A stretch of 36,022 nucleotides of DNA from Akkermansia sp. (GTDB taxonomy: Bacteria > Verrucomicrobiota > Verrucomicrobiia > Verrucomicrobiales > Akkermansiaceae), in the NCBI GenBank assembly GCA_024405415.1, contig JAKSOV010000009.1, positions 1 through 36,022 of the forward strand, written 5' to 3'. Below are positions 1-36,022 of the stretch, one piece after another (positions within the stretch are counted from its first letter, which is position 1; every line of letters begins with the position of its first letter). The position numbers and the translations under genes were made by a program. The notes under the pieces are model-generated. The model saw nothing but the letters and a program-made list of their open reading frames with translations. It was not told the origin of the DNA and did not search any database.

Positions 1-70
1 GTAGGCGAAGACGGAAGCCGCCGAACTTGATCAATAGTGCCTCGTACAGAGTACCTAGTAAATCCCGACA
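1..70. repeat. Partial heptad/GC-palindrome intergenic element (copy R0)
   Basis: Bases 1-21 are the exact reverse complement of 3439-3459, which is one half of the GC-rich hairpin beyond mfd. The bases that follow contain two GTAC-headed heptads, GTACAGA (44-50) and GTACCTA (51-57). This is the same architecture as the element at 3392-3516 but in opposite orientation and more diverged. The other half lies off the left edge of the window. Confidence 0.65.
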
Positions 71-117
71 GATTCCCGTTTCTCGCTCTGCCGTCGGCAA
101 AAGGAGGGCGCTCCTGA

Positions 118-146
118 TTGACAAGAGGCATGCCCGCCGATATACT
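118..146 (+). promoter_or_regulatory. mfd promoter, sigma70-type
   Basis: The -35 box TTGACA (118-123), a 17-nt spacer and the -10 box TATACT (141-146) form a near-consensus promoter. The -10 box ends 10 nt before GTG at 157, so the transcript should begin at or next to that codon. The upstream in-frame TTG (118) and ATG (130) lie inside the promoter and are unlikely to be translated. Confidence 0.75.
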
Positions 147-156
147 GAGGGGGTCC

Positions 157-3100
157 GTGGTCAAACCGGTCACAGAAATTGTGGCAAGCTCCCCTGCCTT
201 TGCGGCGGAGCTGGGAAAACTGCGCCTCGGCGGCACGCGGGAGGAGCCGGTCGTGTTCGAGCGCGTGTGTCCCTCTGCTTTCTCCTTTATCGCCGCCATG
301 GTCGCTGCGCAGGCTGCGGCGGACAAAAAACACCCGCGCCGCGTGTGGGTGGTGGCGGATGCCCTGCCCATGCAGGAGCGACTTGCCGCCGAATGGCCGC
401 TATGGAAAAGCGCGGAAGCCGTCTTTGTGCCCGAGCAGGAGGTGCACATCAACAACGGGCTCTCCGACCCCGACCTCGCCGCCGAGCGACTGGATGCCCT
501 GCGCCGCATTTCCGGCAAGCCGCGGCTCACGCAGGCCGTCATCGTGACCGCCGCCGCGCTGCAACAACAAGCGCCCTCCTTTGCGCAGGAAGCCGGCGTA
601 ACACTTGTGCTCAAGGTCGGCGGGCAGTACCCGCTCGATAAGCTGACCGCCGAGCTGACGGCGCACGAGTTCGAGCGCACGGAACAGGTCGTCTCCCGCG
701 GGCAGTGGAGTCTGCGCGGCGGCATTCTGGATGTGTTTCCCCTGCAATCCGCGTGGCCGCTGCGCATCGAGTTCTTTGATGAGGATATCGAGAGCATTCG
801 TGCTTTCGATGTAGACTCCCAGCTCTCCTTCCGCAAGCTGGAGACGGCGGAACTGGTGCTCGATGAGCCGCCCGCCGACACCCTGCTTCGGGATTGGATA
901 GCCCCCGATGATTGGATTGTCGCCCTGCCCGGCTGCGGCATGCGCGGCGATGTGCAAGTGTTCGAGCTGCCGCCCGACCGCGAGGATGTGCTGCCCGACA
1001 TCGACACCGTGAACGCGGGCGATGCCACGGCCTTTGTCGGCACGCCGCTCGGCTCTTTCGAGACGGGCGATTTCGTGATGCAGGAAGCGCGCCGCGTGCT
1101 GGCCCGCCAATCGCTGCAGCAATGGCGCGAGCAGGGCTGGCGCGTCGTGATGTTCTTCCCGCACGAGGGCGAAAAGACGCGCTTCGAGGAAATCTGCGGC
1201 GAGGATGAGGCGTGGAACAGCGTGCAGAGCCGCGACGGCGACCTGCCCTTCGGCTTCACCGTGCCCGGGGCGAAGCTCGCCGTGCTCTCCGCAGCGGAGA
1301 TTTTCGGCCGCTACTCCTCCCCCCGCGCCCATCGGCAGGACGAGCGCGCCGAACGCATGCGCCGCGAGCGCGCTCAGGCCCCGCTGCGCGAGATTGCCCC
1401 CGGCGACCTTGTGATTCACGCCGCGCACGGGCTCGGCAAGTTCCAAGGCATCGTGCGCGACGAAAAGAGCGGCGAAGAGGAGCTGCATATTCAATACGCG
1501 GGCGGCGTGCTGCTGCGCATCCCCCTGCAACAGAGCCACCTCGTCTCCAAGTATGTGGGGCTCGGTGCCAAGACGCCCGAACTCAGCAAGCTCGGGGATG
1601 CCCGCTGGCGGCGCGCCTGTCAGGCGGCGGAACGCGCCGTGGCGGACTATGCAGCGCAGTTGCTGGAGGTGCAGGCCGAGCGCGAGAACAACGCGGGCTA
1701 CGCCCACCCCGCGGATTCCTCGTGGATGTGGCAGTTCGAGAGCGGCTTCCCCTACCGCGAGACACCCGACCAGCTGCGCGCCATCAATCAGGCGAAGCAC
1801 GACATGGAGTCCCCCCGCCCCATGGACCGCCTCATCTGCGGCGACGTGGGCTTCGGCAAGACAGAGGTCGCCATCCGCGCGGCCTTCAAGTGCGTGACAG
1901 GCGGCAAACAGGCCGCCGTGCTCGCCCCGACCACCGTGCTGGCCGACCAGCACTACCGCACCTTCCGCGCCCGCATGAGCGAGTACCCCATCCGCATCGA
2001 GCTGCTCAGCCGCTTCACCGCGCCCAAGAAGGTGCGCGAGATTCTGGCGGGCTTGGCGAGCGGCGAGGTAGACCTCGTCATCGGCACCCACCGCCTCATC
2101 TCCAAGGATGTCGTGTTCAAGGACCTCGGGCTGGCCGTCATTGACGAGGAGCAGCGTTTCGGCGTGCGCCACAAGGAGCAGTTTAAGCGCATGTTCCGCA
2201 TGGTGGACATGCTGACGCTCTCCGCCACGCCCATCCCGCGCACGCTCTACGTGGCCCTCATGGGCGCACGCGACATGAGCACCATCGAAACAGCCCCGCT
2301 CAACCGACTCCCCGTGCAGACCGCCGTCTGCCCCTACAACGAGGAGCTGATTGCCCGCGCCATCGAGCGCGAGCTGGCGCGCGGCGGGCAGGTCTTCTTC
2401 CTCCACAACCGCGTGCACGACATTCACAAGGTGGAGGAAACGCTGCACCGCCTCGCCCCGAAGGCTCGCATCGTCGTGGGCCACGGGCAGATGGACAAGA
2501 GCGATTTGGAGTGCATTATGCGCGATTTCGTGGCAGGCAAGGCGGATGTGCTGCTCTCCACCACCATCATCGAGAGCGGCATCGACATCCCGAACGCCAA
2601 CACCATCATCATCGACCGAGCCGACCGCTTCGGCCTCGCCGACCTGTACCAGCTGCGCGGGCGCGTGGGACGCGGCGGGCATCGCGCCTATGCCTACCTG
2701 CTCCTGCCCCGCGAAGCCCTCGTCACGGGCGATGCCCGCAAGCGAGTGTCCGCCATCAAGCAGTTCACGGAGCTGGGCAGCGGGTTCAAAATTGCCATGC
2801 GCGACCTGGAAATCCGCGGCGCGGGCAACCTGCTCGGCACCCAGCAGAGCGGGCACATCGCCGCCATCGGCTTTGAGCTGTACTGCCAGCTGCTGCGGCA
2901 ATCCGTGGAGCGTTTGCAGGGCAAAACACCCACCGTGCGCGCGGAAGCCTCCTTCAAAGCGGATTTCCTCTGCCTGAGCGAGGCATCCATGTCCACCCGC
3001 CCCGATGCGGACAAACTCATCGGCGCCTACATTCCTGCCGCCTACGTCAGTTCTTCCAAGACGCGCATGGAGTGCTACACGGCCCTCGCCCGCGCCTGTA

Positions 3101-3366
3101 CCACGGATGCCGTGGATGATTTGGAGCGCGAGTGGCTCGACCGCTTCGGCCGCTTGCCCAAAGAGGTGCGCCACCTGCTCACCGTGCAGAAAATCCGCAT
3201 CCTCGCCACGCGCCGCGCCGTCACCGCCGTGGAAATCAGCGGGCAAAAGCTGCTGCTCACCCGCAATAACGACTACATCCTCATCGACAAACGCTTTCCG
3301 CGCCTGCAAAAACTGCGCCACGCCGACAAGCTGCGCGAGACGCAGACAATGCTGGAACGGATGTAG
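157..3366 (+). CDS. mfd: Transcription-repair coupling factor Mfd
   Basis: This ATP-dependent DNA translocase displaces stalled RNA polymerase and recruits UvrA to template-strand lesions. From GTG 157 it has 1069 residues, slightly shorter than the roughly 1150 of E. coli Mfd. An N-terminal UvrB-like region (RGGILDVFP) is followed by a CarD-like RNA polymerase interaction domain near residue 416 (GDLVIHAAHGLGKFQG). The helicase core has Walker A GDVGFGKTE near 562, DEEQ near 663, SATPIPRTL and the RecG-like RGRVGRG near 834. The C-terminal TRCF domain is present. GTG 157 is preferred over TTG 118 or ATG 130 because both of those fall within a near-perfect promoter. The gene is bounded on both sides by heptad/palindrome elements in inverted orientation, and the downstream one may terminate it. 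Confidence 0.97.
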   Translation: MVKPVTEIVASSPAFAAELGKLRLGGTREEPVVFERVCPSAFSFIAAMVAAQAAADKKHPRRVWVVADALPMQERLAAEWPLWKSAEAVFVPEQEVHINNGLSDPDLAAERLDALRRISGKPRLTQAVIVTAAALQQQAPSFAQEAGVTLVLKVGGQYPLDKLTAELTAHEFERTEQVVSRGQWSLRGGILDVFPLQSAWPLRIEFFDEDIESIRAFDVDSQLSFRKLETAELVLDEPPADTLLRDWIAPDDWIVALPGCGMRGDVQVFELPPDREDVLPDIDTVNAGDATAFVGTPLGSFETGDFVMQEARRVLARQSLQQWREQGWRVVMFFPHEGEKTRFEEICGEDEAWNSVQSRDGDLPFGFTVPGAKLAVLSAAEIFGRYSSPRAHRQDERAERMRRERAQAPLREIAPGDLVIHAAHGLGKFQGIVRDEKSGEEELHIQYAGGVLLRIPLQQSHLVSKYVGLGAKTPELSKLGDARWRRACQAAERAVADYAAQLLEVQAERENNAGYAHPADSSWMWQFESGFPYRETPDQLRAINQAKHDMESPRPMDRLICGDVGFGKTEVAIRAAFKCVTGGKQAAVLAPTTVLADQHYRTFRARMSEYPIRIELLSRFTAPKKVREILAGLASGEVDLVIGTHRLISKDVVFKDLGLAVIDEEQRFGVRHKEQFKRMFRMVDMLTLSATPIPRTLYVALMGARDMSTIETAPLNRLPVQTAVCPYNEELIARAIERELARGGQVFFLHNRVHDIHKVEETLHRLAPKARIVVGHGQMDKSDLECIMRDFVAGKADVLLSTTIIESGIDIPNANTIIIDRADRFGLADLYQLRGRVGRGGHRAYAYLLLPREALVTGDARKRVSAIKQFTELGSGFKIAMRDLEIRGAGNLLGTQQSGHIAAIGFELYCQLLRQSVERLQGKTPTVRAEASFKADFLCLSEASMSTRPDADKLIGAYIPAAYVSSSKTRMECYTALARACTTDAVDDLEREWLDRFGRLPKEVRHLLTVQKIRILATRRAVTAVEISGQKLLLTRNNDYILIDKRFPRLQKLRHADKLRETQTMLERM

Positions 3367-3391
3367 CTGAGGACGCGACAAATGGGGGATT

Positions 3392-3516
3392 TGTAAGTAC
3401 AATGTACAAAGTACGGAGTACAAATCATTGAATAGAGTGCGGCTTCCGTCTTCGCCTACGGCTACGCCGAGACAAGCCGCCTAATTTTTTGATTTGTACA
3501 TTGTACTTTGTACATC
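3392..3516. repeat. Heptad/GC-palindrome intergenic element (copy R1)
   Basis: Four consecutive GTACNNN heptads lie at 3397-3424 (GTACAAT, GTACAAA, GTACGGA, GTACAAA). A 42-nt imperfect palindrome follows at 3439-3480, then a second heptad arm (GTACATT, GTACTTT, GTACATC) at 3496-3516. The arms are roughly inverted around the palindrome. The element sits between convergent genes, mfd and the DUF3592 gene. Confidence 0.75.
3439..3490 (+). terminator. Possible intrinsic terminator of mfd inside repeat R1
   Basis: GCGGCTT (3439-3445) pairs with AAGCCGC (3474-3480), with an inner GTCT/AGAC pairing. The stem is followed by CTAATTTTTT, so on the plus strand it resembles a Rho-independent terminator for mfd. 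The stem interior is imperfect, so strength is uncertain. Confidence 0.45.
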
Positions 3517-3528
3517 TCGACAAACTCC

Positions 3529-4113
3529 TCATTTATCTTCCGCTCCCTTGGACCTGACGAACAGCATGCGGGCGCAACGGTAGGTTTCATACCCACCTGC
3601 GGCGGCGAAAAAGGCGAGCACGGCCAGCACGAAGACCGCCACCCACGGGCTGTGGGAAGACGTGTTGCAGAACAACACGGCCTCTGCCGGGTTCTGCGGG
3701 TTCACATAGCAATCAAACTCCCCGAGCTCGGGGCGGCGCAGCGGCAGCTCATCATCCGTAAACGCGCGGCGCGGCGCGCGGAAAGGAGCAATATCGCGGT
3801 GGTTATACCAACCCGCCTCCGTCGACTCATAGCGGCGGCCGTCCACCACATAGGCATAGCGCACCTCCAGCTTATCCGCACTTGTGCCGCGGTGCACGCG
3901 GTTATACCCCAGACGCACCGCCATGCGGTAATCCAGAATCTCGGCATGTGCGCGGTCCCACGTCTGCGCCACCTCCTGCGGTTGAGGTCCGGCAAACCAG
4001 GTAAAATACACGCCCAGCCCCATCACCACCAGCATCAGCATGCAACCGACCACCCCCAGCAGCATCCTGCCGAGAATTGCCCACACCGACAACACTTGAA
4101 CTTCCTTACACAT
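3529..4113 (-). CDS. DUF3592-type membrane protein
   Basis: This 194-residue protein has a membrane segment near residues 15-40 (rich in L, V, M and G) and a second near 158-178. Between them is an extracytoplasmic domain containing YAYVVDGRRYES and a FDCYVNPQNPAEAVL signature. That layout and the C-Y-V-N-P-x-N-P motif match DUF3592 proteins, whose function is unknown. ATG 4113 has AAGG directly against it. GTG at 4095 is an alternative with AAGGAAG about 5 nt upstream. The gene is convergent with mfd and follows a possible small ORF on the same strand. Confidence 0.75.
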   Translation of the reverse strand: MCKEVQVLSVWAILGRMLLGVVGCMLMLVVMGLGVYFTWFAGPQPQEVAQTWDRAHAEILDYRMAVRLGYNRVHRGTSADKLEVRYAYVVDGRRYESTEAGWYNHRDIAPFRAPRRAFTDDELPLRRPELGEFDCYVNPQNPAEAVLFCNTSSHSPWVAVFVLAVLAFFAAAGGYETYRCARMLFVRSKGAEDK

Positions 4114-4130
4114 CCTTGCAATGAAAAAAA

Positions 4131-4240
4131 TTAACCCTGAGCCAGTTCCGGATGGGCAGCATAGTTAGACATAAGCCGCTCCGCCGTGCCGCGTTTTTAG
4201 TATGCTTGGGCGCACTTTTACGGGCAGGCTTTTCAGGCAT
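4131..4240 (-). CDS. Possible small basic protein interrupted by a 1-nt frame change
   Basis: ATG at 4240 opens a basic, Lys/Arg/Pro-rich reading frame (MPEKPARKSAPKHTK). At a run of five A on the coding strand (complement of 4194-4198) the protein-like signal moves to another frame, RGTAERLMSNYAAHPELAQG, ending at TAA 4131-4133. One extra A, or a -1 ribosomal shift at T-AAA-AAC, would join them into about 36 residues. A possible promoter ends 6 nt before the ATG. I do not recognise the protein. It could be a pseudogene, a sequencing indel, a recoded gene or chance. Confidence 0.3.
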
Positions 4241-4246
4241 AGCCTC

Positions 4247-4274
4247 ATCTTAACGATTTTCACCGTTTTAGCAA
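4247..4274 (-). promoter_or_regulatory. Weak promoter before the small ORF
   Basis: On the minus strand TTGCTA (4274-4269), a 16-nt spacer and TAAGAT (4252-4247) end 6 nt before ATG 4240. It fits the short-leader pattern of other genes here but both boxes are weaker and it abuts the tRNA terminator. Confidence 0.3.
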
Positions 4275-4313
4275 CAAAAAACCGCAAGCCTTTGATGATA
4301 AAGACTTGCGGTT
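4275..4313 (-). terminator. Intrinsic terminator after tRNA-Val
   Basis: AACCGCAAG (4313-4305) pairs perfectly with CTTGCGGTT (4288-4280). A further CTTT/AAAG pairing continues inward beyond one mismatch, and TTTTTTG follows on the minus strand. It begins only 2 nt beyond the tRNA 3' end. Confidence 0.85.
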
Positions 4314-4315
4314 GA

Positions 4316-4387
4316 TACAGGCTACAAGATTCGAACTTGTGACCCCATCCGTGTGAAGGATGTGCTCTACCACTGAGCTAAGCCTGC
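4316..4387 (-). tRNA. tRNA-Val (anticodon CAC)
   Basis: The 72-nt cloverleaf has D stem GCTC/GAGC, anticodon stem CATCC/GGATG with loop TTCACAC (anticodon CAC), variable loop GGGTC and T arm ACAAG-TTCGAAT-CTTGT. The acceptor stem GCAGGCT/AGCCTGT starts with a G-U wobble. The CCA end is not encoded, so it must be added by tRNA nucleotidyltransferase. It reads valine GTG codons, which are abundant in this GC-rich DNA. Confidence 0.93.
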
Positions 4388-4419
4388 GTTGTTCACCACC
4401 TTGCGGTGAGTGCGGGCGG

Positions 4420-4448
4420 AGTATAGAGGATTCAGCGGCTAAATGCAA
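4420..4448 (-). promoter_or_regulatory. tRNA-Val promoter
   Basis: On the minus strand TTGCAT (4448-4443), a 17-nt spacer and TATACT (4425-4420) lie 32 nt before the mature tRNA 5' end, leaving room for a normal 5' leader. It uses the same boxes as the protein-gene promoters but much farther from the gene start. Confidence 0.75.
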
Positions 4449-4559
4449 GCATTTTTTCGCAAAAAACTTTATATTTGTTTCCAAATGCCTCAAAACACAG
4501 CGTTTTCAACCCCTAAGGCCAACGATATTTTTCGCAGTGGCGCGCGGAGCGGATTTTCC

Positions 4560-4588
4560 TTGCGCGCGAGGGCGCGTAGTGGTACACT
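4560..4588 (+). promoter_or_regulatory. purE promoter with short leader
   Basis: TTGCGC (4560-4565), a 17-nt spacer and TACACT (4583-4588) are followed by 10 nt and the ATG at 4599. The predicted transcription start is at or within a few bases of the start codon. Confidence 0.6.
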
Positions 4589-4598
4589 CTCTGCCAGC

Positions 4599-5006
4599 AT
4601 GAAAGTTATCACCATCCTCGGCAGCAAGAGCGACATTCCCTTCATGGAACCCGCTGACAAGTACTTCGATGAGCACAATGTGGAGCACGAGACCGTCATC
4701 TACTCCGCCCACCGAGATCTGCCCGCCCTGCTCGACTATCTCAAGATGCTGGACGAGACCAAGACCAAGGCCGTGCTGCTCTGCGTGGCGGGCCTGTCCG
4801 CTGCTCTGCCCGGCGTAGTGGTTATGAACACCGAGCTGCCCGTCATCGGCGTGCCCGTGCCCTGCGGCCCCCTCAACGGCATTGATGCCCTGCTGGCCAT
4901 CTCCCAGCTGCCCGGCGGCGTGCCCGCCACCACCGTGGGCCTGCACAAGAAGACCCCGCTCAACGCCGCCATGGCCGCGCACCGCATCCTCAAGCTTGCG
5001 GAATAA
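4599..5006 (+). CDS. purE: PurE-family aminoimidazole ribotide carboxylase/mutase
   Basis: PurE enzymes act in purine synthesis, converting N5-CAIR (class I) or AIR plus CO2 (class II) to CAIR. The 135-residue product keeps the phosphate-binding GSKSD (residues 8-12), SAHR near residue 37 and PVIGVPV. It is shorter than the roughly 165-residue class I enzymes because the C-terminal tail is missing. The class I GGAAHLPGM loop is replaced by AGLSAALPGV, losing its histidine and looking partly like class II AGxSNxLSG. No purK is adjacent. ATG 4599 was chosen because a promoter ends 10 nt upstream. The family is clear; which class it belongs to is not. Confidence 0.8.
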   Translation: MKVITILGSKSDIPFMEPADKYFDEHNVEHETVIYSAHRDLPALLDYLKMLDETKTKAVLLCVAGLSAALPGVVVMNTELPVIGVPVPCGPLNGIDALLAISQLPGGVPATTVGLHKKTPLNAAMAAHRILKLAE

Positions 5007-5017
5007 CGCGCATCATC

Positions 5018-5049
5018 GGGGGCAGTTGCAAGCGCGACCGCCCCTTTTT
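5018..5049 (+). terminator. Probable terminator after purE
   Basis: GGGGC (5019-5023) pairs with GCCCC (5040-5044) and is followed by TTTTT (5045-5049). The stem is short and the loop is 16 nt, so the call is moderate. It would separate purE from pyrB. Confidence 0.45.
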
Positions 5050-5075
5050 CACCTCATTTCCTTTTTTCCCACGCT

Positions 5076-5996
5076 ATGACTCCTCGCAAAGATTTGCTGA
5101 CGATTGAATCCCTCTCCACAGAGGAGATTCACGCCATCCTCGACTCCGCGACCGAGATGAAGGCGGCCTTTCTCCGTGACGGAGAGCAGCTGCCCAACCT
5201 CCACGGCCGCTCCGTGCTCACCCTCTTCTACGAACCGAGCACCCGCACCCGCTCCTCCTTCGAGCTGGCCGCACGCCGCCTCGGCGCCGATGTCACCACC
5301 TTCACCGTGGCCACCTCCTCCGTGGTGAAGGGAGAGAGCGTGCATGACACCATCGACACGCTCATGAGCATGAAGGTGGACTACATCATCGTGCGCCACA
5401 AGAACAGCGGCATCCCCGCCGTCATCGGCCGCCACTGCAAGGCCGCCGTGGTCAACGCGGGCGACGGCGCCCATGCCCACCCCAGCCAGGCCTTCCTCGA
5501 TGCCTTCACCATCCGCGAGAAATACGGCACCGTGGCCGGCAAGCGCATCGTCATCATCGGCGACATCCTGCACAGCCGCGTGGCGCGCTCCACGAGCAAC
5601 ATCCTGCGCCGTCTCGGCGCGGAGGTAGCCTACATGGGCCCCGGCCCCTTGGTTCCCCCCACGGCGCACACGGGTATCCCGCGCTTCACGGACTGGGACG
5701 CCGTCTTTGAGTGGAAGCCCGATGTCATCTACCTGCTGCGCGTGCAGAACGAGCGTATCGACACCCCCTTCTTCCCCGCGGCGGACTACCACCGCAGCTT
5801 CGGCGTGACAGAGGAGCGCCTCCAGCGCATTGCCGATCTCGACCTCTCCATCATGCACCCCGGCCCCGTCAACCGCGGTGTCGAGCTGTGCGACGCCGCC
5901 ATGGACTACCGCAACTGCCTCGTCTGCAACCAGGTGCAGAACGGCGTCGTAGCCCGCATGGCCATTCTCAACCATCTTACGCCCGCAACCCTGTAA
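5076..5996 (+). CDS. pyrB: Aspartate carbamoyltransferase catalytic chain
   Basis: This enzyme condenses carbamoyl phosphate with L-aspartate, the committed step of pyrimidine synthesis. The 306-residue length is normal for the catalytic chain. It has the carbamoyl-phosphate loop STRTRSSFE, the HPSQAFLDAFTI motif and HPGPVNRGVE near the C terminus. No pyrI regulatory chain is present. The next gene, 6 nt downstream, encodes a dihydroorotase homologue lacking metal ligands. That arrangement is known for the pyrB-pyrC' type, in which the inactive partner holds the transcarbamoylase dodecamer together. No Shine-Dalgarno sequence precedes the ATG. Confidence 0.96.
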   Translation: MTPRKDLLTIESLSTEEIHAILDSATEMKAAFLRDGEQLPNLHGRSVLTLFYEPSTRTRSSFELAARRLGADVTTFTVATSSVVKGESVHDTIDTLMSMKVDYIIVRHKNSGIPAVIGRHCKAAVVNAGDGAHAHPSQAFLDAFTIREKYGTVAGKRIVIIGDILHSRVARSTSNILRRLGAEVAYMGPGPLVPPTAHTGIPRFTDWDAVFEWKPDVIYLLRVQNERIDTPFFPAADYHRSFGVTEERLQRIADLDLSIMHPGPVNRGVELCDAAMDYRNCLVCNQVQNGVVARMAILNHLTPATL

Positions 5997-6002
5997 CGCA
6001 GC

Positions 6003-7295
6003 ATGAACCACACCTACATCAAGAACGCCACTTGGGCGCCCAACGGCGCCGCGTACGACTTCCGCCTCAGCCTCGGCGGCTGCGGCAGCACCCCCTGCAT
6101 CGACGGGTTGCCCCTCACGGGCGTGGACGCCATCGCCCCCGCGGGCACCATGGACATCCCCGCCGGTGCCACGAGCGTCATCGACGCGACGGGCAAGCTC
6201 ATCCTCCCGGCCCTCTTCGACCTGCACGCCAAGGTGGAGATTGACGGCCGCAACAAGCGCGAGGCTATCTCCCGCGCGGGGCAGGCCGCGCAGCAGGGCG
6301 GCGTCTGGGGCATGGTCATCATGCCCACCAAGGGCTTTGTCTTTGACAACGCCGCCTCGCTGGACTTCTTCCGCCACGCCGTCACCAACCGCTCCGTCAC
6401 GGAGATGATGCCCGCGGGCTGCATCACCATGGGCTGCGAAGGCGAGCAACAGGCCCCTTACAACACGCTCGCCGCCCGCGGTGTGAACATCCTCAGCGAC
6501 GGCGAGCACGTGCCCTCCAACCTCCTCATGTTGCACCGCGCCATGAAGTACGCCGCGGAGCTGGGGCTTACCTTTGCCATCCGCGGTGATGTACCCGCCC
6601 TCACAGAAAAGACCTACGCCCACCCGAGCACAACCTCCTACCGTCTCGGGCTGCACGGCACCCCCGCCTGTGCGGAGGAAATCGGTATCGAAACCGTCCT
6701 GCGCCTTGCTGCGGATGCGGGAGCCAAGGTACACATCCAAACCGTCAGCACGGCAGAGGGGGTGGAAATCATCCGCCGCGCCAAGGCGAGCGGCAAGGTG
6801 AAAGTCACCGCCGAGGTCGCCCTGCACCACCTGCTCTACACGCACGAGGCCATCGGCGACTACGACACCACCTTCAAGGTCATCCCCCCGCTGCGCGATG
6901 CCGCGGACCGCGATGCCCTGCTGGCGGGTGTGAAGGACGGTACCATCGACTGCATCGTCTCCGACCACACCCCCTGCATCCCCTTCGCCAAGAAGCAGGA
7001 CTTTATCTCCGCCCCGCAAGGCATGACCGCGTTGGACTTCTACCTGCCCACGCTCTACACCGAGCTGGTGAAGCCCGGCAAGCTCACATGGGCGGAGCTG
7101 GTGCGCGCTTGCTGCACGGCACCCGCCGCCATCGCCGCGCCCTCCGATGACGAGGGTCTGCCCGCCGCCATCCCCCTGCTGCTCTTCGACCCTGCAGAGA
7201 CCGTCACCGTCTCGGCGGACAACCTGCCCAGCGGCACCCTCAACACCCCCCTACTCGGCAAGGCCGTGTGCGGCGGTGTCACCCTCCCGCTCTAA
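6003..7295 (+). CDS. pyrC': Dihydroorotase-like protein, probably non-catalytic (PyrC')
   Basis: This 430-residue amidohydrolase is related to type I dihydroorotases. The usual metal-binding D-x-H-x-H reads DLHAK, so the second histidine is lysine. The HVS-type ligand site reads HIQTVST, with threonine in place of histidine. EVALHHLL, KVIPPLR and SDHTPC are retained. Two of the expected zinc ligands are therefore missing, as in the non-catalytic pseudo-dihydroorotases that scaffold aspartate carbamoyltransferase in Pseudomonas. It lies 6 nt after pyrB, which supports that role. An altered amidohydrolase activity cannot be excluded. An active dihydroorotase is expected elsewhere in the genome. 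Confidence 0.85.
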   Translation: MNHTYIKNATWAPNGAAYDFRLSLGGCGSTPCIDGLPLTGVDAIAPAGTMDIPAGATSVIDATGKLILPALFDLHAKVEIDGRNKREAISRAGQAAQQGGVWGMVIMPTKGFVFDNAASLDFFRHAVTNRSVTEMMPAGCITMGCEGEQQAPYNTLAARGVNILSDGEHVPSNLLMLHRAMKYAAELGLTFAIRGDVPALTEKTYAHPSTTSYRLGLHGTPACAEEIGIETVLRLAADAGAKVHIQTVSTAEGVEIIRRAKASGKVKVTAEVALHHLLYTHEAIGDYDTTFKVIPPLRDAADRDALLAGVKDGTIDCIVSDHTPCIPFAKKQDFISAPQGMTALDFYLPTLYTELVKPGKLTWAELVRACCTAPAAIAAPSDDEGLPAAIPLLLFDPAETVTVSADNLPSGTLNTPLLGKAVCGGVTLPL

Positions 7296-7318
7296 CCCCT
7301 CGCATTTCCTGACAGGCC

Positions 7319-8260
7319 ATGATTATCTACATCATCAGCGACGGCAAGAAAGGCCACCTCTCGCAGACGCGCGGTCTGGCCGCCGCTCTGCTGGAGGAAG
7401 CCCGCAGCCGCAAGCCCGATACCGAGCACGCCGTGCATGAAATCGACGTGAGCGGCAAGAGCTTCTTCGCCAAGTTCTTCTACAAGGGCAAGGACCTCAC
7501 GCTGCCCGAGCCGGACCTCTGCCTCTGCGCGGGGCACGGCACGCACTGGGCCGCGCTCAGCCTCGCCCGCCACAAGGGCTGCCCCTGCATGGTGTGCATG
7601 AAACCCAGCGTCCCCCTGAGCTGGTTTGACCTCTGCATCACCCCGCGCCACGACCTGCCCGAGGGCACGCCCGTGGGCAGCGGCATTTTCCCCACCAACG
7701 GCGCCATCAACGGCATCCGCCCGCAACCGCAGGTGGCCAAGACAGAGACACTCATCCTCATCGGCGGCCCCAGCAAGAGCTACAACTGGGACGCCGAAAC
7801 GCTCATCCGCCAGCTGGACGACATCGCCCGCCACAGCACCACCCCCATGGTGCTCACCACCTCCCGCCGCACGCCCGCAGACTTTGCGGGGGATGTGAAC
7901 GCCACCTGCCCCAGCATCCGCGTCATCCCCGTGAGCGAGACCGGCCCCAACTGGGTGGCCGAGCACCTTGCTGCCGCGCGCGAGGTGTGGGTCACGCAGG
8001 ACAGCGTCTCCATGGTGTATGAATCCCTCTCCAGCGGCGCCCCCGTGGGCATTCTCGAGATGCCCGCCAAGGAAGGCCCGCACAAGCCCGATGCCTCCCG
8101 CATTGCCCGCGGGCTCAACATGCTCATTGCGGACGGCAGCGTGCGCCGCTACACGGACTGGGCCAAGACCCGCGAGCTGCCCGCCAACGCGCAGCCCCTC
8201 AACGAGGCCGGCCGCGCCGCCGCCTATATCATCGAGAACTTCCCCTCTCTCCTCTCATGA
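7319..8260 (+). CDS. ELM1/GtrOC-family protein (PF06258-like)
   Basis: The 313-residue protein opens with IIYIISDGKKGHLSQTRGLA, typical of the family named after plant mitochondrial fission ELM1. Bacterial members have a glycosyltransferase-B-like fold. It has LILIGGPSKSYNW, VLTTSRRTP and a C-terminal VTQDSVSMVYESLSSGAPVGILEM, which resembles a nucleotide-sugar binding region. Its last four bases overlap the ATG of a GT4 glycosyltransferase, so the two are probably translationally coupled and act together in cell-envelope glycan synthesis. The substrate cannot be read from the sequence. Confidence 0.8.
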   Translation: MIIYIISDGKKGHLSQTRGLAAALLEEARSRKPDTEHAVHEIDVSGKSFFAKFFYKGKDLTLPEPDLCLCAGHGTHWAALSLARHKGCPCMVCMKPSVPLSWFDLCITPRHDLPEGTPVGSGIFPTNGAINGIRPQPQVAKTETLILIGGPSKSYNWDAETLIRQLDDIARHSTTPMVLTTSRRTPADFAGDVNATCPSIRVIPVSETGPNWVAEHLAAAREVWVTQDSVSMVYESLSSGAPVGILEMPAKEGPHKPDASRIARGLNMLIADGSVRRYTDWAKTRELPANAQPLNEAGRAAAYIIENFPSLLS

Positions 8261-9363
8261 AAGTGATGCACCTGCTGCCCTCGCTCTCCAGCGGCGGCGT
8301 GGAACAAGTCGTGCTTGAACTCTGCCAAGGACTGTGCGCGGCAGGTGTGGAGAACATTGTCGTCTCCGCGGGCGGGGCCATGGTCCCCGCTGTGGAGGCC
8401 GCGGGTGCGCGCCACATCACACGGCCCATCGGCAAAAAGAGCCTCCTCACCCTCCTGCAGGTCGGCAAAATGCGCCGTCTCATCCGCGAGGAGAAGCCCG
8501 ATGTGCTGCACCTGCACAGCCGCGTTCCCGCCTGGGTGGGCATGCTCGCATGCCGCGGCCTGTCGGCGGAAGAGCGCCCGCGCATCATCACCACCTTCCA
8601 CGGCTTCCACTCCGTCAACGCCTACTCCGCCGTCATGGCCAAGGGCGATAAGGTGGTGGCCGTCTCCCGCTGCATGAAGCAGCATATTCTGGACAATTAC
8701 CCCGCCACCCCCGCGGGGGACATCGTGGTCATCCCCAACTCCGTGGACACCGCCACGCACTACCCCGAATACCGCCCCACGGCGGAGTGGGTCTCCGCAT
8801 GGAAAGCGCAGTACCCCGAGCTGGAAGGTAAGTACACCCTCTGTCTGCCGGGGCGCATCACCCGACTCAAAGGCGCGGAGCACCTTGTGCCCATCCTCAC
8901 CGAGCTGCGCGCGGCGGGCATCCCTGCGCACGCCGTCATCGTGGGCGAGTGTAAAAAGGGCAAGGAAGCCTACAAGGAGGAAGTGAAAGCCGCCTTTGCC
9001 GCCGCGGGCCTGAGCGATGCCGTCACATGGACGGGCCACCGCACGGACCTGCGCGACGTGCTCTGCGTCTGCGACGTCACCCTCTCCCTCACCCTGCAGC
9101 CCGAATCCTTCGGCAAGACCACGCTCGATGCGCTCTCCCTCGGTCGCCCCGTGGCGGGCTACGAGCACGGCGGCGTCGGCGAACAATTAGAAGTCTTTTT
9201 GCCCGAGGGCCGAGTCCCCGCCTGTGACCCGCACGCCATGGCGCAGCTCCTCACCACATGGTACACCGACCGCCCTGCGCCCCGCCTCCCCATCCCCTCC
9301 CCCTACCGCAGAGAGGACATGATTCAGGCGCACCGGGAGCTGTATAGAGGATTGATGATTTAA
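8257..9363 (+). CDS. GT4-family glycosyltransferase
   Basis: The 368-residue protein has the GT-B layout. The N-terminal half begins MKVMHLLPSLSSGGVEQVV with the GG loop, and PDVLHLHSR and TTFHGFHSVN follow. The C-terminal half has LPGRITRLKGAEHLV (donor phosphate contacts) and ESFGKTTLDALSLGRPV, where the usual second glutamate of the E-x7-E motif is aspartate. It probably transfers a sugar to a lipopolysaccharide or exopolysaccharide acceptor at the inner membrane. Its ATG overlaps the stop of the ELM1-family gene as ATGA. It converges with a minus-strand gene ending 5 nt away. Confidence 0.88.
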   Translation: MKVMHLLPSLSSGGVEQVVLELCQGLCAAGVENIVVSAGGAMVPAVEAAGARHITRPIGKKSLLTLLQVGKMRRLIREEKPDVLHLHSRVPAWVGMLACRGLSAEERPRIITTFHGFHSVNAYSAVMAKGDKVVAVSRCMKQHILDNYPATPAGDIVVIPNSVDTATHYPEYRPTAEWVSAWKAQYPELEGKYTLCLPGRITRLKGAEHLVPILTELRAAGIPAHAVIVGECKKGKEAYKEEVKAAFAAAGLSDAVTWTGHRTDLRDVLCVCDVTLSLTLQPESFGKTTLDALSLGRPVAGYEHGGVGEQLEVFLPEGRVPACDPHAMAQLLTTWYTDRPAPRLPIPSPYRREDMIQAHRELYRGLMI

Positions 9364-9368
9364 ACACT

Positions 9369-9818
9369 TTACAACGCCTCCGCCTTGGTGACGGGGCGGA
9401 TGGGCTCCTGCACGTTGCCTTTGGTGTAGCGGTGCTGGATGGTGAGGCGCACCTTGTCGCCCGCGGCAAGGGCGGGCAGCGCCACCTGACCGGGCGCAGG
9501 GCGACGGATGTCCACGGGCAGAATGTCGCCCTCCTCCGGCTTCGGGTCGCCGTATTCACCGAGCTTGGCATAGTGCTCAACGGACAGGACGCGGAAATTG
9601 GCCACCGTTGTCGCGTGGTCGCACTTGTCGGGGCAAAGAGCCGTCATGAAGCGGCAGGGAATCTCCTGCACGCCGAGGTATTCCGCCACAACGGTGCTTT
9701 CCGCCAGCAGGTCAGAAGCGGGCATGGCGACACCCGCGGGTGCGGCGGGCGTAGCCGACACGGCGGAGGGAGCGGAACACATCGGAAGCGACAGAGCAAG
9801 CAGCAGCAAGTATTTCAT
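9369..9818 (-). CDS. Exported protein of unknown function with a Cys cluster
   Basis: From ATG 9818 the 149-residue protein begins MKYLLLLALSLPMCSAPSAVSA, a clear Sec signal peptide. The mature part holds a cysteine cluster of the form C-x6-C-x3-C-x-H (in CRFMTALCPDKCDHAT), suggesting metal binding or disulfides. A beta-rich stretch follows (VALPALAAGDKVRLTIQHRY). I do not recognise the family. A TTG at 9854 would extend the protein and overlap the preceding methyltransferase stop, but it places a charged segment before the signal peptide. No Shine-Dalgarno sequence is seen. It probably follows the methyltransferase gene in one transcript. Confidence 0.6.
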   Translation of the reverse strand: MKYLLLLALSLPMCSAPSAVSATPAAPAGVAMPASDLLAESTVVAEYLGVQEIPCRFMTALCPDKCDHATTVANFRVLSVEHYAKLGEYGDPKPEEGDILPVDIRRPAPGQVALPALAAGDKVRLTIQHRYTKGNVQEPIRPVTKAEAL

Positions 9819-9850
9819 ACAAGAATAGGCGTTGCGGAAACGCGTTTTGT

Positions 9851-10747
9851 TCAAACTTCAGTCTTTTTCAACAGGCAGCAGAACCCACCCGCACCGCAGC
9901 CGTGCGCAGGAAGCAGACGGTAGCAGGGGAATTCCGCCAAGGAGGAGCGGAAAGGGGTCAAACTCGGCACCTCCACCGCGCGCCAACCGGGCACGCGCTT
10001 GAGGATATAGCCCATCACCTTCTCGTTCTCGTCGGGGTCATACGTGCACGTGCTGTAGAGAATGTGCCCGCCCGCGCGCACGCAGGAAACCGCTGCGAGC
10101 ATAATCCCCTTCTGGCGCTTGGCATTGCCGTTTACCATCGATGCCCCCAGACAGCCGGGATTCCGGATACCCTTGCACAACAGGGACTGCCCGCTGCACG
10201 GCGCATCCACCAGCAGGAGGTCAAACAGCTCACCCGAGGCGGCCCATTGGTCGGGGCGCAGCCCCGTCACCGTGACATGAGGCACGCCGCATTGCTCCAT
10301 GTTCTGCCGCAGAATGCCGCGGCGGGCGGCGTTCACCTCGTTGGCCGTGTGGTCGGCAGGCAGATAGCGGGCTGCCATGAGCATGCTCTTGCCGCCGGGC
10401 GCAGCACACAGATCCAACGAGCGCGAGGGCGCAGGCACACAGGCCAACGCCGCAGACTCCCAACAGGATGAGAGATCCAGCGAGTAAAAGAGGCCCGCGC
10501 GGTAGTCCTCGCAAGCGGTAGCCTTCACCCCTGCGGCGGGCACGAATACGCGCGGCGGCAACCACGGCATCTCCGCGGTCGAAGCGCATTCAAAGGGCGG
10601 CACATAGCCCTGCGGGGCCTTGGGCGTGAGCACCACCGCCCCGCGGCTGCTCGCCCCTGCCCTCATGGCCGACAGCAACGCCGCCGCACCCTCGGCATCC
10701 AGCCCGAGTCTCTTGCACAGGCGCAGCTCTCCGTTGCTCGCTTCCAT
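9851..10747 (-). CDS. RsmB/RsmF-family rRNA cytosine-C5 methyltransferase
   Basis: This 298-residue SAM-dependent methyltransferase has the RNA m5C enzyme motifs LDLCAAPGGKS (SAM-binding loop), DAPCSGQS and YSTCTYDPDENE. DAPCS and STCTY supply the two catalytic cysteines. There is no N-terminal NusB-like domain as in RsmB, and no long C-terminal extension as in RsmF, so the exact target base is uncertain. ATG 10747 was chosen because a possible promoter ends 6 nt upstream. A TTG at 10792 would add 15 residues. The gene is divergent from the beta-CASP nuclease gene, with 94 nt between the start codons. Confidence 0.88.
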   Translation of the reverse strand: MEASNGELRLCKRLGLDAEGAAALLSAMRAGASSRGAVVLTPKAPQGYVPPFECASTAEMPWLPPRVFVPAAGVKATACEDYRAGLFYSLDLSSCWESAALACVPAPSRSLDLCAAPGGKSMLMAARYLPADHTANEVNAARRGILRQNMEQCGVPHVTVTGLRPDQWAASGELFDLLLVDAPCSGQSLLCKGIRNPGCLGASMVNGNAKRQKGIMLAAVSCVRAGGHILYSTCTYDPDENEKVMGYILKRVPGWRAVEVPSLTPFRSSLAEFPCYRLLPAHGCGAGGFCCLLKKTEV

Positions 10748-10753
10748 GCCCGC

Positions 10754-10782
10754 AGTGTAACACAACACCCGCTCGCCGTGAA
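10754..10782 (-). promoter_or_regulatory. Promoter of the rRNA methyltransferase gene
   Basis: On the minus strand TTCACG (10782-10777), a 17-nt spacer and TACACT (10759-10754) end 6 nt before ATG 10747. The -35 box is weak; the -10 box is identical to that of purE. Confidence 0.45.
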
Positions 10783-10804
10783 GCAAAATCAAGTCCGATT
10801 TTTC

Positions 10805-10833
10805 TTGAACAACGCCGCCTGTTGGGGTATCTT
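10805..10833 (+). promoter_or_regulatory. Promoter of the beta-CASP nuclease gene
   Basis: TTGAAC (10805-10810), a 17-nt spacer and TATCTT (10828-10833) end 8 nt before ATG 10842. A GTG at 10839 lies only 5 nt from the -10 box, so ATG 10842 is the better start. Confidence 0.65.
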
Positions 10834-10841
10834 ACGGGGTG

Positions 10842-12248
10842 ATGAAGATTCACTTTTGCGGCGCTGCCGAAACAACCACGGGTTCCCAACATCTGCTGGA
10901 GGTGAACGGAAAGCGCATCCTGCTGGATTGCGGGATGTACCAGGGCCATCGTGAGGACGAATTGCGGATTAACCGCGATTTCCCCTACTTTGACCCTAAG
11001 ACCGTCGATTTCGTCATCCTCTCCCACGCACACATCGACCACTCGGGCAATCTGCCGAACCTCGTCAAAAAAGGGTTCCGCGGCAGCATTTTCTCCACCT
11101 ACGCCACGCGCGACCTCTGCCAAATCATGCTCGCGGATGCGGCGCGCATTCAGGAGAGCGACTGCAAGTTTCTCAACAAGATGGATGCCCGCAAGGGCGG
11201 CAGCGGCAAGGTAGCCGAGGTCATCTACACCGAGCAGGATGCGGAAATCTGCATGCGCCGCTTCATCAATATCGGGTATGAGATGCCCTTCCCCATTGCT
11301 CCCGGCATCACCCTCACCTTCTACGATGCGGGCCACATTCTCGGCGCGGCGCAGATTGTGCTCGATATCGACGATGCGGAGGACGGGCAGCACAAGCGAC
11401 TCCTCTTCTCCGGCGACGTGGGCCGCGGCAACAACGAGCTGCTGCGCGACCCGCAGGCCGTGCCCGATGTGGATATCATGCTCATGGAGTGCACCTACGG
11501 CGGGCGCACGCACGAGGCCCCCAGCCGCGATGACGAGACGTTTTGCTCCACCATCAGCGAGGCGATGAAGCGCGGCGGCAACGTATACATCCCCTCCTTT
11601 GCCGTGGAGCGCACGCAGCAGCTGCTCTACCTGCTCAACCGAGCCTACCGCGAGGGCCGCCTGCCGAATTACCCCGTCTACGTGGACAGCCCCATGGCCG
11701 TGGGTGCCACGGAGATTTTCCGCATCCACCCCGAATGCTTTAACAAGGAGGTGTACAACTTCCTCTTTGCGGAGCGCGACCCCTTCGGCTTCGAGCAGCT
11801 GCACATGGTGCGCACCATCTCCGAAAGCCAGAAGCTCAATAACCTCCGCGAGCAGGCCATCATCATCTCCGCCAGCGGCATGTGCGAGGCGGGGCGCATC
11901 CTGCACCACCTCAAGAACGGCATCGGGCGGGATAACAACACCGTGCTCTTCGTGGGCTACTGCGCGCAGAATACCCTCGGGCGGCGCATCCTCAACCACG
12001 CGCAGGAGGTGCGCATCCTCGGGGATGTGTACCCCGTCCGCGCGAAGATTGCCTCGCTGGATTCCTTCTCCGGCCACGCCGACCACAGCGAATTGATAGA
12101 GTATTTCAAGGCCACGGGCGGCAAGAAGAGCAAGGTATTCCTCGTGCACGGCGAAAAGGAATGTGCCGCCGCTATGAAAAAGGCCCTCGCGCCCCTGCAT
12201 GACGGCGAGGTGCATGTAGCGCACCTTGACACGACCGTTTGTTGCTGA
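10842..12248 (+). CDS. Beta-CASP metallo-beta-lactamase-fold RNA nuclease
   Basis: The 468-residue protein belongs to the CPSF73/Ysh1-like group of metal-dependent RNA nucleases. The zinc signature SHAHIDHSGNLPNLV lies near residue 63. The beta-CASP region has ECTYGGRTH, IPSFAVERTQQLLYLL, IISASGMCEAGRILHHL and VGYCAQNTLGR, and the C-terminal motif is SGHADHSEL. It probably processes or degrades cytoplasmic RNA. The ankyrin lipoprotein promoter overlaps its last codons, so the downstream gene can be transcribed separately. The stop is TGA at 12246-12248. Confidence 0.9.
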   Translation: MKIHFCGAAETTTGSQHLLEVNGKRILLDCGMYQGHREDELRINRDFPYFDPKTVDFVILSHAHIDHSGNLPNLVKKGFRGSIFSTYATRDLCQIMLADAARIQESDCKFLNKMDARKGGSGKVAEVIYTEQDAEICMRRFINIGYEMPFPIAPGITLTFYDAGHILGAAQIVLDIDDAEDGQHKRLLFSGDVGRGNNELLRDPQAVPDVDIMLMECTYGGRTHEAPSRDDETFCSTISEAMKRGGNVYIPSFAVERTQQLLYLLNRAYREGRLPNYPVYVDSPMAVGATEIFRIHPECFNKEVYNFLFAERDPFGFEQLHMVRTISESQKLNNLREQAIIISASGMCEAGRILHHLKNGIGRDNNTVLFVGYCAQNTLGRRILNHAQEVRILGDVYPVRAKIASLDSFSGHADHSELIEYFKATGGKKSKVFLVHGEKECAAAMKKALAPLHDGEVHVAHLDTTVCC

Positions 12249-12254
12249 TACGCT
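12226..12254 (+). promoter_or_regulatory. Promoter of the ankyrin lipoprotein gene
   Basis: TTGACA (12226-12231), a 17-nt spacer and TACGCT (12249-12254) end 7 nt before ATG 12262. The -35 box is exact consensus and lies inside the end of the nuclease gene. Confidence 0.7.
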
Positions 12255-12261
12255 CCATGCC

Positions 12262-14112
12262 ATGAAGATTTCCCGCTTTCTCCGCCCTGTGCTGCTCTCC
12301 GCCTGTGCGCTCTGCCTGCCGCTGACGGCTTGCAAACGCGCCCCCGAGTGGACGACCGAAACGCTCGCGGCCCTGCAGGAAGTAGAGGATACGGATTGGG
12401 AGAGCATCGCTCTGCCCGAGGGTTCCCCTCAACGTGTGCTGGCGCTCTACCGCGAGACAGGCGACCCGAATGCAGCTGACGACGAGAGCGGGCTGAGCAT
12501 CCTTGACATTGCCTGTGCGGCGCGACACCGCGCGTTCATCGAGGCGCTGCTGGCAGCGGGCGCCTCCGTGCAACCGCATGACGGCTTCTCCCCCCTGCAC
12601 GCCGTGCTCATGAGCGCGACGGAAGCCACAGACGCGGAGGAGACGATTTCGCTGCTGGAGCTGTTGGCCGCTCATGGGGCAGACCTACGGCAACACGGCG
12701 AGTCTGCCGTGAGCCTGATGACCTGCGCCGTCGGGAACCCCGAGCTGACGGAAGACATGGCCCTATACCTCTTGGACAAAAACGCCCCTCTCGGTGATGA
12801 TAAAGCTTCTGCTGCCGTCAATGTCATGTATTTTGCGGCGCGGGCTTGGAACACGGCCCTGCAACGTGCCATTGACATGAAGGCCCCTCTGCGCGATGCG
12901 AACCGCACCGCACTACACGCCGCTGCCATCCCCGAGGACGGAACGGAACACGCCGAGACTATGCAAATGCTGCTGAAGGCCGGGGTGGAGGTGAACGCGG
13001 TGGATATTGAAGGCACGACCGCCCTCATCCATCTGGTCTCCGCGTTCGGCGACGGCGTGACGGATGATCAGCGGGAGTGCCTGAAGCTGCTGCTCCGCCA
13101 CGGCGCAAGCATCGCAGAGCCGACCGTGCCGAATGAAGAATACGGCGAGTTCTCCGCCTACGATTTTTTGGCCTCACACACGGAGTTGATTGACGAACTG
13201 CGCGAGGAGGGTTTTGATATCCCCGACCTGCCGCTCGTCATTCGAGAAGATGCCGAACACCTGGGCGGCGACCTGCGCCGCGCCGATCTGCGCCTGAGCG
13301 GCCACCCGCAGGCGGCGGAACAGCTCAAGCCCCACCTACCCCTGCTCGCCAAGGTGCTCACACAGCATCTCTACGGCGATGACGGCGAAATGGCGGCGGC
13401 GGCCTTCTCTCTGCTCTGCAAGGGAGACAAGGCGCTGGCCGAGCAGATTCTCCCCCACCTCCCGCTTTGGACGGATTACAAGGAATGGGAAATGCAGCAG
13501 GAGGGACTGCCCGCCGGCGTTGCCATTCTCGCCCTGCTCTCCGAGGCGGAGGATGACGAACCGACCTTTCTGACGCTCCCCAAGGAGGGCATTCTCCAAG
13601 CCGCAACCATGCTGGAGGCGCACGGCGATGCCATGCACGCCATGGATATGGCGGAGCTGTTGGAGTTTGTCGACGATGCGGAGGCGGATATCGACCGCCT
13701 GTGCAAGGATGAGGCACACCCCGCGCTACAGCTCGGGGCCATGACCGCCAAGCTGCATTCGGCGGACCTGCCCGATGCCAAGGTGGGCAGCGTGGAGAAC
13801 TGGCTCGGGGACAGCTACAACCCCGCCTGCATGCCCCCTGCCGTGATGAAGGCTCTGCGACTCACCAGCCTGGAAACCTTCTGGTTCGGCGAGATGGATG
13901 CCGAGGAGCGCGCCGCCATCGTGGCGGACATCGAATCGCTGGGGCTGTATGCGGCGGCGGACGTCTACCGCAAGGCGCTGCCCGACGGGCTGACGGATGA
14001 TGAGCTGGCCGACATCATGGGCGAAGCCGCCGAGCACGCTACCGCGCTGGAGCTGGCCGTAGCCCACCTCATCCTCGAAAACGCCGGAGATTTCCGCAAC
14101 GTTAAGAAGTAA
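12262..14112 (+). CDS. Ankyrin-repeat lipoprotein
   Basis: The 616-residue protein starts MKISRFLRPVLLSACALCLPLTAC, a lipoprotein signal with an LTAC lipobox, so it is probably anchored in an envelope membrane. The N-terminal half carries ankyrin-type repeats: ILDIACAARHRAFIEALLAAGAS, SPLHAVLM and TALHAAA...MQMLLKAGVEVNAVDIEGTTALIHL. The remainder is acidic and helical with no family I recognise. Ankyrin repeats bind proteins, but the partner is unknown. ATG 12262 is favoured over an upstream TTG at 12226 because that TTG is part of the -35 box and adding residues would spoil the signal peptide. Confidence 0.8.
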   Translation: MKISRFLRPVLLSACALCLPLTACKRAPEWTTETLAALQEVEDTDWESIALPEGSPQRVLALYRETGDPNAADDESGLSILDIACAARHRAFIEALLAAGASVQPHDGFSPLHAVLMSATEATDAEETISLLELLAAHGADLRQHGESAVSLMTCAVGNPELTEDMALYLLDKNAPLGDDKASAAVNVMYFAARAWNTALQRAIDMKAPLRDANRTALHAAAIPEDGTEHAETMQMLLKAGVEVNAVDIEGTTALIHLVSAFGDGVTDDQRECLKLLLRHGASIAEPTVPNEEYGEFSAYDFLASHTELIDELREEGFDIPDLPLVIREDAEHLGGDLRRADLRLSGHPQAAEQLKPHLPLLAKVLTQHLYGDDGEMAAAAFSLLCKGDKALAEQILPHLPLWTDYKEWEMQQEGLPAGVAILALLSEAEDDEPTFLTLPKEGILQAATMLEAHGDAMHAMDMAELLEFVDDAEADIDRLCKDEAHPALQLGAMTAKLHSADLPDAKVGSVENWLGDSYNPACMPPAVMKALRLTSLETFWFGEMDAEERAAIVADIESLGLYAAADVYRKALPDGLTDDELADIMGEAAEHATALELAVAHLILENAGDFRNVKK

Positions 14113-14134
14113 GCCCTTCCTCCTCATATCTTCA

Positions 14135-14163
14135 TTGACAGGTTTACGCTTTTGTCTTACAGT
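14135..14163 (+). promoter_or_regulatory. Promoter of the 14173 gene
   Basis: TTGACA (14135-14140), a 17-nt spacer and TACAGT (14158-14163) end 9 nt before ATG 14173. It lies in the 60-nt gap after the ankyrin gene. Confidence 0.7.
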
Positions 14164-14172
14164 ACACACAGC

Positions 14173-15486
14173 ATGAAATACGCGTCGCTGACAGCGCTTT
14201 CCCTCGCCCTCTGCACGGCAGCGGGTGCGGCGGAGCCTACGGCGGTGCCCGAGCTGAGTGCGGATTCCGCCGCCCCCGCCCCCACGGTGGAGGAGCTGAT
14301 GGCGTTCCGCCCTGCGGAGGCCGTGGGCGACACGCAGTTGCTCTGGCTCTGCGGTCTGGTGGCCAACAACCCCAACGCCTTGGAGACGCTGCGCCCCATG
14401 ATAGAGCAGCAGTTGCGCGCCGGGGCGGATGCCTACCTGGAAAACACGGAGGGCTGCAACGCCCTCTTTTACCTGCACAGCCAGCCCGAGTTGCTGCAAC
14501 AGCTCACGGAGGCGGGCCTTATCCCCACGGAGCCGAAACTCACCATCCCCACCAAGGAGACGGAGCTGGCGGCCTACATGAAAAAGCGTGTTCACCAGGC
14601 GGAGCTGGCCCCCACCCCCGGCAGTCGCAGCTACCTCGTCAACCGCTATTGCAAGCCTGCGGCCCGCTCTGCTCGCACCCTCTTCCGCCGCTACATGAAG
14701 GCGGAGAGCCTGCGCCGCGTCCCCGCCGGTGCGTTGGATGACGTGCTCGCTTTCCTGAGGCTGGCTGCGCCGGATGACACCTACGCCCTGATTGACAGCC
14801 TGACGCTCTGGCAGCACGGAGAACACTTCTTGGAGGAAATTCCCGATGCCCTGCTGGCGGCCCTCTGCGAGCAGGAGTGGCCCGTGGCCCCCGGGCGTTT
14901 GCGCCAGGCCCTGCAAAAGCTCGATACCCTGCTGCCGACCACGGCGGAGGATATGATTGACTGCTCGGCCGCAGCACCCATGGCCCACCTACTCACCATG
15001 CTGGTGCAACAGGAGGGCGAACGCGCCCTGCCCGACATCAGAAAATACGAGAAAAGCCACGACCCCGAGCTGGTGCAGACCTGCCTGCGCCTGCAACTCA
15101 AGCTCAAGGGGCTGACACCGCCCGATGAGCAGGACGAAGTGCCTGCCGAACTGCAACCGATGCGCGAAGCGCTGCTGGCCGACGCCGCGCTGCACCATGG
15201 CGCGGCGGAGGAGCTGACGGCGGAGCGCCTGAAACAGGCGGTCATCTGCCTGCGGGAGCACAAGCTGCCGCAGCACGCGCAGCTGCTGGAGGACATGCTC
15301 GATGAGGACGGCAACACCTCCGTCTCGGAGGACACTCTGCCCTCCCTGCGCGTCCGTTACGAGGACATGGCGGAGCCCGCGCCCCGTGCCGTGCTGCTGC
15401 GCTATCTGTATGAGCACCCCGAGTTGATTCGCGAGGCTCCGGGAGCAGCAGCCCCGCCGACCGCCGAAGCGACGAAGCAGCCATGA
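14173..15486 (+). CDS. Exported helical repeat protein of unknown function
   Basis: The 437-residue protein starts MKYASLTALSLALCTAAGAAE, a Sec signal peptide ending near residue 20. The mature protein is acidic and helical, rich in Leu, Glu and Ala. One weak ankyrin-like stretch (LENTEGCNALFYLHSQPELLQQLTEAGL) suggests distant kinship to its neighbour. I do not recognise the family. It has its own promoter, and its last four bases overlap the next gene as ATGA, so those two are probably made together. ATG 14173 is preferred over an upstream in-frame start at 14152, which lies inside the promoter spacer. Confidence 0.65.
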   Translation: MKYASLTALSLALCTAAGAAEPTAVPELSADSAAPAPTVEELMAFRPAEAVGDTQLLWLCGLVANNPNALETLRPMIEQQLRAGADAYLENTEGCNALFYLHSQPELLQQLTEAGLIPTEPKLTIPTKETELAAYMKKRVHQAELAPTPGSRSYLVNRYCKPAARSARTLFRRYMKAESLRRVPAGALDDVLAFLRLAAPDDTYALIDSLTLWQHGEHFLEEIPDALLAALCEQEWPVAPGRLRQALQKLDTLLPTTAEDMIDCSAAAPMAHLLTMLVQQEGERALPDIRKYEKSHDPELVQTCLRLQLKLKGLTPPDEQDEVPAELQPMREALLADAALHHGAAEELTAERLKQAVICLREHKLPQHAQLLEDMLDEDGNTSVSEDTLPSLRVRYEDMAEPAPRAVLLRYLYEHPELIREAPGAAAPPTAEATKQP

Positions 15487-16868
15487 TACCCTACCGTCTG
15501 AAGCGCTTTCTGCTCTCACCCTTGGAGCTGCATCTGCTCGGTGCCCTGTTGGCCCTGGGGGCCTGCATCCCCGCCCTCTTTCCCGAGGTCTGCCCCGAGG
15601 AGGCGGAGGAGATTATCAAGCTCTACGCCGGGTGGCTGCTCATGGGCGCCTTTATCGCCTCCTGCGCCGCCATGGGCATAGCGGGCGCCACCCACATCAT
15701 CCGCCTCAACAACATCAAAGCGCTCGGGCAGCTGCTGCGCTGGGCTGCCGTCTGGGGAGGCGCCGTGCTCATCTTTATGCTGATTGCCGTGGCAGCCAAT
15801 GTTCAGCCCCCGCCCGAGGCCGGGGATGAGCACCCCATCCAAACCACGGATACCCTCTCCCCGCCGCACGACCCGCTCACGGGGCCCGAAGCCCTCACCA
15901 TCCCCATCTCCACCGAAGGTACGGACGCCGACACCGTGGCCGAAGCGCCGAATCTGCACAAGCTGGAGGAGGAGCATGAGGACCTTCTGCGCCTCTACTT
16001 GGAGCGCTCTCCCCGCTGGCAGGGATTGCAGGGCGATGACGCCTTCTTCTCCAAGCCGGGGCACCCCGTCATGGTGCCGCCCACGGCTTCGGGTACGCCG
16101 GGGCTCGTACACGTCGGGTTCCGCCGCCTGACGGAGGGCGCCCCCCTGCCCGAGGGCTACACCGTGCTCAAACCGGGCGACGCCTTCCCCGAGGCAGGGG
16201 AAAACCAACGGCCGTTGACGGATTATGCCCTCGATTTGGGCCGCCGCCACTATCTCCTGCTGGCCTGGCGCGGCACGGCACATGCCGAAACCATGCACCG
16301 AGCCCTTAACGCAGCCATTGCAGCGGCGGACAGCCGCATGCACGCCTTGGCCGAGCATCCCACCAAGGAGAGTCTGGAGCGCATGCTGGCGGGGCGAGAA
16401 TCTTACGCCGGCAGCACGCCGGAAATCCGTCTCTCCGAACCGCCCGGGCAAGCGGGCGCCTATCAGGCCGAGATTTATGCCAACCCCGGGGAGGCGGGCA
16501 CGCTGCTGATTTACGTCCGCGAGCTGGAGAGCGGCCGCACGCTGCGCCTTTTCACCTGCACCGCGCACTATTCCGCCAATGAGGAGGAGCTTTTCCGCCA
16601 CAATGTTCCCGGGGATATCCCTGACTGGCAGAGGCGTGTCCACGAGCAGGCAAGCAACCTGCCCCAAAATGCGCCCGTGTTCACCGTCGGTATCGGCAGC
16701 GATCACCGCTACTTCGGTGCCGCGTTGGAGGTGTGGTTCAAGCCGACCGACGCTCACCGCCCGCCCACCCAGCTGCTGCGCCGCTGTTACCGCGTGCAGT
16801 TCCTGGACACGGCGGCCTCCGCCCCCGCGGCGAAGAGCGAGCCTATACCCGAGGCCGCCGCGAGCTGA
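15483..16868 (+). CDS. Membrane-anchored protein of unknown function
   Basis: The 461-residue protein has three hydrophobic segments in the first 105 residues: around 15-35 (LLGALLALGACIPALF), around 48-68 (GWLLMGAFIASCAAMGIAGA) and around 84-104 (AAVWGGAVLIFMLIAVAAN). A large soluble domain of about 350 residues follows, probably outside the cytoplasm. It contains a Pro/Asp/Thr-rich linker and a stretch with TLLIYVRELESGRTLRLFTC. I cannot assign a family. Start overlaps the previous gene by 4 nt, which implies coupled translation and perhaps a shared complex with the preceding exported protein. Confidence 0.6.
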   Translation: MIPYRLKRFLLSPLELHLLGALLALGACIPALFPEVCPEEAEEIIKLYAGWLLMGAFIASCAAMGIAGATHIIRLNNIKALGQLLRWAAVWGGAVLIFMLIAVAANVQPPPEAGDEHPIQTTDTLSPPHDPLTGPEALTIPISTEGTDADTVAEAPNLHKLEEEHEDLLRLYLERSPRWQGLQGDDAFFSKPGHPVMVPPTASGTPGLVHVGFRRLTEGAPLPEGYTVLKPGDAFPEAGENQRPLTDYALDLGRRHYLLLAWRGTAHAETMHRALNAAIAAADSRMHALAEHPTKESLERMLAGRESYAGSTPEIRLSEPPGQAGAYQAEIYANPGEAGTLLIYVRELESGRTLRLFTCTAHYSANEEELFRHNVPGDIPDWQRRVHEQASNLPQNAPVFTVGIGSDHRYFGAALEVWFKPTDAHRPPTQLLRRCYRVQFLDTAASAPAAKSEPIPEAAAS

Positions 16869-16898
16869 TTCTTTCCGCGGGTATGCCATAGGCTGTGC

Positions 16899-16927
16899 TT
16901 GACGCGCGCGTATATATAGGGCATACT
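16899..16927 (+). promoter_or_regulatory. cysS promoter with short leader
   Basis: TTGACG (16899-16904), a 17-nt spacer and CATACT (16922-16927) end 10 nt before the cysS ATG at 16938. Start-site geometry matches that of mfd and purE. Confidence 0.7.
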
Positions 16928-16937
16928 CTCGCGCGTT

Positions 16938-18353
16938 ATGTTGAACCTTTTTGATACACAGTCGGGGGCGATGAAGCCCGTGCAGGCAGAAGACGGCAAA
17001 CAGCTGCGCTTCTACTGTTGCGGCCCGACCGTGTACGCCGCCGCCCACATCGGCAATTTCCGCACCTTCGTCGTGCAGGACGTGTTCCGCCGCGTGACGG
17101 AGCTCGGCGGTCTGCGCACCAAGCACGTCCGCAACATCACGGACGTGGACGACAAGACCATCCGCAACTCTCAGGCGCAGGGCATGGAGCTGGGCGCCTA
17201 CACCGCCAAGTGGACGGACAAGTTCCATGCGGATTGCAAGGCGCTCAACTGCCTGACGCCGCACGTGGAGCCCAGCGCAGTCGGCCACATCAAGGAGCAG
17301 CTGGAGATTGTACAGCTGCTCATGGACAAGGGCCATGCCTACCAGAGTGAGGACGGCTCCGTGTACTTCCGCATTTCCTCCTATCCCGAGTACGGCCGTC
17401 TGGCCCACCTCGACCGCCAGACGCTCGACCTCGGCAAGACCGCGACCGCCCGCGCCGATGTGGATGAGTACGACAAGGACAGCGTGGCGGACTTCGTGCT
17501 GTGGAAGGCGCGCCGCCCCGAGGACGGCCCCAACTTCTGGCAGAGCCCCTGGGGTGAGGGTCGCCCCGGCTGGCACCTCGAGTGCTCCGCGATGAGCCAC
17601 AAGTACCTCGGCGACACCTTCGACCTTCACTCCGGCGGCGTGGACCTCGTGTTCCCGCACCACGAGAACGAGATTGCTCAGAGCCGCTGCGCCTGCGGCG
17701 GTGAGTCCGCCCGCCATTGGTTCCACGTCACCCACCTGCTGGTGGACGGGGCCAAGATGAGCAAGAGCCTCGGCAACATGTACACGCTCGACCAGCTGCA
17801 GGAGATGGGCTATGCCCCCGTGGCCCTGCGTTATGTGCTGGCGGGTGCCTACTACCGCCGCCCGCTCAACTTCACCCTCACGGGCATGAAGGACGCCACG
17901 AGCGCACTCAACAAGCTCGGACGCTTCGACAAGGCCTTGTCGAAGGCCAGCGGTGCCAAGGAGCCTACCTACCGCGACCTCTGCAAGAAGCAGCCCGAAC
18001 TCGGCATCTTCGCCCCCGCTTGGGCCAGCCTCGAGGATGACCTCAACACACCCGAGGCCCTGGGCCACGTGTTCAGCGCCATGAAGGGCGTGAAGCCCGA
18101 GGAGCTTTCCGCTGATGCGGCCACGCAGATGTGGCAGGCTTTCCGCTTCATCATGGAAGCCCTCGGTCTGCAACTGCCCGACCCCGATGCGGACATCGAG
18201 GTGCCCGCCGACATCAAGGCCATCGCCGATGAGCGTTGGGCCGCCCGCACGGCAAAGGACTGGGGCACCGCCGATGCCCTGCGCGCCAAGCTCGCCGAGC
18301 TGGGCTGGGCCATGAAGGACGGCAAGGACGGCTACAAACTCACCAAAATCTGA
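16938..18353 (+). CDS. cysS: Cysteinyl-tRNA synthetase
   Basis: This class I aminoacyl-tRNA synthetase charges tRNA-Cys. The 471-residue length is typical. The first zinc/substrate cysteine region CCGPTVY is followed by the HIGH-type motif HIGN near residue 37, FDLHSGGVDLVFPHHENE with zinc ligands, and KMSKS in KMSKSLGN near residue 273. The C-terminal part holds the DALR-type helical domain. It starts a probable transcription unit with queF, the nuclease gene and queC. The ATG lies 10 nt after a promoter -10 box. Confidence 0.97.
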   Translation: MLNLFDTQSGAMKPVQAEDGKQLRFYCCGPTVYAAAHIGNFRTFVVQDVFRRVTELGGLRTKHVRNITDVDDKTIRNSQAQGMELGAYTAKWTDKFHADCKALNCLTPHVEPSAVGHIKEQLEIVQLLMDKGHAYQSEDGSVYFRISSYPEYGRLAHLDRQTLDLGKTATARADVDEYDKDSVADFVLWKARRPEDGPNFWQSPWGEGRPGWHLECSAMSHKYLGDTFDLHSGGVDLVFPHHENEIAQSRCACGGESARHWFHVTHLLVDGAKMSKSLGNMYTLDQLQEMGYAPVALRYVLAGAYYRRPLNFTLTGMKDATSALNKLGRFDKALSKASGAKEPTYRDLCKKQPELGIFAPAWASLEDDLNTPEALGHVFSAMKGVKPEELSADAATQMWQAFRFIMEALGLQLPDPDADIEVPADIKAIADERWAARTAKDWGTADALRAKLAELGWAMKDGKDGYKLTKI

Positions 18354-18366
18354 TTTCTGACGCGCC

Positions 18367-18777
18367 ATGAGCAACGACGTTTCTATTCTCGGCAAGCACA
18401 CCGAATTCTTCACCAGCCCCGATGAGGCCAAGCTGGAGGCTTTCCCGAACCGCACGCCGGGCCGCCCCTACACCGTGATGCTGGACACGCACGAGTTCTC
18501 CTCTCTCTGCCCCGTCACGGGTCAGCCGGACTCCTGCCACATGACCATCACCTACTCCCCCGCGGAGAAAGTGGTGGAGACGAAGAGCCTGAAATACTAC
18601 CTTGCCTCCTTCCGCAACTATCCCGCTTTCAACGAGCAGGTGGTGAACCGCATCCTCGATGACCTCGTGGCTGCCGTACAGCCCCGCTGGATGAAGGTGG
18701 AGGGGCGCTTCGGTGCCCGCGGCGGCATTCAGCTCACCTGCATCGCCGAACACTGCCCCGAAAACCGCCCCGCCTGA
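18367..18777 (+). CDS. queF: NADPH-dependent preQ0 reductase QueF
   Basis: QueF reduces the nitrile of 7-cyano-7-deazaguanine (preQ0) to preQ1 in queuosine synthesis. The 136-residue protein is the short single-domain form. The nucleophilic cysteine lies near residue 48 in CPVTGQPD, and the signature ETKSLKYYLASFRN binds NADPH. The gene begins 13 nt after cysS. Its stop overlaps the ATG of the nuclease gene by one base (TGATG). Together with queC 1 kb downstream it provides two steps of the same pathway. Confidence 0.95.
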   Translation: MSNDVSILGKHTEFFTSPDEAKLEAFPNRTPGRPYTVMLDTHEFSSLCPVTGQPDSCHMTITYSPAEKVVETKSLKYYLASFRNYPAFNEQVVNRILDDLVAAVQPRWMKVEGRFGARGGIQLTCIAEHCPENRPA

Positions 18778-19712
18778 TGCGCGCCCTCGTCCGCAGTCCC
18801 CGCCTCACCTTCGCCGCCCTGCTCCTGCTCGGCGGCACGTGCCCCCTCTGCGCTGAGCAGATTGCGGGCGTCGTAGATCGCGTGACGGACGGCGACACGC
18901 TGACGATTCACATCAAAAAGGGCGGGCACGAAAAGGTGCGTTTGCAAGGCATTGATGCCCCCGAACTGAACCAAGCCTACGGCAAGGAAGCCGCCCGCGT
19001 TCTCGAAGGGCTGGTCAGGGACCGCAAGGTGAGCGTGCAATGCGAAGGCCGTGATGACTACGGCCGCGTGCTGGGCTATGTGTATCTCAAAAACCACAGC
19101 ATCAACCTTGAAATGGTGAGACGCGGTGCCGCATGGCACTACGTTTACTATGCCAAGGATAACAAAGCTCTGGCAAGCGCGGAAAAAGAGGCCCGCGAAG
19201 CCCAGCGCGGTCTGTGGAAGGAACCGCACCCCATCGCACCGTGGGATTACCGCCACGACAAAAAGGAGACCAAAACCGTCAAGACGGCAGACATCCCCAA
19301 CTACGGCTCCGTGGAGGGCATTTGCACGCGCGTGACGGACGGAGACACGCTCACCATACAGCTACCGGACGGACAACGCGCCACCGTGCAGCTTTTCGGC
19401 ATCGATGCCCCCGAGCCGGCACAGGAGCACGGGCCGGAAGCGACCGCTGCGCTTGCGGAGCTGGTGCTCAACAAGACCATCCGCGTCGTCATAGACGGGC
19501 GCGATGAGTTCGGCCGCCTTAAAGGCAAGGTCTATGCCGGCGGGCAGTACGTCAATCTCGAGCTGGTGGCGAAAGGCCACGCATGGCACTCCGATAAATA
19601 CGGCCCGGACGAGGACGATTTGCGCGAGGCTCAACAAAAAGCCCGCGCAGAAGGACAAGGCCTGTGGGCCTCCCCCGGCCAAATGCCACCGTGGCGCTTC
19701 CGCAACAATTAA
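18777..19712 (+). CDS. Exported nuclease with two tandem thermonuclease (SNc) domains
   Basis: The 311-residue protein has an N-terminal signal peptide (about residues 1-28, ending LCAEQ) and two copies of the staphylococcal-nuclease fold. Copy 1 (about 29-155) has RVTDGDTLTI, VRLQGIDAPE and DYGRVLGYV, so all expected catalytic residues are present. Copy 2 (about 175-308) has RVTDGDTLTI and EFGRLKGKV, but VQLFGIDAPE places Gln where the transition-state Arg is expected. It should cut extracellular or periplasmic nucleic acid, mainly through copy 1. It sits between queF and queC with no evident link to queuosine, and starts by a one-base overlap with queF. Confidence 0.88.
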   Translation: MRALVRSPRLTFAALLLLGGTCPLCAEQIAGVVDRVTDGDTLTIHIKKGGHEKVRLQGIDAPELNQAYGKEAARVLEGLVRDRKVSVQCEGRDDYGRVLGYVYLKNHSINLEMVRRGAAWHYVYYAKDNKALASAEKEAREAQRGLWKEPHPIAPWDYRHDKKETKTVKTADIPNYGSVEGICTRVTDGDTLTIQLPDGQRATVQLFGIDAPEPAQEHGPEATAALAELVLNKTIRVVIDGRDEFGRLKGKVYAGGQYVNLELVAKGHAWHSDKYGPDEDDLREAQQKARAEGQGLWASPGQMPPWRFRNN

Positions 19713-19739
19713 TAACCTCACTCCCTTTTTCCAGCCGAT

Positions 19740-20399
19740 ATGAAAGTTGCCGTTTTACTCTCCGGGGGTCTCGACTCCACCACCGCCCTGCACCGCGCCC
19801 ATGCGGAGCACGAGGTGGTGTGCGCGCTCGCTTTCGACTACGGCAGCAACCACGCGGAGCACGAGCTGGCCTGCGCGCGTTGGCAGGCGGAGCATCTGGG
19901 CATTCCTTACCGCGAGATTGACCTGCGTTCCGTCTCGCAGCACCTCAGCAGCGCCCTGCTCAGCGGAGCGGAGGCTATCCCCACGGGCGACTATGCCCCC
20001 GAGAACCTGAAGCAGACGGTCGTCCCCTTCCGCAACGGCATTTTCCTCGCCATTGCCGCAGGCATTGCCGAGAGTTGCGGGGCGGAGGGCATCGTGATTG
20101 CCGCGCACGCGGGCGACCATGCCATCTACCCCGATTGCCGCGAGGACTTTATGGCCGCCATGGGCGAGGCCATCCGCCTCGGCACCTATGCCGAGCTGCA
20201 AATCCTGCGCCCCTTCATCCATGCGGACAAGGGCGACATCGTGGCAGCGGGCACGGCGTTGGGCGTGGATTTCAGCCACACCTACTCCTGCTACTGCGGC
20301 GGGGACAAGCATTGCGGCCAATGCGCCACGTGCCGCGAACGCCGCGAGGCCTTCCGCGCCGCGGGCGTGCCCGACCCGACCGAATACGAAACGCTTTGA
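19740..20399 (+). CDS. queC: 7-cyano-7-deazaguanine synthase QueC
   Basis: QueC converts 7-carboxy-7-deazaguanine to preQ0 using ammonia and ATP. The 219-residue protein has the PP-loop LLSGGLDSTTAL at residues 6-17 and a C-terminal zinc site CYCGGDKHCGQCATC. Length and motifs are standard. It follows the thermonuclease gene after 27 nt and precedes ribBA. Both QueC-derived preQ0 and riboflavin synthesis begin from GTP, although the genes need not be co-regulated. No preQ1 riboswitch was recognised upstream. Confidence 0.95.
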   Translation: MKVAVLLSGGLDSTTALHRAHAEHEVVCALAFDYGSNHAEHELACARWQAEHLGIPYREIDLRSVSQHLSSALLSGAEAIPTGDYAPENLKQTVVPFRNGIFLAIAAGIAESCGAEGIVIAAHAGDHAIYPDCREDFMAAMGEAIRLGTYAELQILRPFIHADKGDIVAAGTALGVDFSHTYSCYCGGDKHCGQCATCRERREAFRAAGVPDPTEYETL

Positions 20400-20423
20400 A
20401 AAACGAAAAATCTTTTCACCCTC

Positions 20424-21842
20424 ATGAAAAACATCGAATTCTCTTCCCAAAACGGCGTGTTTGACATGAACGCCTTTATCACGCAATGCGATGCCGCCAC
20501 CTCGGAGGTACCGCTGACGGACGACGCCCCCGCTACGGCGGCTGAGGAACCCGCCCCCTGCCCCTGCTGCGGCGGGGAGAAGCATGCAGACGAACCCTGC
20601 CCCGTCTCCCTTGCGGCGGAGGAAGTGCCCGTCGCTGACGGTCCCGACCCCATGGTGTATTCCCCGCTGGAGGAAGTGATTGAGGAGCTGCGCATGGGCA
20701 AGCTGATTCTTGTGACGGACGACCCGCAGCGCGAGAACGAGGCCGACCTCATCTGCGCGGGGCAGTTTGCCACACCGCAGAACATCAATTTCATGGCGAC
20801 GCATGCGCGCGGGCTCATCTGCGTGCCCATGTCCGCCGAGAAGGTGGACGCCATCGGTCTGCCCATGCAGGCCCAGCACAACACGGAAAAGCTGCACACC
20901 GCCTTCACCGTGAGCGTGGATGCCAAGGAGGGCACCACCACGGGCATCAGCGCCTTTGAGCGTTCGATTACCACGATGAAGCTCGCCGACCCGAAGGCGA
21001 CGCTCGACGACTTTGTGCAGCCCGGCCACTGCTTCCCCCTGCGCGCCCGCAAGGGCGGTGTGCTGCGCCGAGCGGGTCACACGGAGGCCACGGTAGACCT
21101 GCTCCGCATCGCGGGGCTGGAGCCTGTGGGCGTGTGCTGCGAAATCATGAAGGAAGACGGAACGATGGCCCGCCTCGGCGAGCTGGGCAGTTTCCAGAAG
21201 CAGTACGGCCTGAAGGCCTGTTCCCTCGCGCAGATTATCGAACACCGCCGCCGAACGGAGCAGCTGGTGCATCGCGAAGAGACGGTGAAACTGCCGACGG
21301 ACTTCGGCGAGTTCACCTGCCATTCCTACCACTCCGATATCGACGGGCAGACGCACCTCGCCCTCGTGCATGGCGAGATTGACCCCGACAAGCCCGTGCT
21401 CTGCCGCGTGCACAGCGAATGCCTGACGGGTGATGTCTTCGGCAGCCGCCGCTGCGACTGCGGCAGCCAGCTGCACACCGCCATGCGCCGCGTGGCACAG
21501 GAGGGCGGCGTCATCCTCTATCTCCGCCAAGAGGGCCGCGGCATCGGCCTCTCCGCCAAGCTGCATGCCTACAAGCTCCAAGAACAAGGGCTGGACACCG
21601 TGGACGCGAACATCAAGCTGGGCTTTGCCCCCGACCTGCGCGACTACGGCGTGGGCGCCCAGATTCTCCGTGACCTCGGCGTGCGCCACCTGCGCCTCAT
21701 GACAAACAATCCCAAGAAGATGGTCGGCCTTTCCGGCCACGGGCTGGATATTGTCGAGCAAGTCCCCATCAGCATCCCCGCCAACGAGGACAACAAGCGC
21801 TACCTCGACACCAAGCGCGACCGCATGGGACATACACTGTAA
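20424..21842 (+). CDS. ribBA: Bifunctional DHBP synthase / GTP cyclohydrolase II with Cys-rich N-terminal extension
   Basis: This fused enzyme makes 3,4-dihydroxy-2-butanone 4-phosphate from ribulose 5-phosphate and opens GTP, starting riboflavin synthesis. The DHBP synthase half (about residues 77-275) has DDPQRENEADL and HARGLICVPM, and GISAFERS where Asp is usual. The cyclohydrolase half has the zinc motif SECLTGDVFGSRRCDCGS and LRQEGRGIGL. The first 75 residues are an extension absent from typical RibBA, holding CPCCGGEKHADEPC, a possible metal site. ATG 20466 or 20649 could be used instead, the latter removing the extension. No FMN riboswitch was recognised. Its stop codon runs into the heptad element before ftsH. 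Confidence 0.93.
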   Translation: MKNIEFSSQNGVFDMNAFITQCDAATSEVPLTDDAPATAAEEPAPCPCCGGEKHADEPCPVSLAAEEVPVADGPDPMVYSPLEEVIEELRMGKLILVTDDPQRENEADLICAGQFATPQNINFMATHARGLICVPMSAEKVDAIGLPMQAQHNTEKLHTAFTVSVDAKEGTTTGISAFERSITTMKLADPKATLDDFVQPGHCFPLRARKGGVLRRAGHTEATVDLLRIAGLEPVGVCCEIMKEDGTMARLGELGSFQKQYGLKACSLAQIIEHRRRTEQLVHREETVKLPTDFGEFTCHSYHSDIDGQTHLALVHGEIDPDKPVLCRVHSECLTGDVFGSRRCDCGSQLHTAMRRVAQEGGVILYLRQEGRGIGLSAKLHAYKLQEQGLDTVDANIKLGFAPDLRDYGVGAQILRDLGVRHLRLMTNNPKKMVGLSGHGLDIVEQVPISIPANEDNKRYLDTKRDRMGHTL

Positions 21843-21946
21843 TTTGAAATTTATAATTTAAGATTTATAATTAATAATTTGAAAATTCGCGCGCTCCGCG
21901 CGACTAACTTCCAAATCAAAAATCAAAAATCTTATATCTAAAATCT
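21842..21946 (+). repeat. Heptad/GC-palindrome element between ribBA and ftsH (copy R2)
   Basis: Starting at the last base of the ribBA stop codon are six in-register heptads (ATTTGAA, ATTTATA, ATTTAAG, ATTTATA, ATTAATA, ATTTGAA; 21842-21883). A CGCGCG-CTC-CGCGCG hairpin follows at 21888-21902, then five heptads ending in ATC or its variants up to 2 nt before the ftsH ATG. TAAGATTT in the left arm is complementary to AAATCTTA in the right arm, so the arms can also fold together. Confidence 0.85.
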
Positions 21947-21948
21947 CC

Positions 21949-24246
21949 ATGCCTCTTCCTCCCAAAAAAGTTCCGACCCCGCCGACAGGCTCCCCCAACT
22001 GGGGTGTCATGATTCTCATGCTTGTCATCACGGGCATCCTCGTGCTGGCCTTCACCTTTGACGGCACCATGAACGCGCCCGCGCGCACCATCACTCTGGA
22101 CGCCTTCCGCCAGGACTACCGCGAGGGCCTCGTGGTGCTCACCCAGCCCAAGGATTTCCCGATTGAGGTGGTCTCCTCCGACGGCAGCAGCGAGAGCACG
22201 CTGACCGCCTACCTCTATAAGAAAAAGCCCGAATTCCCCGTCGGCGAGTTCTACATGCCCTTCACGGACTCCGACACCGTGCGCACGCTCTGCAACCGCT
22301 TCGGCATCACCGCGGGACAACAGGAAAGCCCCGAACCCGAACTCGGCGGCCGAGAGCGCGTCTGGAGCACGGATGAATTCGCCCGCATGGGTGAGGAAGG
22401 TCGCATCATCGTCGCCCCCTCCGCCCCCGTCATCTACGAAAACGGCAACAGCGGCGTCATCCTCGGCAGCTACCGCAAGAACCCCGAGAAAAAGGTGGCC
22501 CTCAAGGACGTGGAGCCCGTGCGTGTGACCTTCAACCGCGTGTTCCAAGGTGAAGCCGTGCGCGAGCTGCTGGGCAATAACGCCACCTACAGCGTGGAGA
22601 GCAACACATGGAGCGTGCTGCTCATCAACTGTCTGCCCGTCGTCCTGCTCGTGGCTCTCTTCGTGTTCTTCTTCCGCAGCCAGAACGGCGGCCCCGGCGG
22701 CGCCATGAAGTTCGGCCGCAGCCGCGCCCGCCTGCTCGACCCGAGCAAGAACCGCGTCACCTTCAACGATGTGGCGGGCGTCTCCGAGGCCAAGGAGGAG
22801 GTGTGGGAAATCGTCGAGTTCCTGCGCAACCCGAAAAAGTTCCGCAACCTCGGCGGCACCATCCCCAAGGGCGTGCTGATGGTCGGTCCTCCCGGCACGG
22901 GTAAGACCCTGCTGGCCCGCGCCATTGCGGGAGAGGCCGAGGTGCCCTTCTACACCATCTCCGGCTCCGATTTTGTGGAAATGTTTGTGGGCGTGGGCGC
23001 CAGCCGCGTGCGCGACATGTTTGCCGAAGCCAAAAAGAACTCCCCCTGCCTCATCTTTATCGATGAGATTGACGCCGTGGGCCGCCACCGCGGTCACGGC
23101 GTGGGCGGCGGTCACGATGAGCGCGAGCAGACGCTCAATGCCCTGCTCGTCGAGATGGACGGCTTCACCGCCAACGAGAACGTCATCGTCATCGCCGCCA
23201 CCAACCGCGTGGACGTGCTGGACCCTGCCCTGCTGCGCCCCGGCCGCTTTGACCGTCAGGTGACCGTCAACCTGCCCGATGCCGCGGGCCGCGAGCAGAT
23301 CCTCAAGGTACACGCCCGCAAGATTAAGCTGGCCGAGGGCGTGGACCTCGCACCCATCGCCCGCGCCACGACCGGCTTCTCGGGCGCTGAGCTGGCCAAC
23401 CTCGTCAACGAGTCCGCCCTCATCGCCGCCCGTCGCAACGCCCCCGCCGTCACGCAGGCGGATATGGAGGAAGCGCGCGAAAAGGTGCGCTGGGGCCGAG
23501 AGCGCCGCTCGCTGGAAATCTCTGAGAAAGAGAAACGCAACACCGCCGTGCACGAAGCGGGCCACGCCATCTGCCTGCTTAAGACGGCCTTGAAAAAATC
23601 CCTTCCCCTGCACAAGGTCACCATCATCCCCCGCGGCCCCGCGCTGGGTGTCACCATGATGCTGCCCGAGGAGGACAAGCACAGCGAGTATGAGAGCGAG
23701 ATGCTCGACTACATCGTGATGGCCATGGGCGGCCGCTGCGCCGAGCAGGTCGTGTTCGGCGACATCAGCGGAGGTGCCAGTGCCGACATCCGCCAAGCCA
23801 CCGCCCTCGCCCGCAAAATGGTCTGCGTCTACGGCATGAGCCCCAAGCTCGGCCCCGTGGAATACAGCAGCGGCGCGCACAGCGAGGTCTTCCTCGCCCG
23901 CGACATGGTGCAGGGCCGCTCCTTCTCCGAGCACACCGCCCAAATCATCGACGAGGAGGTGCAGCGCCTCGTCACCGAGAACTATCAGCGCGCGCTGGAT
24001 ATCCTCACCGGAAACAAGGAACGCCTGCTGCTCATTGCCGACAAGCTCATCGAGTTCGAAACGCTCAGCGGCAAGCAGGTGGCCGAGCTGCTGGAGACGG
24101 GCGAGATGAGCGACCCGCCCGTGCGCGAGCTTCCCCCCGAGCTACCCCCCGTCCCCGAGGCCTCGGAGGAACAGCCCGAGCCGACGGAAGCTCCCGCCGC
24201 CCCCGAAACCACCCCTGCCCCCGCGGCAGATGAAGAATCTCACTAA
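21949..24246 (+). CDS. ftsH: ATP-dependent zinc metalloprotease FtsH
   Basis: FtsH is a membrane-bound AAA+ protease that degrades unstable and misassembled membrane and cytoplasmic proteins. The 765-residue protein has a first membrane helix near 20-40, a periplasmic domain of about 180 residues and a second helix near 222-242. Walker A GPPGTGKT is at 313, Walker B is [10 protein letters not shown], the second region of homology includes [19 protein letters not shown], and the protease zinc site HEAGH is at 535. The tail is rich in Pro, Glu and Ala ([18 protein letters not shown]). No Shine-Dalgarno sequence precedes the ATG; instead the heptad element reaches almost to it. Confidence 0.97.
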
Positions 24247-24275
24247 CCCATTAACCCCCTACCGACATTTCTATC

Positions 24276-24629
24276 ATGACAGCCCAAGAACTCGCCTTTG
24301 CCTGCGCCACCGCCGCAGATGACGCCAAAGCCACCGACATCGCCGTGTACGACCTGCGCGGCACCTCCTCCCTGACGGATTTCGCCATCGTCTGCACAGC
24401 GACCTCCGTGCCCCACCTGCGCGCTATCCTGCGCGATGTGGAAAAGGACGTGTGGGAGAAGCACGCCACCGATGCGGTCTACGCCGACCGCGCCCCGAAC
24501 GCCCTCTGGTCCGTGCTGGACTATATCGACGTGATGGTCCACGTCATGGGCGGCGAAGTGCGCGATTTCTACGCCCTCGAGCAGTTCTGGAAGCCCGAGA
24601 ACAAAATCGAGTGGACCCGCAGCTGGTGA
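24276..24629 (+). CDS. rsfS: Ribosomal silencing factor RsfS
   Basis: RsfS binds ribosomal protein uL14 and blocks subunit joining when nutrients are scarce. The 117-residue protein has the family features: AFACATAADDAKATDIAVYDLRG, SLTDFAIVCTATSVPHLRAI and ALWSVLDYIDVMVHVMGGEVRDFYALEQFW. The length is typical. It follows ftsH after 29 nt and is the last plus-strand gene before a strong terminator, so it probably ends the ftsH transcript. Confidence 0.93.
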   Translation: MTAQELAFACATAADDAKATDIAVYDLRGTSSLTDFAIVCTATSVPHLRAILRDVEKDVWEKHATDAVYADRAPNALWSVLDYIDVMVHVMGGEVRDFYALEQFWKPENKIEWTRSW

Positions 24630-24652
24630 TGTAACGTTACCCACCCTCCCAA

Positions 24653-24687
24653 AAAAGCGGCCTGACGCCATGCGTCAGGCCGCTTTT
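24653..24687. terminator. Strong bidirectional terminator between rsfS and trpF
   Basis: A 16-bp perfect stem (24653-24668 with 24672-24687) and a 3-nt loop are flanked by A-runs and T-runs on both sides. It can end both the rsfS transcript (plus) and the trp operon (minus). Confidence 0.93.
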
Positions 24688-24709
24688 GGTAAACTCTTCC
24701 GACCGCGAC

Positions 24710-25360
24710 TCAGCACGCGTGGGAAACCGCGGTGAAGGCGGCAAGCATGCGGTCGGGCATTTTAATGCCGGGGGCAATCTCAATACCGCTGTTAAAGTCC
24801 AACCCGTCGGGGCTGCATTGGGAGAGAGCCTCGGCCACGTTGTCGCCGCTCAGGCCGCCTGCAAGAATCCAGGGGTGGGGGAAGCGCAGCTTGCCGAACG
24901 CAGAAACATCGAGGCGACGGCCCAGACCGCCCGCCTGACCATAGCGGCCCGCATCCAGCAGGTAATAGGCGCAGTAGGGGGCCCAGTCGTCAATCTGCTG
25001 TTGCAGCTCGGCAAGGCTCTCGCAATGCTCGGGCCAGAGCACGCGAATGATGCGCTGAGGGCCGATGAGGGCGGCGTCCTCGCGCGTCTGTTTGCCGTGC
25101 AGCTGCACGAAGTCGAGCCTCGCCTGTTTCACGATGGACAGGATTTCATCCGCCCCTTGGCGCACGAACACACCCACACGCCCCACGTTGGCAGAGTTGA
25201 TGGAAGCGACCATCTCGGGCGAGACACTGCGCGGGCTGCCTTGGTGGAAGATGAAGCCCACGAAGCGCGCACCATAGGCGGCGGCACAATCCACCGTAGA
25301 GGGGTGTGTCTGGCCGCAGACTTTGATAAAGGGCGTCTTGTTCGTGGTGCTTGTCGTCAT
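24710..25360 (-). CDS. trpF: Phosphoribosylanthranilate isomerase
   Basis: TrpF isomerises phosphoribosylanthranilate to CdRP in tryptophan synthesis. The 216-residue TIM-barrel protein has IKVCGQT with the catalytic cysteine, FVGFIFHQGSPRSV, FVQLHGKQ, LLDAGRYGQAGGLGR with the catalytic aspartate, and ILAGGLSGDNVAEAL plus LDFNSGIE for phosphate binding. It is the last gene of trpEGDCF. trpB and trpA do not follow, so tryptophan synthase must lie elsewhere. The gap from trpC is only 11 nt and lacks a heptad element, unlike the three earlier junctions. Confidence 0.95.
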   Translation of the reverse strand: MTTSTTNKTPFIKVCGQTHPSTVDCAAAYGARFVGFIFHQGSPRSVSPEMVASINSANVGRVGVFVRQGADEILSIVKQARLDFVQLHGKQTREDAALIGPQRIIRVLWPEHCESLAELQQQIDDWAPYCAYYLLDAGRYGQAGGLGRRLDVSAFGKLRFPHPWILAGGLSGDNVAEALSQCSPDGLDFNSGIEIAPGIKMPDRMLAAFTAVSHAC

Positions 25361-25371
25361 GCTAGATAAGT

Positions 25372-26145
25372 TCAGCGTTCGGGATGAAGGATGCGCGTGA
25401 GGTTGGTGAGCGGGGAATCGCCCGTCATGAGGGCGGTGCCGATGAGAGCGGCATTATACCCCGCCGCGGCAGCATCGTCAAGGTGTGCACGTGTCTGCAT
25501 GGCGCTGGCGGCAATCCAGCACTCCTGCGGCAGACGGTGCGCGGCAAGCTTCAGCCCCTCCACGCGATCGGTCTTGAAGGTCTCGAGATTGCGGGCGTTG
25601 ACCTGAATGATGCGCGCGCCCGACTCGCGGGCCATCTCCAGCTCGCGCTCGGTAAAGACCTCGACCACGGCGTGGATGCCCTGCGTTTCTGCCAGCTCGC
25701 GGAGGGCGCGGAGACGGGCGACATCGGGCGTGAGCGCCACGATGAGCAGCATCGCGCTCGCGGGGGTGGCAAAGGTTTGGTGCACCTGCAGCTCGTCAAA
25801 GATAAAATCCTTGCGCAGCAGCGGGATGCCCGCGGGGGCTGCGGCATGGAGGTCGCGCACATGGCCCGTGAAGTATTGCTCTTCCGTCAGCACGCTCATG
25901 CAGGTCGCGCCGCCCGCAGCATACTGCCGCGCCACGTCCGCAGGGTCAAGGCGGTCATTGATAACACCTGCCGAGGGCGAGGAGCGCTTGAACTCCGCAA
26001 TCACGCGCAGCGGTTCGCCCGCGGGGGGCGGAGCCATGAGCGCCTTCAGAAAATCCGGGCGCACCCCTGCCCGCGGCGCGGGCATCTCGCGCCGCAGCGC
26101 CGCCAGCTCCGCCTGCTTGGCATCAATGAAACGCTGCAAGTTCAT
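25372..26145 (-). CDS. trpC: Indole-3-glycerol phosphate synthase
   Basis: TrpC closes the indole ring by converting CdRP to indole-3-glycerol phosphate. From ATG 26145 the protein has 257 residues, normal for a monofunctional TrpC. Motifs are VIAEFKRSSPSAGVI with catalytic Lys, LLRKDFIFDELQV, VVEVFTERELE and IIQVNARNLETFKTD. The open frame extends upstream to a GTG at 26238, but those 31 residues would be translated heptad repeat (ITNYKLKI...), so ATG 26145 is the real start. No Shine-Dalgarno sequence is present. Confidence 0.95.
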   Translation of the reverse strand: MNLQRFIDAKQAELAALRREMPAPRAGVRPDFLKALMAPPPAGEPLRVIAEFKRSSPSAGVINDRLDPADVARQYAAGGATCMSVLTEEQYFTGHVRDLHAAAPAGIPLLRKDFIFDELQVHQTFATPASAMLLIVALTPDVARLRALRELAETQGIHAVVEVFTERELEMARESGARIIQVNARNLETFKTDRVEGLKLAAHRLPQECWIAASAMQTRAHLDDAAAAGYNAALIGTALMTGDSPLTNLTRILHPER

Positions 26146-26222
26146 AGAATGTATGATTTGAAAGTCAGGCGCGGCGCAGCCGCGCGGAATTTTCAATTTG
26201 TAATTTGTAATTCCTGACAGGC
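26146..26222 (-). repeat. Heptad/GC-palindrome element between trpD and trpC (copy R3)
   Basis: In the operon sense the order is heptads AGGAATT, ACAAATT, ACAAATT, GAAAATT (26215-26188), the hairpin GCGCGGC-TGC-GCCGCGC (26185-26169), then CTGACTTTCAAATCATACATTCT up to the trpC ATG, given here as the joined pieces CTGACTTTC and AAATCATACATTCT. GAAAATTC before the palindrome and CAAATC after it are shared with copy R2. Confidence 0.85.
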
Positions 26223-26228
26223 CTCGGC

Positions 26229-27233
26229 TTAACTCCACGCAGCAATCACCTTCATGGCCACGCCTTGCGCCACGGCCATGCGGGCGCGGGAGACGCAGGA
26301 CTGCATATCCAGCTCGGGGGCCATGAGGCTGAGGGCGAGCGCCACGTTGATGGTCACCATGTCGTTCATGGCCTTGCTGCCCTGCCCCGAGAGCACGGAG
26401 CGCACGGCGGCCTCGGCCTCCTCGCGGGTTTCCACGCGCAGCTCGTCCTCCGAGGCGGGGGGCGAGAAGCCGTAGTCCGCGGGGTTGAAGGAGAAGGGCT
26501 TGACCTCGCCCTCCTCGATGAGGGCAGCCGTCACGGGGCCGAAGGCGGTCGCCTCATCATAGCCGCCCGCGCCGTGGATGACCAGCGCGCGGCGGTAGCC
26601 GCCCAGCGCAAGCACACTCGCAATCTTTTCAACCATCTCGGCCTTGGCCACACCCATCATCATGTGCGTGGGACGACTCGGGTTAATCATCGGCCCGAGC
26701 AGGTTGAAGAGCGTGCGCACGGCCAGCTCGCGGCGGATGGGGACGATATTCTTGAAGCCGGGGTGGTAGTGCGGCGCGAGGCAGAACGCAAAACCGCTCT
26801 TCTTCAGCGAGGCCTTGATGCCTTCGGGGGCGAGGTCCAGCGGGTAGCCCACGCTCTCCAGCGCATCCGCCGCGCCGGAGGAGGAGGAAACGGCACGGTT
26901 GCCGTGCTTGAGCACCTGATAACCCATGCCCGCAAGGATGAGCGCAGCGCAGGTGGAGCAGTTGAAGCTGTGCTTACCGTCACCGCCCGTACCCACGATG
27001 TCGATGTATTCGCCCTCAATGCCCGTCACGGCAACGGCGCGGGAAAGGCAGACCTCCACGGCAGCGGCCAGCTCCTCCGCCGTCTCGCCCTTGGCGCGCA
27101 GCGTGAGCAGCAGAGCACCCGCCTGCGCGGGGGACAGATGGCCGTCCATCAGTTCGGTCATGGCGTACTTGGCCTCGGACGGCTCCAGATTGATACCGTC
27201 AGCCAACTTATCAAGAATCGGTGCAATAGTCAT
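26229..27233 (-). CDS. trpD: Anthranilate phosphoribosyltransferase
   Basis: TrpD transfers phosphoribose from PRPP to anthranilate. The 334-residue length is typical. Motifs are VGTGGDGKHSFNCST (PRPP and Mg binding), KHGNRAVSSSSGAAD, the anthranilate-contacting HYHPGFKNIVPIRRELAVRTLFNLLGPMINP, and a C-terminal stretch of Ala and Leu. It is not fused to TrpG as in some enterobacteria. The ATG follows directly after the ATC-type heptads of copy R4, with no Shine-Dalgarno sequence. Confidence 0.96.
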   Translation of the reverse strand: MTIAPILDKLADGINLEPSEAKYAMTELMDGHLSPAQAGALLLTLRAKGETAEELAAAVEVCLSRAVAVTGIEGEYIDIVGTGGDGKHSFNCSTCAALILAGMGYQVLKHGNRAVSSSSGAADALESVGYPLDLAPEGIKASLKKSGFAFCLAPHYHPGFKNIVPIRRELAVRTLFNLLGPMINPSRPTHMMMGVAKAEMVEKIASVLALGGYRRALVIHGAGGYDEATAFGPVTAALIEEGEVKPFSFNPADYGFSPPASEDELRVETREEAEAAVRSVLSGQGSKAMNDMVTINVALALSLMAPELDMQSCVSRARMAVAQGVAMKVIAAWS

Positions 27234-27305
27234 AGGAATGTACGATTTACGATGTACGATGTACGATTTTTAAGAGAGGCGCACTTCGTGCGCGGGAGAA
27301 AGGAA
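27234..27305 (-). repeat. Heptad/GC-palindrome element between trpG and trpD (copy R4)
   Basis: In the operon sense the hairpin GCGCAC-GAA-GTGCGC (27293-27279) is followed by five heptads, AAAAATC, GTACATC, GTACATC, GTAAATC, GTACATT (27271-27237), then CCT and the trpD ATG. The 5' side has only a short AATTCC remnant after the trpG stop. The end AAATCGTACATTCCT-ATG closely matches copy R3 before trpC. Confidence 0.85.
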
Positions 27306-27875
27306 TTAAATATTGTCGGGGAAGTTTGCGATGAGTTTCAGACCATCGGTCGTCAAAATACTCTCGGGGTGATACTGCACGCCGACCCACGGGCGGTCCT
27401 TGTAGCGCATGCTCTGCACCTCGCCGTCCTCGTCGCGGGCGGTCACCTCCAGCAGGGGGTGGTTCTCGGGCACCTTCACCACGAGGGAGTGGTAGCGGCC
27501 GATGGTCATGGGGTTGCAAACGCCCGTATAGAGCCCCGTGCCGTCGTGCTCAATCACGCTGGTCTTGCCGTGCATCACGCGCGGCCCGCGCACCACCTCG
27601 CAGCCGGCGAAGTGGCCGAGGCACTGGTGGCCGAGACACACGCCCAACACAGGGATGTGGTGCGGCAGGCGAGCGAGGAACTCCAGGCAGTAGCCTGCAT
27701 GCTCGGGGTTACTCGGCCCGGGCGAAAGCACAACATACTCCAACTCGGGAGAAGTTGCCAGCTCCAAAAGCCGCGGGTTGTCATTCGTCAACACCGTGGG
27801 CGTGCGCCCCGTCTGCATGAAATACTGGACGATGTTGTAGGAAAACGAGTCGTAGTTATCGATAAACAGGAACAT
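27306..27875 (-). CDS. trpG: Anthranilate synthase glutamine amidotransferase subunit
   Basis: TrpG hydrolyses glutamine and passes ammonia to TrpE. The 189-residue class I amidotransferase starts MFLFIDNYDSFSYNIVQYF. The nucleophile is in PVLGVCLGHQCLG and the His-Glu pair is in VQYHPES. No pabA-specific trait can be asserted, so a shared role in folate synthesis is possible. It is the only trp gene with an obvious purine-rich ribosome-binding stretch (AGGAAAGGAAGAAG just before the ATG). Confidence 0.95.
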   Translation of the reverse strand: MFLFIDNYDSFSYNIVQYFMQTGRTPTVLTNDNPRLLELATSPELEYVVLSPGPSNPEHAGYCLEFLARLPHHIPVLGVCLGHQCLGHFAGCEVVRGPRVMHGKTSVIEHDGTGLYTGVCNPMTIGRYHSLVVKVPENHPLLEVTARDEDGEVQSMRYKDRPWVGVQYHPESILTTDGLKLIANFPDNI

Positions 27876-27894
27876 TTTTTCTTCTTCCTTTCCT

Positions 27895-27947
27895 GCGCGT
27901 CAGCGCCGAATTTTATAATTTGTAAATTGTAAATTGTAATTTGTAAT
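27895..27947 (-). repeat. Heptad/GC-palindrome element between trpE and trpG (copy R5)
   Basis: Immediately after the trpE TGA the operon-sense strand carries five heptads of the ACAAATT/ACAATTT type (27944-27910), then AATTC and a short GCGC-TGAC-GCGC hairpin (27906-27895). It ends in a purine-rich tract before trpG rather than in ATC heptads, so only the left arm is present. Confidence 0.8.
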
Positions 27948-29339
27948 TCAATCTTCAGCGAGGATAGTATCAATAATCCTTCCCTTATTGCGGCATTCCA
28001 TCCATTCGTACTTGGGCTCGGAGTCGTACACAAGGCCTGCGCCCATCTGCCAGTAGACGCGGCCGTTGCGGTGCCACATGGAGCGGATGGTGATGCCCGT
28101 GTCGAGGTGCACGGCATCCTTGTCGAGGCCGAGCCAGCCGATGCAGCCCGCGTACGGCCCGCGCGGCACCTCCTCAATCTCGTGGATAATCTCCATGGCG
28201 CGCACCTTGGGCGCACCGCTCACCGTGCCCGCAGGGAAAGCACTGGCCAGCAGGTCGAGGCCGTCCATACCGGGGGCGAGGTCCGCCGTCACACGGCTGG
28301 TCATGTGCATCACATGAGAAAAGCGCTCCACATCCATCAGGCGCTCTACCTTCACGCTGCCGCCCACCGCCACGCGGCCGAGATCGTTGCGACCGAGGTC
28401 CACGAGCATCACGTGCTCCGCGCGCTCCTTGGGGCTGGCGGTCATCTCGCGGGCAAAAGCCTCGTCCTCCTCCTCCGTGCGGCCGCGGCGGCGCGTGCCC
28501 GCAATCGGGGAAAGCAGCAGATGATTCTCCGTGCAGCGCACCATCACCTCGGGGGAAGCGCCGAAAAGCTCCATGTCCGAGAAGTGCATGTAGAACATGT
28601 AGGGAGAGGGGTTAACGGAGCGCATGCGGCGATAGAGCGTGAAGGTATCGCCCTCAAACGCCGCGCTGCATTGCGTGGAGCCCACCACCTGAATCGCCTC
28701 GCCGTCGTGCAGCATTTGGCGCACCTTCTCCACACCCGCCTTGAAGTTCTCCTCCGAGGGGCAGCGCAGCGTCTCGCCCGCCTTGCAGGGCTTGCGGCGG
28801 CTGTCGCGCAGCTGCGGCATGTTCTCGATGTCGCGGGGCTCGCCGATGCTCAGCTGGTAGAGGCGGTTGTACACGTGGTCAAACACCAGCACCGTGGCCG
28901 CAATGACAAGGCGGCTCTCCGCATCGGACACCTTCAGCGTCTGTGCCAGCTTGGGCTGGAAGATGGCGGCCATCTCATAGCCCCAGTAGCCATAGAGCGC
29001 GCGGGTGATGGGCGCCATGTCAGGATTGTCGGGCACGATGTCCACCGCCTTCATCACAGCGCGCATGCCCTCCATGTAGGGCAGCCCGTCCAGCTCCGCG
29101 AGGGGGGCGAGGGCGGCATCGTGCGTCTCCACCTTCAGCTTGCCGTCCGCCACGGAGAACTCCGCGAGGAAATCCGTCGCAATCACGCTGTAGCGGCCCC
29201 ATCGGCCGTCCACCTCCGTACTTTCAAGCAGGATACCGTTGGGGTTCTGCTCGGAAATCTGCATGAAGAGGCGAATGGGCGTCTGGGTGTCGCCCTCCGT
29301 CAATCGTCGGCATTGCTGTCGGAGCTGAATCTGTTGCAT
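27948..29339 (-). CDS. trpE: Anthranilate synthase component I
   Basis: TrpE converts chorismate and ammonia to anthranilate, the first step of the pathway. From ATG 29339 the protein has 463 residues. The N-terminal LLES motif contributes to the tryptophan feedback site. The chorismate-binding region has PSPYMFYMHF, ELFGASPEVMVR, SPIAGTRRRGRTEEED, LVDLGRNDLGRV, FPAGTVSGAPKVRAMEII and YAGCIGWLG. An upstream in-frame start at 29453 would translate through the attenuator terminator and is rejected. No Shine-Dalgarno sequence is seen. Transcription entering this gene must pass the leader terminator 28 nt upstream. Confidence 0.95.
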   Translation of the reverse strand: MQQIQLRQQCRRLTEGDTQTPIRLFMQISEQNPNGILLESTEVDGRWGRYSVIATDFLAEFSVADGKLKVETHDAALAPLAELDGLPYMEGMRAVMKAVDIVPDNPDMAPITRALYGYWGYEMAAIFQPKLAQTLKVSDAESRLVIAATVLVFDHVYNRLYQLSIGEPRDIENMPQLRDSRRKPCKAGETLRCPSEENFKAGVEKVRQMLHDGEAIQVVGSTQCSAAFEGDTFTLYRRMRSVNPSPYMFYMHFSDMELFGASPEVMVRCTENHLLLSPIAGTRRRGRTEEEDEAFAREMTASPKERAEHVMLVDLGRNDLGRVAVGGSVKVERLMDVERFSHVMHMTSRVTADLAPGMDGLDLLASAFPAGTVSGAPKVRAMEIIHEIEEVPRGPYAGCIGWLGLDKDAVHLDTGITIRSMWHRNGRVYWQMGAGLVYDSEPKYEWMECRNKGRIIDTILAED

Positions 29340-29367
29340 AGTGTATATTGTGTTTGAAAATTGTCCG

Positions 29368-29409
29368 AAAAATAAAAAACCGCCGCGGCCCATCGGGAAG
29401 CCGTAGCGG
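29368..29409 (-). terminator. trp attenuator terminator
   Basis: On the minus strand CCGCTACGG-CTT-CCC pairs with GGG-CCG-CGGCGG around a GAT loop (29409-29380), with one internal mismatch and one wobble. TTTTTTATTTTT follows (29379-29368). It stands between the leader peptide and trpE with no other gene in between, so it can only control trp operon entry. Confidence 0.8.
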
Positions 29410-29467
29410 TATCGTGTTATCTTCTTTTTGATGATACGTCCCGTGCGCCGCACGGGGGATGCTTCCC
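29395..29467 (-). promoter_or_regulatory. trp antiterminator pairing
   Basis: GGGAAGC (29467-29461), starting 7 nt after the leader stop codon, is exactly complementary to GCTTCCC (29401-29395) within the 5' arm of the terminator. Between them lies a perfect 7-bp hairpin, CCCGTGC-CGGC... form at 29456-29440 with a 3-nt loop. A ribosome at the stop codon would cover GGGAAGC and let the terminator form; a ribosome stalled at the Trp codons would leave it free to pair. Confidence 0.65.
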
Positions 29468-29473
29468 TGTGTG

Positions 29474-29548
29474 TTAACCCATATAGCCACGCCAGCTCCA
29501 GGCCTCCGCCCGGAACACGCAGTTATGAATGTACACGCAAGAAATCAT
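29474..29548 (-). CDS. trpL: trp operon leader peptide
   Basis: This 24-codon ORF begins ATG ATT TCT and ends A-W-S-W-R-G-Y-M-G then TAA. Codons 17 and 19 are both TGG in a peptide where chance would rarely place two. Attenuation by ribosome stalling at Trp codons is established in enterobacteria and predicted in other groups; here the leader, antiterminator segment and terminator all lie in the right order and spacing before trpE. A -10 box ends 8 nt before the ATG, so the leader peptide itself seems to be read from a nearly leaderless mRNA. GAGGG lies 3 nt before the ATG, too close for a good ribosome-binding site. Confidence 0.75.
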   Translation of the reverse strand: MISCVYIHNCVFRAEAWSWRGYMG

Positions 29549-29556
29549 CTGCCCTC

Positions 29557-29584
29557 ATTCTACTCCCCCTCCCGCGCGCGACAA
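29557..29584 (-). promoter_or_regulatory. trp operon promoter
   Basis: On the minus strand TTGTCG (29584-29579), a 16-nt spacer and TAGAAT (29562-29557) end 8 nt before the leader ATG at 29548. The spacing matches that of the other short-leader promoters in this window. No TrpR-like operator palindrome was recognised. Confidence 0.6.
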
Positions 29585-29617
29585 GAGAGAGTTTTGTCAT
29601 ACAACATTTTTTATCGG

Positions 29618-30004
29618 TCACCCCTCAATTTCCTCCAAAATGCGGCTGATACCGAAAAGCGGGATATCCACCAGCGGACACGCGCAGGGGATGTTGTCGC
29701 GGTCGATGTAGGAATAGGTATGTCGAGCATATTCGCCCATGGAGCTACGCACGAGTATAGACGGCTTGAAGCGCCGGCAGTAGCTGAGCAGGCTCTTGGC
29801 TCGTCGGTTCAGCTCGCCTTTGGCTTCCAGCGGCACTACGCCATGCTTGGTTTCCAACAGGAAATCCATCTCAGCCTGTGATTTATCCGCCAGCCGGAAG
29901 AACGGTTCACGCCCGTACTCGGCAAGGAGCTGCTGATGCACATATTGCTCGGTCAACGCGCCTTTGAACTGCCCGAAGATGGCATTTTCCTCCGCGCTGG
30001 TGCC
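29618..30004 (-). pseudogene. C-terminal remnant of a DUF4143-family ATP-binding protein
   Basis: The frame reads ENAIFGQFKGALTEQYVHQQL, then REPFFRLADKSQAEMDFLLE, PLEAKGELNRRAKSL and a C-terminal IPLFGISRILEEIE. These are features of the nuclease-like C-terminal domain of AAA/DUF4143 proteins, which are normally about 400 residues. Only about 129 codons remain. The frame is cut at TAA 30005-30007, and just upstream an AGL-type motif appears in a different frame, so the loss involved at least a frameshift. No ATPase part remains between this fragment and murJ. An ATG at 29956 would give 112 residues, but a functional product is unlikely. Confidence 0.75.
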
Positions 30005-30081
30005 TTAATCCGGCCCGTTCCCGTCAAGCTACTTTCCCAAAATCGAAGGAAACGTCCTTTTTTTAATCCTCCTTTTCCGTC

Positions 30082-31953
30082 TCATGCGCGCTTGCCGCGG
30101 CGGAGGAAGCGGGCGGCGAGCTGTTGCAGCTCGGGCACGCGGAAGAGGAGGCACGCAGCAGCGTAGAGTGCGCCGCCGAGGATACCGCCGAGGGCCAGCT
30201 CACCGAAGCGCAGGAAGAAGCTGTTGCCGAGCCATGCCGTCGGCTCCGCGCCGCAGAGCGCGTAGGCGCTGCCGCCGCAGAAAAGGGCCAGCACGGCGCC
30301 CGCCGCGAGGATGCGGAGCAGCCCGGGGATGAGCACACGGCCCGCCATGCCGCCCAGCAGGTGACGCAGGTAGAAGAAGTAGAAGAGGAAGTTCAGCGTG
30401 GTCACCACGGAGGTAGTGAGCGCCAGATAGGGCGCGGGCATGCCGAGCACCATCACGAACACATAGTTCAGCCCGATGGATGTGGCACAGGCCAGCAACG
30501 CGAGGAAGGCGGGAGCCCATGGCTTCTCCAGCGCAAGGAACACGGGTTGCAGCACCTTCATGCCCGCGTAGCCCAGCAGACCGAGCGAGTAGGCCGAGAG
30601 CACCGTGCCTGTGAGAATAGAGGCGCTTTCATCGAAGCGCCCGCGCTGGAAGAAGATGCTGACGATGGGGATACTCCAGCAGCAGAGGAACACGGCCGAG
30701 GGCACGGCGAAGAGCGCCACGAAGCGCAGGGCGCGCGCGAGGTGCTCGGAAATCTCGCTGTTGCCGCGCGTGAGCGTCATGCGAGAGACGGAGGGCAGGA
30801 CCACCATACCCACCGCCACACCGAAGAGCGCCACGGGCAGCTGCCAGAGGTGGAAGGCGCTCGAGAGCGCTGTCACGGAGCCCGGCTGCAGGTAGAGCGC
30901 AAAGGAGGTGTTGATAAAAATGTTCGTCTGCGTGATGCCGCTGGCTATGACGCCCGGCAGCATGAGATACCACACCTTGCGGGCCAAGGGGTCTGTGAAG
31001 CGGAACCAACCGCGCTCCCAATGCAGGCCGATGTCCCAATGCGGGCGATAGCCCTCCTTGCGGAGCTTGGGCACCTGCACGGCAATCTGCGCCGCGCCGC
31101 CGAAGACCACGGCCACGGCAAAGCCGTAGAGCGCATTCGGCCCGTAGTGCGGGTCGATGAACCAGCCGATGAGCAGACCGAGGGCGATGGTCGTCAGGTT
31201 GAAGGCCGCGCTGGCGAGGTTCGGCAGCCCGAAGATGCCGAACACATTGAGCGCGCCCATGCAGAGTGCGGAGACGGAGGCCAGCAGGATGAAGGGCCAG
31301 ATGATGCGGCAGAGGTCGGTGGCCAGCCCCATGTAGCTGCGGGCTTCGAGTTTCAGCGCGGGCAGCGAGTCCTCCGCAGGGGTGTCACCAAGGCGCACGC
31401 GGCTCCCCTGCTCCAGCTTCTCCAACGCGGAAACGCGCACGCAGGTAGTCTCCGACAGGGATTCAAGCGCGGCATCGGCGGTAAAGACGGCTTCTTTCAG
31501 CCCGTCGGCGTTCTCGCGCAAGCCTACGTAGGTGGCCGTCTCCGTCATGACGACGGGGGCATCGGCCGGATGTTGCAGCACCACGGCGGCGCGCTCGGGG
31601 TAAAGAGCCTGCATGAACACCCCCGCCGAGAGCACGCCGAGCGCCACGATGCAGAGCATGAGGGAGACGAGCTGCGAGAAGATGCGGTGAGCCAGCGCCC
31701 ACGCGGCCTCACGCCCCGCCTGCTCCTCCTGCTTGCTCATCACGCTGGTGAAGCTCTGGGAGAGAGCGCCCTCCGCGAACATATCGCGCAGCATGTTCGG
31801 CACGCGGAAGGCCGTCAAAAAGGCATCCAGCGCGCCCGTGGCACCGAAGAGAGAGGTGTAGACGATTTCACGCAGCAGCCCCGTAAAACGGCAGCAGAAG
31901 ATGGCCGCCGTCGCGATGAGGCTCTTCTTGTGCAGATTATTGTCGGCAGCCAT
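30082..31953 (-). CDS. murJ: Lipid II flippase MurJ with enlarged periplasmic loop
   Basis: MurJ flips the peptidoglycan precursor lipid II across the inner membrane. The 623-residue protein has the family N terminus CCRFTGLLREIVYTSLFGATGALDAFLTAFRVPNMLRDMFAEGALSQSF, given in pieces: CRFTGLLRE, ALDAFLTAFRVPN and FAEGALSQSF. Helices such as LCIVALGVLSAGVFMQAL and IIWPFILLASVSALCMG follow, with many others to the C terminus. It is about 100 residues longer than usual because an acidic, soluble segment (about residues 120-205) lies between the third and fourth helices. The gene starts 20 nt after the TPR gene at 31974 and is last in its series. Confidence 0.93.
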   Translation of the reverse strand: MAADNNLHKKSLIATAAIFCCRFTGLLREIVYTSLFGATGALDAFLTAFRVPNMLRDMFAEGALSQSFTSVMSKQEEQAGREAAWALAHRIFSQLVSLMLCIVALGVLSAGVFMQALYPERAAVVLQHPADAPVVMTETATYVGLRENADGLKEAVFTADAALESLSETTCVRVSALEKLEQGSRVRLGDTPAEDSLPALKLEARSYMGLATDLCRIIWPFILLASVSALCMGALNVFGIFGLPNLASAAFNLTTIALGLLIGWFIDPHYGPNALYGFAVAVVFGGAAQIAVQVPKLRKEGYRPHWDIGLHWERGWFRFTDPLARKVWYLMLPGVIASGITQTNIFINTSFALYLQPGSVTALSSAFHLWQLPVALFGVAVGMVVLPSVSRMTLTRGNSEISEHLARALRFVALFAVPSAVFLCCWSIPIVSIFFQRGRFDESASILTGTVLSAYSLGLLGYAGMKVLQPVFLALEKPWAPAFLALLACATSIGLNYVFVMVLGMPAPYLALTTSVVTTLNFLFYFFYLRHLLGGMAGRVLIPGLLRILAAGAVLALFCGGSAYALCGAEPTAWLGNSFFLRFGELALGGILGGALYAAACLLFRVPELQQLAARFLRRGKRA

Positions 31954-31973
31954 AGCGGCAGCAGGTTAGCCCC

Positions 31974-33617
31974 TCAGCGGGTCTTTTCAGGCATATCGAT
32001 GCGGGCCTTCTTGCACCAGTTGCGGGCGAGATCCTTGTCCCCCATCAGCAGGTAGGTGCGGGCCATCTCGCGCACGGCGTTGCGGTAGAACGCGTTGTCG
32101 ATGTTGTCCAGCTTGGCGCGGTCGTCCTCCGCCAGCTGCTCAATATCGCGCACGATGTCGCGGAACTGGCGCACGGCAATGCCGTCGTTCTTCGCCTTGC
32201 GGTGCAGCATGGCGAGGCGGAAGCGGCTCTTTAAGGCCACGCCGTCCGTGAGGTCGGGGTTAGCGGCCACCACCATCTTGTTGCACTCCGTCACCCACTT
32301 GATGGCGTTGGTGAAATCATCTTTGGCGGTATAGTACTCCGCCAGCTCCTGCGCAATGCGGGAAAGGGAGTCAGGATCATCCTTAGCAAGGCCCGTGTTG
32401 CCCTGAATCATGTCCCAGCAGCGGGTCAGCAGCTCAATCTTCTCCTCGCCCTCGGAATGCTGGGCAAGGTAGGAGAGGCAGCGCAGCACCTCAGCGGGGT
32501 CCTTGCTGTGGTCGAGGAGGAAGCGGCAGTCCTGCATGGCCTCGTTGGCGGCGCCGCGCGCCTCGTTGGCGCGGAAGCGCAGGGCGCAAAGCTCCACGCG
32601 CGTCTCAGGCTTCATCTCGCCGTAGCCCTCGGCAAAGGCCGTGGCCAGCGAGATGGCCTGCGCGCAGCCCTCGTAGTCCTTCAGGCGGAAGCGCAGCTCA
32701 CCGAGCAGCTTGTAGCAGGTGGGCAGGCGGTGCTCACGGTCGGGGTACTCCAGCATGGAGTCGCGGCTCTTGAGCAGCTTTTCCTCAATCTCCTTGAGGG
32801 CGGGCTGGGAGAGATTGGCGTTGTCGCGCAGGGTGTTTGTCACCTCCTCCATCATGAGGCGGGAGGTAGCGGGGCAAAGCGGCCAGCGGGCCTGCTCCAG
32901 AATGTTGCGCACCATCTGCAACACGGGCTCCTTCACCACGCAGACATCAGCGCGCATCATCTGGAGCGCGGCGGCCTCACGGGCGAGGTCGGGGTCGCGC
33001 AAGCGCACGAGCACGGCGGGGATATCGAGGCGGGCAATCGCCTTCACGGCCTCATCCGTGCGGTTCATGCGGATGCAGGTTTCGGCACTGCGGCGGATGG
33101 AGCGCAGGAGCAAGTCCGTGCGGTCGGGCATGTCCACGAGCTTGTCTTGCAGCTCGCGGTCAAGGCGCAGCTGCAGCTCATAGTCGTTGTGATTGCCGGC
33201 GGCCTCCGCCAAGCGGTCTAGGCCCTCCACGGGGGCAAGGGATTCCACCTCGGGCAGGATGCGCACGGCTTCCTCCCACTGCCCCTTGTCCACCAGGCGG
33301 GACATGAGGAACCAGCGGAACTGGCGGCGCGTCTCATCATTCTCCACCCAACCGAGGCGCACCTTGGAGTTCTCCGCCAGCTCCAGCAGACGTGCTTTGT
33401 CGCCCGAAAGGTCGGCGAGCAGACGGGTCAGGTTGTCGTTCGCCTCCTTGTTGGAGGCCACAATGACGGTCTTGCCCTTGAAATAAGTAAGGATATCCTC
33501 GCCCTTCACATAGATGAAACCGAGCAGCAGGGCGGCAACGGTGCAGCCGATAGCTGTCAGCGGCAGCGCATGGCTGGTGTTTTTGTGGGCGGGTCTGTAG
33601 CGGCGGTGAATAGCCAT
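31974..33617 (-). CDS. Membrane-anchored TPR-like protein
   Basis: The 547-residue protein has a basic N terminus (HRRYRPAHK) and one membrane helix near residues 19-38 (ALPLTAIGCTVAALLLGFIYV). A long helical domain follows with TPR-like units, for example EEAVRILPEVESLAPVEGLDRLAEAAGNH, DRLLKDYEGCAQAISLATAFAEG-type stretches and a C-terminal AREMARTYLLMGDKDLARNWCKKA. It is probably anchored in the inner membrane with the repeats outside, acting as a protein-binding scaffold. The partner is unknown. It lies between another anchored TPR gene and murJ, so a role near cell-wall synthesis is a reasonable guess. No Shine-Dalgarno sequence is seen. Confidence 0.65.
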   Translation of the reverse strand: MAIHRRYRPAHKNTSHALPLTAIGCTVAALLLGFIYVKGEDILTYFKGKTVIVASNKEANDNLTRLLADLSGDKARLLELAENSKVRLGWVENDETRRQFRWFLMSRLVDKGQWEEAVRILPEVESLAPVEGLDRLAEAAGNHNDYELQLRLDRELQDKLVDMPDRTDLLLRSIRRSAETCIRMNRTDEAVKAIARLDIPAVLVRLRDPDLAREAAALQMMRADVCVVKEPVLQMVRNILEQARWPLCPATSRLMMEEVTNTLRDNANLSQPALKEIEEKLLKSRDSMLEYPDREHRLPTCYKLLGELRFRLKDYEGCAQAISLATAFAEGYGEMKPETRVELCALRFRANEARGAANEAMQDCRFLLDHSKDPAEVLRCLSYLAQHSEGEEKIELLTRCWDMIQGNTGLAKDDPDSLSRIAQELAEYYTAKDDFTNAIKWVTECNKMVVAANPDLTDGVALKSRFRLAMLHRKAKNDGIAVRQFRDIVRDIEQLAEDDRAKLDNIDNAFYRNAVREMARTYLLMGDKDLARNWCKKARIDMPEKTR

Positions 33618-33657
33618 AGGTCAGAAAAAGTTATGATTGGGGTGAAACAGGGAAAAC

Positions 33658-35403
33658 TTAATGGGCGGCAGCGGCGGATTCTTCGTCATCGGCCTCATCT
33701 TCCTCCGCCTCTGCGGCGGCATCGGCCGCGGCGGCCTCTGCAGTAGCCTGTTCGTCATGAGGCGAAACGACCGAGGGAAGATGACTGTGGCGGCGACACT
33801 CGTTGAGATGTGTACGGGCCTCCTCGCGGCGGTCGGGCGTATCCTTCACCAGCGGGGTGATGCGCTCCCACACTTGGCGCCCCTCGTCCCACCGGCGGAG
33901 CTGCTCCAGCGCATAGCCTCGCCCCAGCAGGGCGGTGAGCAGGTTGGCGGCCTCCTCCGCACCGGCATCGGCCAGCAGTTGAGCGGCCTTGCCGTACATC
34001 TCTGCGGCCTCAGCTGTCTTGCCGCGATGGTCCATGGACTGAGCCAGCAGCAGAGCCACGCGCCCGGCCCCCGCCTTGTCGGACGGAGCCTGCTTGCCGC
34101 GCAGCACAGCGCAGCGCTGCAAAACAAGTTCAGCCTCCTCCGCGCGATTGAGGGCGAGCAAACAGCGCCCTGCGCCCTCCATGGCCTGCATGGCCGTGAC
34201 AGCATCGAAAGGCGTTTCCGCAGCGCGGGTGAAGGAGGCAAGCGCCGCCTCTTCATCCTGCGAGAGCAGCAGCAGCCAGCCGCGCTGTTCCGCAAGGCAG
34301 GCATGGAAAGCGTGTTCAGCGGGCAGCAGGTGCTCGGCCAGGCCCTCCGCGCGGTTCAGCAGCGCGAGGGCAGCGTTGACATCCCCGCTCTGCAGCATAC
34401 GGGCGGAGGCCGCACGGCGCAGAGCCATGAGGCGCCACAGGGCATCCGTGGTCTCGTGCCCGAGCTGCGTCTCGCCCTGCATCAGCAGCGGCAAAGCAGC
34501 ATCGGCATGCCCCTGCTCCGCCATAGCGGTACCGCAGCAAATTTGCTCCGCGGCGCTCAAATCGGCGGCGGGAGTGCCGCCGGGGGCCAAGGTATCCGTC
34601 ACGCTGCGGAAAGCGGCGCTTGCGGCGGCCTCATCCCCGCGACCTCGGTACTGCAAACCGAGATGCAGACGCAACGCGGCGCGCAAGGCACGGGCCTCGG
34701 GGCGGTTCTCGGTCTCTTTCAGGAGCTGTTCCGCAGCCTCGGGGCGGGCAAAGCCCTGCGGCGTGGCGCCGAGAGCGGCGAAATAGTGTTCCAAAGCCGT
34801 GAGGTTCTCGGCCGGGCGATTCAGCGCGGCAAAGGCATCTGCGGCGCGTCGGTACCAGGCAGCGGCATCCTGAGCCGAGCGGGCGGACAAAAGCGCATCA
34901 CCCGTCTCCGCCGCGCGGCGTGCCCACAGCACCTCCTGCGGAGCCTCGGTAAAGAGAGCACTCAAAAGCGGCTCGGCGGAATCCGCCATGCCGCGGGAAA
35001 GCAGGATGCAGGCCAACTGCCATTGCGCCTCGCGACGGATGGCGGCATCGCGAATCCACGCCATGCCGGCATCGGGAGCGGCAGCCAACGCCTGCAACTC
35101 GGCGTCATCGGCCGTGTTGAGCTGAAGGAAGCGGTTGAGATTCTCCGCCGCCGTGCGGTTGAGCTGCTCCGACACCTGTTCGGAAGCAATACCGGCAGCG
35201 TAGCCCTGCCGATGCCCCAGCCAATAGAAGGATGCCAACAGCCCGAGAGCAGCACAAGCCAAGAGGCCCGCGGCCGTGTAGACCACAGCGGGTTTGAACT
35301 CCAATTCCTCCGCCGCCGCAGCGGAAGAGGCGGGGGGAATATCCACAGGAGCCGCCGCATGAAAATCCGCGGCGGTTTCCGGCTGCTCAGGCTGCTCGCT
35401 CAT
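33658..35403 (-). CDS. Membrane-anchored TPR protein
   Basis: The 581-residue protein has an acidic, Pro/Ala-rich N terminus, one membrane helix near residues 43-67 (AAGLLACAALGLLASFYWLG) and a long Ala/Leu/Glu-rich domain with TPR-like units such as AAWYRRAADAFAALNRPAENLTAL and MDHRGKTAEAAEMYGKAAQLLADAG. The C terminus is an Ala/Glu/Asp tail. It resembles the next gene in layout though not closely in sequence, so they may be distant paralogues. It begins 26 nt after lysC and ends 40 nt before the second TPR gene. The function is not known. Confidence 0.68.
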   Translation of the reverse strand: MSEQPEQPETAADFHAAAPVDIPPASSAAAAEELEFKPAVVYTAAGLLACAALGLLASFYWLGHRQGYAAGIASEQVSEQLNRTAAENLNRFLQLNTADDAELQALAAAPDAGMAWIRDAAIRREAQWQLACILLSRGMADSAEPLLSALFTEAPQEVLWARRAAETGDALLSARSAQDAAAWYRRAADAFAALNRPAENLTALEHYFAALGATPQGFARPEAAEQLLKETENRPEARALRAALRLHLGLQYRGRGDEAAASAAFRSVTDTLAPGGTPAADLSAAEQICCGTAMAEQGHADAALPLLMQGETQLGHETTDALWRLMALRRAASARMLQSGDVNAALALLNRAEGLAEHLLPAEHAFHACLAEQRGWLLLLSQDEEAALASFTRAAETPFDAVTAMQAMEGAGRCLLALNRAEEAELVLQRCAVLRGKQAPSDKAGAGRVALLLAQSMDHRGKTAEAAEMYGKAAQLLADAGAEEAANLLTALLGRGYALEQLRRWDEGRQVWERITPLVKDTPDRREEARTHLNECRRHSHLPSVVSPHDEQATAEAAAADAAAEAEEDEADDEESAAAAH

Positions 35404-35429
35404 GCTCGGCAGATTCGCGTTTCTGCGAC

Positions 35430-36022
35430 TCAGGCGGCAGGCTGGTCAAGATGGAAGGCGGCGTGCACCACGCGGGCGGCCTGCTCGATATCCGCGGCGT
35501 CCACCGTGGTGGAGATACGGATTTCGGAGGTGGCAATCATGCCCGTGGCGATGCCCGCATCCGCGAGGGCGCGGAACACGGTGGCGGCCACACCCGCGTT
35601 GGAGCGCATACCCACACCCACCACGGAGAGCTTAGCAAGGCCGGAATCGGTGTCGATGTAGGCCTTTTCACCCAGCTGCGGCAGCAGCTTCTTGAGCGCG
35701 GACTGAGCCTTGCCGAGGTCGTTCATGTTCATGGTGAAGGACTGGCGGGCCATGCCGTCGTGGGCGGTGTTGGCGACAATCATATCCACGTTGATTTCAG
35801 CCTCGGCCAGAGCGGTGAGGATGAGCGCGGTGTACGGCACGGGAGCCGTGATGCGGGAGATAGTGACGCGGGCTTGGTTGCGTTCGATGGAGACGCCGCG
35901 GACGGCGAGGCTCTCCATGGCGGAGTTTTCTTCTTGCACGATGGTACCGGGGTTTGTGTTCATGGAGTTGCGGACCTCGAACACCACGCCGAATTTCTTG
36001 GCGAACTCGACGGAGCGGGCCT
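35430..36022 (-). CDS. lysC: Aspartate kinase, C-terminal part (cut by window edge)
   Basis: The frame is open to the right end of the window, so the N-terminal kinase domain lies outside. What is visible begins ARSVEFAKKFGVVFEVRNS, which is the end of the amino-acid kinase domain. Two ACT regulatory domains follow: one with VRGVSIERNQARVTI and EINVDMIVANT, the second with LSVVGVGMRSNAGVAATVFRALADAGI and ISTTVDAADIEQAARVVHAAF. Such enzymes phosphorylate aspartate at the head of lysine, threonine, methionine and diaminopimelate synthesis, and are usually feedback inhibited through the ACT domains. It is first in the visible series lysC, TPR, TPR, murJ. Confidence 0.93.
   Translation of the reverse strand, partial: ARSVEFAKKFGVVFEVRNSMNTNPGTIVQEENSAMESLAVRGVSIERNQARVTISRITAPVPYTALILTALAEAEINVDMIVANTAHDGMARQSFTMNMNDLGKAQSALKKLLPQLGEKAYIDTDSGLAKLSVVGVGMRSNAGVAATVFRALADAGIATGMIATSEIRISTTVDAADIEQAARVVHAAFHLDQPAA

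Follow-up and report, generated by a model that had tools for sequence, protein, structure and literature searches.

The window, a 36,022-nucleotide stretch of a MAG of the Akkermansia clade that a genus search assigns to one genus with about 75 other genomes, carries a tryptophan biosynthesis operon on its minus strand. The first gene, trpE (27948..29339, ATG at 29339; Pfam PF04715/PF00425), encodes anthranilate synthase component I of a type that a phylogenetic tree assigns to Desulfovibrionaceae, and is followed in the same operon by trpG, trpD, trpC and trpF (24710..27875, identified by Pfam); trpA is located on another contig. The region 5′ of trpE contains a compact leader, also on the minus strand. 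A −35 element TTGTCG (29579..29584), of which the TTG occupies the same place in nearly all relatives, is separated by 16 nt from a −10 element TAGAAT (29557..29562) that ends 8 nt 5′ of a leader ATG. Spacing from the −10 element predicts transcription start at a C/A step at 29550, leaving a 5′ UTR of 2 nt, AG. The leader ORF (29474..29548) comprises 24 codons, MISCVYIHNCVFRAEAWSWRGYMG*, with a Trp-Ser-Trp motif in which Trp codons 17 and 19 (29500-29498 and 29494-29492) are the putative regulatory codons. Segment 2, GGGAAGC (29461..29467), begins at the seventh nucleotide past the leader stop and is the exact complement of GCTTCCC (29395-29401), the core of segment 3, which runs from the 5′ arm into the loop of a strong intrinsic terminator formed by segments 3 and 4, ACCGCTACGGCTTCCCGATGGGCCGCGGCGGT (29379..29410), with a T-run from 29378. 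The whole leader RNA folds more stably than shuffled sequences (z = −4.8).

An initial annotation had listed the promoter, the 24-codon W-S-W ORF, GGGAAGC, a spacer hairpin, GCTTCCC within the terminator and the T-run, and every coordinate was verified. The list missed two further elements: a 9-bp hairpin with a GGAG loop that ends on and just after the first Trp codon (29495..29516), and a 5′-terminal segment 1 consisting of the start codon and codons 2-4 (29538..29549), which folding and co-variation identify as complementary to segment 2 in a pairing that extends over 29469-29458. The 7-bp spacer hairpin CCCGTGC-GGC-GCACGGG (29440..29456) is present in the window but limited to some close relatives; many relatives have none, and it is not a core part of the leader. 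Upstream of the trp promoter, a 112-amino-acid ORF (29618-29956) matches the end of DUF4143 (PF13635) below threshold and is perhaps the remnant of a larger ATPase gene.

Conservation and translation start of the leader

Comparison of 29 distinct attenuator-bearing Akkermansia trpE upstream regions revealed one shared plan despite wide divergence. In every relative with the attenuator the leader ORF encodes WW, WxW or WWW while the rest of the peptide is little shared, and segment 2 is followed by a terminator and T-run; these parts are kept across sequences at about 60-92% TrpE identity. The nearest named relatives are Akkermansia MAGs with 92% TrpE identity, and the closest of them (L003) retains both the TGG codons and the pairing, the pattern that the initial annotation had proposed looking for in close relatives. 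A short ORF with neighbouring Trp codons thus stands before a trp biosynthesis gene, with an intrinsic terminator between the two, and the comparative sequence evidence makes a strong case that the leader is an attenuator. The ribosome-mediated logic that had been read from the window is in this way strongly supported by the genus-wide comparison. One Akkermansia species (L006/L034) is the sole exception among the analysed trpE upstream regions and has lost the attenuator; its trpE is preceded by an apparent tRNA gene and a hairpin with a short T-run. Segment 2 is internal to the leader ORF both in the A. muciniphila group (L020-L029 and L054) and in Desulfovibrionaceae, whereas in the window's group the ORF stops 5′ of segment 2.

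Two accessory elements recur. Many leaders have a hairpin whose end falls on or directly before the first Trp codon, with a combined shuffle P value of 7e-6 over 21 leaders, many of which do not beat shuffles as single sequences; it is a possible RNA polymerase pause hairpin. In the window TATGACA (29595..29601) starts 17 nt upstream of the start of the −35 element, and in nearly all leaders where TATGAC[AC] was found the distance is exactly 17 nt, the one spacing scored as 18 (L028) belonging to a leader whose −35 is doubtful. Across 576 kb of two genomes, this promoter is the only place with the complete TATGACA-TTG-TAnnnT arrangement, which rules out TATGACA as a general promoter element, and TATGAC is not in frame across relatives, ruling it out as a conserved upstream start codon. 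It is possibly a protein-binding site.

The leader peptide is likely to be translated from a leaderless start throughout the genus. A search of the 100 nt upstream of each leader ATG, with the promoter's distance left free, placed the end of the best promoter 7-10 nt from the ATG in all 29 distinct sequences, corresponding to a predicted 5′ UTR of about 1-3 nt. The window's own promoter is the only promoter-like hit in 29000-30100 and is by itself at chance level (1 found versus 0.6 expected), and the case for the promoter and for leaderless initiation therefore rests on the comparison. The initial annotation correctly saw no room for a ribosome-binding site but considered this unusual, which in Akkermansia it is not. 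Shine-Dalgarno (SD) motifs precede 9 of 123 genes in the window's own genome and 40 of 279 in A. muciniphila, no higher than in control bins, whereas they are enriched in Desulfovibrionaceae loci (28 of 51 versus 8-10); and about 10% of A. muciniphila transcription start sites (TSSs) are leaderless by Cappable-seq (PMC4782308). Given both observations, a missing ribosome-binding site is expected. TAnnnT is also roughly doubled 6-10 nt before ATG (24 versus 11 per bin in A. muciniphila; 8 versus 2.9 in the window's own genome), but start-codon errors make this genus-wide signature weak and we rely on the published TSS data instead.

If the promoter at 29584-29557 were not the main one, ribosome-mediated attenuation could act on a longer RNA with a conventional 5′ UTR; this would fit the chance-level score of the window promoter and the in-frame ATG found further upstream in five relatives (L003, L009, L010, L018 and L054). 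That upstream ATG, however, sits in the conserved TATGACA and is out of frame or followed by a stop in five others (L002, L004, L005, L019 and L028), and the constant promoter position in all 29 sequences and the lack of SD enrichment in Akkermansia also argue against a longer transcript, which we regard as improbable.

Pairing states and the proposed switch

The antiterminator formed by segments 2 and 3 is the best-supported pairing of the leader. Its duplex beats shuffled sequences in the window alone (P = 0.023) and in most of 21 related leaders, with a combined P value of about 1e-19 that overstates independence, since the 21 leaders share ancestry and are not 21 independent tests. In an alignment of 15 distinct rows, 95.8% of cells pair, double changes exchange GC with UA and GC with CG, and the covariation score is 0.315, compared with 0.138 after shuffling and no more than 0.071 in slid controls. 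Compensatory changes of the kind that the initial annotation had named as a check on the 29461-29467/29395-29401 pairing are thus found among relatives, and they maintain an antiterminator that excludes the terminator. Folding by state gives the corresponding outcomes: with a ribosome at W17 or W19 and segment 4 absent the 2:3 pairing forms, and with a ribosome at the leader stop the terminator forms. Once segment 4 is present the terminator is more stable than 2:3, and the switch must therefore be kinetic, like other attenuators.

Alternative hairpins are also a feature of systems in which uncharged tRNA (a T-box), a riboswitch ligand or an RNA-binding protein, not a translating ribosome, acts on the RNA. 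A search of the window with Rfam 15 (4227 models) at gathering score returned only a tRNA at 4316-4387 and no match to the leader, permissive E-values yielded nothing meaningful in 29300-29700, and the paired Trp codons are kept while the remaining peptide changes; control of this kind is very unlikely. The least probable reading, a constitutive terminator or promoter spacer with a coincidental ORF and complementarity, can appeal to the random origin of short ORFs with two Trp codons plus a terminator and to the modest single-sequence P value, but hardly survives the retention of all parts, with compensatory changes, over the observed range of TrpE divergence.

We conclude that the leader very probably controls trpEGDCF by ribosome-mediated transcription attenuation with leaderless initiation on the leader peptide, and that its SD-led precursor was probably acquired with the trp genes from a relative of Desulfovibrionaceae. 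The RNA would begin 1-3 nt before the leader AUG, a position that obliges a 70S ribosome to load at the free 5′ end. When Trp-tRNA is scarce, the ribosome would stall at codons 17/19 and leave segment 2 (29467-29461) free to pair with segment 3 (29401-29395) while segment 4 has yet to be transcribed, preventing terminator formation and allowing transcription of trpE; here co-variation demonstrates the 2:3 pairing. When tryptophan is plentiful, the ribosome is expected to reach the stop codon, 6 nt before segment 2, and to cover segment 2, such that segments 3 and 4 pair and transcription ends.

A third state is suggested by the 5′ end of the RNA. In the fold of the untranslated window leader, 29549-29546 (GAUG, including the start codon) pairs with 29461-29458 and 29544-29538 pairs with 29469-29463, hiding segment 2 and leaving the terminator free; in all, segment 2 is paired with roughly the first 16 nt of the RNA, including the start codon. 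Across leaders, the initial 20 nt pair more stably with their own segment 2 (−11.8 kcal/mol) than with those of other lineages (−8.2 kcal/mol), and none of 20,000 partner permutations was as good. The idea of a segment 1 came from L002 and was then tested on relatives; without L002 and L003, the sequences that suggested the pairing, 1 of 20,000 permutations was as good, and with eight distinct lineages excluding L002 the count was 10 of 20,000. The same permutation test found no co-variation with segment 2 for nt 21-40 or nt 31-50 of the leaders. Single sequences are often not significant alone for the 1:2 pairing, and on the A. muciniphila side (L020, L021 and L027) it is weak or absent, so that a segment 1:2 pairing in A. 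muciniphila was not supported by the pairing test. In the window's part of the genus the alternative 1:2 pairing is present and co-varies, and would favour termination without translation.

If a ribosome fails to load in time, the 5′ end and AUG would pair with segment 2, the start would be buried and the terminator would form. Untranslated leaders may accordingly bury their own start codon and terminate as a default, an outcome suggested by the co-varying pairing in the window's part of the genus. Tentatively, and with somewhat less confidence than doubt, we suggest that the 5′ end acts as both ribosome landing site and segment 1 in a one-time gate: a 70S ribosome arriving late would find the AUG buried, later loading would be barred and the operon would terminate. 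The literature searched contained no description of such a start-burying loading gate in a leaderless attenuator. Segment 1 would lie exposed behind a ribosome that has stalled at codon 17, and a queued second ribosome or steric hindrance would be needed to prevent 1:2 pairing.

Origin of the operon and its switch

Beyond the genus, the nearest TrpE proteins are those of the sulfate-reducing Desulfovibrionaceae, at about 55-59% identity, and the TrpE proteins of other Verrucomicrobiales are different (at most 41% identity over full-length alignments). In a maximum-likelihood tree every Akkermansia TrpE clusters with those of gut Desulfovibrionaceae (support 100/100), nested in a Desulfovibrionales group and separate from Verrucomicrobiales; some long branches in the tree fall outside the Akkermansia-Desulfovibrionaceae group. 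Gene order trpE-G-D-C-F is common to Akkermansia and Desulfovibrionaceae. These sequence comparisons are most simply explained by horizontal transfer of the operon from a Desulfovibrionaceae relative.

Desulfovibrionaceae trp leaders have 31-67 nt between the −10 element and the ATG, with SD-like sequences before most leader ATGs. Together with the Desulfovibrionaceae-type TrpE, these distances suggest that the switch probably came along with the genes and became leaderless only afterwards: an Akkermansia ancestor would have acquired trp genes with an SD-led attenuator, and the leader would then have lost its 5′ UTR. Literature searches returned nothing direct on trp attenuation in Desulfovibrio. 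The trp attenuators of this family (L055-L062 and L077), which accompany the nearest TrpE outside Akkermansia, are the probable source of the Akkermansia switch.

In nine Desulfovibrionales loci (L066, L068, L069, L071, L073, L074, L075, L101 and L105), WWW forms the C-terminal tail of a full-length upstream gene, prephenate dehydrogenase TyrA (Pfam PF02153 in L073), about 100-200 nt before trpE, and in most of these loci a matching antiterminator and terminator follow the tail. The TyrA tail may serve as the trp leader peptide in several Desulfovibrionales, and the free-standing leaders seen in Akkermansia and in gut Desulfovibrionaceae may be what remains of such a tail. Separately, in 41 of 76 Akkermansia genomes no TrpE match reaches an E-value of 1e-60, suggesting that tryptophan synthesis has been widely lost, or is missing, in part of the genus.

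Comparison with known attenuators

The Escherichia coli trp attenuator, the Yanofsky type, has a trpL preceded by a 5′ UTR and Shine-Dalgarno sequence and a segment 1 that overlaps the Trp codons. The Akkermansia leader resembles it in having adjacent or nearly adjacent Trp codons, 2:3 and 3:4 hairpins that exclude each other, a U-run, trpE downstream and a segment 1 that can sequester segment 2, and differs in its predicted leaderless start and in a segment 1 that is the 5′ end of the RNA with the start codon. Desulfovibrionaceae trp attenuators share the order of elements, with a GYWWWR-type core, segment 2 just downstream and a terminator before trpE, but have the longer SD-led 5′ region described above, three Trp codons and segment 2 inside the ORF. 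Mycobacterial leaderless polycysteine ORFs are reportedly amino-acid-responsive attenuators (Canestrari, 2020, as cited in PMC13236596), responding to cysteine and acting on other operons.

As of 2010, leader-peptide attenuation was known only from Proteobacteria and Actinobacteria, according to a report that itself presented a case from Firmicutes (PMC2965389). The leader described here would add Verrucomicrobiota, in a widely studied human gut genus, and would let an Akkermansia gut bacterium sense its own tryptophan supply through a tiny peptide begun at the first bases of the RNA. It also suggests a likely route, in which a regulatory RNA travelled with its operon and then adapted to a recipient making little use of Shine-Dalgarno sites, and provides a natural setting in which to test whether leaderless initiation has the speed and exclusivity that an attenuator requires, and how a switch survives a changed mode of translation initiation.

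The initial annotation knew of no described case of a leaderless design, but two have been reported. In Sinorhizobium meliloti trpLE(G), the RNA rnTrpL starts with the trpL ATG and is leaderless, encoding a 14-codon peptide (PMC7298713); it is an attenuator with a leaderless leader peptide, as predicted for Akkermansia, in an alphaproteobacterium, whereas the present case is from Verrucomicrobiota, has an operon of probable Desulfovibrionaceae origin and a start predicted 1-3 nt before the AUG. Streptomyces lividans TrpL1, located before trpE, is reportedly leaderless and Trp-rich (WWW), with hairpins and a U-rich stretch (PMC8079986); it resembles the predicted leaderless Trp leader peptide of Akkermansia but belongs to a different phylum and precedes a monocistronic trpE. 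Relative to these systems, what appears new in Akkermansia is the probable transfer of a Desulfovibrionaceae-type TrpE and switch that then became leaderless, and a candidate segment 1 at the very 5′ end that co-varies with segment 2.
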